Shown: piece by piece, positions 1 through 64,000 of the stretch
Layout: each line of letters opens with the position of its first letter
How positions within the stretch are numbered: the stretch's first letter is position 1
DNA from: Desulfoprunum benzoelyticum
GTDB taxonomy: Bacteria > Desulfobacterota > Desulfobulbia > Desulfobulbales > Desulfocapsaceae
Assembly (NCBI RefSeq): GCF_014201505.1
Contig: NZ_JACHEO010000002.1
Location: forward strand, 186,001 to 250,000
Direction: 5' to 3'
DNA: 64,000 bases
Notes under the pieces: generated by a model
What the model saw: only the letters and a program-made list of their open reading frames with translations
Told to the model about the DNA's origin: nothing
Databases searched by the model: none
Translations under genes and position numbers: made by a program

Positions 1-2
1 GC

Positions 3-542
3 GCCGAGGCGGTTGCCCTCGTTCAGGCGGAACTGACGACCCTTCTCGAGCTGATGAAGTTCCCGTCCCGGGTCGAGGTCGAGGTCCACGGCCTGGCGGT
101 GGTCTGCACCATCCACGGCGAGCACGAGGCGGAGTTGACCGGCCAGGACGGCAAGATTCTCGACAGCCTCCAGTACCTGCTGCGCAAGATCGTGGCCCGC
201 AAGACCGAGGAACGGCTGCGGGTCTCGATCGACGTCGGTGAATTCCGGCAGAAGCGGATCGAGGAACTGCGGGAAAAAGCCCTTGAACTGGCGGCCCTGG
301 TCAAGGAGGACGGCAAGACTCAGACCATCCCCGGCCTCAATCCCTCCGAACGGCGCGAGGTCCACATGGCGCTCCAGGAGGACAAGGAGATCCGCAGCCG
401 CTCCGTCGGCGAGGGCCTGTTCAAGAAAATTCTGATCTACAAGCCGGGCAAGGGCGGCAAGCCCGGCGGCCGCAAAAAGCCGGCCCCGCGGGGACGGAAA
501 GGCCGGGGCAACGGCTCGCCGGCCGATGAGAATGAGAGTTGA
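3..542 (+). CDS. jag: Jag/KhpB RNA-binding protein, 3' part
   Basis: C-terminal part of the Jag (SpoIIIJ-associated, KhpB) RNA-binding protein. The frame is open to the left edge, so the N-terminal Jag_N region lies outside the window. A KH-type segment is visible (LTGQDGKILDSLQYL), followed by an R3H domain with the RxxxH motif in SERREVH. The tail is rich in Gly, Lys and Arg. Family members bind RNA and influence cell division and envelope growth, and are usually encoded after yidC. mnmE follows 59 bases downstream, the usual order near the replication origin. Confidence 0.9.
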   Translation, partial: AEAVALVQAELTTLLELMKFPSRVEVEVHGLAVVCTIHGEHEAELTGQDGKILDSLQYLLRKIVARKTEERLRVSIDVGEFRQKRIEELREKALELAALVKEDGKTQTIPGLNPSERREVHMALQEDKEIRSRSVGEGLFKKILIYKPGKGGKPGGRKKPAPRGRKGRGNGSPADENES

Positions 543-601
543 CCGGCGCGCTCTAACCTGATTTCATCGACTGCCGGTGCCGGTCACCGGTACGTGGTGC
601 C

Positions 602-1993
602 GTGATGCCTGCAGACAGAACCGAGGACACCATCGCCGCCATTTCCACCCCGCCGGGGTCGGGAGGGATCGGCATCATCCGGATCAGCGGCGCCCAGGCC
701 CTGGCGATCCTGCAACGGCTGTTCCAGCCCCATGACCGCGGCTGCCGCTTCCGCAGCCACCACCTTCACTATGGCCATATCGTTCAGCCAGGCGCAGATC
801 GGATTCTCGATGAGGTCCTCGCCGTCTACATGCCGGCCCCCCGCACCTATACCCGCGAGGATGTCGTCGAAATCCACTGCCACGGCAGTTATCTCCTCCT
901 CAGCCGGATCCTCGAGCTGATCCTGGCCGCAGGCGCTCGCCTCGCCGATCCCGGTGAATTCACCAAGCGGGCCTTTCTCAACGGCCGGATCGATCTGACC
1001 CGGGCCGAGGCGGTGATCGATATCCTGGCGGCGAAGACCCGCAAGGGCATCGACCAGGCCCAGGCCCAGCTGGCGGGGGCGCTGTACCAGCGGATCGAGG
1101 CGATCCGCCAGGGGCTGATGCAGATGAAGGCCTATATCGAGGTGGCGATCGATTTCCCCGATGAGGACGCGGAGATCGTCGACCTCGGCGGTCTGCAGCA
1201 GATTCTGGAGCAGCAGGTCGCCCAGCCGCTGCAGAGGTTGATCGCCTCGGCCGACCAGGGGCGGATCCTGCGCGACGGCATCTCGGTGGTCATCGCCGGG
1301 GTCCCCAATGTCGGCAAATCGAGCCTGCTCAACGCCCTGCTGCAGGAGGAGCGGGCGCTGGTGACCGCCATCCCGGGGACGACCCGGGATTCAATCGAAG
1401 AGTACCTCGACATCGAGGGCATTCCGGTGCGGATCATCGATACCGCCGGGATCCGCGATCATGCCGAGGAGGTCGAGGAACTGGGGATCAAGCGGGCGAA
1501 AGTGCTGCTGCAGCAGGCCGACCTCGTGCTGTTCATGGTCGACGGCAGCCGCGACCTGAGCGAGGCCGACCTCCGCCTTCACCGATTGGTGGCGGCCAAG
1601 CCGCTGATCGTCGTGATCAACAAGGCGGATCTGTGTCAGGATGGGGTCAGGGACTTTGCGGCGCAGGGAATCACCGGCGCCGCGGTGTGGATCTCGGCCC
1701 GGCGCCAGACCGGGATCGAGGATCTCAGGCGGGCGATCTTCGCCGCCGTGGTCGGCGGTCGCGACCAGTGGCAGGAGGACGGTTGCGCCCCCAACCTGCG
1801 GCACCGCCAGGCCCTGCTCCGGGCCGAGGCCGCCGGCAACCGCATTGCCGAATCACTGGCGGCAGGCAGCAGCTGCGACCTGATCGCCGTCGATATCCAG
1901 GAATGCCTGGAGCAGCTGGGGGAGATCGTCGGTCTCACCACCGCCGATGACATCCTCGACGTCATCTTCACCCAGTTCTGCCTGGGCAAATAG
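602..1993 (+). CDS. mnmE: tRNA uridine-5-carboxymethylaminomethyl modification GTPase MnmE
   Basis: GTPase that, with MnmG, installs the cmnm5 group on the wobble uridine of certain tRNAs, using a formyl-folate derivative. The 463 residues match the family length. The N-terminal folate-binding domain covers about 1-120. The G domain has the P-loop GVPNVGKS (about 233-240), DTAG (280-283) and NKAD (about 344). The protein ends in the diagnostic CLGK, whose Cys is essential for modification. The start is GTG at 602 or ATG at 605, which cannot be separated. It is preceded by jag and converges on elbB. Confidence 0.97.
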   Translation: MMPADRTEDTIAAISTPPGSGGIGIIRISGAQALAILQRLFQPHDRGCRFRSHHLHYGHIVQPGADRILDEVLAVYMPAPRTYTREDVVEIHCHGSYLLLSRILELILAAGARLADPGEFTKRAFLNGRIDLTRAEAVIDILAAKTRKGIDQAQAQLAGALYQRIEAIRQGLMQMKAYIEVAIDFPDEDAEIVDLGGLQQILEQQVAQPLQRLIASADQGRILRDGISVVIAGVPNVGKSSLLNALLQEERALVTAIPGTTRDSIEEYLDIEGIPVRIIDTAGIRDHAEEVEELGIKRAKVLLQQADLVLFMVDGSRDLSEADLRLHRLVAAKPLIVVINKADLCQDGVRDFAAQGITGAAVWISARRQTGIEDLRRAIFAAVVGGRDQWQEDGCAPNLRHRQALLRAEAAGNRIAESLAAGSSCDLIAVDIQECLEQLGEIVGLTTADDILDVIFTQFCLGK

Positions 1994-2018
1994 CTGCTCC
2001 CGCCGCCTCTTCAAACGC

Positions 2019-2681
2019 TTATTTCTCGATCATCTCCAACAGGGCCAGGACCAGCCGTTCTGCGCCCTCGCCGATCTGGTCCACCCGGGCATCGAGCATA
2101 TAGCATGGCGTCGTGACGACCCGGTTGGCGGTATCGACGGCGATCTCGCCATGGGTGGTGTTCTGGTGGCGGCCCCCCATCCGGGTGATATGGCCCGCCG
2201 TTTGAACGTCGCTGCCGATTGTCACCATGACGTTGGGGAGGAGGCGGGCGAGGATGACCGGGGCGATGCACAGCGCCCCGATCGGCTTCTTTGCCAAGTA
2301 CATCGCCTGGACCGCGGCGGCGACCGACTCATCGACCGTGCACTCGGGGCCGTCAAAGGCGTAGGTGCAGAGGTTCTTCGCCGCCCCGAAGCCGCCGGGC
2401 AGGATCAGGACGTCGTGGGCCTGGGCGTCGAACTGGGCCAGGCTCTTGATGTCGCCCCGGGCGATCCGGGCCGCCTCGATCAGGACGTTGCGCTCCTCCG
2501 CCATCTCCTCGCCGGTGATGTGGTTGAGGACGTGATGCTGTTTCTTGTCCGGGGCATAGCACTGGTAATCGGCCCCATGGCGGTGGATGGCCCACAGGGT
2601 CAGGGTCGCCTCGTGGATCTCGGCTCCGTCCTTGTTGCCGCATCCGGCGAGGATGACGGCGATCGATGGTTTTCTGCTCAT
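2019..2681 (-). CDS. elbB: ElbB-like glyoxalase, DJ-1/PfpI superfamily
   Basis: A 220-residue DJ-1/PfpI superfamily protein matching ElbB (isoprenoid biosynthesis glyoxalase, also called SCRP-27A/YhbL). The start MSRKPSIAVILAGCGNKDG, the central LPGGFGAAKNL and the nucleophile elbow GALCIAPV with Cys138 are all present. The family has weak glyoxalase III activity towards glyoxal; its link to isoprenoids is genetic. It stands alone, convergent with mnmE, with an AAGGAGAA ribosome site just upstream of the ATG. The REP-like repeat island begins behind its promoter. Confidence 0.92.
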   Translation of the reverse strand: MSRKPSIAVILAGCGNKDGAEIHEATLTLWAIHRHGADYQCYAPDKKQHHVLNHITGEEMAEERNVLIEAARIARGDIKSLAQFDAQAHDVLILPGGFGAAKNLCTYAFDGPECTVDESVAAAVQAMYLAKKPIGALCIAPVILARLLPNVMVTIGSDVQTAGHITRMGGRHQNTTHGEIAVDTANRVVTTPCYMLDARVDQIGEGAERLVLALLEMIEK

Positions 2682-2759
2682 GATGGTTCTCCTTCTTCAT
2701 CTGACTCCGGCGGCAATCGGGCCGTCCGGCAGCTTTTGCTTCCTTCTGTTCCTGAACCA

Positions 2760-3690
2760 CTTCTCATTTCTTGCCATCTCGACCTGCGCCTCTGTCATCT
2801 CGACCTTCCCGGTAGGGCGAAAGCCGTTATCCCGTCCCCGCTGTCATTTCGTTTTTTTCTCTCTGTCATTTCGAAGCGAAGCGAGAAATCTCGGTGTTCC
2901 CGTCAGGGCGAAGGTCGCGACGACACTTCCGCGGTCATTTCGAAGCGAAGCGAGAAATCTTTCTTTTCCTGGCCATGAGTCCTGGTCATGCCCTGTTTAA
3001 GATCTCTCCCGTTGGTCGAGATGACAGCGGGGGAAGGTCGAGATGGCCGGGCCAAAAATTGGAAAACAGCCTTGTTCCTGTCATTTCGTTTTCTTCCTCT
3101 GTCGAACATTTTTCTTGTCATTTCGAGCGAAGCGAGAAATCTCGGTGTTCCCGTCAGGGCGAAGGTCGCGACGACGCCCCCGCGGTCATTTCGAAGCGAA
3201 GCGAGAAATCTTTCTTTTCCTGGTCATGAGCCCTGGTCATGCCCTGTTTAAGATCTCTCCCGTTGGTCGAGATGACAGCGGGGGAAGGTCGCGATGGCCG
3301 GGCCAAAAATTGGAAAACAGCCTTGTTCCTGTCATTTCGTTTTCTTCCTCTGTCGAACATTTTTCTTGTCATTTCGAGCGAAGCGAGAAATCTCGGTGTT
3401 CCCGTCAGGGCGAAGGTCGCGACGACACCCCCGCGGTCATTTCGAAGCGAAGCGAGAAATCTTGTTTTTCCTGGTCATGAGTCCTGGTCATGCCCTGTTT
3501 AAGATCTCTCCCGTTGGTCGAGATGACAGCGGGGGAAGGTCGAGATGACAGCGGGGGAAGGTCGAGATGACAGCGGGGGAAGGTCGCGATGACAGCATGG
3601 GAAGGTCGCCATGACAGTGGGCGAAGGTCGCGATGACACCCCTCTCCGGCATTTCTCGCTAACGCTCGACAAAGAGACAGATCGAGATGA
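2760..3690. repeat. REP-like repeat island with 251-bp tandem duplication
   Basis: About 0.9 kb without a credible gene. Two palindromic elements alternate: type A (TCATTTCGAAGCGAAGCGAG followed by AAATCT) and type B (AAGATCTCTCCC, a short loop, then GGTCGAGATGACAG). The block starting at GCGAGAAATCTCGGTGTTCC recurs at 2881, 3132 and 3383, an exact 251-base period with about 2.6 copies. It ends in a 22-base tandem array at about 3518-3640 built on GATGACAGCGGGGGAAGGTC, whose last copies are diverged. Short open frames here run through the repeats on both strands and are not coding. The same elements occur at about 10.2, 43.1, 44.0, 47.9, 52.3, 52.6 and 59.3 kb. Confidence 0.92.
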
Positions 3691-3729
3691 CAAGGGTTGC
3701 AAGGCTTCATCACCACGTTATGCCGCCCT

Positions 3730-6015
3730 TCATTGTGCAGAAGACTCCCACTGCTTCAGCAAACCCTCCGCCTCACCCCGTTCCTTGAACTCCTCCTTCG
3801 TTGCCAGCGCCTTCTGCAGCGTCGCGATCGCCTGCTCCTTGTCGCCTTTGCCGTACTGGGCCTGGGCGAGATGCATGGTGATGACCGGGTCATCGGGGCG
3901 GTTGTCGAGGGCCAGCTGGAACTGGGCGATGGCCAGCGGGTAGGACTGACGCTTCAAGTGGACGAAGCCGAGGGTGTCGGCGATATGCGGCTCGTCGGGC
4001 ATCGCCTGCTTGGCGAGCATCGCCAGGCGCAGGGCCTCGCCGAGATCGCCGTCCTTCTCCGAGGCGATGATCCAGGCGAGATTGTTGTTGGCGGCGGCGG
4101 AATTGGGGTCGAGCGTCAGGACCTTCTTGTACTTGTCCTTGGCCTCCTGGTGCTTGCCCTGGATTTCATACAAAGTGGCGAGCCCCATGTTGGCCGGCAG
4201 CGAATCCGGCTGCTTGGCCAGCAACTGCGACAGCTCCGCCACCGCCTGCTCGGTCTTGCCGAGCGAGGCCATCAGCCGGGCGGTGACGATGTACGGCTGC
4301 GGGTTGTTCGGCGCCAGTTCCTGGGCCTTGTTGAAGGCGGCGATGGCCTCTTCGTTCTTCTTCTGCCGGGCCAGCAGGTCACCGAGCAGCATGTAGTGGC
4401 CGCCGGCCTTGGGGGCCTTGGTGATATGCTCCTGAACGAAGGCCGTGGCCTTGGCCAGATCCTTGTCGGCCGTCAGGGCGGTCAGAAAGGCCAGGGCCCG
4501 CGAGTTGTCGGGAGTGGTCTCGAGAAGGCGGGCGAAGGTCTCTTTGGCCTTGTCCTTGTCCTTCAGGCCGAGGTAGGCGAGACCGAGGTTGCCGAGGAGA
4601 TCGGGATCGTTCGGCACCTGTTTCAGCATGCTCTCGATCAGCGACACCGCCTCCTTGAACTTCTTGTCCTGGGTCAGGGCCTTGGCCAGGATCTTGGCGG
4701 CCGCGAAGTTGCGGGGGTCAAGCCGCAGGGCTATCGTCGCCTCCTTGCCGGCGGTCTCACTCTCACCCTTGATCAGGGCGAGCTGGGCGGCCAGCGCATG
4801 GTAGCGGCTGACGCCGGGACCATTCTGGACCGCCATCCCGATCGACTTCTGGGCCAGTTCACTCTCGCCGAGCCCGAGGTGGGCGACGGCAAGGTAGAAG
4901 TAGGGTTCGGGCCATTTCGGGTAATTGGTCGTCAGCGGCGTCAGGATGTCGACGGCGTCGCGCTTCTTGCCGTCCTTGAGCAGGAACCGGGCCTTAAGCA
5001 GGTTGGCGCCGCCATGGTCGGGATTCTTGGCGAGGATGCCGTCCATGACCGTTTTCGCCTCGTCGGCCTTCTGCCGATCGAACAGCAACTCGGCCAGGGC
5101 CGCCTGGTATTCGACCGTGTCCGGTTTGTCCTTCAGGGCGGCGCGGAGTTCCTGCTCGGCCTCCTCTCCCTGGTTCTGCGACTTGTAGAAATCGACCAGC
5201 ATCAGCTTGAAGCGGACGTTGTCGGGTTCGAGGGCGATCGCCTTCTTGATCTCCGCGATCGCCTTGGCCGGCTCCTTCTTCGACTGGTACATCGACGCCA
5301 TCATCAGATGCGACTGAGGGTCGTCCGGGAACTTCTCCTGGATCGTGGCCAGCAGTTTTTCCGCCTCCTCGTTCATCTTCTGCTGCTGGAACAGAAGGAG
5401 CAGGGTGCGGTAGTTGGCGAGTTTGTCCGGGCCCAGTTCGATCGCCTTCTCGAACATCGCCCGGCATTCCTGCCATTTCTGCTGGGCGCCGTAGATCCGG
5501 CCGCGGATATTGTAGAAGCGGTCGGTCTCGCGCTGCTTGTCCTCAACCTTGGCGACCGCCGCCTCCGCCTCTTCGAAGTTGCCGGCGATCAGCTCGATGT
5601 TGGCGAGCAGGGCCAGGGCATCGGTGTGCTGGGGATCCTTGGCCAGGACCTGGTCGACATATTTGCGGCTCTCGTCCTTGTTGTTGGAGAGCAGCAGGAA
5701 TTCGGCGACCTTGATCGCGGCATCGAGGTTGTTCGGGTCGAGGCCGGCGGTCCGCTGCAACTCGGCGAAGGCATTGCGGGGATCGTTCTGCTGCAGGTAG
5801 AGGAGGCCGAGCTGGTAGCGGGCGTCGGCGAATTTCGGGTCGATCTGGATGGCGTTGCGCAGTTCGATGACCGCGGCGCTGTTCTCTTTCTGCTTGATAT
5901 ATTCCATGGCCTTTTGATAGTGCTTGTCCTTTTTGGCCTCGGGATTGGAGCAGGCGGCAACGGAGAGCAGCAGAATTCCGAGCAGGACAAAGAGCGGGAA
6001 CCGGGGTGATTTCAT
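3730..6015 (-). CDS. prsT: PrsT-like TPR lipoprotein of exosortase/EPS system
   Basis: A 761-residue tetratricopeptide-repeat protein resembling the PEP-CTERM/XrtA system TPR protein PrsT. The chosen ATG at 6015 gives a lipoprotein signal (MKSPRFPLFVLL, lipobox LSVAAC), so it should be lipid-anchored and periplasm-facing. The frame extends to 6078 but that extension would bury the signal. TPR-like helical pairs fill the rest, typified by YQLGLLYLQQNDPRNAFAEL. Such proteins scaffold polysaccharide synthesis or export. It is divergent from the Wza-like export gene at 6273, so the AT-rich gap between them probably holds both promoters. Confidence 0.88.
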   Translation of the reverse strand: MKSPRFPLFVLLGILLLSVAACSNPEAKKDKHYQKAMEYIKQKENSAAVIELRNAIQIDPKFADARYQLGLLYLQQNDPRNAFAELQRTAGLDPNNLDAAIKVAEFLLLSNNKDESRKYVDQVLAKDPQHTDALALLANIELIAGNFEEAEAAVAKVEDKQRETDRFYNIRGRIYGAQQKWQECRAMFEKAIELGPDKLANYRTLLLLFQQQKMNEEAEKLLATIQEKFPDDPQSHLMMASMYQSKKEPAKAIAEIKKAIALEPDNVRFKLMLVDFYKSQNQGEEAEQELRAALKDKPDTVEYQAALAELLFDRQKADEAKTVMDGILAKNPDHGGANLLKARFLLKDGKKRDAVDILTPLTTNYPKWPEPYFYLAVAHLGLGESELAQKSIGMAVQNGPGVSRYHALAAQLALIKGESETAGKEATIALRLDPRNFAAAKILAKALTQDKKFKEAVSLIESMLKQVPNDPDLLGNLGLAYLGLKDKDKAKETFARLLETTPDNSRALAFLTALTADKDLAKATAFVQEHITKAPKAGGHYMLLGDLLARQKKNEEAIAAFNKAQELAPNNPQPYIVTARLMASLGKTEQAVAELSQLLAKQPDSLPANMGLATLYEIQGKHQEAKDKYKKVLTLDPNSAAANNNLAWIIASEKDGDLGEALRLAMLAKQAMPDEPHIADTLGFVHLKRQSYPLAIAQFQLALDNRPDDPVITMHLAQAQYGKGDKEQAIATLQKALATKEEFKERGEAEGLLKQWESSAQ

Positions 6016-6272
6016 AATCTGGGCCTGTGGTGGTGGGTGGATGTGTCGTTTATAGAAAAAATGGCTTGCCAAATGCAATAACAGAAGGCAGATATGACAC
6101 CAGTGTATAAAAAAAACTCACGATTTCAAATTAAAAAGATTATTCTTCCGCCAATGCGATGTGTTTTGCTGGAAAATATTCCGGATATGCGGAATTCACA
6201 AGACGCCAACTGGTATGAATAGGTGAATCAAAAGATTTTTTCCCGCCAACTGAACATGATAAGGAGATCCCG

Positions 6273-6992
6273 ATGAAGAAGATGGCCGCCGTCCTGTTCC
6301 TGATGTTCCTGTCTGCCGTCGTGATGCCGACGATGGTATTCGCCGCCCAGTCGACCGCCGATGTCCCGGCAACCGAAGAACTGAAGGCCAAGGCCCGGGC
6401 CGACATCCTGGCCGGAGCGAAGGAGGGCGCGGCGGGTACCGACTACCTGATCGGCGCCGGCGATATCCTCGGTATCAGTGTCTACGGCGAAGGCGACATG
6501 GCGGTGGCCCCGGTCCAGGGCACGGCGGGGGAAGAAGAGGGCGAAGGGGCCAAGGAAACCGGTAGCGGGGTCCCGGTCAGGATCGACGGCAAGATTTCCC
6601 TCCGCCATGTCGGCGACGTCGAGGCGGCCGGGCTGACCTTGACCCAGCTGGCCGATTACCTGAAAATCGTCTACGCCACGGTGTTTGATGATCCGGTATT
6701 GACCACGGTTTTGGTGCAGAGCAACAGCCAGCGCTATACGGTGATGGGCAAGGTGGCGACGCCGGGGGTCTTCCAGATCACCTATCCTGTCAATATCGTT
6801 CAAGCCGTCGCCCGAAGCGGCGGCTTCACCGAGTGGGCCAACTCGAAGATCACCCTGGTGCGCAAGGATGGCCCCAAGGACAAGCTGTTCGAGGGCAATA
6901 CCTTCAAGTTCGATTATAACGGTTTCATGAAGGGCAAGAATCTGGAACGCAACATCCAGGTGCTGCCCGGCGACACCCTCATCGTTCATTGA
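6273..6992 (+). CDS. Polysaccharide export periplasmic protein (Wza/XrtA-associated)
   Basis: A 239-residue exported protein of the Wza/poly_export family, in the small form seen in exosortase loci. A Sec signal (MKKMAAVLFLMFLSAVVMPT, ending near FAAQ) is followed by the poly_export domain (DYLIGAGDILGISVYGEGDM about 50-69, RIDGKISLRHVGDVEAAG) and an SLBB-like domain (YTVMGKVATPGVFQI, VARSGGFTEWANSKITLVRK). An Asp/Glu/Gly-rich insert (GTAGEEEGEGAKETGSG) separates the motif strands. It would form part of the envelope channel or its periplasmic adaptor. AAGGAG lies 7 bases before the ATG. First gene of a rightward run with the outer-membrane protein, EpsI and exosortase. Confidence 0.9.
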   Translation: MKKMAAVLFLMFLSAVVMPTMVFAAQSTADVPATEELKAKARADILAGAKEGAAGTDYLIGAGDILGISVYGEGDMAVAPVQGTAGEEEGEGAKETGSGVPVRIDGKISLRHVGDVEAAGLTLTQLADYLKIVYATVFDDPVLTTVLVQSNSQRYTVMGKVATPGVFQITYPVNIVQAVARSGGFTEWANSKITLVRKDGPKDKLFEGNTFKFDYNGFMKGKNLERNIQVLPGDTLIVH

Positions 6993-7030
6993 CGCAAGGG
7001 CAACAGAGAACTCTCACCGAGGTGGATAAC

Positions 7031-8557
7031 ATGAAACGATACAGCCTTCCTGTTCTGCTTGTCTTGTTCACCATGTACCCGTCGGTGGATGGCAATGCCG
7101 CCGTGGTTGCCGTGCGGGGAGGACTGAGTACCGGCGTTGACATCTACGACCGAAGTGACAAGGGATCTTCTACGGCTCTCGGGGAAGAGGGAGAGGCGGT
7201 CTCTGCCCTCATTGTCGAGGAAGATGACGAGGATGATTATCAGCGGATTTTTGTCCGGCCGTCGATCGCCATCGACAGGAGCACGGAGCGAAGTTCCCTT
7301 GTTTTCAGCTACCAACCCACCTTGTATTATGACTTCGACAACGAGGACGAGGATGTCAACCACGGTGCTTCCCTGTCTTTCCGGAACCAGATGAGCGAGG
7401 CCTGGACACTGTCGGTGATAGACAGTGTGCTGCAGTCCGACATCGCCGAAGATGTGGCGGTGACGGAGCCGATAGCGGCGACGCCGGAATCAGGGGCAAC
7501 GGCACCACCGACGACCGCCGGGCTGAGTGAGAGCGATCGGATCTCGGACGAAGAGGGGCGACGGAAGTACACAACCAACACCCTGCAGGTTCTGTCCGAT
7601 TACACCTATGGCCAGGGCAGCCTGTTCTCCATGGGGTATGCCTATAATATCCTGAGGAACGACGATGCCGGTGATGATGATTATCAGGATTTTGACCGTC
7701 ATCAGGTCAGTCTTTCGCTGGCTCATCGCTGGAACAGGCTGTGGAGGTCGTCGCTGAGCGGGCAGTATGTGCGTGGACTCTTTGATGAACCTGATCGGGA
7801 TATTGCCGAAACAGCTGCGGAAATACAGACGGTGGACGTACCGGAGGAACCGTCCGAAGATCTCGATGAATACGGAGCTGGAATGGGTGTTTCCTATGAA
7901 GGTATCGTTCATCAACCGTTAAGCCTTGCCTATGGGCTTTCAGCCTCTGATTACGATGACGAAACCCAGAACGACTCCGAGATCCACGACCTGACCTTCG
8001 GCTGGCGTTGGCATCGTTCTCCCCATGTCACCTACAACGCCGGAGCCGGTCCTTCCTATGCGAGGATCGACAGACAGGACGACACCTGGGGCTACAACGG
8101 CGAGATCGGTGCCGATTACGCCATCGAACGCGGCAGGTTCCACATTGCAGTGGAAAAGGGCATGGAGCGTCAAAACTTCAGCGGCGAGGTCGACGAAAAT
8201 GGTCTGATCGATTACTGGGACGGCCGGGCCGATTTTTCCTATCAATTGTTCGAATCGACAAGCGTGGCAGTGTTTGCCGGTTATCGCTACGAAGACCAGG
8301 ACGAGGTCGTCCCGGGAAGCGCAGCGTTACCGCCGCCGCCCGATGCCGCCCAAATGCTGGAAAACGACCTCGTCGAAACGGTGAACAGCCAACGGTTGTA
8401 TGCCGGCTGCTCGGTCAGCTATTCCTTCCGGCAGAAATACAATCTCAATCTCAGCTACCGGTATACCGACCAGACCTCCGATGATCCGGGAGATGAATAC
8501 GAAGCGCATCAGATCATGCTGACACTGTCCTATGCTACGGATTTCTGGCGCTGGTAA
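7031..8557 (+). CDS. Putative outer-membrane beta-barrel protein, exosortase locus
   Basis: A 508-residue exported protein with a Sec signal (MKRYSLPVLLVLFTMYPSVDGNA) and many alternating aromatic/polar strands typical of a beta-barrel (LVFSYQPTLYYDF, SLSLAHRWNRLWRSSLSGQY, YNLNLSYRYTDQ), ending LSYATDFWRW with the terminal aromatic common in outer-membrane proteins. Its position matches the TIGR03016-type PEP-CTERM-system outer-membrane proteins, though I cannot confirm that family by eye. The ATG at 7031 is chosen over 6989 because GAGGT precedes it and a signal peptide follows. It is very acidic, suggesting exposed loops. A role in glycan export is inferred. Confidence 0.75.
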   Translation: MKRYSLPVLLVLFTMYPSVDGNAAVVAVRGGLSTGVDIYDRSDKGSSTALGEEGEAVSALIVEEDDEDDYQRIFVRPSIAIDRSTERSSLVFSYQPTLYYDFDNEDEDVNHGASLSFRNQMSEAWTLSVIDSVLQSDIAEDVAVTEPIAATPESGATAPPTTAGLSESDRISDEEGRRKYTTNTLQVLSDYTYGQGSLFSMGYAYNILRNDDAGDDDYQDFDRHQVSLSLAHRWNRLWRSSLSGQYVRGLFDEPDRDIAETAAEIQTVDVPEEPSEDLDEYGAGMGVSYEGIVHQPLSLAYGLSASDYDDETQNDSEIHDLTFGWRWHRSPHVTYNAGAGPSYARIDRQDDTWGYNGEIGADYAIERGRFHIAVEKGMERQNFSGEVDENGLIDYWDGRADFSYQLFESTSVAVFAGYRYEDQDEVVPGSAALPPPPDAAQMLENDLVETVNSQRLYAGCSVSYSFRQKYNLNLSYRYTDQTSDDPGDEYEAHQIMLTLSYATDFWRW

Positions 8558-8594
8558 TTCGAGCATATATTGGGGGCAATGAGCGGCTATAGCA

Positions 8595-9260
8595 ATGGAT
8601 AACAAAATTTCCACAGTAAGGATTGTCGTTGTTTTTGCCATGTTCGCTCTCACATGGTACTTCCTCCACTCCACTGCAGCAGTTGTTCCGGTAGCGATCA
8701 AAAAACCTCTTGCTTCCTTTCCGCACGTTATCGGCGAATATCGACTCGGCAATTCTTTTCAGTCCTCAGCGGATGTCATCGAGCTGCTCGGCGTCGACGA
8801 TTACATCCAGTACAACTATGTTTCTGCCGCCGGAGAGCGGATCAATTTGTATGTCGGTTATTATCAGGCCGTTGGCGTTCACGGAGGCTATCATTCACCC
8901 AAAAATTGCATACCGGGTGGCGGCTGGGGGATCGACAAGGTCAAAACTGTGGAGCTCGAAAAGGGCATCGAAGGAAGGTCTCGAGCGACTGTTTCCGAGA
9001 TGGTTATCCGCAATGGTGCGGAATACCAGGTGGTGCTGTACTGGTACCAGAACAGGGGCCGGATTATCGCTTCTGAATATTGGGAGAAAATCTACCAGGT
9101 GCTGGATGCCCTGTTGATGAGACGGCGGGACGGGACGTTTGTCCGGATCATGGCCTATGCCCCGAATGGCGATATTGCCGCTGCTGAGGCCAAGGTGAAA
9201 AAGTTTGCTGAGCACGTCATCCCGTTGCTTGAACATCACCTGCCGGGAGCGAGGATATGA
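8595..9260 (+). CDS. epsI: EpsI family exosortase-associated protein
   Basis: A 221-residue EpsI-family protein with an N-terminal membrane anchor (about 8-26) and the hallmark GVHGGYHSPKNCIPGGGW at about 94-111, including the conserved Cys105. In many XrtA proteins this domain is fused to the exosortase C terminus; here it is a separate gene lying before the exosortase. Its stop overlaps the next start in ATGATGA, indicating translational coupling. The biochemical role of EpsI is unsettled; it is needed for exopolysaccharide in some bacteria. Confidence 0.9.
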   Translation: MDNKISTVRIVVVFAMFALTWYFLHSTAAVVPVAIKKPLASFPHVIGEYRLGNSFQSSADVIELLGVDDYIQYNYVSAAGERINLYVGYYQAVGVHGGYHSPKNCIPGGGWGIDKVKTVELEKGIEGRSRATVSEMVIRNGAEYQVVLYWYQNRGRIIASEYWEKIYQVLDALLMRRRDGTFVRIMAYAPNGDIAAAEAKVKKFAEHVIPLLEHHLPGARI

Positions 9261-10105
9261 TGATCGGTGAAAAAACCATGGACAATCGATCTCCCTTGAT
9301 CCCGCTTCTTCTCGTCCTGGGCGGGATCGTCGTCCTCTACTACCCCTTCCTGCAGACCCTCTTTGCCGACTGGGGCACCAACGATGATTACTCGCACGGC
9401 TATTTCATCCCGTTCATCTCCGCTTACATGATCTATTCGGTCAAGGACAGGCTGAAGGAAACACCAATTTCTCCGGACAGCAGCGGCATTGTCCTCATCG
9501 CCGCGGGTCTTGCCCTGCTCGTTGTCGCCAAGATCGGGGCCGAATATTTTCTCCAGCGATTTTCTCTGATTGTCGTTCTGCTCGGGCTTGTCCTGTTTCT
9601 GCTCGGCAGGCAGCATTTCAAAATGCTGCTCTTGCCGATTCTCTATCTTATCTTCATGATCCCGCTGCCGGCAATCATCTGGAACAAGATCTCCTTCCCG
9701 ATGCAATTGTTCGGCTCCTATCTCACCGAACAGGTCATTCGCCTGTTGGGCATCCCCGTCTTTCGGGAGGGCAATATCCTCCACCTGACCGAAACAACCC
9801 TGGAGGTGGTGGCCGCCTGTTCCGGCCTGCGCTCGCTGGTTACCATGTTTGCATTGAGCGGTTTGCTGATCTGGATTTCGGATTTGAGTTCAGGCAGGAA
9901 GTGGCTCCTTTTTCTGGCTGCCGCACCGGCGGCCATTATCGCCAACATCATCCGGCTGACGACTACGGCAATGCTCGCATCGGTGTATGGCTCGGTGGTC
10001 GCCCAGGGATTCCTGCACGATTTTTCCGGCCTCTTCACCTTTGTTGTCGGCCTCGGCCTGCTGCTGCTTGCCAATAAGATTCTTAACAGAAAAACAACCC
10101 ATTGA
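9257..10105 (+). CDS. xrt: Exosortase (membrane cysteine transpeptidase-like)
   Basis: A 282-residue polytopic membrane protein of the exosortase family, thought to cut and transfer proteins carrying a C-terminal PEP-CTERM-type signal. The catalytic set is visible: Cys188 in AACSGLRSL, Arg233 in IANIIRLT and His254 in HDFSG. The N-terminal family motif SHGYFIPFIS is at about 46-55. Around eight hydrophobic segments are present. The protein is the short form without a fused EpsI domain; that domain is encoded just upstream with overlapping stop and start. No PEP-CTERM-tagged substrate is seen in the window, so the subtype cannot be assigned. Confidence 0.92.
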   Translation: MMIGEKTMDNRSPLIPLLLVLGGIVVLYYPFLQTLFADWGTNDDYSHGYFIPFISAYMIYSVKDRLKETPISPDSSGIVLIAAGLALLVVAKIGAEYFLQRFSLIVVLLGLVLFLLGRQHFKMLLLPILYLIFMIPLPAIIWNKISFPMQLFGSYLTEQVIRLLGIPVFREGNILHLTETTLEVVAACSGLRSLVTMFALSGLLIWISDLSSGRKWLLFLAAAPAAIIANIIRLTTTAMLASVYGSVVAQGFLHDFSGLFTFVVGLGLLLLANKILNRKTTH

Positions 10106-10139
10106 GAGATTTGTAAGACAACCAAACTGTTTGCGGGCA

Positions 10140-10295
10140 AATTCCCGGTAGGGCAAAGGCCAAGATGCCGCCCCCGCTGTCATTCCGAGCGTCAGCGAGA
10201 AATCTCGTTGTTCCCGATAGGGCAAAGGCCAAGACGCCGCCCCCGCTGTCATTTCGAAGCGAAGCGAGAAATCTTGTTTTTCCCTGCAAAGATTT
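10140..10295. repeat. REP-like palindromic repeats
   Basis: Two type-A REP units (CTGTCATTTCGAAGCGAAGC and a diverged ATTCCGAGCGTCAGCGAGAA version) separated by the GTTCCCGATAGGGCAAAGGC linker, between the exosortase and the deacetylase. Same family as the island at 2.8-3.7 kb. Lying inside a co-directional run, it could form a hairpin in the transcript. Confidence 0.85.
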
Positions 10296-10360
10296 CTCCA
10301 TTGCAGTTGAAATGGGCAAACTCCAAACGTTAATTTTGAAAGTGACTCAAGTGGATCGTT

Positions 10361-11185
10361 ATGAAACAGATTACCAACTACATGACGATCGATGTTGAGG
10401 ATTATTTTCAGGCCGCCGCGTTTGAGAAGATTGTCCGGGTTGATGCATGGGACAGCTTTGAGTCGCGGGTAACGGCAAACACCAGGCGAGTCCTCGAGGT
10501 CCTGGCGGAGCATGACACGAAGGCCACGTTCTTTGTCGTTGGATGGATCGCAGAACATTTTCCCGATCTCGTCAGAGAGATTGCCGAGGCGGGCCATGTG
10601 ATCGGCTGCCATAGCTATCTGCACCGGAAAATCTACACGATGACCCCGGATGAGTTTCGGGAAGATACAAGCAAGGCCAAATCGATTCTTGAGGATATTT
10701 CCGGTCAGCCGGTTCTCGGCTATCGGGCCCCCAGCTATTCGATCACCAGAAAATCCCTGTGGGCGCTGGACATACTGGCTGAACTCGGCTTCACCTACGA
10801 TTCGAGCATCTTCCCGATCATGCACGACAATTACGGTATCCCGGATGCGCCGCGGTTTTCCTATCGGCACCCGGGGATGAACATGGTCGAGTACCCCATT
10901 TCGACGGCTCTGCTGCTGGGACGGAAGGTACCGGTCTCAGGCGGGGGATATTTCCGCCTGTTCCCATACTGGTTCACACGACGGGCTCTCGAGACGATCA
11001 ACCGCAAGGAGAGCCAGTCGTTTGTCTTTTATCTCCACCCCTGGGAAGTCGATCCTGGTCAGCCGCGTTTCAGAAATGCATCGCGGTTATCACGATTTCG
11101 CCACTACAATCATCTGGAAGATACCGAAAGGCGATTCAGGAAACTGCTGCGTGACTTTGCATTCATACCTTTACCGGTAGAATGA
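10361..11185 (+). CDS. XrtA/PEP-CTERM-associated polysaccharide deacetylase
   Basis: A 274-residue NodB-fold polysaccharide deacetylase of the exosortase-associated type (TIGR03006/DUF3473-like). Metal and catalytic motifs: TIDVEDYF near the N terminus (Asp pair), the HxxxH-type CHSYLHRK, RAPSYSIT, and a late histidine in FYLHPWEVDPGQPR. The tail with FRHYNHLEDTERRFRKLL is typical of the subgroup. It probably removes acetyl groups from GlcNAc-type sugars of the exopolysaccharide. There is no signal peptide. It lies downstream of the exosortase across a REP pair. Confidence 0.92.
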   Translation: MKQITNYMTIDVEDYFQAAAFEKIVRVDAWDSFESRVTANTRRVLEVLAEHDTKATFFVVGWIAEHFPDLVREIAEAGHVIGCHSYLHRKIYTMTPDEFREDTSKAKSILEDISGQPVLGYRAPSYSITRKSLWALDILAELGFTYDSSIFPIMHDNYGIPDAPRFSYRHPGMNMVEYPISTALLLGRKVPVSGGGYFRLFPYWFTRRALETINRKESQSFVFYLHPWEVDPGQPRFRNASRLSRFRHYNHLEDTERRFRKLLRDFAFIPLPVE

Positions 11186-11325
11186 ACCTGATCGATTGTG
11201 ACGAAGTCTTCAGAGAATGCAGGTCTGATGTAGTAGCCGCCAGGCTCGACAGGCGCTGACCCCGGTCGATGCCCTGGCGCAATTTCAGACCTGCCGGCCG
11301 GGCTGTGCAATCGGCAACTTTATGA

Positions 11326-12432
11326 TCAGCACGGTTTTTCCAGCAGCACCTGGATAATTCTCTCCGCCGCATGACCATCCCATTTTTCCGGAACCAGTCC
11401 CCGGGGAATTTCTCCGTTCAGAATCCTGTGCGCCTGCTCGAGAATTTTTTCCTTGCTATTGCCGACCAAGGTGTTCGAGCCGACCTCGCAGGTGATCGGC
11501 CGTTCGGTGTTGGGCCGCATGGTGATGCACGGGATTCCCAGGACCGTGGTTTCTTCCTGCAGACCGCCGCTGTCGGTAAGAACGAAACGGGCGTTCATAT
11601 TGAGATGAAGAAATTCGAGATACCCGAGGGGGGCGGTGATCCAAAGCCCCTGCACCTTCGGACCGGTACTGAAAAAACCATCCAGGCCGAACTGCCCGGC
11701 CATCTTCCTGGTACGGGGATGAATCGGAAAAACGATGGGGATTTCCCTGGCGATCTCGGCTAGAGCTTCGAGAATGCCGGTCAATACGTTCTTGTCGTCG
11801 ACGTTTCCGGGACGGTGCATGGTCAACGTCGCGTAACCTTGAGGTGCTAGCCCGAGTTGACGGCCCAGATCGAGGGTCGCCGCCATCGCCCGGTGTTTGA
11901 GCAGAGTATCGATCATCACGTTGCCGACGAAAAATATCTTGTCGGCCGGGACCCCCTCGGCGGCAAGGTTTTCGTCGGCAAAATGGTCGGTGGTGAACAG
12001 ATAGTCACAAAGGACGTCGGTACAGAGGCGATTGATCTCTTCGGGCATCGACATGTCGCGAGAACGCAGACCGGCTTCGACATGAGCGACCTTGATGCCG
12101 AGTTTTTTGGCGGTAATGGTACAGGCCATGGTCGAATTGACATCTCCCACCACAATCACCAACTGCGGTTTTTCCCGCAGACAGATTTTCTCGAACTCGA
12201 CCATGATCCGCGCCGTCTGCTCGGCATGAGAACCGGAGCCGACCCCCAGGTTGATGTCCGGGGTCGGCATGCCGAGATCGACAAAAAAAGACTCGCTCAT
12301 TTTTTCATCATAATGCTGCCCGGTATGGACCAACAGATGCTGGAAGTGGTCGGGGTACGAACGCATGGCCTCGATGATCGGGGCCATTTTCATGAAATTG
12401 GGGCGGGCGCCGACTACGTTGATGATTTTCAA
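11326..12432 (-). CDS. wecB: UDP-N-acetylglucosamine 2-epimerase (non-hydrolysing)
   Basis: A 368-residue enzyme interconverting UDP-GlcNAc and UDP-ManNAc. Family motifs: INVVGARPNFMKMAPII at the N terminus, HTGQHYD, VEAGLRSRDMSMPEEINR, and TDSGGLQEE near the C terminus. The likely start is TTG at 12432, with GGAGG five bases before it, giving MKIINVVGARPN. The frame continues upstream to 12900 but that segment is antisense to the next gene and has no family similarity. It supplies a ManNAc precursor for the neighbouring glycan pathway. Confidence 0.93.
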   Translation of the reverse strand: MKIINVVGARPNFMKMAPIIEAMRSYPDHFQHLLVHTGQHYDEKMSESFFVDLGMPTPDINLGVGSGSHAEQTARIMVEFEKICLREKPQLVIVVGDVNSTMACTITAKKLGIKVAHVEAGLRSRDMSMPEEINRLCTDVLCDYLFTTDHFADENLAAEGVPADKIFFVGNVMIDTLLKHRAMAATLDLGRQLGLAPQGYATLTMHRPGNVDDKNVLTGILEALAEIAREIPIVFPIHPRTRKMAGQFGLDGFFSTGPKVQGLWITAPLGYLEFLHLNMNARFVLTDSGGLQEETTVLGIPCITMRPNTERPITCEVGSNTLVGNSKEKILEQAHRILNGEIPRGLVPEKWDGHAAERIIQVLLEKPC

Positions 12433-12508
12433 GAAAACCTCCGAAAAGATAAGGGGTGTCGTGGAAACGCCGGGATGTTCCTTGTGAGCATGAAAAAACC
12501 GTTGTCTC

Positions 12509-13750
12509 TCATTCTTGCCGTCGTGGAAACGGCCGGTACAACGGATCTCCGACAAGGACCATCTGCCAGGACAGAAAGGGGAGACTGAAAAAATAGGATT
12601 CGACCAGAGTATGCGAGCCGTCCATGAGCAACCCGAAAAAAGCTTCCGGCGACGGGAACGCCTGAACATACGGTTCCCCCACTGGACCAAGCGTCGCCGC
12701 GACCCCGTCTTCCAGCATCCGCTTGCACCAGGCCTGACTCGAGCCGGGGCGCAGTGTCCCGCATTCACCGCTGGCAATGTGGTAGCCGACCGCGCCCCTT
12801 TGCCAGTCAAACGCATCGACATAGCGGGACAGACTGTACCAGCCGCAGTAGAGGGCGGCACCTGGAGCCTCTCCCGGTTGAAAGAGGGTCTGCCGGTCAT
12901 CGACGATCACCGGCAACCGTCGAGATGCTTTCACCCCTGCCGCCGCCTGGTGGATGGAATTGTCATAGAAGGCGTAACCGGTCAGGGATTCTTGTTTTTC
13001 CGGCTGTTTCCAGCGGGCGTCGAAGTAGGCGGTTCCTATGAGGGTTGCCGTTTCTGTCGCCAGGCTATCGTCGATGATTCTCCTGACGACCTGCTCAGTC
13101 GGCCCGTCGAGACGGGCGATCATCAGCACCTCGTCCTTGCTTACCGGCAGTAATTGCCCTGCGGCGCCGAGAAAAAAAGGATTGACGACCCATCCATCCA
13201 ACGGATAGATCTCGGCCAGCACCAGCGCCAATTCCGAATCAACCGCGGCCCGGTATTCCTTTTTGCCGATCGTGCGTATTTTTCTGTCGAGAACGGCAAT
13301 TTTTCCATTGAGATCTACCGCAGTCGGACTTTTTTGGTCGTCTATTTCTCTCAACTGCGTCCGGATATCATTTTGTTCCGTCTGCAGCTGGGTGAGCTGT
13401 TTTTTTTCAGCCTTGTCCAAGGCCGGGGGCTCGACCTTGAGCGGCACCCCAAACATGGTGACGAGACAACGGACCGGAAGATGACCGGTCCTTTTGCGGA
13501 GAAATTTCCGGACCGGTTTGGCAATTTCTTCGTCGTAAACTTCGCGTGAGCAGAATTCTTTCTCGGTGGTATTGATTTTGACCAGATTCTCCCTGGGAAT
13601 GCCGCGTTTTTCCATGTAGTAGCGAGCCAGGTCGACACCCTCCCCGATAAAGCGGTTGGCCACTACCACGACCTCGGCCGGTTCCAGGGCGACAACCGTG
13701 GTGGGAACAAGCACAGATATCAGGAAAACCAAACGGCAAAAATTTTTCAT
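12509..13750 (-). CDS. TIGR03790-like exported protein of unknown function
   Basis: A 413-residue exported protein resembling the TIGR03790 family. ATG 13750 gives a signal peptide (MKNFCRLVFLISVLVPTTVVA) with AGGTGA upstream; the frame runs to 13906 but that part lacks a signal. Recognisable pieces are VVVANRFIGEGVDLARYYME, RCLVTMFGVPLKV, and late segments GAVGYHIASGE and LVGDPLYRPF. A central stretch rich in Lys/Gln/Asp (about 100-140) may be coiled coil. Family function is unknown. It is divergent from the VanZ-like gene and lies upstream of wecB. Confidence 0.72.
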   Translation of the reverse strand: MKNFCRLVFLISVLVPTTVVALEPAEVVVVANRFIGEGVDLARYYMEKRGIPRENLVKINTTEKEFCSREVYDEEIAKPVRKFLRKRTGHLPVRCLVTMFGVPLKVEPPALDKAEKKQLTQLQTEQNDIRTQLREIDDQKSPTAVDLNGKIAVLDRKIRTIGKKEYRAAVDSELALVLAEIYPLDGWVVNPFFLGAAGQLLPVSKDEVLMIARLDGPTEQVVRRIIDDSLATETATLIGTAYFDARWKQPEKQESLTGYAFYDNSIHQAAAGVKASRRLPVIVDDRQTLFQPGEAPGAALYCGWYSLSRYVDAFDWQRGAVGYHIASGECGTLRPGSSQAWCKRMLEDGVAATLGPVGEPYVQAFPSPEAFFGLLMDGSHTLVESYFFSLPFLSWQMVLVGDPLYRPFPRRQE

Positions 13751-13921
13751 CGTCACCTGCCGGGAATAGAGCGTTATCATTCGTCCGGCTGCTCTTCTAT
13801 CGTACAAGCGTCGGCGGAACGACACCGGAAAAAGCTTGCTCTCCCCACGTTCTCTGGTAGCCTGTCTACCGGACAGGGGACGCGTCGGCAATACCATATC
13901 AGACATTTTTCAAAGCTCCGG

Positions 13922-15235
13922 ATGGACAGGTCTTCCACTTCCCTCAAGCTCCTTACCATCCTGGTACTCCTTTACGGCGGCTTGCTGATTTATGCCAGCC
14001 TCATGCCTTACAATTTTACATCAAGCGTGGACCTTAGCCAACTGTTCCATGTCAGGATCTGGAATTACTGGCCCTTCAATCCCTGGGCCCGCTTCAGCGG
14101 CTCGGATTTCCTCAGTAATCTGGTCCTCTATGTTCCTCTGGGATTTCTCCTGGCGACCAGGCTTTGTTTCACCCGCATTGGCCGGCTCATGAGCTTCGGC
14201 CTGACGGCCCTGGTCTGCTCCTGCTTGAGCGCAGGGATCGAAACGCTCCAGGGCCTGACAATCTCCCGTATACCGAGCGCCACCGACTGGGTGCTCAACA
14301 GTGTCAGCGGACTGCTTGGCGCCGGCGTCGGCGTGTTCCAGGGACAATCACTGTGGGACAGAACGACCTCGTGGCTCAAGGACCGCTGGCACAGTCATCC
14401 TCTCGACATTGTGACCCTGAGTTACATGGTTCTGCTGGCAGCCGACGCCTTGTCTCCTTTTCTGCCGACAATCCTGCTCTCGCAGGTTTGGCGCAACCTG
14501 GAAAATTCCCATTTCGGTATCGCCGAAGGGCTTGCCCAACATCCCTGGCACTGGTGGCTGATAACCCGAGCCCTGATGTACCTGATCCTGACTTTCCTGC
14601 TGGCGGCCTGGGGAGGAACCGGCCACCGCCAGCGGGAATGGGGCAAAGCCATGTTCCTGGCGATTTTGTTCTCTCTCGGCCTGGAGCTGATGAAACCCAT
14701 GATTGTCTCCCGGGTCATCAATGTTGCCAATATCGCGATCGCCGCCGGTGGTGCCGCCCTCGCCGCCGGGATGGGATCGCTGTGCGCCGAACGGCTGTCC
14801 CGCAGGCGAAAGCTCGATCTTGCCATCCTGGCTCTGCTGGGCTACGAGTGCTATCTGGCCTGGACTCCGTTCAACTTTATCTGGAAGCTCGAACCGGCAC
14901 TCCGAAAACTTCCCTCGGCAGTCGAGCTGCTCCCGCTTTATCACTACGCAATGGGGGCCTCTCTGAACCATGTCAGGCTGTTTGTCCAGGCTATCGTTTT
15001 ACAGGGAATTCTGATATATCTGCTGAGGATGCGGTTTTTCCGGTTTGAACAGTGTCAGGCCCGACTTGCCCTGGCCGTGCTTCTCGCCGCCGTGCTCGGG
15101 TTTTTACTGGAAGGAGGGCAATTGTTCTTACCCTCTCGCACTCCGGCGATGACCGATATCTATTGCTTCATGATTGGCGCCGCCTGTGGGGCCCTGCTGC
15201 CTCGCATGCGCCAGCGTACAGAGGAACTTCCCTGA
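13922..15235 (+). CDS. VanZ-like multi-pass membrane protein
   Basis: A 437-residue polytopic membrane protein with a VanZ-like N-terminal half: SLMPYNFTSS, FLSNLVLYVPLGFLLATR and the IETLQGLTISRIPSATDWVLNS motif. The second half repeats a related pattern (AWTPFNF, LLEGGQLFLPSRTPAMTDI), so the protein looks like an internal VanZ duplication. VanZ proteins are linked to low-level teicoplanin resistance and envelope functions, but their chemistry is unclear. It ends one base before the CapA-like gene and shares its operon. Confidence 0.85.
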   Translation: MDRSSTSLKLLTILVLLYGGLLIYASLMPYNFTSSVDLSQLFHVRIWNYWPFNPWARFSGSDFLSNLVLYVPLGFLLATRLCFTRIGRLMSFGLTALVCSCLSAGIETLQGLTISRIPSATDWVLNSVSGLLGAGVGVFQGQSLWDRTTSWLKDRWHSHPLDIVTLSYMVLLAADALSPFLPTILLSQVWRNLENSHFGIAEGLAQHPWHWWLITRALMYLILTFLLAAWGGTGHRQREWGKAMFLAILFSLGLELMKPMIVSRVINVANIAIAAGGAALAAGMGSLCAERLSRRRKLDLAILALLGYECYLAWTPFNFIWKLEPALRKLPSAVELLPLYHYAMGASLNHVRLFVQAIVLQGILIYLLRMRFFRFEQCQARLALAVLLAAVLGFLLEGGQLFLPSRTPAMTDIYCFMIGAACGALLPRMRQRTEELP

Positions 15236-15236
15236 T

Positions 15237-16325
15237 ATGACGGAAAGCTCATCGACCACCATCCGCCTCGCCGCCATCGGCGATCTGCTGCTCACTACCC
15301 GGCCGGGCGAGGCTGTGGCGGGGCGGGGGTTGGAGGCCTTGTCGCCGGAAGTGCGCCGGCTTTTCGCCTCCTGCGATATCGTTGTGGCCAACCTCGAATG
15401 CACCCTGCCAGGACGAGACAAGGTCCCCACCGAGCCTCGGGTTTTCACCAGCGAAGACCAGGTGCGCGGGCTGGCGGCAGCCGGGATCAACGTGGTGACC
15501 CTGGGCAACAATCACGCCTTCGATGGAGGGGATGAAGGGTTTCAACGTCTTACGGCTGTGCTGGATTCCGATGACATCGCCTGGTGTGGCGCCGGATCCA
15601 CAGCGGCTGACGCCGGCCGCCCCCTCCTGTTGCATATCAACGGTATCCACATTGCAGTAATCGGCGTCGTTGATGCCTCAAGCGGCATGTGTCGCTTTGC
15701 CGGTCCCGCCTCAAGCGGCGTCACTCGCCTCGACCGTGAAGCCCTTTGTCTGCAGATTGAAGCCCTGCGTCAACATGTGGACCATGTCGTCATCGTGCCC
15801 CATTGGGGGGAGGAGCGCTTCCAGATGCCCTCTCCCGCCCAGGTTGGACAGGCCCACGCTTTTATCGATGCCGGGGCGTCGATGATCCTGGGGCATCATC
15901 CCCATGTCGTTCAGGGCATGGAGTGGTACCGAACGTTCCCCATTGTCTATTCACTCGGCAACTTTCTGGCCAATCATGTGTATTGGGAAAATGGTGATTT
16001 TTTGACGTGGAACCATTACGAACGGACCGGCTGCATCCTGCTCGCCGAATTAGGTAAAGACAAGGTTCAAGAAGTGCGGCAGATTCCGGTATTCGATGAT
16101 GGAGAGACCATCTCTCTCGACACCGAGGGGCAGGGAGAACGGTATCTCAACACTGCCAATCGGATGGTGCTCCACGGGATAACTTCTTCTCGCTACCGGC
16201 GCGAGAATTTTCGGGTTCGCTTCCTGTTGCCGATTGTCGCTCAGCTGCGGTGGAAAAATCTGCGTCGGTTGCGGCCGGCGCATTTCCGCAAGGCGTGGAG
16301 ACTTTTTTCCAACGGGTTGAAATAA
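15237..16325 (+). CDS. CapA-like capsule biosynthesis phosphoesterase
   Basis: A 362-residue CapA/PgsA-family protein with the calcineurin-like metallophosphatase fold. Motifs in order: AAIGDLLLTTRPG, VVANLECTLPGRD, LGNNHAFDGGDEGF, VIVPHWGEE, LGHHPHVVQGMEWY and YSLGNFLANH, which supply the metal ligands. The ATG at 15237 immediately follows the VanZ stop; an upstream in-frame start at 15174 would overlap VanZ by 62 bases. CapA proteins act in poly-gamma-glutamate or capsule anchoring. No signal peptide is seen. It is convergent with the beta-helix gene. Confidence 0.92.
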   Translation: MTESSSTTIRLAAIGDLLLTTRPGEAVAGRGLEALSPEVRRLFASCDIVVANLECTLPGRDKVPTEPRVFTSEDQVRGLAAAGINVVTLGNNHAFDGGDEGFQRLTAVLDSDDIAWCGAGSTAADAGRPLLLHINGIHIAVIGVVDASSGMCRFAGPASSGVTRLDREALCLQIEALRQHVDHVVIVPHWGEERFQMPSPAQVGQAHAFIDAGASMILGHHPHVVQGMEWYRTFPIVYSLGNFLANHVYWENGDFLTWNHYERTGCILLAELGKDKVQEVRQIPVFDDGETISLDTEGQGERYLNTANRMVLHGITSSRYRRENFRVRFLLPIVAQLRWKNLRRLRPAHFRKAWRLFSNGLK

Positions 16326-16371
16326 ATTCTATCCGGAAGGAGTAAACTGCGTCGAAACACCACCACCGATG

Positions 16372-17634
16372 TCACCTGATAAAACGGTCCAAAAATTGAA
16401 TGGCCGTTTTCTTCGGTGCAATCACCGGCGGTACCATGACGTCACCGAAATCCTGTTTCATCTGCCACGGTGCATATTCCCAAGGCCCCACCTGCTTGAT
16501 GCGGGGATCGGTGCTCCCGGGCGTCAAGGGGCCTTCTCCCTGGTCGGCAATCATTGGGTCGAGGTCGTACATCCCGTCCTTCTCCGATGTCGGCAGGATC
16601 GGTTTACGGCTGCTGTCCGACCGAAACCAGGCGTTGTCTCGGAAGATGAAACTGTCTGGATCGGTCCCGCGCCCAACGTTGAACATTGTGCCGACCCGCT
16701 CATCGGTCACTACCATGTTGTTTGCAAAAAAGCCGTTGCCGCTCGGCTTGAATCGTTGGTCCTTGGTTTCCTGAAGGATGCGTCCGATCCATTTTCCCGG
16801 CAGGAAAAAGAGGTTGTGGTGCACTTGGCTGTCCTGGGCGGTTACCCACGCCACATGGGCTTCGCCGCCGATGAAGGTGTTGCCGGCGATGGTGACATCC
16901 CTGGCCTCATAGTCTGTAATGGCGGGTCGGAAATATTGCAGCCCAGTGGACCCACCCAGATTGATGGCCCGTTCGCCGGCATTGCGGAAAAGAGATGTCT
17001 GCACCAGAATGAAACGCGATCCCCCCTTGATCTGGATGCCGTTAGCATTGCGAAATCCCTTTCCCCCCAACAAACGGCACTTCTCGATCAGCCCATTCTG
17101 ACAGCCCACCAAATCAATGGCCGAACCGCCCCAGCTGGCAATGCGACAGTCGCGGACGACAAAATGTTGAACTCCGGACAATTTCAGGGCATCGGCATTG
17201 CCCTTGGGTCCGATATTGCGGATCTCGAGGTTTTCCAAGAGCAGGTGGTGCGAGGGGGTTTCGACGTTGCCGCCATCGTCGATGTTGATGCCGTTTTTGG
17301 GAAACCCTTGAAAAATCAGATTGCTGAGTTTGACATACGAACAGTTGCTCAGCTTGGCCCCTTCGCCAAAACCTGTAAATACCGGTGGGTTTTCGGGATC
17401 AGTGCCGGAGATGACAATCGGGGCCGCAGCGGTACCGTGAATGGCTTCTAGATAAAAACCCTTCGAATACACACCGGATGCAATCAAGATTGTGGTTCCG
17501 GGCACGATCTGGAACAAAGCCTTTTTCAGTTCTTCGTGGTTGGTAACGGTAATGGTTTGTGGTGAGGCAAGTGCGCAGAGAGTCGACCAGAAAAAAAGAA
17601 CGAGGGACAGAAATAATTGGAGATGGAGGCGCAT
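16372..17634 (-). CDS. Secreted right-handed beta-helix protein (polysaccharide lyase-like)
   Basis: A 420-residue exported protein with a Sec signal (LFLSLVLFFWSTLCALASPQ) and repeated parallel beta-helix rungs (SYVKLSNLIFQGF, HHLLLENLEIRNIG, QHFVVRDCRIASW, QNGLIEKCRLLGG, RFILVQTSLFRNAG). The opening TITVTNHEELKKALFQIVPGTTILIASGVY resembles chondroitinase B/alginate lyase family 6 proteins. It could cut or edit the exopolysaccharide, but no catalytic residue set is confirmed. A GGAGGG-like site precedes the ATG, and a heptad-repeat tract lies just upstream. Confidence 0.8.
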   Translation of the reverse strand: MRLHLQLFLSLVLFFWSTLCALASPQTITVTNHEELKKALFQIVPGTTILIASGVYSKGFYLEAIHGTAAAPIVISGTDPENPPVFTGFGEGAKLSNCSYVKLSNLIFQGFPKNGINIDDGGNVETPSHHLLLENLEIRNIGPKGNADALKLSGVQHFVVRDCRIASWGGSAIDLVGCQNGLIEKCRLLGGKGFRNANGIQIKGGSRFILVQTSLFRNAGERAINLGGSTGLQYFRPAITDYEARDVTIAGNTFIGGEAHVAWVTAQDSQVHHNLFFLPGKWIGRILQETKDQRFKPSGNGFFANNMVVTDERVGTMFNVGRGTDPDSFIFRDNAWFRSDSSRKPILPTSEKDGMYDLDPMIADQGEGPLTPGSTDPRIKQVGPWEYAPWQMKQDFGDVMVPPVIAPKKTAIQFLDRFIR

Positions 17635-17650
17635 GGGAGGGCTCCTTGGA

Positions 17651-17671
17651 GTGCTGAGTGCTGAGTGCTTT
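17651..17671. repeat. Heptanucleotide repeat tract (AGTGCTG)n
   Basis: About three copies of the 7-base unit AGTGCTG/GAGTGCT between the beta-helix and TPR genes. It is the first of several related tracts at gene junctions up to 38.1 kb. Confidence 0.8.
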
Positions 17672-17678
17672 AGAGATT

Positions 17679-18272
17679 CTAATTGGAAAACGGTTTGTGA
17701 GGTTGTATTGGCTCGCCCACCATTATCTGCTGTTGGAGTTTTCTCAGTTTCCCGTCCCAGTGGGAATTCGTCGCAAGTCCCTTCCTTATAGCTTGCAGGG
17801 CCAAATCTCTTCTGCCCATCAAGGTATACGCTTCGGCAAGGTACGACCAGACTTTGCCATCTTCAGGCGCTTTTCGGAGAAAAGTCTTATAATCTTCAAC
17901 GGCCTTCTGCATATAACCCAAGGCCATATAGCAATCAGCTCGAAACCGCACAGCATGCGGGTATCTTCTTCCCGCTCTGTTCATCACCACTGACAAATCT
18001 TTGAGTGCCCTTCCGTATTGTCCTGCCCGCCCCCAAACAGCAGCACGTCCGTAATATAATTCCGTATTCCCTGGGTACATTGTGATCGCCTGATTGTAAA
18101 TCTTTAAAGCGGCCACGTTATTTCCCTGACGACTGTAGCTTTCAGCTTTACGGATAGAGGCATTCACTCTCTCCTTATTGGTACTGGCCAGGGAGGGATC
18201 AGCCCTCACCAACAGCCCGCCAAAGAGCAACGACACCAACGCCAACATAAAAATATTTTGTAACGAGCTCAT
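17679..18272 (-). CDS. TPR-repeat exported protein
   Basis: A 197-residue protein with a signal sequence (MSSLQNIFMLALVSLLFGGL, cleavage likely after VRADPSLAS) and about four TPR units (NNVAALKIYNQAITMYPGN, ELYYGRAAVWGRAGQYGRAL, CYMALGYMQKAVEDYKTFL, AEAYTLMGRRDLALQAIRKG). ATG 18272 is chosen because AAGGA lies 8 bases upstream and a signal follows; an alternative ATG is at 18305. It is likely a periplasmic protein-interaction module for polysaccharide assembly. Confidence 0.82.
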   Translation of the reverse strand: MSSLQNIFMLALVSLLFGGLLVRADPSLASTNKERVNASIRKAESYSRQGNNVAALKIYNQAITMYPGNTELYYGRAAVWGRAGQYGRALKDLSVVMNRAGRRYPHAVRFRADCYMALGYMQKAVEDYKTFLRKAPEDGKVWSYLAEAYTLMGRRDLALQAIRKGLATNSHWDGKLRKLQQQIMVGEPIQPHKPFSN

Positions 18273-18344
18273 ACTAGAAATCCTTGTCTTATAACCTTTC
18301 AGCAAACCAACAAACTATCTACAAAAGAAAGTTTCTGGCTTTTT

Positions 18345-19130
18345 TCAGCATCGCCATTCCAACATCGTGCCCAGTTCTGTCTTCAGTTTGAGGCCACCGG
18401 CGTATCGCCATCCCTGTCGTCGAATCCGTGCCTTCAACCCCTGAATATATTTCTTGAATTCGATTTCAATCGCCACAGGATGTTGAAAGGTAAAGGCTTG
18501 CATCTCCCTCAGCCGTTCAACTGCACGACAAACCGTCTGATAAATTTCCTTCTCCACCACTACGGGGTGCTTGCTGTAGGCACAGTTGCGACCGTAACCT
18601 TTTTTCGTCACGACTGTCCCAATCCAGGGCATGAAGCGCGAAGCCTCGTCACATCCCTTATCGTCACTGGCAACCAGTATCAGCAGCACCCCCAGTTCCC
18701 CAGCCACCGAGGCGTCAAGGGCCATTTCGCCCACCTCCTGCCCATGCACGCGAATGGCGCGATAGGCAGCCGGGCTGTAGGTGTGAGCAAGGACGGCGTC
18801 AGGCGTCCCCTCCATGGCGTGATACCCAATCATCAGCACCCCGACGTAACTTTCGTCCAACTGGGGGAACCGCCGGCCGAATCTGGTCCCCAACACTACC
18901 TCGCAACGGTGATCGAGGCGGTCAAAAACTAGATTAGAGCCAAACCCGTGATTGTCCCACACTACCACTTGAGTCGCGCCGACGTCAAAAAGGGCCCGCG
19001 CCGCCGCGTCGGTTTCGCGGGTGGCTTGCTCCCGCGCAAAAACCATATCCCTGGAGTTGCTGAGTGCATGGCCAGGCTCGCCCACCACACAAGCCGGACC
19101 ATCGCAATCAACGGCGATCATGAATTTCAT
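18345..19130 (-). CDS. M55 family D-aminopeptidase (DppA-like)
   Basis: A 261-residue zinc peptidase of family M55, whose characterised member DppA cleaves D-amino acid peptides. Putative metal ligands are at the N terminus (IAVDCDGPACVVGEPG), in DNHG at about 75 and in IGYHAMEGT at about 107-115. The later ILVASDDKGCDEA and VVTKKGYGRNCAYS also match the family. ATG 19130 is preferred over 19202, because the extra residues come from a heptad-repeat tract. M55 proteins are usually in peptide-uptake operons; its place in a glycan cluster is unusual and may point to a D-amino-acid-linked substrate, which is inference. Confidence 0.87.
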   Translation of the reverse strand: MKFMIAVDCDGPACVVGEPGHALSNSRDMVFAREQATRETDAAARALFDVGATQVVVWDNHGFGSNLVFDRLDHRCEVVLGTRFGRRFPQLDESYVGVLMIGYHAMEGTPDAVLAHTYSPAAYRAIRVHGQEVGEMALDASVAGELGVLLILVASDDKGCDEASRFMPWIGTVVTKKGYGRNCAYSKHPVVVEKEIYQTVCRAVERLREMQAFTFQHPVAIEIEFKKYIQGLKARIRRQGWRYAGGLKLKTELGTMLEWRC

Positions 19131-19139
19131 AAACGATTC

Positions 19140-19258
19140 CCTATAAAGCGCTAAGGACTGAATGCTGGGGACTGAGCGCTGAGGACTGAGTAATACCAAC
19201 ACACCGCAAGGATCGATTTTTCAACTCAGTCCTCAGCACTCTGCACTCAAAACTCTCT
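19140..19258. repeat. Heptad repeat tracts in inverted orientation
   Basis: Degenerate heptad tracts: GGGACTGAGCGCTGAGGACT at about 19169 and the complementary orientation CTCAGTCCTCAGCACTCTGC at about 19226. Opposite orientations let the transcript fold into a hairpin between the ligase and peptidase genes. Confidence 0.75.
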
Positions 19259-20620
19259 CTTCCCATATAGTTCTTCCGCCACCTTGCTGATCACCGGCCG
19301 GTATTTGCCCGAGCGGGCCGGGGCGATGTCGGCGACGATTTCCACTTGAATCTTGTCGTCCCCACCCAGGCGTTGCGCGGCCTTTTTCTTCACCAGTTCA
19401 ATGCCGTCCGCCGGGAAGCGGTCGTCCACCGCCAGACGGATAAGGATCTCGCCGAGTTTCTCCTGCACGACCTGGAATTTGACGATCCCCGGCACCGAGC
19501 GGGCGATGTAGATGAAGGAATAGCCGACTACCCACTTGCCGGCCTTGGTTACTACAAACTCGACCGCCCGGCCGCCGCTGATACGCACGCTGGAGAGGTT
19601 GCGCCCGCAAGCGCAGGGCTGCTGCGAAAGGGTCACGATGTCGCCGGTGCGGTAGCGAATGATCGGAAAGGCCGGGCCGACGATGTTGGTCACCACCAGT
19701 TCCCCCTCGCCGTCGGTCGGTTGGAGGGTTTCGGGATCGATGGTTTCGAGGATCAGCTGCTCGTCCATGCAATGCATGGTGCCGTGCTCGCACTCGTGGC
19801 CTATCAGTCCGGCCTCGCGCAGACCGTAGGAATCGCGTACCGGCACGCCGAACCCGTCGGCGATCAGTTGCCGGTCGACATCGGAGAGCATTTCACTGGT
19901 GGTGATGATCACCGTCAGCCCGCGTCGGTGCAACTCCTTCAGATCGAGGCCGAGGGAGTCTGCCATGGTCACGGTCAGTACGAAAGTGCTGGGATAACCA
20001 AAGATGCACCTGGGGCCCCAGGCCAACCAATCCGCATAGTTCTTTTTCAGTCGCTCCGGGTTGACTTCGAAGCCGTTGGTCAAACCGTCATTGATGAGCC
20101 AGTCGCGTATTCGCTTGATCCGGTCCTGTTTGCTGAGTTCGACTGGCGAGCCCCAGTAGTAAAGCTCCTTTTCCCCTCGACGGACCCCGACCCACTCGTG
20201 TCCCCGCATGCGCGCCGCGTTGATGTGCGCCTCGCGGGTGGATGAAGTGTAGAATTCGAGAGCCTCGTTGGTCGAGCCGCTGGTGCGCACCATCTGCACC
20301 CGCTTGCCTTCCTCACGCCAGACCATCTCCTCCCGGCGATGGCGCAGGGTATTCTTCTCCAGCAGGGGAAAGCGTCGCAGGTCGTCCAGAGAACGGATCT
20401 CCTCGGGGCGTATCCCGTGGGCATCCATCACCTTCCGCCAATAGAGGGTGTGTTCATAAGCGCTGCGGACCATCGTCTGCAACCGCTCCAGACGCAACTG
20501 TCGTAACCGCTCCGGCGACCAGCGTTCGCTTGCCAGCAGCTCGTCCAGAATCCGGAAACTGGAACGGCCAAGGGCGAGTTCCTGAAGATGAAACAGATTG
20601 CGCGCTATGATTGGGAGCAT
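19247..20620 (-). CDS. CapK/PaaK-like AMP-binding ligase
   Basis: A 457-residue adenylate-forming enzyme of the phenylacetate-CoA ligase/CapK family. AMP-binding motifs: VRTSGSTNEALEFYTSS (phosphate loop), DSYGLREAGLIGHECEHGTMH, and YRTGDIVTL; CACGRN follows. CapK-like members are common in capsule loci, where they are thought to activate an acyl or amino acid group for glycan decoration. The true substrate is unknown. It is co-directional with the deacetylase upstream and the M55 peptidase downstream; the three could make or remove an acyl or aminoacyl substituent. Confidence 0.88.
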   Translation of the reverse strand: MLPIIARNLFHLQELALGRSSFRILDELLASERWSPERLRQLRLERLQTMVRSAYEHTLYWRKVMDAHGIRPEEIRSLDDLRRFPLLEKNTLRHRREEMVWREEGKRVQMVRTSGSTNEALEFYTSSTREAHINAARMRGHEWVGVRRGEKELYYWGSPVELSKQDRIKRIRDWLINDGLTNGFEVNPERLKKNYADWLAWGPRCIFGYPSTFVLTVTMADSLGLDLKELHRRGLTVIITTSEMLSDVDRQLIADGFGVPVRDSYGLREAGLIGHECEHGTMHCMDEQLILETIDPETLQPTDGEGELVVTNIVGPAFPIIRYRTGDIVTLSQQPCACGRNLSSVRISGGRAVEFVVTKAGKWVVGYSFIYIARSVPGIVKFQVVQEKLGEILIRLAVDDRFPADGIELVKKKAAQRLGGDDKIQVEIVADIAPARSGKYRPVISKVAEELYGKREF

Positions 20621-20639
20621 GGAATATCTCCTGGGTGAT

Positions 20640-20708
20640 TAGGACTTAGTGCTGAGTGCTGAGTGCTGAGACAGTTCTACTCAGTCCTTAGCACTAAGTC
20701 CTTAGAAC
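20640..20708. repeat. Heptad repeat tract with inverted arms
   Basis: Four heptads (TTAGTGCTGAGTGCTGAGTG and on) followed after a short spacer by the complementary CTCAGTCCTTAGCACTAAGT. The arms can pair, giving a hairpin between the deacetylase and ligase genes. Confidence 0.8.
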
Positions 20709-20713
20709 TGACT

Positions 20714-21721
20714 TTAATACCAATAAAAATTGTTCAATCCCTGCACGATCTTGCGAAGCATGGCCCGGGGTGGATTGTTGACCAGGCAGGGAGCCACCGT
20801 CTTCGGCTGGTAGCCCTCCTCCTGCACCAGCCGCCCGAGTTCGGCGAAGGTGCCGGGGGGATAAAGGCGGCGGTTATCGTCGAGCCATGCGCAGAAGCGC
20901 TCGAAGCGCCGCGTCACCACCCGGTTGAGCTTGCCGTCGCGGTACTGCTTATCCCGCACCTTGAAGAGGCTGAAACTGTGCAGGATCAGCACCGCGTCGC
21001 CCCCGGCGTCGCAGATCATCTGTACCGCCTCCCGGCATTCCTCGAAAGAGGAGCCCATGAGATCCACCGGCTTGGCCGGGTGCATGCCCGGCAGCTTCGG
21101 CTGCTCGTAGGCGGACAGGGCCACCTCCAGCACATCGCCGAACCACTTGGCGCCGTTATACCGTTCGGTTTCCCGAAACCGGCATTGTCCGCCGACATAG
21201 GGGAAGGTGTAGCTGCTATCGATCCACAGCCCCGCTTCCGCCAAGGCCGCCAAGGTCTCTTCCGAAGCGCCCATGTTGCCCGCCCGAAAAGCGATGGGGC
21301 GGGTGCCGGTCCAGGCCTCCAGCAGATCGGCGCCCCGCACGATCAGCTCTTTTTGCCATTCCCGCGGCAGATCGGCCATCTGGTCGGTTTGCAGGAAAGG
21401 ATTGCCCGTCCGATGCAGACCATAATGGACATGATTGGGATGAATATGCAATTGCACATCCTGTCCATGTTCCACCAGATAACGGGCTACCGGTTCGGTT
21501 TCTCCCGGCCAGCCGAGGTCGTCGTTGAAGGGTTCTAGGAAAAAGGTGGCCTTGAGGTCATGCCGAGAGAGGATTTCGCAGATCAGCGGTACGCCCAACT
21601 GCCGCCCGCCATACTCACCCATCATTCCCAGCCGGGGCGGAATCGGACGCAGCGCGGGATCGCCCCAGGCACCGCCCATGGAACATTCGACATCGAAGGT
21701 TATAAAAACACCGGGAGACAT
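20714..21721 (-). CDS. Polysaccharide deacetylase family protein
   Basis: A 335-residue NodB-fold protein. The start MSPGVFITFDVECSMGG (ATG 21721) carries the metal-binding Asp; KATFFLEPFND and VQLHIHPNHVHY provide a His motif, and AFRAGNMGASEETL corresponds to the catalytic RxG/A loop. VLILHSFSLFK supplies the late His. It probably deacetylates an N-acetyl sugar in the same pathway. An in-frame ATG at 21763 exists but would add residues before the conserved core. Flanked by the ATP-grasp gene upstream and CapK-like ligase downstream. Confidence 0.85.
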   Translation of the reverse strand: MSPGVFITFDVECSMGGAWGDPALRPIPPRLGMMGEYGGRQLGVPLICEILSRHDLKATFFLEPFNDDLGWPGETEPVARYLVEHGQDVQLHIHPNHVHYGLHRTGNPFLQTDQMADLPREWQKELIVRGADLLEAWTGTRPIAFRAGNMGASEETLAALAEAGLWIDSSYTFPYVGGQCRFRETERYNGAKWFGDVLEVALSAYEQPKLPGMHPAKPVDLMGSSFEECREAVQMICDAGGDAVLILHSFSLFKVRDKQYRDGKLNRVVTRRFERFCAWLDDNRRLYPPGTFAELGRLVQEEGYQPKTVAPCLVNNPPRAMLRKIVQGLNNFYWY

Positions 21722-21839
21722 GAAACCTCTCTTCGCCACGGACACACAGTTCCCGGCGGACAATTTCTTTGAAACACGCTATGTTTGTATCGTTTTTCCT
21801 TTTTTGTCCGTGTCTTTCCGTGTGGGTCCTTAGACCGTA

Positions 21840-23099
21840 TCATGCCTTTCCTTCCGGATTCCCGATAATATCATGTCCACGAGCCCCAAGTTTTTTGACC
21901 ATCTGTTTAAAATCGACCAAGAATGGTTTGATATCCGATAGCAGGAATGAATCATCCCTGGTCCAGGGGCCGCAGTTCCAAAGGAAAGTCGCCACAGCAA
22001 CGACAGGATGAAGGGATGACTGACCGGGTGGCAACAGATCGCCTCGAAGATGACCCAGCAGCCAGTTGGCACTACCGCCAAGGATCCGGGAACGAAGTCC
22101 GACGCGATACGAATTCTTTGCCATTTTTTCCGGTTCGAAATGACTCTGCCACAACAGGAAAGGGGCTTCGAAGCCGGCCATGATCACCGTCGGCAGGCCG
22201 CCGCTGAAGCGCGGGTTGATTTCCAGAAAGATGTACTTGCCCGTCGCCGGGTCATAATGGAACTGGACGCCGGCAATCCCCTGCCAGTTCAAGGCCTGCA
22301 GTAACTTTACCGTATCGTCAATGACCGGTTGGTGATGGCAACTGACTCGCTGCACCGTCACCCCGCCGGCCAGTGGCATGTGGTGCTCGCCGATATAATC
22401 CCCTGTGCCCACGGGTTGTCCGTCGTGCATGAGGATCTGCACATGCTCCTCGACCCCGGGATGGTATTCCTGGACGATGACGTTGTCGGCAAAATTCCTG
22501 AACTGATTGTACCAGCGCTCCAAGGCTGTCTTATCTTCCGCGTAGGCGGTCTTCAACGGCATCTTGCCGGCGTCGATGTTCTGCCGGCGGGTGCGCAGTA
22601 CTAGAGGGAATTGCAGCGCCATCCCGCCGTGTGCCTCCATCAGTTCATCGAGGCGCATCCCCTTGGCTACCGGAATCCCCAGATCAACGCAGAGGGTTTG
22701 CAGATAGTCCTTGTCCGTCGACTTGTCGAACAGTTCGCGGCTCGGCGAAAAAAGGTGTATCCCCGGCTCGAACCGCTCGCGCATCGAGATCAGGGCGTTG
22801 TGGTAGCCTTCGGAGACCGGCATGATCGAACCGACATCGAGTCGGTGGACCAGGGCTTCGATCTCGTCGGCGAACCCCGCCTCGCTCGGCCGATGCTCCA
22901 GCAGCCAGGCGCTGGCGGTATAACGGCTGTGCGCCGACTGCCCCTCGGGGGTGTTGACGATGGCATGCACAGTCAGGCCATTGCGGGCCAGGCTGCGCAC
23001 CACCCACAACCCTACCTGGGTATCGCCGACAATCGCCAGTACCCGCCGTTTTCGATCCGGGTCGATCAGGGACGGGTTGATCGGTTTGGCACATTGCAT
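21840..23099 (-). CDS. ATP-grasp carboxylate-amine ligase-like protein
   Basis: A 419-residue ATP-grasp protein. The N-terminal pre-ATP-grasp domain has VLAIVGDTQVGLWVVRSLA, and the ATP-grasp core is recognisable from FDKSTDKDYLQTLCVDLGIP, FPLVLRTRRQN, VIVQEYHPGVEEHVQIL and the metal/ATP loop FLEINPRFSGGLP. Such ligases join a carboxylate to an amine or thiol. In this cluster it could add an amino acid to a uronic or amino sugar, but the substrate is unknown. It is followed by the deacetylase on the same strand. Confidence 0.85.
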   Translation of the reverse strand: MQCAKPINPSLIDPDRKRRVLAIVGDTQVGLWVVRSLARNGLTVHAIVNTPEGQSAHSRYTASAWLLEHRPSEAGFADEIEALVHRLDVGSIMPVSEGYHNALISMRERFEPGIHLFSPSRELFDKSTDKDYLQTLCVDLGIPVAKGMRLDELMEAHGGMALQFPLVLRTRRQNIDAGKMPLKTAYAEDKTALERWYNQFRNFADNVIVQEYHPGVEEHVQILMHDGQPVGTGDYIGEHHMPLAGGVTVQRVSCHHQPVIDDTVKLLQALNWQGIAGVQFHYDPATGKYIFLEINPRFSGGLPTVIMAGFEAPFLLWQSHFEPEKMAKNSYRVGLRSRILGGSANWLLGHLRGDLLPPGQSSLHPVVAVATFLWNCGPWTRDDSFLLSDIKPFLVDFKQMVKKLGARGHDIIGNPEGKA

Positions 23100-23172
23100 A
23101 GGTGCTCCTATTCAGGCATCTCCAATATTTTCAGCGTATCTAATTCAATGCAAAAACAAAAGGGGGGCTTAT

Positions 23173-24324
23173 TCATTTCGACGCGGTTCTTAGAACTTCT
23201 CTCACTTCTTCGGCTACCCCTTGCCAGCTTCGCACCTTGCTGACCCGCACGACCTCCTCGGCATGCCAGGCGCGGCTCAAGACCTCGGCGATGGCCTGCC
23301 ATAACGGTTCGACCTGTTTAGCCGGAACGATCTGTCCCGCATGGGGGACGGGGAGGATATCAGGGACGGCGCCGACGTCGGTCGCGATAACCGGCGTCCC
23401 GCTTGCCAGGCTCTCCAGCACCGCATTCGGGCAGCCTTCCCGGTAGGACGCCAGGACACTTACATCGGCGGCGTTATAATACAGGGGAATTTTATCATAG
23501 GGTTGCCGCCCGGATAAAATCAACCGGTCTTCAACACCGACCGAGCGAGCCACCTCCCGCAACTTCTCCGGGGTGCCGCCCTGAGCCTCGCCGCCAACGA
23601 CAAGAAGTTGAACATCCTTTGGTAGATGGACAAGAGCACGAATTACTTCGTGATGTCCTTTGCGGTGACCGAGATGCGCCACGGTGACCAGCAATCGCCC
23701 CTCTCCCGGCAGACCCAGCTGTTGCCGGCAATGCCGCCGATCACGAGGTTTGAAATGCTCCCGGTCGACGCCGTTGCTGATGACATGCAGGCGCGCGCGG
23801 GGAACTCCCAACTTATGAGCCTCTTCGGCCATTTTCGACGAGACGCTGATCACCGCTGCCGCCCCTTGCAAGGCCTTCGAACATTGGCGGGTCTGGGACG
23901 GCACTTTCAAGCATTCATAGATTTTTCCCCGCAAGGTGATGACGTAGGGGATGCCCAACTCCCGGGCGAGAACCGCCACTCCCACCCCGTCGGGCCAGAC
24001 GAAATGGGCATCGAGCACATCGGGCCGCCACTCGCGGAGAAGATTCCTCAGCCAGGGCTTGAGACCGAGGGCGTAGAAGCTGGCGTCGGCGTTCTTGAAA
24101 AAGCGGGGAATGTAGAAAAAACGCGGACGATGAACGTGCAAGCCGCGCCAGGGTTGCGCCTGGGGATGGCCGCACTCCCTGGTAAGGCCGGGAAACCAGG
24201 GGACCGGAGAACAGACCCGCAGCTCTTCCAGGCGCGCCAGCGCCGCCAGCCGCTGATAGACGAACATCCCCCAGGTGGGATTGTCCTGATTTGGAAAACA
24301 GTATGAAAACGAGAGAATTTTCAA
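23173..24324 (-). CDS. Glycosyltransferase family 4 protein
   Basis: A 383-residue GT-B glycosyltransferase. N-terminal acceptor domain: LSFSYCFPNQDNPTWGMFVY and LDAHFVWPDGVGVAVLAREL. C-terminal donor domain: ISNGVDREHFKPRDR, LLVTVAHLGHRKGHHEVIRAL, and the GT4 signature SYREGCPNAVLESLASGTPV with ATDVGAVPDIL. It transfers a sugar from a nucleotide donor at the cytoplasmic face during glycan assembly; the sugar cannot be assigned from sequence alone. Confidence 0.9.
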   Translation of the reverse strand: MKILSFSYCFPNQDNPTWGMFVYQRLAALARLEELRVCSPVPWFPGLTRECGHPQAQPWRGLHVHRPRFFYIPRFFKNADASFYALGLKPWLRNLLREWRPDVLDAHFVWPDGVGVAVLARELGIPYVITLRGKIYECLKVPSQTRQCSKALQGAAAVISVSSKMAEEAHKLGVPRARLHVISNGVDREHFKPRDRRHCRQQLGLPGEGRLLVTVAHLGHRKGHHEVIRALVHLPKDVQLLVVGGEAQGGTPEKLREVARSVGVEDRLILSGRQPYDKIPLYYNAADVSVLASYREGCPNAVLESLASGTPVIATDVGAVPDILPVPHAGQIVPAKQVEPLWQAIAEVLSRAWHAEEVVRVSKVRSWQGVAEEVREVLRTASK

Positions 24325-24345
24325 CAGACCCCCTGAATATCACAT

Positions 24346-24462
24346 TCTCAGTGCTGAGGACTTAGGACTGAGTGCTGAGTAAAAACAGCTTCCACTCAGC
24401 ACTCAGCACTGATTTTTCCTAAGCACTCAGCACTAAGCCCTCAGCACTAAGCCCTCAGTACT
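24346..24462. repeat. Heptad repeat array at glycosyltransferase junction
   Basis: About 110 bases of heptads in both orientations: CTCAGTGCTGAGGACTTAGG on the left, then CACTCAGCACTCAGCACTGA and AAGCACTCAGCACTAAGCCC to the right. The last units enter the 3' end of the glycosyltransferase gene at 24447, whose final residues KVLRA are encoded within the repeat. Confidence 0.85.
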
Positions 24463-25565
24463 TTCCCATACCATCCCACATACTCATCCACCATCCGCTC
24501 GACGCCGAAGGCCCGTTCCACATGCGCCTTTCCGGCGGCAGCGAGGTTTTCGGCCAGAACGGGTTCGGTGGCCAGTCGGGCCATGGCCGTCGCCAGTTGC
24601 GTCGGTTGCGCGGCGTCGACCAGCAGTGTTTGTTCGCCCACCGCGTCGGGAATCCCGCCAACCCGCGTTGCCACGACCGGCAGACCGGCCATCATCGCTT
24701 CGAGGATGACCATCGGCAGCCCTTCGCTGCGGCTGGAGAGGACGAAGGCATCGGCGGCGGCGTAGAGGGTGGCGGTGTCTTGGCGAAAGCCGAGAAACCG
24801 GCAGCGGTCCCCCACCTGCCGCTCGTCGATCCGGAGCAACAGCATGCGGCAGTAATCGCTTTCGTTCAGGGTGCCGGCAACGACAACCCGCGCATCCTGT
24901 CCCGGCGGCAGCAGGGCCACGGCGTCGATGAGGTCTTCGAAACCCTTTTCGGGGCGGGGATTGCCGACTGCCAGAAAGAGAAAATCCCCAGGATTGCAGC
25001 CAAACTCTGTGCGTACCCGTTCGCGGTTGGCGGAGTCACAGGGAGCGGCGGGCACTCCGTTGGCAATCACCTCAATCGGCTTCTGCCAGTTCAAATATTC
25101 CCGGTGACGCTGGGCGACCTTTGCCGAAACGGCGGAAAAAGCGGTGAGGAACCGGACAAAGAAACGGTTTCTCGACCTCAGGCTTTCAAAGCCTTCGTAG
25201 AGCAGGCCGTGGGCGGTAAAGAGAAGCGGCTTCCGCCCGGCCAGAACATTGGCGGCGGCGGCATAGGGGAGACTGGCGTAGTCGTGCACATGGATGACCG
25301 AGGGATTGAAGCGGCTCAGTTCCCGGTGCAGACGCCAGACCGCACCGAGATCCTTGCCGCTGAAACTGTTGAGGGCCACCAGACGCACTGCCGTTCCCTC
25401 GAATTCGGAAGCGAGCAGGCCGGGACCTTGCAGGCAGATGACCAGCACCGGGATATTCCGCGCCGCCAAGCCCCTGGCCAGATGCACGACCACCCGCTCC
25501 ATGCCGCCGGGGCGGAGTTCGGAGAGGATCAGGGCGAGGCGAAGATTTGCGAATGAAGAAATCAA
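24447..25565 (-). CDS. Glycosyltransferase family 4 protein
   Basis: A 372-residue GT-B glycosyltransferase. Motifs: ALILSELRPGGMERVVVHLA (N-terminal Gly-rich acceptor loop), IHVHDYASLPYAA, IANGVPAAPC, FLAVGNPRPEKGFEDLIDAV, and the EX7E-type donor site SSRSEGLPMVILEAMMAGLPVV shortened here as SEGLPMVILEAM. The start is uncertain: TTG 25565 has GAGG five bases before it and begins close to the conserved region; an ATG at 25616 would add 17 residues. The last codons lie in a heptad repeat. Confidence 0.88.
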   Translation of the reverse strand: MISSFANLRLALILSELRPGGMERVVVHLARGLAARNIPVLVICLQGPGLLASEFEGTAVRLVALNSFSGKDLGAVWRLHRELSRFNPSVIHVHDYASLPYAAAANVLAGRKPLLFTAHGLLYEGFESLRSRNRFFVRFLTAFSAVSAKVAQRHREYLNWQKPIEVIANGVPAAPCDSANRERVRTEFGCNPGDFLFLAVGNPRPEKGFEDLIDAVALLPPGQDARVVVAGTLNESDYCRMLLLRIDERQVGDRCRFLGFRQDTATLYAAADAFVLSSRSEGLPMVILEAMMAGLPVVATRVGGIPDAVGEQTLLVDAAQPTQLATAMARLATEPVLAENLAAAGKAHVERAFGVERMVDEYVGWYGKVLRA

Positions 25566-25640
25566 AAGAACCTCGAATCTTTGGACCAGAAAACCAGTCC
25601 CACGCAAAGACGCCAAGACGCGGTTAAGACCTTCAAAACT

Positions 25641-25729
25641 TAGGGGCCGTTACGAAATAACCGTTACATTTTTCACCATTTCGTTACGGCCCCTTATGCC
25701 GAAAAGGTATTTCTGCGTAACGGTTATTG
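25641..25729. repeat. Interleaved inverted repeats (pseudoknot-like geometry)
   Basis: Arm A at 25643-25657 (GGGGCCGTTACGAAA) pairs with A' at 25679-25693 (TTTCGTTACGGCCCC) with one mismatch. Arm B at 25657-25667 (ATAACCGTTAC) lies in the A loop and pairs with B' at 25717-25727 (GTAACGGTTAT). The order A-B-A'-B' would allow alternative or pseudoknotted folding. It sits in the 254-base gap between the O-antigen ligase and a glycosyltransferase; the rest of the gap holds degenerate GCAAAGACGC-type repeats and no gene. Confidence 0.7.
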
Positions 25730-25819
25730 TTTGACGACGGCTTAGAGTCGTATTGCCTTTACCACGTCTTTGTGGCTTGAGGGTGCGGAGCGAACGGGCG
25801 TAAGACACAGGTTGTTGGT

Positions 25820-27136
25820 TTACACCATCGGCCGCCCACCAGCCTGCACCTCCCCCATGATGTGATTATCGTAAGCACGGCGCAGACAAATCGGCAGCAT
25901 GAGCAGCAACCAGACAACTTCGATATAAATCATGGTGATTGCGATCCCGCAGGTGAGAATGACAACCAGCGAAACAACCAGAGCAAAGTAGAATTGATTA
26001 AAATCTTCTGCTTTCTCCGCCACAAGATTAACTGCACCGTCATGCACTTTCTTCAGATTTCCGTAAGCCTGCCAAAGCAAAAACAAAAATAACGAAATTC
26101 CGACCACCCCCAGTTCGGCGGCGCATTTCACGTAGGTACTATGGGAATCCTTGCCTTCATACTCGGGGATATATTTGCCGATAGTCTGGTACCAGTTACC
26201 GGGCCCAATGCCAATCGGGTTGTTGGCAACCATCTTTGCCCCCGCCTTCCAGAGCTCAATCCGACTGGAAGTCGAGGAGTCCATGGACTGCTGATCGGTT
26301 GTAATCGTCAGAATCCGCTCAATGAAAAAAGCGTCGGATAGATAGAGGCCGCCAAGGCCGCCCAAGATCAGCAGCAAGATGATTTTTTTCCGCAGTTTTT
26401 TCGGGGCAAACCAGAGAGCCGCGACAGCCCCCATAGCCACCCCCAGAAAGGCCCCGCGACTGCGGCAGAGAATGATGGCGTTGGCGGTGAAGGCGCCACA
26501 GGCCAAGGCGTAGAGTTTAACGAGCCAATGCTTGCTGCGCAGAAACTGGATGCCGATGATCGGCAGGATCGCCGCCATGAACGCGGCAAAAAAGTTGGCT
26601 TCGTCAAAATCGGCCCCGCCAATCCCCTCAAGCCGCCCTCTGACAAAGCGCCCGTAGGGGGTCTGCCAGGCTTTTATGCCCAGAATCAAGCCGACCGTCG
26701 CCAGCACCCAGAACAGGCCGTTGAGTTTTTTGAGGTCGGTAATGACATGGGTCATCATCAGGGTGAAGATCACGATCTTGGTGAGTTTGAACGCAGGATG
26801 GTCAACACTCCCGTAACGACCGACGGTTTCGGGGCTTACAAAAAACAGCAGCCAGACCAAGGCTAAAAAGGCAAGCAACGTCTTTTCCTGCGGATAAAGA
26901 AGGGCGTCGCCGAACCGCAGTTTTTTCCACTGCAAAACTATGCCGGCCATGGTTGCCAGGGCCAGGGTGAACGATACGCGCAAACCCATATTGGCAAAGG
27001 GCTGCCCCCACCACTGCCCGCTGGGGTTGATGCAGTAATCGGCCAGATAACCGTAAATGCCGAGATGCGGCAAAAAAAACGCGCCGACAACGCAAAAGCC
27101 GAACAGGCCGATAAAGAGCAATCCCTTCGATGACAT
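25820..27136 (-). CDS. O-antigen ligase/polymerase family membrane protein
   Basis: A 438-residue polytopic membrane protein of the Wzy/WaaL family, resembling the exosortase-associated O-glycosylation ligase (TIGR03097 type). About 10-12 hydrophobic helices are visible. The Wzy_C periplasmic loop is recognisable: SSRIELWKAGAKMVANNPIG, IGPGNWYQTIGKYIPEYEG and DSHSTYVKCAAELGVVG, with the conserved Arg and His. It would polymerise lipid-linked repeat units or transfer glycan to an acceptor. Its start is one base beyond the stop of the downstream glycosyltransferase in the reading order, so the pair is probably co-transcribed. Confidence 0.88.
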   Translation of the reverse strand: MSSKGLLFIGLFGFCVVGAFFLPHLGIYGYLADYCINPSGQWWGQPFANMGLRVSFTLALATMAGIVLQWKKLRFGDALLYPQEKTLLAFLALVWLLFFVSPETVGRYGSVDHPAFKLTKIVIFTLMMTHVITDLKKLNGLFWVLATVGLILGIKAWQTPYGRFVRGRLEGIGGADFDEANFFAAFMAAILPIIGIQFLRSKHWLVKLYALACGAFTANAIILCRSRGAFLGVAMGAVAALWFAPKKLRKKIILLLILGGLGGLYLSDAFFIERILTITTDQQSMDSSTSSRIELWKAGAKMVANNPIGIGPGNWYQTIGKYIPEYEGKDSHSTYVKCAAELGVVGISLFLFLLWQAYGNLKKVHDGAVNLVAEKAEDFNQFYFALVVSLVVILTCGIAITMIYIEVVWLLLMLPICLRRAYDNHIMGEVQAGGRPMV

Positions 27137-27137
27137 G

Positions 27138-28424
27138 CTAACGGCCCCCCGCCATAACGCCTACGCCAGAAACCAGCTTTTCCAGTTCGGCAACTTCAAC
27201 CCGCATCCGCTCTTCCCATGTCCAGAAAGTTTCGGACAGCTTCTTCTGCGCTTGTCCGAGGCGCTCTCGCAACTGTTCATCCCGGCAGATTTCAGAGAGA
27301 AGGTTGCCCAGAGTTTCCGTATCGTCCTTTTCGGTCAACAGGGCATTTGCACGATGATGCAGCAGGTCGGACGTCGACGAGTCGTTGACCGAGACAACCG
27401 GCAGCCCGGCCCAGGCCGCTTCGTACAGGGGGTTGCATCGGTTAGTGACGTCGTTGGTCAGCATGAAAACGTCGGCGGTGTTCATCAGGGCCCAGATGTC
27501 GTCATGGGCCACGGCCCCCAGCCACACCACCTGATCCGACACCTTCAGTTCAGCGGCCAACGTGTGCAAATTCTCTTTTTCCGGGCCGTCGCCGGCAACC
27601 ACCAGCTGACAATCCACGCCCGTCCCACGACAGACAGCCAAAGCCCGCAGCATCCGGTCGATGCGCTTCCAGTAACTCAGGCGGGAGCAGGACACCGCCC
27701 ACCGGCTCTCCAATCTGAGGTTGAGGCCGAAACGGGCGACCAGATCGGCGCGGGTGACTTGTGGGGGCTGCGAAGGGGGTTCGACACCATTCTGCCAAAA
27801 TCGGAAACGGTGGTCGGGTATTCTGAACTTGCGTGCCACTTCATCGCCTCGGGTACCGTCATTGGCGCAGATCAGCAACGCGGATGGAACCAGATAACCG
27901 GCGACGGCGGTCGGGTAGCGCAGGCTGACGAGAGGCCTGTTCATTAAATCGGCGAGGAAGGTGCCGTAAAGGCGGGTGACATTGGGCACCTTGAACCAAC
28001 GGCCGAGCAAATAGCCAGCCAGCGCGGCGTATTGATTGTGGGCATAAACCAGTTGCGGCACGAACCCATTCCGCCGAACCTGCATGGCTTTCACCATCAG
28101 GCTGGTAGTCAATCCCAGCAGCATGGTGACATTCAAAATCCACCGAAAACCGAAAGGAATGGAATCCCCCTTGCCGCGAGCCTGTACCCGCAGTTTCTTT
28201 AACGGCAGCAACCATCGGCAGGGGGCGAAATGCAACACAAATCCCTTATCCGCAGGAACAAACATCGGCTTATCGTCATCGGAAAAAGGATCATATTTCG
28301 GTAACACCAGTTGGAGGTCATGCCCGGCTGCGAGGTGCCCCTTCAATGTTTCGCGGAGGGAGGGCATGCCGCCTTTGCCGTCCATGGACCAAACGGGAAG
28401 TGCGGAGATATGTAAAAAGTTCAA
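27138..28424 (-). CDS. Glycosyltransferase family 4 protein
   Basis: A 428-residue GT-B glycosyltransferase. The N terminus MNFLHISALPVWSMDGKGGM contains the flexible Gly loop. Others: LVYAHNQYAALAGYLLGRWF, VSCSRLSYWKRIDRMLRAL (donor-domain start), VVAGDGPEKENLHTL, and FMLTNDVTNRCNPLYEAAWA, the EX7E-type site with Asn replacing an acidic residue context. Its start overlaps the stop of the upstream deacetylase by four bases (ATGA), indicating coupling. Sugar specificity is unknown. Confidence 0.88.
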   Translation of the reverse strand: MNFLHISALPVWSMDGKGGMPSLRETLKGHLAAGHDLQLVLPKYDPFSDDDKPMFVPADKGFVLHFAPCRWLLPLKKLRVQARGKGDSIPFGFRWILNVTMLLGLTTSLMVKAMQVRRNGFVPQLVYAHNQYAALAGYLLGRWFKVPNVTRLYGTFLADLMNRPLVSLRYPTAVAGYLVPSALLICANDGTRGDEVARKFRIPDHRFRFWQNGVEPPSQPPQVTRADLVARFGLNLRLESRWAVSCSRLSYWKRIDRMLRALAVCRGTGVDCQLVVAGDGPEKENLHTLAAELKVSDQVVWLGAVAHDDIWALMNTADVFMLTNDVTNRCNPLYEAAWAGLPVVSVNDSSTSDLLHHRANALLTEKDDTETLGNLLSEICRDEQLRERLGQAQKKLSETFWTWEERMRVEVAELEKLVSGVGVMAGGR

Positions 28425-29812
28425 ACTACTGCCCCCTTCGCCTGTACATCAGTCGTATTCAATTGGTGAATCATTTTCCGTTTGCGCTGATATTCACGGC
28501 GCCAATTGCCAAGCCTTTTCCGCAAATTTTCTTTCTCAGGAGGGCAATCGGCGACTTCCCCAACATTGGCAAAGGGAATATGCGACAAGCTGATTTTTTT
28601 ATAAGAATCCAACAAGTCAAGACTGACGCCCGCCTGAAGGTCTTGCCCACTGACAAGGAACTTACAATCAGCTGCAACTTGAATGCTCCAATATACATCG
28701 GGACTCGCCCGGTAATGCGTGGCAAAGAGTCGGTTGCTCGCTTTGTCGAATTCGATGTTAGCCGTAGCACTGTCACGCCTGCGCCACCATGCGGCGATAT
28801 CCGCCATATTGCCAGTACAAACGTCCTTATAAGACAGCGCCTTCTGGCAGATGCGCTTGACTAATTGAGGGCAATCACCTATGCGCCCTGGCATATCGGG
28901 ATGGCCATAAATGAACATGGGCTCACAGGAATGATATTTCTTTTCCAACAATTGCTCGAAAAAACGGCCCACTTCTTCCGAACCGAGCTCAAAACCAAAC
29001 TTGGGGAAGCGATCTCCGAGACAGTGAAAAGGGATCTCGACCATGCTGTAAGCTTCGGAATCATTCTTTGGCAGGAAAAAGGGGTAGTCATCATGACCGA
29101 CACCAAACGAACTTGTGTATTGATACCCCTTTTCTTCCAATACCTCATACATCGATGGATGCCAGAAACTGGCTGGGCCGACAAATCCCTTAGGGATAAC
29201 CCCCACTCTGGATAACAAGGCTTCAGTCAATTCAAGATTTTTTCGATTACGCTTTTTGTCGTTGAAGACATAATGTAGGAAGGTATGGTTGCCAACTTCG
29301 GTCTCCAAGTTAATGACTTCTTTTAAAAGGTGTTCTTTCCCCACATAGGCCTTTCCGCAAACGAACAAGGACAAACTCTTCGACCAAGGACGGATGATGT
29401 CAACGAAACGCAATAAACTCGCCTCATCGCCGGCATCCATATCTGCACGAAAGCTAAAAAAACTCCGACATCCATTCGGCCAATACCATTTCTGGATCAG
29501 CGGTATACCAGAAGATTTCAGTGTTTTAAAAATTTCGATATTTATTTCGTTATGTATTTTTTTTGTGGAACGAAGGGGCAAATTTTCCCAAATGAAAGAT
29601 GGAAAAAACTCATTTAAGAAAATGTAATTTTTGTCAACATGGGAAATCTTCTGAATTGCCAATCTATGGGATGACATAGTGATTGCGTTAGAGAGAGCTT
29701 GTTTTTTGAAATCATTTAAGGAGTTCAAAAAACAAGTCCCATCGACCTGAAATAATTCCTTCAGGACACGACTATTCTCGACTTCATTCGATTTGAAACG
29801 ATCCAAGACCAT
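28421..29812 (-). CDS. Polysaccharide deacetylase-like protein
   Basis: A 463-residue protein with a NodB-like central region: SFRADMDAGDEASLLRFVDI (metal Asp site), TEVGNHTFLHYVFND (His motif, HxxxH-like), and GFVGPASFWHPSMYEVL. The first 120 and last 120 residues are unassigned. Deacetylase activity is inferred, as the motif set is less regular than in the other two deacetylases of the window. The start is ATG 29812. Base composition is richer in A+T than upstream genes, suggesting recent acquisition. Confidence 0.68.
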   Translation of the reverse strand: MVLDRFKSNEVENSRVLKELFQVDGTCFLNSLNDFKKQALSNAITMSSHRLAIQKISHVDKNYIFLNEFFPSFIWENLPLRSTKKIHNEINIEIFKTLKSSGIPLIQKWYWPNGCRSFFSFRADMDAGDEASLLRFVDIIRPWSKSLSLFVCGKAYVGKEHLLKEVINLETEVGNHTFLHYVFNDKKRNRKNLELTEALLSRVGVIPKGFVGPASFWHPSMYEVLEEKGYQYTSSFGVGHDDYPFFLPKNDSEAYSMVEIPFHCLGDRFPKFGFELGSEEVGRFFEQLLEKKYHSCEPMFIYGHPDMPGRIGDCPQLVKRICQKALSYKDVCTGNMADIAAWWRRRDSATANIEFDKASNRLFATHYRASPDVYWSIQVAADCKFLVSGQDLQAGVSLDLLDSYKKISLSHIPFANVGEVADCPPEKENLRKRLGNWRREYQRKRKMIHQLNTTDVQAKGAVV

Positions 29813-29824
29813 ATATTGTCTTAT

Positions 29825-31582
29825 TTAGAGAAGCTCCAATTTAATAAATTCTTTGCCGAAGATTACTCTCCTCCATAAATAACCAATTTCGGAACATCCT
29901 GTACTTTTCAAGGCTTTTATTTGATAGAAATTGTTTTTCCTAACGAAAGATATAATGCTCTTATAACCTTTCTCTAAAACAAATGACTCAACAAACTTAC
30001 GATAATTACTGCTAAAACCTATATTTCGAAATTGTTCTAAAACATATGCACGGCAACTACAAATTTCATCGGATTGATACGCGGCTTTTTGTTTTTCTAG
30101 AAAGAATTTGTCTTTTTCTGTGAGCCAAAAAAAAGAACAGGGAGTATTTGGCGTATCTTTCACGTACCCGAGAATTAGAAAATCACCAGAGTTAATACGA
30201 CTTAAGAGCGAGCCATAATCATTTTCATTATAGTGAGGTTTGAATCTGCGAATAAACTCGTGTATGTCTTCCGGATTAGCCTCTTTAAAAGATAATTTAT
30301 CTACAACTGAGGGAAGATTATCCTTGTCAATATTCTTTTTAAAAATGATGTATTTTTCAGAAAAATAAAGTTTTCGCGACTTTTTCTTTGAAATCTTGAT
30401 TATCCGATCAACCACGTTGGTATACTTTCTTTTAATTCGTCTAAATAGTTGGATCATAAATGGTAGCGGATCATCAACGGCAAATATCGCGCTTGTGACT
30501 GGCGGTCGAATTGACCATAACCATGCCCACAGCGAAAGATTGCCATTATTTCTATCTATCTTCGCTGATTCAAAATCTGACGACCACCTTATCCATCGTC
30601 TTGAGATCTTCTTTGGTATGAATTCAGAAAAAGGCAAACCCAAAGCATCCAGATAATTCATAAACGGTATAGGCAAACCATTCCCTTCGGCAAAACCATT
30701 ATTCCAATCGAGCCTGCCAACAGTTGGTTCAATCAGGTAAAACTTCCCATCGCGGGGGTCTCTTTTCATTTCCATCGAACAAGGCCCAACAAAATTGATC
30801 CTTTTGAAGAACCGTGTTGTGATCTCCTCAACCTCCGGGCTGCTTACAACTTCGCAAGAAGAGGTGCTTCCGCAAAGGGGGGGGTATTGCCTGATCTTTC
30901 GGCCACACAATGAGGCGGCCAGCTTGGTATTTTTTTTGTAATATTGAAAACAGAAATATAGATCCGAATCACTGCCCGGAATATACTCTTGGATGATTGC
31001 CTGGGGCTGGTACTCGGAAAATTTCCCATAGCTCTCAAGCATCTCGTCGCTGTCCTTTGCAACAAACGCCTTACCCGAAACATTTGCTATATAGCTATCA
31101 TTTCTATACTCAGGCTTGACGATGACGGGGTATTTCACATTGTCAGGCAATTGCGTAATTTCATCGAAATTTCTAATCGAGAAAGATTTTGGAACGGCCA
31201 AACCGAACTCTTCGGCCATTTGGAAAAAGGTGGTTTTGCACAAGGCCTTTTTAACGGTATCAGCGGCTGGCATGGCAAGGTGGTAATACTTTTTCACTTC
31301 TTCAAGCCTATCCGCTAAAGCGAGAACTGTTGCGTCCCGAACCGGAAACAAAACAGGCTTATCGGTAAAGCTCCCCCCCCGATTCACCAGTTCTTCAACA
31401 AGAGCGCTTTCACTCCCACAGAAAAACCATTTTTCAGAAATGAAACGACTGAATAGATTCGCCGACCTGTCCGTATCGGTAACGACAACAACTTCGACAC
31501 CGCGTCGGCCAAGAGAACGAGCTATTCCCAAACCGTTACCACTGATACCAAGAACGATAGCTTTATTTTTATAATCAAACAT
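29825..31582 (-). CDS. ATP-grasp protein with C-terminal GNAT-like domain
   Basis: A 585-residue apparent two-domain protein. The first about 340 residues are ATP-grasp: AIVLGISGNGLGIARSLGRR, DTVKKALCKTTFFQMAEEFG, YPVIVKPEYRNDSY, AIIQEYIPGSDSDLYF and the catalytic YLIEPTVGRLDWNNGFAEG. The last about 150 residues (FKEANPEDIHEFIRRFKPHY, GDFLILGYVKD, NIGFSSNYRKFVESFVLEKG, ALKSTGCSEIGYLWRRVIF) look like a GNAT acyltransferase. Fusion suggests a ligase and acyltransferase acting in sequence on one glycan substituent, which is inference. Strongly AT-rich compared with the flanks. It ends 12 bases before the deacetylase start. Confidence 0.75.
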   Translation of the reverse strand: MFDYKNKAIVLGISGNGLGIARSLGRRGVEVVVVTDTDRSANLFSRFISEKWFFCGSESALVEELVNRGGSFTDKPVLFPVRDATVLALADRLEEVKKYYHLAMPAADTVKKALCKTTFFQMAEEFGLAVPKSFSIRNFDEITQLPDNVKYPVIVKPEYRNDSYIANVSGKAFVAKDSDEMLESYGKFSEYQPQAIIQEYIPGSDSDLYFCFQYYKKNTKLAASLCGRKIRQYPPLCGSTSSCEVVSSPEVEEITTRFFKRINFVGPCSMEMKRDPRDGKFYLIEPTVGRLDWNNGFAEGNGLPIPFMNYLDALGLPFSEFIPKKISRRWIRWSSDFESAKIDRNNGNLSLWAWLWSIRPPVTSAIFAVDDPLPFMIQLFRRIKRKYTNVVDRIIKISKKKSRKLYFSEKYIIFKKNIDKDNLPSVVDKLSFKEANPEDIHEFIRRFKPHYNENDYGSLLSRINSGDFLILGYVKDTPNTPCSFFWLTEKDKFFLEKQKAAYQSDEICSCRAYVLEQFRNIGFSSNYRKFVESFVLEKGYKSIISFVRKNNFYQIKALKSTGCSEIGYLWRRVIFGKEFIKLELL

Positions 31583-31591
31583 ATGACTCTC

Positions 31592-33139
31592 TTACAATTT
31601 AGTATATTTTACTCGTTTAAATTTAGTATTAATTTTTTTTCTGTAATCGTCTGGAAGCAAAATGAAATAAAACAAAGGCACCCATAACAATAAAAGGATG
31701 AACACGTGAGTGAAAAATAAAAGCCATGTCTCTGGGTACCAAATTTTTATAGAAAATGAACAAATCAACGAAAACAAAACTCCAGCAACAATACCAGGAA
31801 TAACTGAAGATAAAATAAACCTACTTAAAGGGATATTGCCGTTTTTGCTAAGATGATATGGAACCAATATTGTTGGGACGAGAAGACGCCCAACAAGCGT
31901 CCCCAAGGCCACACCGGCCAAACCCAAGTCAAGGGCTAAAACGAAAAATATTGAAAAAAACAGGTTCACCAAAGCTTCAGTGAAGGTAATCGCTGCGTTA
32001 AACCTCACATATCCAAGCGCAGCAAGATAACCTTTACATGGATTTGTGAACAATACAGGGATATTTGCAATCGCAAGGACAGTCATAACCATCGCTGAAG
32101 ATCGCACAGAATTTAAGTCGAAGTTGTCCTGCAACATCCATAAATTCACGAAAGGTTCTGAATAAAATGCGTAGCCGATGTAAATGACAAGACCAACACT
32201 GAGTGAAACACGGACTTGCCGATAAAAAAGATGTTTCGCTTCGCCATCAAGACCTCTCGCAATACTTTTCTGTATAGAAGGAAATATAGTGCTATTTATT
32301 ATTTTAAGGAATGAATAAGTATATAAAATCAGCATTCCACCAACACTATATTCTCGAACTGCCGAAACACTTATAGCTAATCCGACTATGATAAGATCAC
32401 TTTGTCCTATAATTTTGACCGCTGAATTTGAAATTGCAGCAGGGATTCCATAGCTGAACAGCTCTCGAAATCTTTTTCGTGTATACAAAAAAGGGAAAAT
32501 CCTCAGCCCTTTATGAACCCAGCCGGCACAAATCCGGTTGCCGATAACCGCGCAAACATTCCCCGCCATAATGGCGAAAACCAACCCCCAAAGCCCCCAC
32601 CCCATCCCTAGGACATAGACTGTCCCAACTGTGCGCACCAGTAGCACTACCATATCGACCCCACGAGCAATATCGAATCGATCATGGGCCGCAAGCACAC
32701 TTGAATTAATGGCAGCAATTGCGGACAACCAGACATTTACCACCATTAACGGCAAAAGCACCCTGACCGTATCGTAATGTTCAGGGCCAATCTCTTTAAA
32801 TAAAATCGGGAAGAACCACCCAAGGGATATCCCTACCACCAGAATCAACCCACCAACCAGACTAAAAAAACCAAATCCGGCACGGATGGTTTCATCCACC
32901 CCAACTGGATCGTCTTTCCCTAGATACAGTGCCACATGCCGCCCGACACTGGCCCGCACCCCCAGATCGAAGATCCCCATGTACCCGGTGAGAACACTGA
33001 GCAGACTCCAGATGCCGTAAGACACGGCGTCGAGCTTACCGACGATGTAGGGCGAGAGAAAGAACATCACCAGCAAGGTGCTGGCATGGCCCCCCCAGTT
33101 AAACGCCAGATTACGAAGATGTTTACGGGCACTGCTCAT
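31592..33139 (-). CDS. Oligosaccharide flippase (Wzx-like)
   Basis: A 515-residue polytopic membrane protein of the MOP superfamily (RfbX/Wzx type). About 12-14 hydrophobic helices are present, beginning with NLAFNWGGHASTLLVMFFLS and including SYGIWSLLSVLTGYMGIFDLG, a hallmark of polysaccharide transporters. It would flip lipid-linked glycan units to the periplasm. It is the upstream gene of the AT-rich group ending at about 28.4 kb; its C-terminal half is more AT-rich than its N-terminal half. Confidence 0.9.
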   Translation of the reverse strand: MSSARKHLRNLAFNWGGHASTLLVMFFLSPYIVGKLDAVSYGIWSLLSVLTGYMGIFDLGVRASVGRHVALYLGKDDPVGVDETIRAGFGFFSLVGGLILVVGISLGWFFPILFKEIGPEHYDTVRVLLPLMVVNVWLSAIAAINSSVLAAHDRFDIARGVDMVVLLVRTVGTVYVLGMGWGLWGLVFAIMAGNVCAVIGNRICAGWVHKGLRIFPFLYTRKRFRELFSYGIPAAISNSAVKIIGQSDLIIVGLAISVSAVREYSVGGMLILYTYSFLKIINSTIFPSIQKSIARGLDGEAKHLFYRQVRVSLSVGLVIYIGYAFYSEPFVNLWMLQDNFDLNSVRSSAMVMTVLAIANIPVLFTNPCKGYLAALGYVRFNAAITFTEALVNLFFSIFFVLALDLGLAGVALGTLVGRLLVPTILVPYHLSKNGNIPLSRFILSSVIPGIVAGVLFSLICSFSIKIWYPETWLLFFTHVFILLLLWVPLFYFILLPDDYRKKINTKFKRVKYTKL

Positions 33140-33301
33140 AAATAGTCAAAAACCTCATTCAGTCACGGACGTTCACAGACAACACCAGGCAAAAAACCAA
33201 ATTTTGAACATCTTTTTCCGATCCGCTGAAGGCACGGAAGGCACAGAAAAAAGTCAAAAACCGAAAAAATTGCTTTTTAGGCTTCTCCCTTCCATTGATT
33301 T

Positions 33302-34696
33302 TCACCCTTCCACACAGTAATACCCCCCGGTCTTGGGTGGCCCTTTGAAAACGATGCGATTTTCCGCACGCAGATGCTTCAGCCAGCGCTCTATGGTTCG
33401 TTGTGGGATATTCAAACGTTCTTTGATAGCAGCGGAATTGACCCCGGGATTTTCTCTAACAAACTGCAAAACATCATTCACTCCGCCACTTACTCCGCCA
33501 TTCACTCCGCCACTTACTCCGCCACTTACTCCGCCACTTACTCCGCCATTCACTCCCTCAGGCCCTTGGGTCGCCTGAGCGAAGGTTGCCAGCACACCAC
33601 CGGACGTCTCTTCCAGTGTGAAAGAAACATCCGGATAGATTTTGAGCTCTTTACGGATCCGGATCAAACCGCTACCGTATTTTTCAATATTCTTAGTCAG
33701 ATAGAATGCTTCGGCAAGCAGTTTGTTGCGGGTTTGCGATTGGTAGTGGTCCGTGGCCAACTCGGCAAGCGTCAATCCGCCATAGAGATTTCCCGGGCTG
33801 AAAATGGTCAACCGATCATCGTGGATTTTGACCTGAATGTCGGATGCGTTGGCATAATCCCTGTGCACTACGGCATTGAGCAGCGCTTCCCGCAGGGCTG
33901 GCAAGGGGTAAGCGAAACGCTCTTTACGCTGCAAGCCGCCATCGAAATGGAACGATACGCTGACATGAGAAACGATAAAGAGCATGGCCTGTTCGACGGC
34001 TTCGAACAGGGTGTCGGTGATCTGGCGATCATCGATGATCAGGGTCGGCGTCTTGAAACGGCCGATATGAATGTGGTGGCGCAGCGGCTTTTCCGCAAAG
34101 AGCAGCATGGCCGCCCAGGTCGGCCTGTTGTCCTTGATCAGTTTGAGCTTTTCCAGCGCCGACAGCGGCGAGTTGTCGAGGGTGAACCGCCCGCACTCGT
34201 TGACCGTGGCGATGAAGGTGTCGATTTTGTCGATGGACAGGGCATCGAGGCTTTCTTGCGCGGCCGGGTAGGAATCCCAGGAGAGTTGCAGGGATTGCAT
34301 GTAAAGATTGGTAATCTCGGACAGCCCGAGCTGGTGGTTCGAAGAAGACACTCGCCGGAAATATTTCCCCTTGGTGTTGATGGGCTTCACCGGATATTCG
34401 TGAACACGCAGTATGACAACGGTCTTGCCGGCAAGGTCAAACGGCAGGATGTCCGGAATGATGGACGGGCTGGTGGCGGATTTGACCTGGCCGAGCCAGT
34501 CGTTGAGCGTTTCCTTGCCGACCGTTACCCCCCTGACCGCACCATCATCGGCAACACCCACCAGAACGGTTCCTCCCAGGGTGTTGGCGAAGACGACCAG
34601 GGTCTCGATCGTTTCCCGATCGAATGTAGAATTGAATTCTACAGTCAGAGACTCGCCTTGCTGGATCATTTCAAGGATTTTGTCGGTACCGTTCAT
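33302..34696 (-). CDS. AlbA_2/Schlafen-domain ATP-binding regulator with tetrapeptide-repeat linker
   Basis: A 464-residue COG2865-type protein. The N-terminal AlbA_2 (Schlafen-like) domain has QGESLTVEFNSTFDRETIET and FANTLGGTVLVGVADDG; the middle has the ATPase-like C-terminal motif LREALLNAVVHRDYANASDI and EKYGSGLIRIRKEL. A linker of GGVS/GGVN repeats (about 385-415) encoded by 12-base tandem units at 33478-33555 joins a C-terminal winged helix (ERLNIPQRTIERWLKHLRAE). Function is unknown; related proteins are called transcriptional regulators or linked to phage defence. It stands alone in the accessory insert. Confidence 0.85.
   Translation of the reverse strand: MNGTDKILEMIQQGESLTVEFNSTFDRETIETLVVFANTLGGTVLVGVADDGAVRGVTVGKETLNDWLGQVKSATSPSIIPDILPFDLAGKTVVILRVHEYPVKPINTKGKYFRRVSSSNHQLGLSEITNLYMQSLQLSWDSYPAAQESLDALSIDKIDTFIATVNECGRFTLDNSPLSALEKLKLIKDNRPTWAAMLLFAEKPLRHHIHIGRFKTPTLIIDDRQITDTLFEAVEQAMLFIVSHVSVSFHFDGGLQRKERFAYPLPALREALLNAVVHRDYANASDIQVKIHDDRLTIFSPGNLYGGLTLAELATDHYQSQTRNKLLAEAFYLTKNIEKYGSGLIRIRKELKIYPDVSFTLEETSGGVLATFAQATQGPEGVNGGVSGGVSGGVSGGVNGGVSGGVNDVLQFVRENPGVNSAAIKERLNIPQRTIERWLKHLRAENRIVFKGPPKTGGYYCVEG
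33478..33557 (-). repeat. 12-bp in-frame tandem repeat in regulator linker
   Basis: About six to seven units of ACTCCGCCACTT or ACTCCGCCATTC (plus-strand reading), encoding alternating GGVS and GGVN. Copy-number change would alter linker length by four residues without shifting the frame. Confidence 0.85.
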
Positions 34697-34824
34697 ATTT
34701 TACCTGTACAACGTCCTGAAATAGCCAAAATCAACCTTTAAACGTGGTAAGGGCGGATAATGAAGGATTGTAAATTTTCCAAAGCAAATCCGGTTTGTCC
34801 TGCTTTCATCCGAACATTTTAAAG

Positions 34825-35276
34825 CCTTTTCTGTCCACAAAACAACTGAAGATATTGAAAAAAATCAAAAACCGCAATCTATCCAGCGACAACCTGCCAA
34901 TGCCCACCTTTGGCCGGGCCGACACGTTTGAGGTAGCCCTGCTCCTTCAAAAGACCAATTTGCTTTTCAACGGCTGTCGTACTCAGGCCAAGTTCCTGAG
35001 CAAGCTTTACAGTGGTGATCTCTGGATTTTGTTGAATCCGAGAAAGAATGGCATACCTGGTTTCACCCAACATTTCACCCAACATTTCACCCAACATTTC
35101 AACCAACTCGGGGGTATCCTGGGGGAATGCCTGTTCCGTTCCCTTATAACGAAAGACCATCCGCAGAAAGTTTTATACAGTCGATCGCCGTCGCTAGATA
35201 TACGATTTTGTCTTTCACAGGGCTTTGGCCTCGTCGAGCACCCGCTGCCGCAGGTGTTTGTTTAATGGGCGGAAAC
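34825..35276. repeat. Direct duplication, copy 1 (about 430 bp)
   Basis: Nearly identical to 36294-36722. It holds the C-terminal winged-helix fragment and the tail of a nucleotidyltransferase gene. Differences from copy 2 include the number of 12-base TTTCACCCAACA units (three here, contracted there) and a one-base G-run difference. Confidence 0.85.
34879..35160 (-). pseudogene. AlbA_2-type regulator, C-terminal winged-helix fragment (copy 1)
   Basis: A 93-residue open frame matching only the C-terminal winged helix of an AlbA_2/COG2865 regulator (RYAILSRIQQNPEITTVKLA, LGLSTTAVEKQIGLLKEQGY, VGPAKGGHWQV). The region before it, MLGEMLGEMLGE, is a tetrapeptide repeat in the place where the gene at 33302 has its GGVS repeat. 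The AlbA_2 domain is absent; upstream sequence belongs to a nucleotidyltransferase tail. It could still yield a small DNA-binding protein, but a gene remnant is more likely. Confidence 0.7.
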
Positions 35277-35500
35277 TGACAACATCAACCTTACGTTCGA
35301 GGATTCGTGACAGCTCGTCAATCAATGCAATTTGGTCAAAGAGCGTCGAACCAGGGAGAAAATCGACCAGAAAAAATCGACATCGCTGGCGTCGTGATCT
35401 TCGCTACGTGCTACGGAGCCGAAAAGTCGAACATCCGTCGCATGATGCCGGCGAGCGGTGGTCAGAATCGTTTCTTTTTCTTGTCGCAGCTTTTAGTATA
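35210..35500 (-). pseudogene. MNT-domain nucleotidyltransferase remnant, frameshifted
   Basis: Reading leftward gives TTARRHHATDVRLFGSVARS, with the GSVAR and acidic DASDVDF motif of minimal nucleotidyltransferases (MntA-type antitoxins), then a frame break in a run of six T (about 35360). Removing two T restores DVDFLVDFLPGSTLFDQIAL and a normal end with KHLRQRVLDEAKAL. No good start codon is visible in frame. A two-base expansion in the T run best explains it. The partner HEPN gene is absent. Confidence 0.72.
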
Positions 35501-35597
35501 GTTGGCCCAAGCGTCATCCTCCTCTCTCGCCGTCATTTATCGCAAAACCTGCTCCGTCCACGGAAGTCACGGAAAAATCCGGAAACGAAACCTTGAA

Positions 35598-35894
35598 TCA
35601 AGGCAAATACCGCACGATATCCAGTGCTCCATGAAAAACACCCAAAATCACAACATCCCTCCCGGTGGCCCAGAGATAGGCAATCCGGTAATGCCCATAA
35701 AGGAGGATTCTGATTTCGCCCTCGGGTTCCATCCGATAGCAATGGCCAACCCTTGGAAAATCTGCCAATATTTTTGCCTTCTGGACAATACCGGCAATAA
35801 CCCTGGCGGCTGCCGGCGGGTTGTCTTCGGCGATATAATCGTGGATATCGCGCAGCCAACGTTCGGCTTCGGCCGTCCAGACTACTTTTGCCAT
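35598..35894 (-). CDS. parE: RelE/ParE family toxin
   Basis: A 98-residue ParE/RelE-fold toxin: VVWTAEAERWLRDIHDYIAE at the N terminus, AKILADFPRVGHCYRMEPEG, and the core strands EIRILLYGHYRIAYLWATG with VVILGVFHGALDI. ParE-type members poison gyrase, RelE-type cleave mRNA; the sequence alone favours ParE, moderately. It overlaps the upstream antitoxin by 13 bases, the usual coupled arrangement. Confidence 0.87.
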   Translation of the reverse strand: MAKVVWTAEAERWLRDIHDYIAEDNPPAAARVIAGIVQKAKILADFPRVGHCYRMEPEGEIRILLYGHYRIAYLWATGRDVVILGVFHGALDIVRYLP

Positions 35895-36067
35895 GTACGA
35901 ATCCGTCGCTCTAACTCATCCCCGGACAAAACCCGCCCTTCACGAAAATCCACCAGGCCCCGATTGACCATACGCTCAAAAGCCAATTCCCGAAAAATCT
36001 CTTCAAATGAGGCATCATCGGGTTGCGACTGAATAACTTCTTTCATACGCTCTTTTACCGTTGCCAT
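35882..36067 (-). CDS. Antitoxin of ParE-type module
   Basis: A 61-residue acidic/basic helical protein (MATVKERMKEVIQSQPDDAS, FEEIFRELAFERMVNRGLVD, GDELERRIRTWQK) immediately upstream of and overlapping the ParE-like toxin. This size and position fit the antitoxin. ATG 36067 is preferred to 36082, as GGAGAG lies 6 bases before it. The N-terminal part would bind DNA and the C-terminal part the toxin; this is inferred from the module layout. Confidence 0.82.
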   Translation of the reverse strand: MATVKERMKEVIQSQPDDASFEEIFRELAFERMVNRGLVDFREGRVLSGDELERRIRTWQK

Positions 36068-36293
36068 AGATACTCTCCGCATTAATTCAAAAATGCCCTC
36101 AAAATTGTTTCCGTACTCTCCGTGTCCAGAACCAGCATTACAGTTTCTCTTCGCGCTCTGCGTCGCGATCCAACATTAGCCTATCAATCCAATAACTGGG
36201 TTTCCTCCGTTACTGAACCTTCATTCCTTTCCCCGATACTTGCACATAACCTCGGCGTTTATCCTATGCAAAACCAAGATCTTTACCGCAAAG

Positions 36294-36722
36294 CCTTTTT
36301 GTCCACAGAAAATTATGAAATCGCAGAAAAAAATCAAAAACCCACAATCAACCAGACAACAACCTGCCAATGCCCGCCTTTGGCCGGCCCGACACGTTTG
36401 AGGTAGCCCTGCTCCTTCAAAAGACCAATTTGCTTTTCAACGGCTGTTGTACTCAGGCCAAGTTCCTGAGCAAGCTTTACAATGGTGATCTCTCGATTTT
36501 GTTGAATCCGAGAAAGAATGGCATACCTGGTTTCACCCAACTTTTCACCCAACTCGGGGGTATCCTGGGGGGAATGCCTGTTCCGTTCCCTTATAACGAA
36601 AGACCATCCGCAGAAAGTTTTATACAGTCGATCGCCGTCGCTAGATATACGATTTTGTCTTTCACAGGGCTATGGCCTCGTCGAGCACCCGCTGCCGCAG
36701 GTGTTTGTTTAATGGGCGGGAA
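36294..36722. repeat. Direct duplication, copy 2 (about 430 bp)
   Basis: Second copy of the block at 34825-35276, same orientation, flanking the ParE module. An extra G in the run at about 36568 frameshifts the segment before the winged helix, and the tetrapeptide repeat is contracted to about two units. Confidence 0.85.
36334..36610 (-). pseudogene. AlbA_2-type regulator, C-terminal fragment (copy 2, frameshifted)
   Basis: Same winged-helix sequence as 34879-35160 (RYAILSRIQQNREITIVKLA, LSTTAVEKQIGLL, VGPAKGGHWQVVVW) preceded by EKLGE-type repeats. The upstream VFRYKGTEQAF segment present in copy 1 is out of frame because of one extra base. A 72-residue frame from 36552 remains open. Confidence 0.7.
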
Positions 36723-36735
36723 CGGCTCATGTGTT
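36661..36735 (-). pseudogene. Nucleotidyltransferase tail remnant
   Basis: Short frame MSRSRPLNKHLRQRVLDEAI followed by AL and a stop. It reproduces the last about 19 residues of the nucleotidyltransferase remnant at 35.2 kb, now behind a new ATG and GGAGGG site. It is the edge of the duplication, not a functional gene. Confidence 0.6.
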
Positions 36736-36773
36736 GCCCTCCTTTCCCCTGTGCGCTCCGTGGACAAAAAACC

Positions 36774-37991
36774 TTACACCCCTCGCGCGACGCGGGCGCG
36801 GGCGTAGATGTCGTGGTAGACGGCGGTGGTCTTTTCCCAGGTGTGGTGCCGGGCCACCCAGTCGCGGCCCTGGCGTTGCAGGGTCTCGCGCAACTCGCCG
36901 TCGGTCAGAAGGTGTTTCAGCTCCCCGGCCAGGGCCGCCTCGTCGCCGGCTTTGAAGAGCAGGCCGGTCTGGCCGTGGCGGATCAGCTCCTTGTGGCCGC
37001 CGACGTCGGAGGCGACCAGGGCCTTGCCCATGGCCATCGCTTCCAGCGGTTTCAGGGGGGTGACCAGCTCGGTGAGGCGCATGGAGTAGCGGGGATAGGC
37101 GAGTACGTCGATCATCGAATAGACCCCGGGCACCCGTTCGTGGGGAATGCGGCCGGGCATGATGACGCGCTTGCCGAGTCCAAGGGCGGCGACCAGCTGC
37201 TTCAGCTCTCCTTCCATTTCGCCGCCGCCGACTAGAAGCAGCACGGCGTCCTGCTCTTCCTTGGCGATGCGGGCGAAGGCGCGCACCAGCAGGTCGAGCC
37301 CTTCGTAGCGGTAGAAGGAGCCGATGAAGCCGATGACCTTTCTGCCGGCCGGATTCCACTGGCGCAGATACTCGGCATCGGGCGGGACCGGCCGGAAATC
37401 CGTTATGTCAACGCCGTTGAAGACCGGGGTGATCTTCGAGGCGGGGATGTGGCGCCGCACCAGATCCTGTTTCAGGCCGTCGCAGAGAATCGCCACCTGG
37501 TCGGCGCGGGTGCAGACCATGGTTTCGATGCGCTGGGTCAGCTTGTATTTCCACGAGCCTTCGGCGTAGGTGCCGTGATCGACGGCGGCATCTTCCCAGA
37601 AGGCGCGGATTTCGTAGACCACCGGCAGCCCGAGCCTGCGCCCGGCCCACAGTGCCGGGAGGGCGTTCAGCACCGGCGAATGGGCGTGGATGATGGCGGG
37701 GCGCTCGGCCTTGGCGACCTCCAGAATCCGCCGGGAAAGGACGTGCATCAACCGGGCTTCACCGATGAAGGGCAAGGAAAACCCGGGAGTCGCGCCGCTG
37801 CGGTAATAGGTGAAGCCGTTGATCTCTTCCCTCCGGGGCGCTTCTCCCTTCAGGTCGGCCTCGTGCTTGGGCGAGGTGACGATCACCGGCTCAAATCCCA
37901 TGTCCCGCTGGGCGCGGAACAGGCTCTGGCTGCGGAAGGTGTAGCCGCTGTGCAGCGGCAGGCTATGGTCGAGAACGTGCAGAATTTTCAT
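36774..37991 (-). CDS. Exosortase A-associated glycosyltransferase (TIGR04063-like)
   Basis: A 405-residue GT4 glycosyltransferase matching the PEP-CTERM/exosortase-associated type (TIGR04063). N terminus MKILHVLDHSLPLHSGYTFR; then ITVTSPKHE-like VIVTSPKHEADLKGEAP; IHAHSPVLNALPALWAGRRL; VYEIRAFWEDAAVDHGTYAE; VFNGVDITDFRPV; and donor motif YSMRLTELVTPLKPLEAMAM. It places the region back in the exosortase glycan locus after the accessory insert. A heptad inverted repeat precedes it. Confidence 0.9.
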   Translation of the reverse strand: MKILHVLDHSLPLHSGYTFRSQSLFRAQRDMGFEPVIVTSPKHEADLKGEAPRREEINGFTYYRSGATPGFSLPFIGEARLMHVLSRRILEVAKAERPAIIHAHSPVLNALPALWAGRRLGLPVVYEIRAFWEDAAVDHGTYAEGSWKYKLTQRIETMVCTRADQVAILCDGLKQDLVRRHIPASKITPVFNGVDITDFRPVPPDAEYLRQWNPAGRKVIGFIGSFYRYEGLDLLVRAFARIAKEEQDAVLLLVGGGEMEGELKQLVAALGLGKRVIMPGRIPHERVPGVYSMIDVLAYPRYSMRLTELVTPLKPLEAMAMGKALVASDVGGHKELIRHGQTGLLFKAGDEAALAGELKHLLTDGELRETLQRQGRDWVARHHTWEKTTAVYHDIYARARVARGV

Positions 37992-38004
37992 CGAAAAACC
38001 TCAA

Positions 38005-38150
38005 TAAAAGGACTGAGTGCTCAGGACTGAGTGTAAAGGCAGTGCTGAGTGCTAAGTAAAATGCTCACCCAACCTGCAACTCAGCACTCAGCACTCAGCA
38101 CTCAGCACTCAGCACTGCCTTTACACTCAGCACTATCTTTATACCCAGCA
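38005..38150. repeat. Heptad array forming a perfect 27-bp inverted repeat
   Basis: Arm 38027-38053 (starting CTGAGTGTAAAGGCAGTGCT) is a perfect reverse complement of 38104-38130 over 27 bases, with a 50-base loop holding five CTCAGCA units. The right arm is inside the 3' end of the glycosyltransferase at 38102. It may act as a transcript hairpin or an attenuator between the two genes. Confidence 0.88.
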
Positions 38151-39364
38151 CCGCCTTGAATAACCTCATCCAACCGTTTCAGATGCGCGTCCCAGGAATG
38201 GGCGCGTTCCACGTAGGCGCGGGCGTTTTGGCCGATGGCCCGTTGCCGGACGGGATCGCGCAGCAGGTCGACAACCGCCCTGGCCATTGCCGCCGCGCCG
38301 TCGGCGACGACGAGGTCCTCGCCGATCACGGCTTTGAGCCCGGTCGCCGCGCCGCTTGTGGCCACAACCGGCTTGCCCATGGCCATCCCTTCGAGCACCT
38401 TGTTCTGGATACCCCGGGCGATCGTCAGCGGCACCACGCAGAGGGTGGCGCCGGCCAGATGGGTGCGCATGTCGGGGATGGTGCCGGTGACTTCGACAGC
38501 GGGGATATTCTTCAGCGCAAGCACGGCTTCGGTCGGGTTGCGCCCGGCAATGCAGAAGACGGCATCCGGAACAGCCTGTTTCACAACGGGGAAGACCTCG
38601 CGGGCGAACCAGACCGCCCCTTCGCTGTTGGGCCAGTAATCCATGGCTCCGGAGAAGATCAGCCGCGCCGGCGGCGCCGGATCGGTCGCGGAGACCGGCG
38701 CCGGGAAGAAATAGTCGAGATCGACGCCGTTGGAGAGGGCTTCGACCTTGTCGACCGGCCCGTATTTGACCAGCACGGCCTTTTCCTCCTCACTGACCAC
38801 AAAGGTTCGGTCGAATGCCGCGACGATCCGCTGTTCAAAGGGGAGCAGCAACCGCGCCTCGCGCCGGTAAAGCCAGGCCATGGGACCGCGCTGCCTGGCG
38901 GCGTATTCCCGCCATTTCTCCGAGTCGATATCGACCAGGTCGGCGAGCAGCACGGCCTGTTGCAGCGCCGACAAGTGGCGGGAGCGGAAGACGTAATCGG
39001 CGGCGGAAGAACAGAAGCACAGCACCGCTGTGACCGAACGGCGATCGAGAAAGCCGTCGATTTCCCGTTGCAGCGCCCGGGAATAGAAACACGGCAGGGT
39101 GCAGGGACGGCCCGTCAACAGGGCGCCGACCGCCCGGGCCTTCATCGCCAGGGGCGGGCGCACCTGAAAGAAAACCTGATGTACCATCCCTTTGAGCGCA
39201 CCGACATGGCGCACATCGGCGGGATCGTCGATCATGCAGGCCACCGTCACCCGATAGCTTTTCGCCAGATGCCGCACCATGTGATAGGAGCGGATCTTGT
39301 CCCCCTTGTCGGGGGGATAGGGAATGCGGTGGGCGATAAAGAGCAGGTCGGCTTTCTGCGTCAT
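38102..39364 (-). CDS. XrtA-associated glycosyltransferase (TIGR03087-like)
   Basis: A 420-residue GT4 enzyme of the exosortase-associated TIGR03087 type: FIAHRIPYPPDKGDKIRSYH, SYRVTVACMIDDPADVRHVG, ADLVDIDSEKWREYAARQRG, LSNGVDLDYFFP, IFSGAMDYWPNSEGAVWFAR and VPLTIARGIQNKVLEGMAMG. ATG 39364 begins MTQKADLLFIAH and overlaps the FemAB-like stop by four bases; the frame extends to 39430 antisense to that gene. The C-terminal residues YKDSAECKGSAEC are encoded by the heptad repeat, replacing or extending the natural end. Confidence 0.9.
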   Translation of the reverse strand: MTQKADLLFIAHRIPYPPDKGDKIRSYHMVRHLAKSYRVTVACMIDDPADVRHVGALKGMVHQVFFQVRPPLAMKARAVGALLTGRPCTLPCFYSRALQREIDGFLDRRSVTAVLCFCSSAADYVFRSRHLSALQQAVLLADLVDIDSEKWREYAARQRGPMAWLYRREARLLLPFEQRIVAAFDRTFVVSEEEKAVLVKYGPVDKVEALSNGVDLDYFFPAPVSATDPAPPARLIFSGAMDYWPNSEGAVWFAREVFPVVKQAVPDAVFCIAGRNPTEAVLALKNIPAVEVTGTIPDMRTHLAGATLCVVPLTIARGIQNKVLEGMAMGKPVVATSGAATGLKAVIGEDLVVADGAAAMARAVVDLLRDPVRQRAIGQNARAYVERAHSWDAHLKRLDEVIQGGAGYKDSAECKGSAEC

Positions 39365-40419
39365 AGGGAAATATATTTCCTGATCCGGGGACCAAGCCAG
39401 TTGGCCCCGGCCTCGGGGAGTCTGCTCCACAGAGCAGCAGCCAGTTGTCGATTTTTGGAAGGCCCGGTCGGTTCCATTTCTTTTATTGGCGACGATTCTT
39501 CACCTGCTGCTTTGGGCTCATACCAGAAAAGCCGTTGCGGAACGGCGCCCCACTGTTGCTTGAACAGCCAGGTTCCCTCACCCGGTGTGGAACGCCCGAA
39601 GTCGAACCGCTTGAATCCGTTGTCGGCGGCAAAAGCAAGAAATGTCCAGTACAGCAGCATATTGGGATTTAACCGGTTAAACCGGCGTAACGACGATGCC
39701 CAGGGAATTGTAACGGTGGTCGAATGCAGCAGGAGAATCCCGGCGGCGGCGGGAGTCCCGTCGGGAGTATGCACCAGGGCAACCCGGATCCTTTCTCCGT
39801 ACATCTCGACTATTGCTTCAATCCATCGACGGCTGTGAACCGGCGAACCCAGATCCCGCATGTTTTCAGCAAATATTTGATAAAATCCCGGCACCAGTTC
39901 TCCGGTTCCCATGCTGACGGTCAATCCGTCTCGAACCGGCTTTTTTATCTGGCTGCGCAATTTCGATTTCAATCCCGCCAGCAGTCGCTCGGAACTCTCC
40001 GGCAGTTCCAGTACCATGCGGACTTTTTCTGTTTGGTTGTTTCCGGCGAAGGAGAGTGGACAGACGGAACGAATCAGACAGTCGGAACCTTTTTCCCGGG
40101 CGGAAACCAAAGCCTCGTCTAAAAGTGCGTGAGCGACTGCATCGCTGTCGGCAAGTATTCCGCCAGCGTCACAATAGGGGAGGGAGATCAAACGTTTACG
40201 CAGCAGCGGAACGCGGAAATCGATCAAAGGGAATACGCCGCATACCTTCCCGCTGTCTTCCGCCAGCAAATACACCCGCCGGAAGCCGTAGGCCTGTTCA
40301 ACAGCCTTGCCCCAGGCAAAAAGCTGGTAGGCCGTACCCGCGGGATGTGCGAGCACATACGTATCCCATGGATCTTGATCGGACTGTGTGGCAGGGCGTA
40401 TGTGTATACGACTCATCAA
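39361..40419 (-). CDS. FemAB-like XrtA-associated protein
   Basis: A 352-residue FemAB-type double-GNAT protein as found in exosortase loci (TIGR03019). Recognisable: HIRPATQSDQDPWDTYVLAH, GTAYQLFAWGKAVEQAYGFR, SLPYCDAGGILADSDAVAHA, VPGFYQIFAENMRDLGSPVH and FDFGRSTPGEGTWLFKQQWG. FemAB proteins add amino acids from aminoacyl-tRNA to peptide bridges; this subgroup has unknown substrate and might aminoacylate the glycan. Start ATG 40419 or 40416. It overlaps the downstream glycosyltransferase by ATGA. Confidence 0.9.
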   Translation of the reverse strand: MMSRIHIRPATQSDQDPWDTYVLAHPAGTAYQLFAWGKAVEQAYGFRRVYLLAEDSGKVCGVFPLIDFRVPLLRKRLISLPYCDAGGILADSDAVAHALLDEALVSAREKGSDCLIRSVCPLSFAGNNQTEKVRMVLELPESSERLLAGLKSKLRSQIKKPVRDGLTVSMGTGELVPGFYQIFAENMRDLGSPVHSRRWIEAIVEMYGERIRVALVHTPDGTPAAAGILLLHSTTVTIPWASSLRRFNRLNPNMLLYWTFLAFAADNGFKRFDFGRSTPGEGTWLFKQQWGAVPQRLFWYEPKAAGEESSPIKEMEPTGPSKNRQLAAALWSRLPEAGANWLGPRIRKYISL

Positions 40420-40731
40420 TGGGCATCTTGGGCGTTCTGTTAACAGTTTGGTTATGAGCCTTATCTGAAAATGATCAGTATGCCTGCAGGCTGAAAACTT
40501 TGATCCTCTTGTTTGATACTAGCTTTTAAAGGTAGTTTCCGCACTTTTTTTCTCCTGCTACTTCAGACATTTCTGGAACAGGAGTGATTCGGAGAGTTGC
40601 CCATCCGTCAAGGGGAAAGTCCTCTGCCGCCGGCAAAAGAAACAGGTTTCGACTCACAAGATCTCTTGAATCCAAAAATGCGAAAAACTCGGCAGTTAGC
40701 AAGGAGATGCCCCATCAAGCTTGTGCAATCC

Positions 40732-40762
40732 TTGACAGGTACACCTATCCCCTTGTTATAAT
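40732..40762 (+). promoter_or_regulatory. Sigma-70-like promoter of epsB
   Basis: TTGACA at 40732-40737 and TATAAT at 40757-40762, both perfect hexamers with a 19-base spacer, slightly longer than optimal, 61 bases before the epsB start. The rest of the 404-base gap to the divergent FemAB-like gene shows no gene. Confidence 0.7.
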
Positions 40763-40823
40763 GAATAGTCGTAATTTGTTGACAGCATGATGACCATGAT
40801 AATCTTCCCGTGTGAGTGCATGT

Positions 40824-42206
40824 ATGCCGATTATCTTCAATCGTTACTATTCCGGCAGGAATATGAGCTTCTTCTTTGGGGAAGGTATGCTCATGTGGCT
40901 GTCGATCATGGTCGTGCACTGGTTCTTCAAGGGAAACGTCATCTTTCGGATTGATTTCTTTGATTGTTTCCGGCAGGCGTTGATCGTCGTCATTGTCTTT
41001 CAGTTGTGCTTGTATTTCTTCGACCTGTATGACCTGAGCAAGGATACATCGATCCCCGACACCGTGACCCGGATCACCCAGGCCTTTGGTTTCGGCTGCA
41101 TCATCCTCGGTGTCATCTATTTCGTAGTACCCGGTCTGCAAATCCCGATAACCGAGTTCTGGGCGGGGTATCTCGTTATCTGCCTGTCGATTGTCGCCTG
41201 GCGTTCCGCCTATTACTATGTTTTGCGCAAAAGAATGTTTGTGCAGGATATCGCCATTATCGGCACCGGCAAACTTGCCTCCGACATTGCAAAAGAAGTC
41301 CAGGATAAACGAGATGCAATATATAGGATATTGGCTTTCATTGGGCCGGATCGACCCGATTTCAACCACCTCGATGCCCCGGTTTTCGCCGAGTTGGGGG
41401 AGTTTCTTGCGACAGTCAACATCAAGAAAATCGCCCGTATCATCGTCGCCCCTGATGACCGGCGGGGCACAGTTCCGGTTCAGGATCTCCTGCGACTCAA
41501 ATTGCAGGGTGTGGAGATAGAACAGGGTATTGCCTTTTATGAAGGGGCGGCGGGAAAAATCCTGGCCGAGAAACTCAATCCCAGTACAATCTTTTTTTCC
41601 AAGGGTTTTGATCTGTCACGGCTGAAACGGGCCATAAAGAGAACCATCGATCTCGTTGTCTCGGCGCTGCTTTTAGTTATGACCGCGCCGATCATTCTGA
41701 TTTCGGCCATTATCATCAAACTTGAATCGGCCGGCCCGGTTTTTTACCTGCAGGAGCGGGTTGGGGAACACAGCCTGCCATTCAAGGTCATCAAGCTCCG
41801 TTCGATGCGCCAGGATGCCGAGAAGAATGGCGCTGTCTGGGCTTCCGTCAACGATCAGCGGGTGACCCGGTTCGGCGCCTTCATCCGTAAGGCCAGGATC
41901 GATGAACTGCCGCAGTTGTGGAATGTCATCAAAGGCGAAATGAGCCTGGTCGGCCCGCGCCCCGAGCGACCGGTTTTTGTTGAAGAGTTGGTGAAGGTCA
42001 TTCCCTACTACAATATCCGCCATACGGTGAAACCCGGGGTCACCGGCTGGGCCCAGGTCTGTTATCCTTACGGCGCCTCGACCGAAGACGCCCTGAGAAA
42101 ACTGGAATACGACCTGTACTATCTGAAGAATATTTCGGTGGCCCTCGATTTGTTCATCTTGTTCAGGACCGTCAAGACCGTGCTTTTTCAAAAAGGCGGG
42201 CGGTGA
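40824..42206 (+). CDS. epsB: Undecaprenyl-phosphate sugar phosphotransferase (EpsB/TIGR03013-like)
   Basis: A 460-residue polyisoprenyl-phosphate hexose-1-phosphate transferase that starts glycan synthesis. The N-terminal membrane region (about 20-130) has several helices, followed by a Rossmann-like domain ([20 protein letters not shown]). The catalytic C-terminal third has [55 protein letters not shown] and [13 protein letters not shown]. It matches the exosortase-associated EpsB type, whose members begin like [13 protein letters not shown]; hence ATG 40824 rather than GTG 40812. It is rightward and separate from the leftward transfer genes. Confidence 0.92.
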
Positions 42207-42381
42207 TTGGGTTCCTCGTTCGGGGCGGAGTTTTCAGTATCTGGCTGTTGTTTTTCAATATCTTGGGGGTGCTCTCCCCACCTCGCCATTTACGGGATGA
42301 CAAGATGAATTAAAATCACAATCAACTGGGTGGTGTTCCAGTTGGCCCCGTCTACACTTTTGAACTATCAGCGCCCTCGGA

Positions 42382-42690
42382 TCACGCAGCCTGAAAGTCC
42401 CTGGGCTTGACAGTCTTCTCGATCTCTTCGCCCACCGCAGCCTGTGCCACCTTTACATCGTAACTGCTTTGCAGATTCATCCAGAAATCGGGCGAGGTGC
42501 CGAAAAATCGAGCCAGACGTAAGGCTGTATCGGCAGTGATGCCTCGTCGCTCACTCAATATCGCGGTGATCCGGTTGGCGGGTACATGCAGCGCTTTCGA
42601 CAAGGCGTTGGCAGACACGTTCAGCTCTTCCAGTTCACCTTTCAGGATCTCGCCGGGATGGATTGGGCGCATCTTATTGGCCATGTTCAT
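42382..42690 (-). CDS. higA: HigA-type antitoxin
   Basis: A 102-residue XRE-fold antitoxin: MRPIHPGEILKGELEELNVS, then the helix-turn-helix ANALSKALHVPANRITAIL and the HigA hallmark TADTALRLARFFGTSPDFWM. The antitoxin follows its toxin with a 5-base gap, the usual inverted order of HigBA. It would bind HigB and repress its own promoter. Start ATG 42690 or 42684. Confidence 0.93.
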   Translation of the reverse strand: MNMANKMRPIHPGEILKGELEELNVSANALSKALHVPANRITAILSERRGITADTALRLARFFGTSPDFWMNLQSSYDVKVAQAAVGEEIEKTVKPRDFQAA

Positions 42691-42695
42691 TTCCT

Positions 42696-42974
42696 TCAGA
42701 GGTAATCAACGATTTCAACGTTGTAGGCATCAACGTCTTTCCACTCGAAGCACACGCGCCACTGGTGGTTGACGCGAATACTGTATCGCCCGCCACGGTC
42801 ACCGGTCAATGCCTCGAAGCGATTGCTCGGCAAAGCCATCAAATCATGGATGGTCTTGGCATTGTCCAAAATCTGGAGTCTTTTTTCTGCCTGTGCGGAA
42901 CAGGATTCGAATTTCCTGACTCGTTTTCCTTCAAAGAGGGCTTGTGTATCCCTGCAGCGGAATGATTTGATCAT
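42696..42974 (-). CDS. higB: HigB-type RelE-fold toxin
   Basis: A 92-residue ribosome-dependent mRNA endonuclease-type toxin: MIKSFRCRDTQALFEGKRVR, DLMALPSNRFEALTGDRGGR, and the core YSIRVNHQWRVCFEWKDVDAY with VEIVDYL at the end. Full length for HigB and intact. First gene of the leftward higBA pair; its promoter lies in the 42975-43100 AT-rich segment. Confidence 0.93.
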   Translation of the reverse strand: MIKSFRCRDTQALFEGKRVRKFESCSAQAEKRLQILDNAKTIHDLMALPSNRFEALTGDRGGRYSIRVNHQWRVCFEWKDVDAYNVEIVDYL

Positions 42975-43124
42975 AAATGACTGTAAGGTGTTTTATGTTG
43001 TACGTCAAGCGTACATCTATTTGAATATATACTATTACACATGCTGACTGTTGAACATATATGATACCTCCAACCCCTGACGCTTTGTACACACGGACAC
43101 GCAGGGATGCTTCCATGCCTGTTT

Positions 43125-43260
43125 GAGATCTCTCACTGCGTTCGAGATGACAGAGGGGGAAGGTCAAGATGACAGCGGTGGAAGGTCGAGATGACAGCGG
43201 GCGAAGGCCGAGATGACGGAGCAGATAAGGGCGACAAGGCGGGGGAAGGTCGACCGACCG
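43125..43260. repeat. Type-B REP unit and 22-bp tandem array
   Basis: GAGATCTCTCACTGCGTTCG followed by AGATGACAGAGGGGGAAGGT-like 22-base units in about four copies. Same family as the 3.5-kb array. No gene in the 42975-43340 gap. Confidence 0.85.
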
Positions 43261-43346
43261 GCCTCGATGGAACAGGCGTTACGCTCTCCCGCCCAGATTC
43301 ACGTGACACTCCACTTCGAGAGATTATAGTATTCACCACGCATCAT

Positions 43347-43397
43347 ATTCTATGATATGATTTCAATTCCGAGGGATTGATGGACTAATCATAGAAT
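43347..43397 (+). promoter_or_regulatory. Inverted repeat in toxin-antitoxin leader (copy 1)
   Basis: ATTCTATGAT (43347-43356) and ATCATAGAAT (43388-43397) form a perfect 10-base inverted repeat across 31 bases, just upstream of GGGAGGGAGGAGG and the antitoxin ATG 43416. A duplicated leader at 44356-44406 carries compensating changes, so pairing is conserved. An autoregulatory operator or leader hairpin is likely. Confidence 0.72.
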
Positions 43398-43415
43398 AAC
43401 GGGAGGGAGGAGGTC

Positions 43416-43625
43416 ATGCGCGGCAAAGATATACTGAAAGAGGCCTTAAACCTTGATCCGGCCGAAAAGTTTATTGTCGTTGAGGGTTTACTGAAAAGCC
43501 TGGATGAACCTGACTCTGAATTGGATAAGATATGGGCGGACGAAGCCGAAAGGAGATTGGAGGCCTATAGAGATGGGAAACTCAAAGGCATCCCAATGGA
43601 AGAAATCTTCAATCCACTGAAATGA
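43416..43625 (+). CDS. Addiction-module antitoxin (TIGR02574-like)
   Basis: A 69-residue antitoxin of the putative addiction-module component family: KDILKEALNLDPAEKFIVVE, GLLKSLDEPDSELDKIWADE, and the tail ERRLEAYRDGKLKGIPMEEI. A strong GGAGGAGG lies upstream. The stop overlaps the partner toxin start in TGAATGAAGG-like spacing (ATG 43622 inside the last codons). The toxin partner carries a nonsense codon, so this antitoxin may be an orphan. Confidence 0.87.
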   Translation: MRGKDILKEALNLDPAEKFIVVEGLLKSLDEPDSELDKIWADEAERRLEAYRDGKLKGIPMEEIFNPLK

Positions 43626-43909
43626 AGGTAATTTTTTCTGAACTTGCCAAGTTGGAACTGGATGATGCCTGTAGTTTCTATGATCTCCAAATGTCTGGGC
43701 TTGGTTTAAAGTTCAAAGAGGAAGTCGGAAAGGCAGTCAGACGGATCGCGGAATTCCCCACGGCGTAGTCGATTGAATGTGGAGAAATTCGTAAGGGATT
43801 ACTCCATATGTTCCCTTATAAGCCCCTTTATTCTATAGAAAAGGACCATATTTTCATTATCGCGGTGGCTCATCAGCATCGTAGGCCGACGTATTGGCAG
43901 GGGCGATGA
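43622..43909 (+). pseudogene. RelE/ParE-type toxin interrupted by an amber codon
   Basis: From ATG 43622 the frame reads MKVIFSELAKLELDDACSFY and on to IAEFPTA, then TAG at 43766-43768, and continues in the same frame as SIECGEIRKGLLHMFPYKPL, YSIEKDHIFIIAVAHQHRRP, TYWQGR to TGA 43907-43909. Family members have Trp at this place, so a single G-to-A change (TGG to TAG) probably inactivated it. Total length 95 codons is normal. Confidence 0.85.
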
Positions 43910-43934
43910 GATCGAGATAAAGGGATGACTGTGT

Positions 43935-44175
43935 TGCCTCGTTGAGCGCCAGCGAAAAATCTCTTTGTTTCCGGAAGGTTGAAGATCATGATCCCGCCCC
44001 CCCCGTTGTCATTTCGAAGCGATAGCGAGAAATCTCGTTTTTCATGGCAGGAGATCTCTCACTGCGTTCGAGATGACAGGGAGGGAAGGTCGAGATGACA
44101 GGGAGGGAAGGTCGAGATGACAGGGAGGGAAGGTCGCGATGACAGGGAGGGAAGGTCGCGATGACAGTGGTGAAA
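43935..44175. repeat. REP units and 22-bp tandem array
   Basis: A type-A unit (CATTTCGAAGCGATAGCGAG), a type-B unit (GAGATCTCTCACTGCGTTCG) and four or five 22-base units (GATGACAGGGAGGGAAGGTC). The 44176-44335 stretch holds nothing recognised; its 67-residue frame starts in the repeat. Confidence 0.85.
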
Positions 44176-44335
44176 TCATTCTCCGGCCGGCCGAGTTTTG
44201 CGCTGCCTCGTCGAGCGGTTGATTTTTTTCGTCCTGCCCGCTGTCAGCACCTCCGGGAGGAGGTCGGGATGGCGATCGAGCAACTTCAACAGCAGGACGG
44301 TCGATTTGGCCGGTTGCCTGACGCCGCGTTCATAC

Positions 44336-44454
44336 TAGTATTCACCACGCATCACACTCTATGATATGATTTCAAATCCGAGGGATTGATGGACAAATCA
44401 TAGAGTAGCGGGAGGGAGGAGGTCTTGTGCGGCAAAGGCATATTGAAAGAGGCC
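44336..44454 (+). pseudogene. Duplicated antitoxin leader and 5' fragment
   Basis: Copy of 43328-43445: same leader, inverted repeat (ACTCTATGAT at 44356-44365, ATCATAGAGT at 44397-44406), GGAGGGAGGAGG and the first about ten codons of the TIGR02574-like antitoxin, with ATG changed to TTG (44425). Similarity stops at 44454, where an mntA/hepT cassette begins. The matching 3' half lies at 45009-45105. Confidence 0.85.
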
Positions 44455-44500
44455 GAGAAAATGAAACAGATATATGTACCTTTGACATCTTGAGGCGGCG

Positions 44501-44791
44501 ATGAAGCAGAAAGAAATACTTGAAGGCTTGCGTGCTTATAAAAAGAGATTTTCAAAGCAGTACGGGATACTCGATATCGGTGTTTTCGGTTCCGTTGCGC
44601 GAGGTGACTATGACAATGAAAGCGATGTAGATATTGTGGTTCGCCTTCAGAAGCAGGATCTCTTTCTTCTTGCAGGATTGAAATATGATTTGGAAGAAAC
44701 GTTTCATCGCCCGATCGATATTGTTGCCTATCGTGATACCATGAATCCTTTTTTAAAGAAGAGAATCGATAAAGAGGCCTTGTATGTATGA
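44501..44791 (+). CDS. mntA: MntA-type minimal nucleotidyltransferase antitoxin
   Basis: A 96-residue minimal nucleotidyltransferase with GVFGSVARGDYDNESDVDIV at about 27-46, including the GSxxRG and SDVDI metal/nucleotide motif, and FHRPIDIVAYRDTMNPFLK. In MntA/HepT modules this enzyme AMPylates the HEPN RNase toxin to silence it. Here it is intact, but the HEPN partner overlapping its stop is damaged. It lies within a broken copy of another toxin-antitoxin locus. Confidence 0.9.
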   Translation: MKQKEILEGLRAYKKRFSKQYGILDIGVFGSVARGDYDNESDVDIVVRLQKQDLFLLAGLKYDLEETFHRPIDIVAYRDTMNPFLKKRIDKEALYV

Positions 44792-45008
44792 CAAGGAATT
44801 GGCGTTGGAGATTCTGAGGCAGATTGAAGAGGCAGCTGGTTTGGAAAAAGGCGAAAGGAATGCGCGATATCCTTACCCATCATTATGCCGATATCAATGC
44901 TGAAGCAGTTTTTCATACCTGACGAGATAAAATTCCGCAACTCCTTCAAACGATAAAAAATATTCGAAACGACCAGGAAAAGGAGAGAGGTCCATTTTTG
45001 GAGCAACA
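44784..45008 (+). pseudogene. HepT-like (HEPN, DUF86) toxin remnant
   Basis: ATG 44784 starts MYDKELALEILRQIEEAAGL, typical of DUF86 HEPN toxins. The middle is missing, and the conserved end (KGMRDILTHHYADINAEAVF, then KIPQLLQTIKNI) continues in another frame with a TGA (44919-44921) where Cys is usual. The catalytic Rx4-6H motif remains as RDILTHHY. An internal deletion of roughly 50 codons with a frameshift makes it non-functional. Confidence 0.82.
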
Positions 45009-45105
45009 ATCCCAAAGGAAGAAATCTTCAATCCACTGAAATGAAGGTCATTTTTTCTGAACTTCCCAAGTTGGAACTGGATGATGCCTGTAGTTCCCAT
45101 GACCA
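45009..45105 (+). pseudogene. Duplicated antitoxin 3' end and toxin 5' fragment
   Basis: Matches 43590-43686: antitoxin tail (EEIFNPLK codons), ATGAAGGTCATTTTTTCTGA and the first about 18 toxin codons, then diverges. Together with 44336-44454 it brackets the mntA/hepT cassette, so the second module copy was split by it. Confidence 0.83.
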
Positions 45106-45207
45106 GGCCAACCCGTTGGTTTCTGCAGTGTGGGTTGCCGGTCAGGCCGATTGCCCCAACGTGACTGAAGTGCCTGGCATGAGCTAAAGCCTGAAGAGGG
45201 ATACCCC

Positions 45208-46428
45208 ATGAAACTCAAACACCTGACCCTGGAAAACTTCCGCGCCTGCGAACAGCTGGATCTCGAGCTGGGCAGCCGGCTCACGGTTTTACTGGGGAAC
45301 AACGGCAGCGGCAAAACCTCCGTGCTGGACAGCATCGCTATCGGCCTGGGGGCGGTGTTGACGCACCTTCCATCCGTGTCCGACATAACCTTCAGGAAAC
45401 AAGGTGATATTCGTCAGCAGCACAACCTGCTGGCGCCCTACACCCGCATCGGCCTTGAAATGTCCTCCGGTCTGCGGTGGGATCGAATCCAGCGGCGGGA
45501 CAAAAGCCAGGCCACGGCCAAAGCTGTACCGCCGGCAACAGGGTTGAAAACACTGGAGTCCTATCTGGACGAAACCGTGATAAATCCCCTGAATGCCGGT
45601 CAGCCGTTTCAACTCCCGATGATGGCGTATTATGGGGTCAGCCGCGCAGTGCTCGAGGTGCCGCTGCGCCGGAAAAACTTTCCGAAAACACACACACGGC
45701 TGGAAGCACTCAGCCAGGCGTTGGCAGCACAAAGCAGCTTCAAGTTGGCATTCATCTGGTTCTACAACAAAGAAAATGAAGAGCATCGCCTGCAGAAAGA
45801 GCAGCGCAGCTTTGAGGTGACACTGCCGGAGCTGGATGCTGTGCGCCGCGCCATCGGCATCATCTTTCCGGACATCAGCAATCCCCACATCGAACTGAGC
45901 CCGCTGCGGTTTGTCGTCACCATCAACGGTGAAACGCTGGACCTGATGCAACTCAGCGATGGCTACAAGACGCTCCTGGGCCTGGTCATCGACCTGAGTA
46001 TGCGCATGGGGCTGGCCAATCCGCATCTGACAGACCCGCTGAGCGCTGAAGCCATCGTGATGATCGATGAAGTGGATCTGCACCTGCATCCCTCCTGGCA
46101 ACAGCGGGTGATGGCCGACTTGCTGCGGACCTTCACCCGAACACAATTCATCCTGACGACCCATAGCCCCTTTGTCGTTGAAGCACTGAATAATCATCTG
46201 AAACGTCACCGGTTGGGCAGCGGATTGACGGATGTTGATGAAATCGACAAGCTGCTGCCGCTGCCCGCTGATCAGGTTCGTGTGTACTTGATGGAGAACA
46301 GTACCCAAAGACCGTTGATCGACAGTGAAAGCGGGTTGATCGATGACACCCTGCTGGCGTATTTCAACCAGATCAATGTCTTGTACGACCGGATGCGTGA
46401 TATCGAATGGAATCGGCGCAATGATTGA
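45208..46428 (+). CDS. AAA family ATPase (RecF/OLD-like)
   Basis: A 406-residue ABC-class AAA ATPase: LKHLTLENFRACEQLDLELG, Walker A GNNGSGKTS (about 31-39), signature region LMQLSDGYKTLLGLVIDLS, Walker B AIVMIDEVDLHLHPSWQQRV, and the switch histidine in FILTTHSPFVVEAL. No TOPRIM domain follows, so it is not a full OLD nuclease. It overlaps by eight bases the small nuclease-like gene and likely acts with it. The context of toxin-antitoxin genes and the ATPase/effector layout suggest phage defence, unproven. Confidence 0.9.
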   Translation: MKLKHLTLENFRACEQLDLELGSRLTVLLGNNGSGKTSVLDSIAIGLGAVLTHLPSVSDITFRKQGDIRQQHNLLAPYTRIGLEMSSGLRWDRIQRRDKSQATAKAVPPATGLKTLESYLDETVINPLNAGQPFQLPMMAYYGVSRAVLEVPLRRKNFPKTHTRLEALSQALAAQSSFKLAFIWFYNKENEEHRLQKEQRSFEVTLPELDAVRRAIGIIFPDISNPHIELSPLRFVVTINGETLDLMQLSDGYKTLLGLVIDLSMRMGLANPHLTDPLSAEAIVMIDEVDLHLHPSWQQRVMADLLRTFTRTQFILTTHSPFVVEALNNHLKRHRLGSGLTDVDEIDKLLPLPADQVRVYLMENSTQRPLIDSESGLIDDTLLAYFNQINVLYDRMRDIEWNRRND

Positions 46429-46897
46429 CACGAACCCGTTCAGCCATTGCGAATGCAGGCGCATGGGCAATAGCCAAACTTTGTGCCGGTCTGAATTAAC
46501 GCTTGAAGAACAAGGCAAAAAAGTCTGCCTGAGTGTTCGCGGGGGTGAGGAGGCCAAAGTTCTGGTGCTGGACGGCTGTGTGTTCACGGACAACAACCCG
46601 AAGTGCGATGCCTTGTATCTCTACAAAAGTCGCAATCGCAAGATTGCAGCGTTGGTGGAGCTGAAGGGCGCCGGCGATATCCCGCACGCCTTTGAGCAGC
46701 TTACATACACGAAGAGGCAACGGCCGGAGTATGCGCAACTGAAAAACCAGCTGGACCAGTCCGGGCCGGGAACGCTTTTTGAAAAATCTTTTATCGTGAC
46801 GAACGGCATGCTGTCCAAACCTGAAATTGAACGGCTGGAGAACCAGCATCAAATACGTGTCAGCGCGGTACTGCACTCGGAACCGGGTAAGTTTTGA
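46421..46897 (+). CDS. Small protein with PD-(D/E)XK-like motif, ATPase partner
   Basis: A 158-residue protein with no family I recognise with certainty. It contains CDALYLYKS and, 16 residues on, ALVELKGAG: Asp63, Glu80 and Lys82 fit the D-X(n)-E-x-K core of PD-(D/E)XK nucleases, followed by a helix HAFEQLTYTK. The N terminus has four Cys (C10, C12, C22, C36). ATG 46421 overlaps the ATPase stop, so the two are translationally coupled. It could be the effector of an ATPase/nuclease defence pair. Confidence 0.72.
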   Translation: MIDTNPFSHCECRRMGNSQTLCRSELTLEEQGKKVCLSVRGGEEAKVLVLDGCVFTDNNPKCDALYLYKSRNRKIAALVELKGAGDIPHAFEQLTYTKRQRPEYAQLKNQLDQSGPGTLFEKSFIVTNGMLSKPEIERLENQHQIRVSAVLHSEPGKF

Positions 46898-46974
46898 GCA
46901 GGCTGGCCACACCCTGGATCCTGTCTGGCTGATATGGGCGACGCGTGGACACATTAGTTGAACGTGGGTAAAAA

Positions 46975-47268
46975 ATGATGAAATTAACCCGTATTCGTTC
47001 GGCCGATGAATCGTGTTTGTGGGCAAACCTGAAGGAGGCGTTGTATTCTTGTCGTTTCGAGTGTGTTGCCTTTCATCGCGACTTTCCCCCGCTGTCGATC
47101 GCCAGGGGGAACGCAGTGGATGAGGTCATCACCGTCGATCCCTCCGAGACCGAGGTCCCGGCCGGCCTGCTGAGGGACTGGTCGTTACCTGGTGTTGTTC
47201 GACTTGACGGCGAGGTGCGCATCGTCGAAATCCAGGAGGTAAAGAAACGCGATGAATGTACATACTGA
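46975..47268 (+). CDS. Small hypothetical protein, partly repeat-derived
   Basis: A 97-residue frame overlapping the next antitoxin gene by 17 bases, where a toxin would be expected. Bases 47075-47105 (ATCGCGACTTTCCCCCGCTG) resemble the reverse of the 22-base repeat, so the N-terminal part may be repeat-derived. The C-terminal VITVDPSETEVPAGLLRDWS matches nothing I know. It may be a decayed toxin gene or non-coding. Confidence 0.35.
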   Translation: MMKLTRIRSADESCLWANLKEALYSCRFECVAFHRDFPPLSIARGNAVDEVITVDPSETEVPAGLLRDWSLPGVVRLDGEVRIVEIQEVKKRDECTY

Positions 47269-47581
47269 TATCCAGATCATCCACGACCGCAACGGTGCCC
47301 CCGCCTTCGTGGTGTTGCCGTATGCCGACTGGCTGGCCAGTCGCGACCGCCAGGAAAACCTTGTCCCCAACGAAGTCGTCAATCTCACCTTCGATCACGA
47401 CTGGTCACCGATGCGCGCCTGGCGTGAACACTTCGGACTCACCCAGGCCGAGGTTGCGGCAAGGGCGAACATGACCCAGGGAGCCTACGCCCAGATGGAA
47501 AACAGCGCCAAACCACGCCGCGCCAGCCTGAAAAAGATAGCCGAGGCCATGGGGCTGACTGTCGAACAGCTCGATTTCTAA
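47252..47581 (+). CDS. XRE-family antitoxin-like protein
   Basis: A 109-residue protein with an N-terminal toxin-binding-like segment (IIHDRNGAPAFVVLPYADWL) and a C-terminal helix-turn-helix (REHFGLTQAEVAARANMTQG, AYAQMENSAKP, LKKIAEAMGLTVEQLDF). The layout matches antitoxins that follow a RelE toxin. No intact toxin is seen upstream, so it may be an orphan. GGAGG lies just before the ATG. Confidence 0.85.
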   Translation: MNVHTDIQIIHDRNGAPAFVVLPYADWLASRDRQENLVPNEVVNLTFDHDWSPMRAWREHFGLTQAEVAARANMTQGAYAQMENSAKPRRASLKKIAEAMGLTVEQLDF

Positions 47582-47585
47582 GTAT

Positions 47586-47830
47586 CCCAGCCGCTGTTCC
47601 CCGTGCTGGCTCTGCTGATCAAGCTCGATTCGCCGTGGCCGATATTTTATGCCCAGCTGCGGATCGGCTGGGGCAACGTGCCGTTTCGGGCCTGGAAGCT
47701 GCGGACGATGGTGGACGGCGCCGACCGGAACAACGTCCACTGGACCACCGACAATGGCAGCCGGATCACCCGGGTCGGCCGGTTCGTGCGCAAGACCCGG
47801 CTGGATTGGGAGCGGATGATGGCTGCATGA
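47586..47830 (+). pseudogene. Sugar-phosphate transferase fragment
   Basis: An 80-residue segment of a bacterial sugar transferase: PVLALLIKLDSPWPIFYAQL, RIGWGNVPFRAWKLRTMVDG, SRITRVGRFVRKTRLD. It parallels the region of EpsB with [15 protein letters not shown], but lacks the membrane region and the C-terminal DELPQ/RPE motifs. A REP unit follows directly after ERMMAA and a stop. Confidence 0.85.
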
Positions 47831-48090
47831 GATCTCTCCCGCTGGTCGAGATGACAGCGGGGGAAGGTCGCGATGTCAGCCACTATCTGTCATTTCGTTT
47901 TTCCCCGCTGTCGAGCGAAGCGAGAAATCTCGTTGTTCCCGCAGGGCGAAGGCCATGATCCCGCCCCCGCTGTCATTTCGAAGCGAAGCGAGAAATCTCG
48001 TCTTTTCGTTGAGATCTGATCCTGTTGGAGATCTCTCACTGCGTTCGAGATGACAGCGGGGGAAGGTCGAAGTGACGGGCTGGGAAGTTT
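47828..48090. repeat. REP units and 22-bp array
   Basis: Type-B unit at 47829, type-A units at about 47915 and 47969, then another type-B at about 48028, with 22-base units between. The 48091-48291 remainder shows no gene. Confidence 0.87.
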
Positions 48091-48291
48091 GAAGTGACTG
48101 GGGATATAGGGTTGGAAGGACAAGGTAGGCAGAAGTTCGATCTGGGAAAGGCTCGGTCGATAAGGAAAATCCGAGTATTATGAAGCCATAATCCGAGAAA
48201 AAGAATGCCAAATTCCGAGAAACACGAGAACATATTAGGCAAATACAAGACGATATGAGTAAAGCCTGTCATTTCCACGTTTTCTATGATG

Positions 48292-48600
48292 TCAATGGTC
48301 CGCAGTCTCCGGAGCGGAATTCTGCAGTAAGGTCATTTTACATCCCAGGGCCTCGATGACCTTTTTGATGGTATCGAATTTCGGTGTGCTGTTTGGTGAC
48401 AGAGCCTTGTAGAGGTTCTGGCGGCTCAGGTTGCTCTTGCGGGCGATACTGCTCATGCCCTGGGCCTTGGCGACATTGCCGATGGCGGTGATCAACAATT
48501 CGGTGTCGCCTTGCTCAAAGGCTGCTTTAAGATATTCATGGATCATCTCGGGACTGTCCAGATATTCACTGGTATCCCATTTCCTTGTTGTTATTTTCAT
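48292..48600 (-). CDS. Antitoxin of HI1420 type
   Basis: A 102-residue helix-turn-helix antidote (TIGR02684/HI1420-like): EYLDSPEMIHEYLKAAFEQG, TELLITAIGNVAKAQGMSSI, the recognition helix ARKSNLSRQNLYKALSPNST and FDTIKKVIEALGCKMTLL. Two bases follow the toxin stop (48603), so the pair is co-transcribed, toxin first. Confidence 0.92.
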   Translation of the reverse strand: MKITTRKWDTSEYLDSPEMIHEYLKAAFEQGDTELLITAIGNVAKAQGMSSIARKSNLSRQNLYKALSPNSTPKFDTIKKVIEALGCKMTLLQNSAPETADH

Positions 48601-48602
48601 CT

Positions 48603-48902
48603 TTATGCCTCCAATTCGGTTAGTACGATTTTCGCTTTTTCGATGTCTTTCTGTTGGCGCGATTTATCTCCGCCACACAGGAGAATGACAACTTTGTCAC
48701 CCTTGATGGTGTAGTAGGCGCGAAAGCCGGGTCCGAAGAAAAAACGCAGCTCAAATAAACCCCCACCCAAGTTTTTATGGTCGCCAAAATTGCCGAGTTG
48801 GATATGATCAAGCCGGCTGATAATCCTGGCTCGATGACGGACATCTGTTATCCCGGCGAGCCATTTATCAAAGATATTGGTGGTCTCTATCTCGTATCTC
48901 AT
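48603..48902 (-). CDS. RelE-fold toxin of HI1419 type
   Basis: A 99-residue toxin (TIGR02683/HI1419-like) with NIFDKWLAGITDVRHRARII, DHKNLGGGLFELRFFFGPGF, RAYYTIKGDKVVILLCGGDK and SRQQKDIEKAKIVL, the family hallmark. ATG 48902 begins MRYEIETTNIFD; a longer frame to 49103 is antisense to moeA upstream sequence and lacks similarity. Intact and paired. Confidence 0.92.
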   Translation of the reverse strand: MRYEIETTNIFDKWLAGITDVRHRARIISRLDHIQLGNFGDHKNLGGGLFELRFFFGPGFRAYYTIKGDKVVILLCGGDKSRQQKDIEKAKIVLTELEA

Positions 48903-49056
48903 GATGATACTGTCGCACATAAGAGACAGTTTGTCAATGCGTGGGACGCAACAACGAAAATGACGGTTTTGTCGTGACAGCGCTCCGGGCGGACAGCCGA
49001 CGCCCCAACACATCAATTGCTGTCGTTTCCCGGCAGGAAGAATCTTACGTGATGCC

Positions 49057-50274
49057 ATGTCCCTTTTTCCACATGTTGATGAACTCATAGCCGAAACTAT
49101 CATCCCGCTGTCGGGGGAGATCTGCCCTGTCGTTGCGTCCCCCGGTCGGGTTGCTTCGCGGCCGCTTCTGGCCAGGGTTCCGCAGCCGGGTTATGATCAG
49201 GCGACCCGTGACGGTTTTGCGGTTGGCGCCGGTGGGGACAACGTTGTTGATGGCAGAAGGTTCCGTATCGACGGCGAGGCGCCGGCCGGGGACATTCAGC
49301 GGCGCGTCTTGGCTGCCGGCCAGGCCTGCCGGATCATGACCGGCGGCATGGTCCCGGACGGGGCCGAGCGGGTCGTGCCGCAGGAAGACTGTGTGGTCGA
49401 TGGCGGCATGGTCCTGGTGTCCGCCCGGGGGCTGGCACGAAAGAAAACCTTTATCGACAGGCAGGGGAGCCAGGTCGCCGTAGGTGAGCTGCTCGTTGAT
49501 CAGGGGAGCATCCTGCAGACTGAGGATTCTGCTCTACTGGCTTCCTGCGGCCATACAGAAATCGAGGTTTATCGTCGGCCGCGGGTCGGTTTCTTCTGTA
49601 CCGGCAGCGAACTGGTCGAATCGGCGGCGCAATTGGTGCCGGGCCTGAAGGTCTCGTCCAACCGCTATCTGCTCGAGGGATTGATCCGTCAGTTTCTGGC
49701 CGAGCCGGTGAATCTGGGGGTTGTCCCGGATACGGCCGGGGCCCTGGACGAGATCCTGGCGAAGATCGAAACCGCCTCCCTTGATGCAGTGATCAGTACC
49801 GGCGGCATGGGGCCAGGCAAATACGACCTGCTGGAGGATGCCTTCCGCCGGGCCGGAGGCAAGGTTGTATCACGCGCGCTGGCGATGCGGCCTGGGGCCT
49901 CGACGCTGGTCGGCCGGTTGGGGCGGACGGTGTTTTTCGGCCTGCCCGGCCCGCCCGGCGCCGTCCGGACCCTGATGAACGAACTGGTGGGACCGGCCCT
50001 GCTGCAGCTGCAGGGGGTGGCGGATTATGCCCCGGTGACTCTGTCGGCCCGGCTGCAGCAGCGGGTAGAGATCAGAACCAGGGAGGTGCTGCAGATCAAG
50101 CCCGGTGCGTTGAACATGACGGCGAAGGGGCTGGAGGTTCGACTGGCGGGGCGGCTGGAGCCGCCGACGTGCTTTATCCTCTTCCCGCCGGGCTGCGGTG
50201 TTCTCGAACCAGCCACGGAGGTCGAGGTCCATCTCGCCTGGTCACCGGAGGTGGCGAGATTGTTTCGGGGATGA
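49057..50274 (+). CDS. moeA: MoeA-like molybdopterin molybdenumtransferase
   Basis: A 405-residue MoeA-family enzyme, which inserts molybdate into adenylylated molybdopterin. Motifs: YDQATRDGFAV, IMTGGMVPDGAERVVPQEDC, GFFCTGSELVE, VISTGGMGPGKYDLLEDAF, and RTVFFGLPGPPGAVRTLMNE. The last replaces the usual GNPVS by GLPGP, and GGVSVG by GGMGPG, so activity may differ. Start ATG 49057; AGGAAG lies rather far upstream. No other molybdenum genes nearby. Confidence 0.88.
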   Translation: MSLFPHVDELIAETIIPLSGEICPVVASPGRVASRPLLARVPQPGYDQATRDGFAVGAGGDNVVDGRRFRIDGEAPAGDIQRRVLAAGQACRIMTGGMVPDGAERVVPQEDCVVDGGMVLVSARGLARKKTFIDRQGSQVAVGELLVDQGSILQTEDSALLASCGHTEIEVYRRPRVGFFCTGSELVESAAQLVPGLKVSSNRYLLEGLIRQFLAEPVNLGVVPDTAGALDEILAKIETASLDAVISTGGMGPGKYDLLEDAFRRAGGKVVSRALAMRPGASTLVGRLGRTVFFGLPGPPGAVRTLMNELVGPALLQLQGVADYAPVTLSARLQQRVEIRTREVLQIKPGALNMTAKGLEVRLAGRLEPPTCFILFPPGCGVLEPATEVEVHLAWSPEVARLFRG

Positions 50275-50278
50275 TCCC

Positions 50279-50574
50279 CTAGGAGACTCGGACGGCCTCC
50301 CGCAATATTCCTTCCCGCAGCTGTTTTTTCAGTACACCTTCGGTGACAAGGTCCACTGGTTTGCCCAGAAGATCTTCCAGATACTGTTTCAGTCTGAGGA
50401 ATTCGAATATTCCCGGAGTCTGGGAGAATTGTACAAGAATGTCGATATCGCTTTCTGCCCGGCGAGATCGTCGCTGGGACGATAGAAGGGGAGAATTTCT
50501 GGCAATACCTGTGCTTTGTGGTCCGCGAGGAATGCGCCAAGGTCGTCGAGGCGCTGAGGGGATCGGCAGGTCAT
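50279..50574 (-). pseudogene. MNT-domain nucleotidyltransferase remnant, frameshifted
   Basis: ATG 50574 starts MTCRSPQRLDDLGAFLADHK, resembling the N terminus of MNT proteins; the family core continues in another frame as ARRRSRRAESDIDILVQFSQ and EDLLGKPVDLVTEGVLKKQL, ending at a stop at 50279. The Gly-Ser part of the GSxxRG motif is lost. It lies divergent from the RelE gene at 50624. Confidence 0.75.
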
Positions 50575-50623
50575 GCAGGAATATGAGCTGTAGCTTGCTT
50601 GATACTATAAAATGGTATAGTAT

Positions 50624-50902
50624 ATGACATGGACAGTTACGTTTACCGGCAAGGCGAAGAAACAGGCAGATAGGCTTCCAATGAGAGTCCGGGAGGTGCT
50701 GTTTCAGTTAGTCAGTGAAATAGGAGCAAGAGGACCGGGCCAGGGTGATTGGCCTAACTATTCCAAACTGTCCGACGGTCGGCACCATTGCCACTTGAAG
50801 AAAGGAAAACCCTGCTATGTGGCGATCTGGAGAGAAGATAAAGGGCAAACTCGGATTATCGAGGTGATCTATGCAGGAACCCACGAAAAAGCACCATATT
50901 GA
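50624..50902 (+). CDS. RelE-like toxin
   Basis: A 92-residue toxin-like protein: TVTFTGKAKKQADRLPMRVR, EVLFQLVSEIGARGPGQGDW, and HHCHLKKGKPCYVAIWREDK with RIIEVIYAGTHEKAPY, matching the cytotoxic translational repressor RelE-type with a downstream XRE antitoxin. The antitoxin start lies 32 bases inside its end. ATG 50624 is close behind TATAAAATGG, a possible -10 region, so a short or leaderless mRNA is possible. Confidence 0.88.
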   Translation: MTWTVTFTGKAKKQADRLPMRVREVLFQLVSEIGARGPGQGDWPNYSKLSDGRHHCHLKKGKPCYVAIWREDKGQTRIIEVIYAGTHEKAPY

Positions 50903-51224
50903 TAACGAGATGATAACTCTGCGCCTCAAGGTCCATCGAAGGAATGCACCACAGGTCGAGGAGTTTGCACGCAAGATAGAAGCCGGCGAGGAACGCACCT
51001 ACAGTATCGAGGAAGTTTTCCCCGATCTGATCGATAAGGGTGGCTTTGTCGCCCTTCGCGCCTACCGAACGCGAGAGGGGTTGACACAACGGCAACTCGC
51101 CGAGAAGACTGGCATACCGCAGCGGCACATCTCCGAAATGGAAAACGGCAAGCGAGTCATCGGCAAAGAGATGGCCAGGCGTTTGGGAACGGTGCTCGGA
51201 GTCGACTTCCGGGCTCTGCTGTAA
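50871..51224 (+). CDS. XRE-family antitoxin
   Basis: A 117-residue helix-turn-helix antitoxin: IEEVFPDLIDKGGFVALRAY, RTREGLTQRQLAEKTGIPQR, HISEMENGKRVIGKEMARRL, GTVLGVDFRALL. ATG 50871 overlaps the toxin by 32 bases; a later ATG at 50910 is possible. The pair is coupled and intact. Confidence 0.9.
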   Translation: MQEPTKKHHIDNEMITLRLKVHRRNAPQVEEFARKIEAGEERTYSIEEVFPDLIDKGGFVALRAYRTREGLTQRQLAEKTGIPQRHISEMENGKRVIGKEMARRLGTVLGVDFRALL

Positions 51225-51263
51225 AGATGTTGGATAAAAACAATTTCTTGAAAAGGTCAGGCC

Positions 51264-52259
51264 ATGCCCGAGACTTCCGCCAGTTCCGCCTCGCTCTCCG
51301 CTGAAGACAAACGCCGCCTGGTCGGCAGGCTCGTCACCGAGATCGAGACCGCCCTGAAGGCCCGCGACTTCCTTCGCGCCGACATCCTCCGCAATCAGCT
51401 CATGGACGCCGATCCGATGGCCCTCAGCGAGATCATCAAGATCAACGGCCTGATCGAGGAGGCAAAGACCGCCGCCTTCGACCGCGACCATCTCGCGATC
51501 TGGAACAAGCTGTACGACAACCTCAGCGAGGAGGAGCGCAACGGCCTGTTCTACAGCATGAAGAAGATGGTGGTGCCGCCGAAGAAGCTGCTGTTCTCGC
51601 ATGGGACCAGGAGCGACCGCATCTTTCTGATCGAGAGGGGCCAGGTGACGATCTTTTTCCCCAAGGATGGTCAGAATATCATCCTGGCCCAGATGGGACG
51701 CGGCGACATCCTCGGCGGCTGCACCTTCACCACCATCTCGCTGTGCCCAGTCTCGGCCGTCACCCACACCGAGGTCCACCTGATGTGCCTGGAGGGTGGC
51801 GCCACCCGGGAACTGGACGACAAATTTCCCGGACTGTTCGACAAGCTCATCGATTTCTGCACCGCCAGCGGCCGGGTCGACGAGATCGTCCGCAACAAGA
51901 AGATGGAAAAACGGGAATTCGTCAGGTATCTGGCGGAGGGGGTGGTGGCGGCGACCGTCCTGACCGCCGAAGGGCAGAAGACCGATGCCGCTTTTCGCGG
52001 CGACCTCACCAATATCTCGATGGCCGGCGCCTGCTTCGCCGCCCGGATCAGCAAAAAGGCGACGGCCCGAGCGCTACTGGCCCGGCACCTGCACCTGTCA
52101 TTTGCCTGCGGCGTCAATGACAACCCGACCACCTTCAAGGTGGTCGGCCGGGTGGTTCGGGTCTCGTCGCACCTGTACGACGACTACAGCATCCACGTCC
52201 GCTTCACCAGGCAGCTGCCGGAGGAACTGATCGGGAAAATTGCGCCGGGGGAGGTGTGA
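51264..52259 (+). CDS. Cyclic nucleotide-binding and PilZ-like domain protein
   Basis: A 331-residue cytoplasmic protein. The middle (about 95-185) is a cNMP-binding fold: FYSMKKMVVPPKKLLFSHGT, DRIFLIERGQVTIFFPKDGQ, ILAQMGRGDILGGCTFTTIS. The C-terminal third has a PilZ pattern: RxxxR in KREFVRY, then LTNISMAGACFAARIS and VVGRVVRVSSHLYDDYSIHV, suggesting c-di-GMP binding. It may link second messengers to surface behaviour such as exopolysaccharide or motility. No DNA-binding domain is visible. Confidence 0.85.
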   Translation: MPETSASSASLSAEDKRRLVGRLVTEIETALKARDFLRADILRNQLMDADPMALSEIIKINGLIEEAKTAAFDRDHLAIWNKLYDNLSEEERNGLFYSMKKMVVPPKKLLFSHGTRSDRIFLIERGQVTIFFPKDGQNIILAQMGRGDILGGCTFTTISLCPVSAVTHTEVHLMCLEGGATRELDDKFPGLFDKLIDFCTASGRVDEIVRNKKMEKREFVRYLAEGVVAATVLTAEGQKTDAAFRGDLTNISMAGACFAARISKKATARALLARHLHLSFACGVNDNPTTFKVVGRVVRVSSHLYDDYSIHVRFTRQLPEELIGKIAPGEV

Positions 52260-52289
52260 GTGGAGGCTGGGGGGTTAAGCCGGTGTACA

Positions 52290-52662
52290 GCCTTCACCCT
52301 GTCATTTCAAAGAGAAGCGAAAAATCTCGTTGTTCCTGTTAGGGCAAAGGCCGAGATCCCACTCCCGCTGTCATATCGAAGCGAAGCGAGAAATCTTGTT
52401 GTTCCTTTGCCGGAGCTCATTCCAATCCCTGTTTAAGATCTCTCCCTGCGGTCGAGATGACAGCGGGGTAGGACGAAACGACAGAGGGACAAAGTCGAGA
52501 TCACAGAACAGGAAAGGGTAAAAAGGCAGGGGATTGGTCGAGGCAAAAGTGGTGAAAACCCTCAAGGCCAGTGCATGAAGGCCGAATGCTTGTTCCCGTT
52601 AGGGCAAAGGGCGTGATGCCGCCCCCGCCGTCATTTCGAAGCGAAGCGAGAAATCTTGTCCT
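52290..52662. repeat. REP units
   Basis: Type-A units at about 52302, 52371 and 52631 and a type-B unit at about 52437 separated by GTTCCTGTTAGGGCAAAGGC linkers. No gene is supported in 52260-52668; repeats run up to the 3' end of mutM. Confidence 0.87.
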
Positions 52663-52668
52663 CGCAGC

Positions 52669-53499
52669 TCACTTCTGGCATTTCGAACAGAAATAACTGG
52701 CGCGGCCGCCGATCTGGACCTTCTCGATCGGGCGTCCGCAGGTCGGGCAGGGTTCGCCCTGGCGGTCGTAGACCTTGAAGTGGACCTGGAAATAGCCGCT
52801 TTTCCGCTCGGCGTTGAGGAAATCGCTGATCGTCGAGCCGCCGCAGTCGATGGCCTGCTGCAGCACCAGGCGGGTGTGCTGGACGATCCGCCGCCACGCC
52901 GCCGGGCTGAGCGTGGCGACACTGCGGGCAGGGCGGATGCGGGCGGCGAACAGGATCTCGTTGGCGTAGATATTGCCGATGCCGGCGACGGTTGTCGTGG
53001 TCATCAGGAAGGTCTTGATCGGCTGCTTCTTTCCCGCCGCTTTGTCGATCAGGTACTGGGCCGAAAAGCCCTCGCCGAGCGGCTCGGGTCCGGTTGCTTT
53101 GAAGAAGGTCTGGTCAAGAGCCGCTGCCTCCTCGCCGCTGAAGACGTGAATGGCCCCGAACCGCCGGCTGTCGTTGAGGCGCAGGTCGAGGTCGTTGTCG
53201 AGCAGCAGGCTGAGATGGTCGTGGCGGACGGCGGGGACCTCGAACGGGAAGAAGCCGAGCCTGCCGGTCATGCCGAGATGGATCAGCAGCCGGGCCCCGT
53301 TGTCGACGGTGATGATGAGGTACTTGGCCCTCCTGGCGACATCGACCACCGTGCGGCTCAGGATATGGCGGAACATCTCGGCAATCGGTATCCGGGTGCG
53401 CAGGTCCATGCCGCTGTGGCGGATCTGGACGATTTTCCGGCCGGTGAGATGGGGACGGAGACCTTGGCAGACAACTTCGACTTCCGGCAGTTCAGGCAT
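52669..53499 (-). CDS. mutM: Formamidopyrimidine-DNA glycosylase
   Basis: A 276-residue bifunctional DNA glycosylase/AP lyase that removes 8-oxoguanine and FaPy lesions. N-terminal PELPEVEV supplies catalytic Pro2 and Glu3; LIHLGMTGRLGFF and GIGNIYANEILFAARIRPA are core motifs, and the zinc finger is CPTCGRPIEKV with YFCSKCQK. It overlaps the phosphopantetheinyl transferase by eight bases. Confidence 0.97.
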   Translation of the reverse strand: MPELPEVEVVCQGLRPHLTGRKIVQIRHSGMDLRTRIPIAEMFRHILSRTVVDVARRAKYLIITVDNGARLLIHLGMTGRLGFFPFEVPAVRHDHLSLLLDNDLDLRLNDSRRFGAIHVFSGEEAAALDQTFFKATGPEPLGEGFSAQYLIDKAAGKKQPIKTFLMTTTTVAGIGNIYANEILFAARIRPARSVATLSPAAWRRIVQHTRLVLQQAIDCGGSTISDFLNAERKSGYFQVHFKVYDRQGEPCPTCGRPIEKVQIGGRASYFCSKCQK

Positions 53500-54277
53500 G
53501 GGCGTTTCCTCCGTGGGTGAGTACGACGCTGAGACAGAGATCTTCGAACCGGGTCGTCAGGACCGGCAGATCCCGCGGCGATTGCGGGGCGGATGGGTCC
53601 TGACCGAGAACGAGCACGGTGCAGTCGCCGGTGGTCGCTTCGCAGCGGCGCAGGACCAGTTCGAGAAAGCCGGGCATCCGCTCCCTGCCGACCGCCTTGC
53701 GGGCCGCTTCCTTGGCCGTCCACAGCAGGTTGAGGCGGGGGATGGGCTGGAGATCGGGGAGATGGCGCTGCAGGATCTGCGCCTCCTGCGGTTGGCAGAA
53801 GCGGGCGCAGATGCGCTCCAGCGTCGGCGAGTCCTCCTGGATATCGATGCCGCAGGCCGCAGCGGCGACGAGGGCGGCGGCGTAACCGCCGCTGTGCGAG
53901 ATCGACAGATCGATTCCGCTGACCGCGGCGAACGGGCCGGCGATCTCGGGGCGGCCGCTGGGCAGGTTGGCGATCATGATATCCCGGGCATCGGGGAGCG
54001 GCAGCTGCGGCAGAAACTTTCGGAGATATGCGCTGGTCGCCTGCTTGGCGCAGATCCGGCCGGTGAGCCACTGGGCCCGTCGCTTCGGCAGGGTGTAGGC
54101 GGCAAGGGCGGCCAGTTCCGGATCGGCCAGGACGACAGGGCCCGATCCCGGAGGTCGGGCCAGGTACGCATCGGGGTTGACGACCGCCGCCAGGGACAGG
54201 GCCGCCGGGTGATGAGAGAAGACAACGGGCAGGGTCTTTTCGAGCAGGGACAGGGTGGCGGCGGGAGATTTCGGCAT
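53492..54277 (-). CDS. 4'-phosphopantetheinyl transferase superfamily protein (Sfp-type)
   Basis: A 261-residue Sfp-type transferase that loads carrier proteins with the CoA-derived arm. Key motifs: VSGIDLSISHSGGYAAALVA, the Mg-binding GIDIQED and WTAKEAARKAVGRE. N-terminal half has SDAYLAR-like variation and RAQWLTGRICAKQATSAYLR. No polyketide or NRPS gene is in the window, so its carrier is elsewhere. Translated before mutM on the leftward strand. Confidence 0.9.
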   Translation of the reverse strand: MPKSPAATLSLLEKTLPVVFSHHPAALSLAAVVNPDAYLARPPGSGPVVLADPELAALAAYTLPKRRAQWLTGRICAKQATSAYLRKFLPQLPLPDARDIMIANLPSGRPEIAGPFAAVSGIDLSISHSGGYAAALVAAAACGIDIQEDSPTLERICARFCQPQEAQILQRHLPDLQPIPRLNLLWTAKEAARKAVGRERMPGFLELVLRRCEATTGDCTVLVLGQDPSAPQSPRDLPVLTTRFEDLCLSVVLTHGGNAHA

Positions 54278-54384
54278 CGGCAGAAGGTTAAAAACAACTT
54301 GCTATTTCAACGGTTTTTGCTAACTACTAAGAAAATTCGCGGTCTCAACACACATATGTGCACTATCCTGATTCAAGGTGATGT

Positions 54385-55143
54385 ATGGAAATCGGCGCCA
54401 ATCTGACATTGTACGATCTGCTGGTCCTGGGCCTGCTCCTCCTCCTCGTGGCGCGGGGGCTGTGGCTGGGCTTTCTCAGGCAGATCATCGGTCTTGTCGC
54501 CCTGTATTTCGGCTATATCGTCGCCAGTCAGTATCATGACAGACTCTTTCCCTTTTTACGAGATCTTTCCGGAAATCCCAAGGTTGTTTTCTTTGCCGCC
54601 TATGCCCTGCTGTTTGCCGCGACGTATATCGTCGCCGTGCTGGCCGGCAAGGGGCTGAACTACGTCATCAAGGTGTCGATGGCCGGCTGGTTCGACCGCC
54701 TGCTCGGCGGTGTCCTGGGACTGGCCAAGGGGATCCTGCTGGTGGTGCTGATGCACATGGTCCTCGGCACCGTCCTGGCGCCGGAAAACCAGCTGCTGCG
54801 CAACTGCGAGACCTGCGATGAGCTGAATGCGGCGACCGGGCTGGCCCTGGAGCTGATCCGCAACGAAGAGGCGCGCAAGGCCTTGATGCAGCAGGTCCCG
54901 GCGATCTCGGTCGATACCGTCAAGGACTATATCGCCCCCGGGGCGAAGGTGCCGCCGCCGACCTACCCCCCGCCGGAGGGCGCCCGGCCGGCGCCGGTCC
55001 CTCCGCCCCCGTCTCCCCCGGCGTCAAGTTCGACCGGCGCCGAGTCGCGAGGATCGTCCTTCTGGGATGAACCCCCGGCCGATAAGGCCGCCGTCGCCCC
55101 TTCGGCCCCCTCCCGTCCAACCGCACCCCCGCCGCAACCATAG
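54385..55143 (+). CDS. cvpA: CvpA family membrane protein
   Basis: A 252-residue protein with four N-terminal hydrophobic helices (about 8-130) matching CvpA: LYDLLVLGLLLLLVARGLWL, GFLRQIIGLVALYFGYIVAS, AYALLFAATYIVAVLAGKGL and LLGGVLGLAKGILLVVLMHM. A Pro-rich cytoplasmic tail (about 190-252) is unusual in length. CvpA is implicated in colicin V production and envelope stress. AAGGTG lies before ATG 54385. Confidence 0.88.
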   Translation: MEIGANLTLYDLLVLGLLLLLVARGLWLGFLRQIIGLVALYFGYIVASQYHDRLFPFLRDLSGNPKVVFFAAYALLFAATYIVAVLAGKGLNYVIKVSMAGWFDRLLGGVLGLAKGILLVVLMHMVLGTVLAPENQLLRNCETCDELNAATGLALELIRNEEARKALMQQVPAISVDTVKDYIAPGAKVPPPTYPPPEGARPAPVPPPPSPPASSSTGAESRGSSFWDEPPADKAAVAPSAPSRPTAPPPQP

Positions 55144-55181
55144 AGTATGAGGTGGCCGGGGCTCTTCCTCGGCAGGTCAAG

Positions 55182-55937
55182 ATGACAAAAGATCCCCACA
55201 GCTATCGGCAACGGGCGTATCGCCAGGTGCAGGCGCCGGCGGATCTCGTTGCCTCCTACGTCCGGGTGTCCGAAACCGATCTCCATATCCTCGCCGATCG
55301 CCCTGTCGAGCGGGAGGCCATGGAAACCGTCCTCCAGTGCCGGCTGGCGATCGAGAGCTATGCGGCGCGGCGCCCGGCATTTTTTTCTTCGCTTTTTCCC
55401 CTGCCGCCCGATCCGCTGGCTCCGCCGCTGATCCGTGAAATGCTGGCGGCCGGGGAGGCGGCAGGCGTCGGGCCGATGGCGGCGGTGGCCGGCGCCATCG
55501 CCGAACACGTCGGCCGTAGGCTGCTGGGGTGCGGGGTGCGGGAGATCATCGTCGAAAACGGCGGCGATATCTTTCTGCGCCGCCGGCGCGACTGCACCGT
55601 CGCGATCTTTGCCGGCCGGTCGCCGTTGAGCGGCCGGATCGGCCTGCGGATCGCTGCCCGGCAGATGCCGATCGCCGTCTGCACCTCGTCGGGAACCGTC
55701 GGCCATTCCCTCAGTTTCGGCGATGCCGACTCCGTCACCGTCCTGGCCGCATCGACGCCGCTGGCCGATGCGGTCGCGACCCGGCTGGGCAACGAGGTCG
55801 GGCGCGGCGGTGGCGGCGAGGGCGGGATCCGGCAGGCGTTGGAAGTTGCCGGCAGTTTTGCCGATAGCATCGGCGTGGTGGTGATCTGCGGCGGGTTGAT
55901 GGGGGCGGTCGGCGATGTCGAACTGGTCCGATTGTAG
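55182..55937 (+). CDS. UPF0280 family protein
   Basis: A 251-residue UPF0280 (ApbE-like fold) protein: RVSETDLHILADRPVEREAM, GVGPMAAVAGAIAEHVGRRL, REIIVENGGDIFLRRR and ICTSSGT-like VCTSSGTVGHSLSFGDADSV. The family resembles ApbE flavin transferases but lacks defined activity. ATG 55182 is chosen over 55152, because AGGTC lies just upstream. Separated from cvpA by 38 bases. Confidence 0.9.
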   Translation: MTKDPHSYRQRAYRQVQAPADLVASYVRVSETDLHILADRPVEREAMETVLQCRLAIESYAARRPAFFSSLFPLPPDPLAPPLIREMLAAGEAAGVGPMAAVAGAIAEHVGRRLLGCGVREIIVENGGDIFLRRRRDCTVAIFAGRSPLSGRIGLRIAARQMPIAVCTSSGTVGHSLSFGDADSVTVLAASTPLADAVATRLGNEVGRGGGGEGGIRQALEVAGSFADSIGVVVICGGLMGAVGDVELVRL

Positions 55938-56007
55938 CTGTGGCTGAAGCTTGAGCGGGCAACAGCGGCTACGGGCCGGGGCAGGGAACGAGCCTGCCGG
56001 CCGTGTC

Positions 56008-56901
56008 TTACTGCTGTCGCAGTGCCGCCCTCGCCTCGGCGATCAGGGCCTCCCGGAATTGGCCGACAAAGGTGTCGACATCCTGCTGCCAGGTCCCGAA
56101 TGTGGAGATGCCGGCCAGATCCAGCCGGGTGTTGGCGAGGATCGAATTGGCCGGACGGTGGGCCAGGGTCGGGTAATCGGCCGTCGTGCAGGGCACGAGG
56201 TTGTGCGGCGCCCCCATGGCCTGAAGGAAGTAGCGGGCGGCGTCGTACCAGGTGGAGTGGCCGTCGCTGGTGGCGTGGATGACCCCGGTCATCTTCGTGT
56301 GCAGCAGTTTCTGGATCTGCAGCGCCAGGGTGTAGGACCAGGTCAGCGAGCCGTACTGGTCGTTCACGACCTTCAGCGGCCGCTCGGGATCGGCGAGCGC
56401 CAGCCGCAGCATGGTCTTGAGGAAATTTTTGCCGTAGGCCGAATAGAGCCAGGCGGTGCGGAGGATGATCGCGTTGCCGCCCTGGGCGGTGATGTACTCC
56501 TCGCCCGCCAGTTTGCTCCGGCCGTACTGGGACAGCGGGTTGGGCGGGTCGTCCTCGCTGTAGGACTGCGGCGCCGGTTTTCTGCCGTCGAAGACGTAAT
56601 CGGTGGAGATGTGGATCAGCCGGCAGTTGCTCCGGCAGGCGGCGATCGCCAGATTCTTCGGCCCTTCGGCGTTGACCTTCCACGAAAGGTCGAGCTCGGT
56701 CTCGCAGGCGTCGACGGCGGTATAGGCGGCACAGTTGATGATGACCTGCGGCCGGACTTCGTCGATGTAGCGGTCGACGCTGGCCGGGTCGCCGATGTCG
56801 ATCTGCGGGATATCGCACCCCAGGGTCTGGTTGTCGGCGGACAGAATGTTGCAGCAGTCCGAGCCGAGCTGGCCGCGGGCGCCGATGATCAGTATCTTCA
56901 T
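56008..56901 (-). CDS. rfbD: dTDP-4-dehydrorhamnose reductase
   Basis: A 297-residue short-chain dehydrogenase that makes dTDP-L-rhamnose. N-terminal GARGQLGSDC is the NAD(P) site; DEVRPQVIINCAAYTAVDAC, STDYVFDG and YGRSKLAGEEYI carry the Tyr-x3-Lys catalytic motif. Start ATG 56901 (MKILIIGARGQLG). It follows rfbA on the leftward strand with a short gap; rfbB and rfbC are not in the window. Confidence 0.95.
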   Translation of the reverse strand: MKILIIGARGQLGSDCCNILSADNQTLGCDIPQIDIGDPASVDRYIDEVRPQVIINCAAYTAVDACETELDLSWKVNAEGPKNLAIAACRSNCRLIHISTDYVFDGRKPAPQSYSEDDPPNPLSQYGRSKLAGEEYITAQGGNAIILRTAWLYSAYGKNFLKTMLRLALADPERPLKVVNDQYGSLTWSYTLALQIQKLLHTKMTGVIHATSDGHSTWYDAARYFLQAMGAPHNLVPCTTADYPTLAHRPANSILANTRLDLAGISTFGTWQQDVDTFVGQFREALIAEARAALRQQ

Positions 56902-56908
56902 TTTTTCC

Positions 56909-57790
56909 TTAACGTGCATTCTTCATCTCGGCCACGACATCGGTGATATACTGGCCGTATTGGTTCTTCATCAGATCGTCCGCGAGGTGGAGGAGCTGGT
57001 CGAGGGTGATGTAGCCGAGCTGGTAGGCGATCTCCTCGATGCAGGCGATCTTCAGCCCCTGCCGTTCCTGCACCGCCTGGACGTAGCTGGCCGCCTGCTG
57101 CAGCGATTCGTGGGTGCCGGTGTCGAGCCAGCAGAAGCCGCGGCCGAGCGGCTGGACCTTCAGGGTGCCGCGGCGCAGGTACTCGTTGTTGATATCGGTG
57201 ATCTCGAGTTCGCCGCGGGCCGACGGCCTGACCTGCCCTGCGATGGCGACGACCTCGTTGTCGTAGAAGTAGAGGCCGGGGACGGCATATTTTGACTTCG
57301 GCCGCTGCGGTTTCTCCTCGATGCCGATGACCTGGTTGGCGGCATCGAACTCGACCACCCCGTAGCGTTCGGGGTCGCTGACCATGTAGCCGAAAATCAG
57401 CCCGCCGCTGGTCAGTTGCGAGCTTTCCCTCAGGATCCTGGTGAAGCCGGGGCCGAAGAAGATGTTGTCGCCGAGGATCAGGCAGACCGGATCGCGGCCG
57501 ATGAATTCCTTGCCGATGATGAAGGCCTGGGCCAGTCCTTCCGGGCGCGGCTGCTCGGCGTAGCTGATCGCCAGCCCGAGCTGCGAGCCGTCACCGAACA
57601 GCTCGCGGAAGCTGGGCAGGTCGTGCGGGGTCGAGATGATCAGGATCTCCCGGATGCCGGCGAGCATGAGCACCGACAGCGGGTAGTAGATCATCGGCTT
57701 GTCGTAGATCGGGATCAGCTGCTTGCTGATGACCCTGGTCAGGGGATAGAGCCGGGTGCCGGAGCCGCCGGCGAGGATGATGCCTTTCAT
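56909..57790 (-). CDS. rfbA: Glucose-1-phosphate thymidylyltransferase
   Basis: A 293-residue nucleotidyltransferase forming dTDP-glucose. N-terminal signature [20 protein letters not shown], then [49 protein letters not shown] and [20 protein letters not shown]. The true start is ATG 57790; the frame runs much further upstream through antisense sequence. First gene of the leftward rfbA-rfbD pair. Confidence 0.96.
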
Positions 57791-57907
57791 AATGCTCTTC
57801 GTTGCTGAAACGGTGGAAAGTCCTTGCTGCAGGCGAAATTGTCTTTTAGTATCGCCCAATAAGACTGTGAATATACCGAACCCCCGACGAAAAGGAAACG
57901 CAAAAAA

Positions 57908-59266
57908 ATGGACTGGTCGCCGCCGCCGTGCTTCAAGGCCTACGATATCCGGGGCCGGGTCCCCGCCGAGTTGAATCCGCCGCTGGCCTACGACATCGGT
58001 CGGGCCTTCGCCGCTGTCCACCAGGCCAAGAAGGTCGCGGTGGGCCGCGATATCCGCCTGTCGGGCCAGGAACTGTCCCGGGCGCTGATCGCCGGCCTGA
58101 CCGATATGGGGACCGATGTCCTCGACCTCGGAATCTGCGGCACCGAGGAGATCTACCACGCCGCCTTCAGCCTCGAGGGCGAGGGCGTCGACGGCGGCAT
58201 CATCGTCACCGCCAGCCATAATCCCGCCGACTACAACGGCATGAAATTCGTGACCCGGGGGGCGCGGCCGGTGACCGGTGAGTCCGGCCTGCGGCAGATG
58301 GCCGAAAAGATCAGCCGGGGAATCCTGCCGCCGCCGACGGACTCCAAGGGGCGGTATGGAGAGCGGTCGCTGCAGGCTGAATACGTCCGCCACCTGCTCG
58401 GCACCATCGATTCCGCCGGCCTGCAGCCGCTGAAGATCGTCGTCAACAGCGGCAACGGCTGCGCCGGGGCGATCATCGACCTGCTGGCGCCGCAGCTGCC
58501 GTTCGACTTCGTCCGGCTCCATCATGATCCCGACGGCACCTTCCCCCACGGCGTCCCCAACCCCCTGCTGCCCGAATGCCGAGCCGAGACGGCGCGGCTG
58601 GTGCTGGAATCGGGCGCCGCTCTCGGCATCGCCTGGGACGGCGACTTCGACCGCTGTTTCTTCTGGGATGAGCACGGCACCTTTATCGAGGGCTACTATA
58701 TTGTCGGCCTCCTCGCCCTGGAGATGCTGGAGCGGGAGGCGGGGGCGAAGATCCTCTACGACCCCCGCCTGACCTGGAACACCGAGGAGCTGGTGCGCGC
58801 CGCCGGCGGGGTGCCGGTCATGACCCGGACCGGCCACGCCTTCATCAAGGAGCGGATGCGCCGCGAGGACGCGATCTACGGCGGCGAGATGTCGGCCCAT
58901 CACTACTTCCGCGATTTCGGCTACTGTGACTCGGGGATGATCCCGTGGCTGCTGATCTGCTCCCTGCTCAGCCGCCGCCGGGCCACCCTGTCGAGCCTGG
59001 TGGCCGAGCGGATGCGGGCCTACCCGGTGTCCGGCGAGATCAACTTCCGGGTTGGCGACCCCGATGCGGTCATTTCGACGGTGGAGCAGCGGTATGGCCA
59101 CGGGACCATCGATCGGACCGACGGGCTCAGCATCGCCTTCGCCGATTTCCGCTTCAATATCCGCAAGTCGAACACCGAGCCGCTGCTCCGCCTCAACGTC
59201 GAGACCAGGGGCGATGCGGCCCTGCTGGCCCGGGTCCTGGCCGAGCTGCGGGGGCTGATTCATTGA
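57908..59266 (+). CDS. manB: Phosphomannomutase/phosphoglucomutase
   Basis: A 452-residue alpha-D-phosphohexomutase converting mannose-6-P to mannose-1-P (and possibly glucose). [15 protein letters not shown] at the start, active-site serine in [15 protein letters not shown], metal loop [15 protein letters not shown], sugar loop [11 protein letters not shown] and phosphate loop [15 protein letters not shown]. It supplies mannose-1-P for manC downstream. Divergent from rfbA. Confidence 0.94.
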
Positions 59267-59289
59267 AAATGGGAGTACTCCACCGGCAG

Positions 59290-59585
59290 GAAAGGACAAG
59301 ATTTCTCGCTTCGCTTCGAAATGACAGGGGAAAAAGCTCGATATGACAGCGGGGGCGGAATCATGCCCTTCGCCCTGCCGGGAACGATGCGATTTCTCCC
59401 AGTCGCCTCGACCTGCCCCCGCTGTCATCTCGACCAGAGGGAGAGATCTTAAACAGGCCTTGGAATGATTCCCTACCGGAAACGACAAGATTTCTCGCTT
59501 CGCTTCGAAATGACAGCGGGGGCGGGCGTTTCGCCCTTCGCCCTGCCGGGAACGATGCGATTGCTCGCTGGCGCTTCGAAATGAC
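59290..59585. repeat. REP units, inverse orientation
   Basis: Type-A units read as AAGATTTCTCGCTTCGCTTC at 59299 and 59488, type-B at about 59415 (CTGTCATCTCGACCAGAGGG) and a further partial unit to 59585. They fill the gap between the mutase and manC; no gene is supported. Confidence 0.87.
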
Positions 59586-59621
59586 AGAAGAATTCTCATA
59601 TATCTTAGCAAAGGTTTGAAC

Positions 59622-61031
59622 ATGACATCCATCCAGCCGGTCATACTGGCAGGCGGCACCGGGTCGAGATTATGGCCCCTGTCCCGCGAACTCTACCCCA
59701 AACAGCTGCTGCAACTCATCGACCAGACCTCGCTGCTGCAGACGACCCTGCTGCGGGCCGCCCGGCTGCCGGCGGTACTGCCGCCGCTCATCGTCGTCGG
59801 CGAGGAGCACCGCTTCATCACCCGGACCCAGGTCGACGAACTGCAATGCTTTGACGAGTACACCATCCTCCTCGAACCGCTCGGCCGCAACACCGCCCCG
59901 GCCGTCTGTGCCGCCGCCGAATACAGTGGCCGCCACAATGCCGCCGGGACAGTCCTGCTGGTCCTGCCGGCCGACCACATCGTCAGGAATCAGCCCCGGT
60001 TCCAGGAAGTCGTGGCCGAGGCGGCGGAACTGGCGGGCCGCGGCGCGATCGTCACCTTCGGCATCACCCCGCAGTACCCGGAGACCGGCTATGGCTACAT
60101 CGAGCGGGGAGAGCAGGGGGAGGTCGTGACCTTCAAGGAGAAACCGGACCGGTCGACCGCCGAACAGTATCTCGAGAGCGGCCGGTTTTTCTGGAACAGC
60201 GGGATGTTCGCCTTCACCGCCGAATCCTTCCGGGCCGAGATGGAAGAGCATGCCCCGGCGATTCTGGCGACCATGGCGAAGGCCGTGGCCGAGGGAGAGC
60301 GCGACGGCTGCTTTTTCCGCCTCGACCGCCAGCAGATGGAGCGCTGCCCCAGTGATTCCATCGACTACGCCTTGATGGAGAAGACCGCGAAGGCGGCGGT
60401 GGTGGCGGCCGACCTCGGCTGGAGTGATATCGGCTCCTGGCAGGCCCTGTGGCAGGTGCTGGACAAGGATGATGCCGGCAATGTCTGCCAGGGCGACGTC
60501 TATCTCCAGGACACGCGCGATTGCCTGATCCGCTCCGAGGACATGCTGGTTGCCGCGGTCGGCCTCGAGAATACGCTGATTGTCGAGACCGCCGACGCCC
60601 TGCTGGTGGCGCCGCTGTCGCGGGCGCAGGACGTCAAGCAGGTCGTCGAGCATCTGAAGCGGACCAGGCGCAAGGAGTTTTTCAGCCATTCCACGGTCTA
60701 TCGGCCCTGGGGCTGCTACACCGTGCTCGAGGAGCAGCCCCGCTACCAGATGAAACGGATCACGGTCAACCCCGGGGCCAAGCTGTCGCTGCAGATGCAC
60801 CATCATCGCTACGAGCACTGGGTGGTGGTATCGGGCACGGCCCGGGTGACCAACGGCGATTCGGTCATCCTCCTGCACGAGAACCAGTCGACCTACATCC
60901 CCGCCGGCACGGTCCATCGGCTGGAGAATCCCGGGGTCATCGCCCTCGATCTGATCGAGGTCCAGATCGGCAGCTATCTCGGCGAGGACGACATCGTCCG
61001 CTACGAGGATGTTTACGGCCGCCAGCAATGA
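59622..61031 (+). CDS. manC: Mannose-1-phosphate guanylyltransferase/mannose-6-phosphate isomerase
   Basis: A 469-residue bifunctional enzyme making GDP-mannose. N-terminal [32 protein letters not shown] and [20 protein letters not shown]-terminal cupin isomerase domain with [28 protein letters not shown] and [17 protein letters not shown] 59622 is preferred to TTG 59616, with AAAGG upstream. A strong hairpin follows its stop. Confidence 0.95.
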
Positions 61032-61037
61032 TGGCAA

Positions 61038-61080
61038 GCCGGTCCCTGGTCATCGGCTCCATGCCTGACCAGGGACCGGC
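61038..61080 (+). terminator. Strong hairpin after manC
   Basis: GCCGGTCCCTGGTCA (61038-61052) and TGACCAGGGACCGGC (61066-61080) form a perfect 15-base stem around a 13-base loop, starting six bases after the manC stop. There is no following T tract, so it may be a non-canonical terminator or an mRNA-stabilising structure. Confidence 0.65.
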
Positions 61081-61468
61081 ATCGACCCCGCCGCGGCGCG
61101 ACCGAACAGTCGCCTCCGGTTGCCGCCCGGTGAAGTGGAGCCCTACCTCTCCGTTCCCATTGATCACGGTGCAATCCACAAGGTGGAGCGCATCGCCCCT
61201 GGTCGCTCTTGTCGTTTCCGTTGCCGCCATGTCCTGAATTTCTGAAGACGGTTTCCGGGCCGCGTTGCGCCCGCTGGTTCCCCGGCGAGATCGGCCCCGA
61301 TCGACAGTGGAAAGCGGTGGCTAACGGTGGAGCTAAAATATAAAAAATACAATATTGTAAAACAATATATAATAATATTACAAAAAAGTATAAATGGGCA
61401 GGCCGGATAATCCCGCAAACGATATAAAAAACCAGTAAAAAAAGTATATTGGGTTATAAATTCTCTTC

Positions 61469-61484
61469 AGGCACACTTCTTGTA
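61469..61484 (+). promoter_or_regulatory. Candidate sigma-54 promoter of amtB
   Basis: AGGCACACTTCTTGTA fits the -24/-12 pattern: GGCAC, then GT (for GC) with the required ten-base spacing. About 98 bases before the amtB start. Two substitutions from consensus. The preceding 61320-61440 stretch is very AT-rich and could hold activator sites; nothing else is recognised in 61081-61468. Confidence 0.55.
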
Positions 61485-61581
61485 TTAAAGATACCAGCCG
61501 ATTGAAAGAAAGTTCAATCGTGCCGTTCCCGCGACAACGGGATCTTTAATAAGAATGGAAAACAGCACAGAGGAGAAGTGT

Positions 61582-62784
61582 ATGGAACTGAATACCGGAG
61601 ATACCGCTTTCATGCTTATCGCCACGGCCCTGGTCATGTTTATGACCCCCGGCCTGGCCTTGTTCTACGGTGGTCTTGTCCGCAGCAAAAACGTGTTGGC
61701 AACGATCATGCAGAGTTTCCTCTGTCTGGGAATCGTGTCGCTTATCTGGGTGGTCTACGGCTATTCCCTGGCGTTCGGGCCCGATGTCGGCAATGTCATC
61801 GGCAACCTTGATTTCGTGTTTCTGAACAATGTCAGCTGGGAGACGGGGGCCGGCAGAACGATTCCCGACATCCTGTTTTGCGCCTTTCAGCTGATGTTCG
61901 CGATCATCACCCCGGCCCTGATCACCGGCGCCTTCGCCGAGCGGATGAAATTCCCGGCCTACCTGCTCTTCGTCGCCGCCTGGGTCAGCCTGGTCTACTT
62001 CCCGGTCTGTCACTGGGTCTGGGGCGGCGGCTGGCTGGCGGATCTGGGCGCCCTCGACTTCGCCGGCGGGACGGTTATCCACATCAATTCGGGGGCTGCG
62101 GCCCTGGTGTGCGCGATCGTCATCGGCCGGCGCCGGGGATATGGCCGGGATGCGATCCATCCCAACAACCTGCCGATGACCGTGCTCGGCGCCGCCATTC
62201 TCTGGATCGGCTGGTTCGGATTCAATGCCGGCAGCGCCCTGACGGCTGGGCCGATTGCCGCCCTGGCGCTGATGACGACCCAGCTGGCGGCCGGCGTCGG
62301 GGCCCTGGGCTGGGTCCTGGCCGAGTGGAAGATCCAGGGCCGGCCGACGACCCTCGGCGCGGCCTCCGGCGCCGTTGCCGGTCTGGTCGCCATCACCCCC
62401 GGCTGTGGTTTCGTGACCCCCGTCTGGGCGGTGGTGATCGGCGGGGTTGCCGGAGTCCTCTGTTATCTCGGGATTATCCTGAAGACCAGGATCGGCTATG
62501 ACGATGCCCTCGATGTCGTCGCCGTCCACGGCCTCGGCGGGCTGTGGGGGGCGCTGGCCACCGGGGTCTTCGCCTCGGTCGGCGCCAAGGGCCTGCTGTA
62601 CGGCAATCCCCATCAGCTGACGGTGCAGGCCATCGGCGCCGGGGCGGCAATCGTCTACTCGGTGGTCGTGACCTTTGTCATCCTGAAAGTGATAGACGCG
62701 ATAGTTGGTCTTCGTGTAGATAGTGAAGGTGAACAGCAGGGTCTCGATGTCGTCGAACATAGTGAGGTAGGCTACAGCATCTGA
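61582..62784 (+). CDS. amtB: Ammonium transporter AmtB
   Basis: A 400-residue membrane ammonium channel with about 11 helices. Conserved: FYGGLVRSKNVLATIMQSF, CHWVWGGGWLADLGALDFAG (pore His), FNAGSALTAG and VAVHGLGGLWGALATGVFAS (second pore His). ATG 61582 has GAGGAG just upstream; an ATG at 61555 would add nine residues. Coupled with glnB, which encodes the PII regulator that blocks the channel. Confidence 0.95.
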   Translation: MELNTGDTAFMLIATALVMFMTPGLALFYGGLVRSKNVLATIMQSFLCLGIVSLIWVVYGYSLAFGPDVGNVIGNLDFVFLNNVSWETGAGRTIPDILFCAFQLMFAIITPALITGAFAERMKFPAYLLFVAAWVSLVYFPVCHWVWGGGWLADLGALDFAGGTVIHINSGAAALVCAIVIGRRRGYGRDAIHPNNLPMTVLGAAILWIGWFGFNAGSALTAGPIAALALMTTQLAAGVGALGWVLAEWKIQGRPTTLGAASGAVAGLVAITPGCGFVTPVWAVVIGGVAGVLCYLGIILKTRIGYDDALDVVAVHGLGGLWGALATGVFASVGAKGLLYGNPHQLTVQAIGAGAAIVYSVVVTFVILKVIDAIVGLRVDSEGEQQGLDVVEHSEVGYSI

Positions 62785-63207
<423 letters not shown>

Positions 63208-63214
63208 TCGGTAG

Positions 63215-64000
63215 ATGGCCGTTCATCTTCGCACCGAGCGCGAGGCCCTCGAGAAGCTCTGGGAGCAGGGGCTGAGCGGCAGGTCCCTGCTTCTGCACCA
63301 TAGCCGGCTGGTGGACGAGTTTATTGTTGGTTGCTTTGCCGGCGCCGCCAGGAACCTGCCCCCCGAAACCGTCGCTCTCGTGGCCCTCGGCGGCTACGGT
63401 CGGCGCGAGTTGTTCCCGTACTCCGATATCGACCTGATGCTGTTGTACCGTCCTGATTTTCGTGACGGGGTCAGGGCGATTGCCGACGCCGTCCTCTACC
63501 CCCTGTGGGACAGCGGCATGGAGGTCGGGCATGGGGTGCGGACCGTCGAGGAATCGCTGCAGCAGGCCGGCGAAGACTACTTCTTCCTGGTGTCGATGCT
63601 CGACGCCAGGTTGATCGCCGGTTCGGCGGGGCTCTTCGGCAACCTGCTGTTGCGGTTCCGGGACGAGTATATCGAAGGCCGGCGGGATGTCTTTGTCGAG
63701 AAGATGAAGGAGCATCGCCGCCGCCGCAGACAGCGCTACGGTCATCACAGTTATCTCCTCGAGCCCCATATCAAGGAGGGCAAGGGCGGGTTGCGGGACG
63801 TCCAGGCGATGGTGTGGACGGCGAAGGTCGTCTTCGGGCTTTCCGATATCGAGGACATCTTCGACGCCGGTCTGCTGTCGCCTGAGGAACAGAAGGAGTT
63901 CACCGCCTCCTGGGACATGCTGATCCGCCTGCGCAACCGCCTCCATTACGTCAGCCGGCGCAAGAACGACCAGCTCTATCTCGAGCAGCAGGTCGAGATG
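63215..64000 (+). CDS. glnD: PII uridylyltransferase GlnD, 5' part
   Basis: First 262 codons of GlnD, which uridylylates and deuridylylates PII according to glutamine. The nucleotidyltransferase domain is visible: LGGYGRRELFPYSDIDLMLL (GG-RxEL-SDID motif), VEVGHGVRTVEESL, and LLEPHIKEGKGGLRDVQAMV. The frame is open to the right edge; the HD and ACT domains lie outside. The start follows glnB closely. Confidence 0.95.
   Translation, partial: MAVHLRTEREALEKLWEQGLSGRSLLLHHSRLVDEFIVGCFAGAARNLPPETVALVALGGYGRRELFPYSDIDLMLLYRPDFRDGVRAIADAVLYPLWDSGMEVGHGVRTVEESLQQAGEDYFFLVSMLDARLIAGSAGLFGNLLLRFRDEYIEGRRDVFVEKMKEHRRRRRQRYGHHSYLLEPHIKEGKGGLRDVQAMVWTAKVVFGLSDIEDIFDAGLLSPEEQKEFTASWDMLIRLRNRLHYVSRRKNDQLYLEQQVEM

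Follow-up and report, generated by a model that had tools for sequence, protein, structure and literature searches.

We identified a two-gene pair in the genome of Desulfoprunum benzoelyticum that is probably a chimeric anti-phage module (rough probability 0.6), in which an ABC ATPase core of the Septu PtuA type would be combined with a C-terminal tail and a small nuclease of the PDC-M29/WonAB kind, the latter replacing the HNH nuclease PtuB. The pair lies in a stretch of 64,000 nucleotides, referred to here as the window. The features are as follows:

45208..46428, + strand: ABC ATPase assigned to the PtuA type (P0001), 406 aa, based on PADLOC PtuA1 (E=7.5e-95), nearest PDB chains, and clade support of 100/100
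46174..46425, + strand: C-terminal tail of the ATPase (approximately residues 323-406), putative nuclease-docking module, based on hhalign to the tails of loci L063/L064
46421..46897, + strand: small predicted PD-(D/E)XK-type nuclease (P0002), 158 aa, based on the D63/E80/K82 triad, AlphaFold2, Foldseek, and a profile match to the PDC-M29B type
46421..46428, + strand: 8-bp overlap of the ATPase and nuclease genes, from ORF coordinates

Septu-type ATPase core and conservation of the gene pair

The open reading frames agree with the initial annotation, which had described an ABC-class ATPase of 406 residues and a 158-residue protein whose genes share eight bases, and this overlap suggests that the two are translationally coupled. 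The full Walker motifs claimed there were also located in P0001, namely Walker A (GNNGSGKT, residues 30-37) and Walker B (VMIDEVD, residues 284-290), together with a signature-like motif (LSDGY, residues 249-253) and an H-loop (TTHSP, residues 317-321). P0001 carries no fused TOPRIM domain, as had been stated, since only about 85 residues follow the H-loop.

The description of the ATPase as uncharacterised did not hold. Sequence comparison assigns its core to Septu PtuA, a family that had not been named: the best PADLOC matches were PtuA1 models (down to E=7.5e-95), the best NCBIfam match was the retron Ec78 PtuA model, under that model's cut-off, and the closest solved structures in a PDB sequence search were retron Ec83/Ec78 and Septu PtuA. 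Relatives of P0001 at E<=1e-20 were present in 9 of 395 genomes of the phylum, and the genes downstream of them read as HNH PtuB-like, the window's own copy excepted. Among four inspected plasmid relatives, the downstream gene was annotated as an HNH endonuclease in two; in the other two it was judged to be HNH from a motif or on visual inspection. At a separate locus (L047, G395), a PtuA-like ATPase was followed by a 459-aa protein that appeared DUF1156-type methyltransferase-like by eye and was unrelated to PtuB; judging from this locus, partner exchange among PtuA-like ATPases may be wider than the P0002 family.

A scan of approximately 85,000 species genomes identified ten relatives of P0002 (56-84% identity), found in Chlorobiaceae (Chlorobi), Halomonadaceae, a beta-proteobacterial MAG, and Desulfobulbus sp. 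Tol-SR, and directed searches added three more (L060-L062, 43-45% identity). In 13 of 13 further loci, the nuclease gene immediately followed a P0001-like ATPase gene, mostly with a 4-bp overlap, so the survey of homologues suggested at the outset recovered a conserved pair and not unpaired genes. The distribution of the pair was sporadic across phyla, and a search of 297 genomes of the phylum with P0002 returned its own copy only. Scans of viral contigs found nothing, and there is therefore no sign that the module is phage-borne.

Pairwise dN/dS values of 0.06-0.26 show that purifying selection acts on both genes. The ATPase and nuclease distances correlate with r=0.97, a value to which shared ancestry contributes. 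ATPases with a P0002-type partner formed a single clade, supported at 100/100 for the whole protein and at 100/99 for the core without the tail. This clade was separate from HNH-partnered PtuA, with one partner change between them on a tree that does not fix the root or the direction of the exchange.

The window copy itself may be impaired. Compared with its closest relative, the pair of Desulfobulbus sp. Tol-SR (L034, 329-1900), the window nuclease has a 24-bp in-frame deletion that removes eight residues and thereby most of a conserved C-terminal motif. The Tol-SR pair is itself decayed: its nuclease has lost the ELKG catalytic core to a 26-bp deletion, and an in-frame piece is missing from its ATPase tail. 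These losses would fit a reading in which the window copy is decaying and no longer functional. However, both window frames are open with every catalytic residue present, and the dN/dS between the window and Tol-SR ATPases was 0.10 over residues 1-310, which makes this reading less likely than not.

Predicted fold of the small nuclease and its likely target

P0002 matched no family in Pfam, NCBIfam, PADLOC, or PHROGs, and searches with P0002 alone against PDB sequences, plasmids, and phages returned nothing meaningful. Profile searches detected no PtuB/HNH match for P0002 or its relatives. D63, E80, and K82 are present at the positions given initially, in a pattern that by itself could occur by chance. 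E80 and K82 were invariant in intact copies. Of the 11 aligned family members, which share 24-59% identity with the window protein, 10 have D at the position of D63 and one, L062, has E. The N-terminal cysteines that had been pointed out (C10, C12, and C22) are conserved in the close family, and two distant relatives keep only C10.

We predicted the structure of P0002 with AlphaFold2 from a 10-sequence alignment that left out the distant homologues L060-L064, obtaining a model with a pLDDT of 77.8 and a pTM of 0.78. In this model, an N-terminal sheet is followed by strands 64-69 and 73-82, helices 84-100 and 102-113, strand 118-127, helix 133-143, and strand 149-152. D63 lies at the start of strand 64-69, and E80 and K82 lie within strand 73-82. 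The predicted model has the topology expected of PD-(D/E)XK enzymes, and structure prediction, a check named in the initial annotation, returned a nuclease-like fold. When the model was compared with the PDB by Foldseek, the top list consisted mostly of PD-(D/E)XK nucleases (PaqCI, FokI, Mus81-Eme1, Cap4, Card1, N.BspD6I, XisH, BamHI, and Bse634I), with a probability of 0.94 for FokI; none of the matches fell under E=0.001, and TM-scores were low. The viral structure library contained no significant match to the model. Together with the conserved triad, the Foldseek list supports, short of proof, the identification of P0002 as a PD-(D/E)XK nuclease.

By analogy with related systems, we infer how the two proteins might form a complex and act in defence. 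The ATPase would sense infection, having held and controlled the nuclease beforehand through its C-terminal tail. An infection cue would then alter ATP binding or hydrolysis and release the nuclease activity, and growth would stop in an abortive response, probably because tRNA or rRNA is cut. PD-(D/E)XK enzymes mostly cut DNA, and the same module might instead cleave phage or cellular DNA, leading to direct interference or to DNA-damaging abortive infection. DNA was also reported as the target of another Septu, as quoted in PMC11555353. Against a DNA target, tRNATyr is cleaved and depleted by Septu EcB88 (PMC13096335) and depleted by the PtuAB proteins of retron-Eco7 (PMC11555353), and WonB halts translation without loss of chromosomal DNA (PMC12137116). 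Because Septu, retron-Eco7, and WonAB relatives are thus reported or proposed to act on RNA or translation, we favour an RNA target and regard cleavage of DNA as the distinctly less probable outcome.

Possible exchange of the ATPase tail and relation to known systems

The tail following the H-loop comprises approximately 100 residues of one kind in HNH-partnered PtuA and approximately 81 residues of another kind in the window family, and profile comparison of the two found no similarity. By contrast with PtuA, the tails of two other loci, L063 (G664) and L064 (G640), could be aligned with those of the window family by hhalign (score 30.0, E=3e-5; maximum of 300 shuffles, 20.5). These loci encode weak P0002 relatives of 141-147 aa behind an AAA_15/AriA/PDC-M29A/PD-T4-4_A-like ATPase, and they alone make up the PDC-M29-like side of the profiles. 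When six tails were submitted alone, three matched PDC-M29A over the last 96 positions (E 0.008-0.026), one of these also matched PD-T4-4_A (E=0.003), and none matched a PtuA model; the window's own tail had no match. The tail appears to resemble PDC-M29A/PD-T4-4_A weakly but specifically, and its homology to the PDC-M29A kind is a weaker claim than the assignment of the ATPase core.

The nucleases of the P0002 family and of L063/L064 share the core DGC...CD..(F/L)L...ELKG...A..Q, and comparison of their profiles gave a score of 67.7 with a probability of 97% (maximum in 200 column shuffles, 19.1). The small protein of L064 matched PADLOC PDC-M29B (E=5e-13). P0002 did not match the PDC-M29B model directly, and a search of 247 genomes of the phylum with PDC-M29B gave no match. 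The L064 nuclease (141 aa) has a mass of 16.2 kDa and an active-site lysine at position 72, and WonB has a mass of 16.1 kDa and K71 (PMC12137116). P0002 is probably a distant homologue of PDC-M29B, which is itself similar to WonB by description only. As for the cores, the L063 ATPase matched P0001 only at E of about 1e-11, and PtuA models fit P0001 far better than AAA_15/OLD-type models. WonB was predicted by its authors to bind the C-terminal extensions of dimerised WonA (PMC12137116); since the tail and the nuclease both point to the PDC-M29 kind, we infer that they may form a matching cassette.

The module could also have arisen by independent recruitment, as a Septu variant whose likeness to PDC-M29B is merely general PD-(D/E)XK similarity and whose tail was replaced within this lineage and has no relationship to WonA/PDC-M29A. 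Such an origin would be consistent with the modest E-values of the tail matches (0.003-0.026), the lack of a match for the window tail, and profiles that include only two PDC-M29-like loci. We consider it improbable, because the nuclease match extends over the shared core far above the shuffled profiles and because the tail and the nuclease lead independently to one family.

The initial annotation had envisaged a distinct ATPase/small-nuclease module. This stands insofar as the pair is conserved and differs from Gabija and canonical Septu; with a PtuA core and a nuclease distantly of the PDC-M29B type, it is nevertheless a hybrid of known parts and not a wholly new module. Septu (PtuA-PtuB) and the retron I-A effectors share with it an ABC ATPase core, the gene order, and an overlapping downstream nuclease gene. 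The nuclease of the window is PD-(D/E)XK-like, whereas that of Septu is HNH, and the tails differ as described above. We rejected the label of canonical Septu for want of an HNH PtuB partner and a PtuA-type tail. Retron type I-A includes a reverse transcriptase and an ncRNA beside PtuAB, and no reverse transcriptase was found among the neighbouring ORFs and Pfam matches of the window; the retron label was rejected on partner and architecture. Gabija likewise combines an ABC-type ATPase with nuclease activity, but there the TOPRIM nuclease is fused into GajA, whose partner is a UvrD helicase, and both of these are absent from the window module. That label was rejected as well, as P0001 lacks TOPRIM and is followed by P0002 in place of a UvrD-like GajB.

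The PADLOC candidate PDC-M29 has in common with the window pair a small predicted PD-(D/E)XK nuclease with the DGC...CD...ELKG core of PDC-M29B, and the ATPase tail is probably homologous to that of PDC-M29 and WonAB, the latter linked by description only. PDC-M29/WonAB (OLD-ABC ATPase with a novel REase, PMC12137116) have an AAA_15/OLD-type core, whereas the window core is PtuA, and PDC-M29B-type nucleases are 141-147 aa long, compared with 158-170 aa, including an N-terminal cysteine region, in the window family. PD-T4-4 also consists of two genes for an ABC ATPase and a PD-(D/E)XK-type nuclease, and the tail of one relative matches its A component as noted above, but the window core is PtuA and the small proteins match no PD-T4-4 B model. 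In ptuXYZ (PMC11980606), a PtuA-like ATPase again has non-PtuB partners, in that case a DUF262 protein together with a PIN-BECR toxin and no PD-(D/E)XK protein. PtuA-like ATPases with other partners (ptuXYZ) are already known, as are OLD-type ABC ATPases partnered by a small REase-type protein (WonAB, PD-T4-4). Our literature search found no description of a PtuA core combined with a WonB-type nuclease and tail, and an earlier mention may exist in the ABC-ATPase survey Krishnan 2020 or in Li 2024.

More broadly, we see an even chance that ABC-ATPase defence sensors swap the tail and the nuclease gene as one unit, so that a Septu core driving a WonB-type nuclease would represent a distinct type of system with trigger and killing recombined. 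If this is true, the widespread ABC-ATPase/nuclease defence systems would be assembled from sensor cores and effector-plus-docking cassettes that are separable from one another, bacteria would mix and match sensors and weapons, and the module would allow one to test directly which half is responsible for recognising the phage and which determines the target. PADLOC 2.0.0 misses the nuclease wholly and would report only an orphan PtuA.

Genomic surroundings of the pair

The toxin-antitoxin setting noted in the initial annotation was confirmed: the pair is surrounded by HigBA, Unstab_antitox, HI1420-type antidote, NTP_transf_2 nucleotidyltransferase, and HTH genes. It also lies between dispersed repeats (GAGATCTCTCACTGCGTTCGAGATGACAG...), which are found on both sides of the module at 43125-44187, 47819-47880, and 48018-48120. 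A stretch similar to these repeats is present at the left end of the Tol-SR contig, and the repeats possibly represent a small mobile element bounding the cassette.

Defence genes were found near the pair in two strains of Onishia taeanensis (Halomonadaceae). Approximately 1.3 kb downstream of the pair, one strain carries Gabija GajA/GajB (E=7e-206 and 3e-228) and the other a TrlF-family ATPase (E=2e-175); given these different downstream genes, the site looks like one with changing defence cargo. The flanks in other Halomonadaceae appeared ordinary by eye, and the association with defence genes is therefore partial. The neighbouring toxin-antitoxin genes and the mostly ordinary halomonad flanks might suggest that the pair resembles a toxin-antitoxin system or serves housekeeping and plays no part in phage defence. 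This is very unlikely in view of the Septu family of the core, the sporadic spread over phyla, the defence genes in the two Onishia strains, and the report that WonB is no simple sequestered toxin (PMC12137116).

Two further observations concern the immediate flanks. A 94-bp direct repeat with 95% identity occurs at 43590-43683 and 45009-45102 and spans the end of an Unstab_antitox gene and the start of an apparent ParE/RelE-type toxin frame; the second copy, which closely precedes the ATPase gene, resembles the remnant of a truncated toxin-antitoxin locus. Downstream of the pair, 47603-47830 encodes a fragment of a bacterial sugar transferase (PF02397, positions 23-89 of 179), of which a complete copy is located at 40812-42206. 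A sugar transferase gene likewise lies beside the Tol-SR pair.
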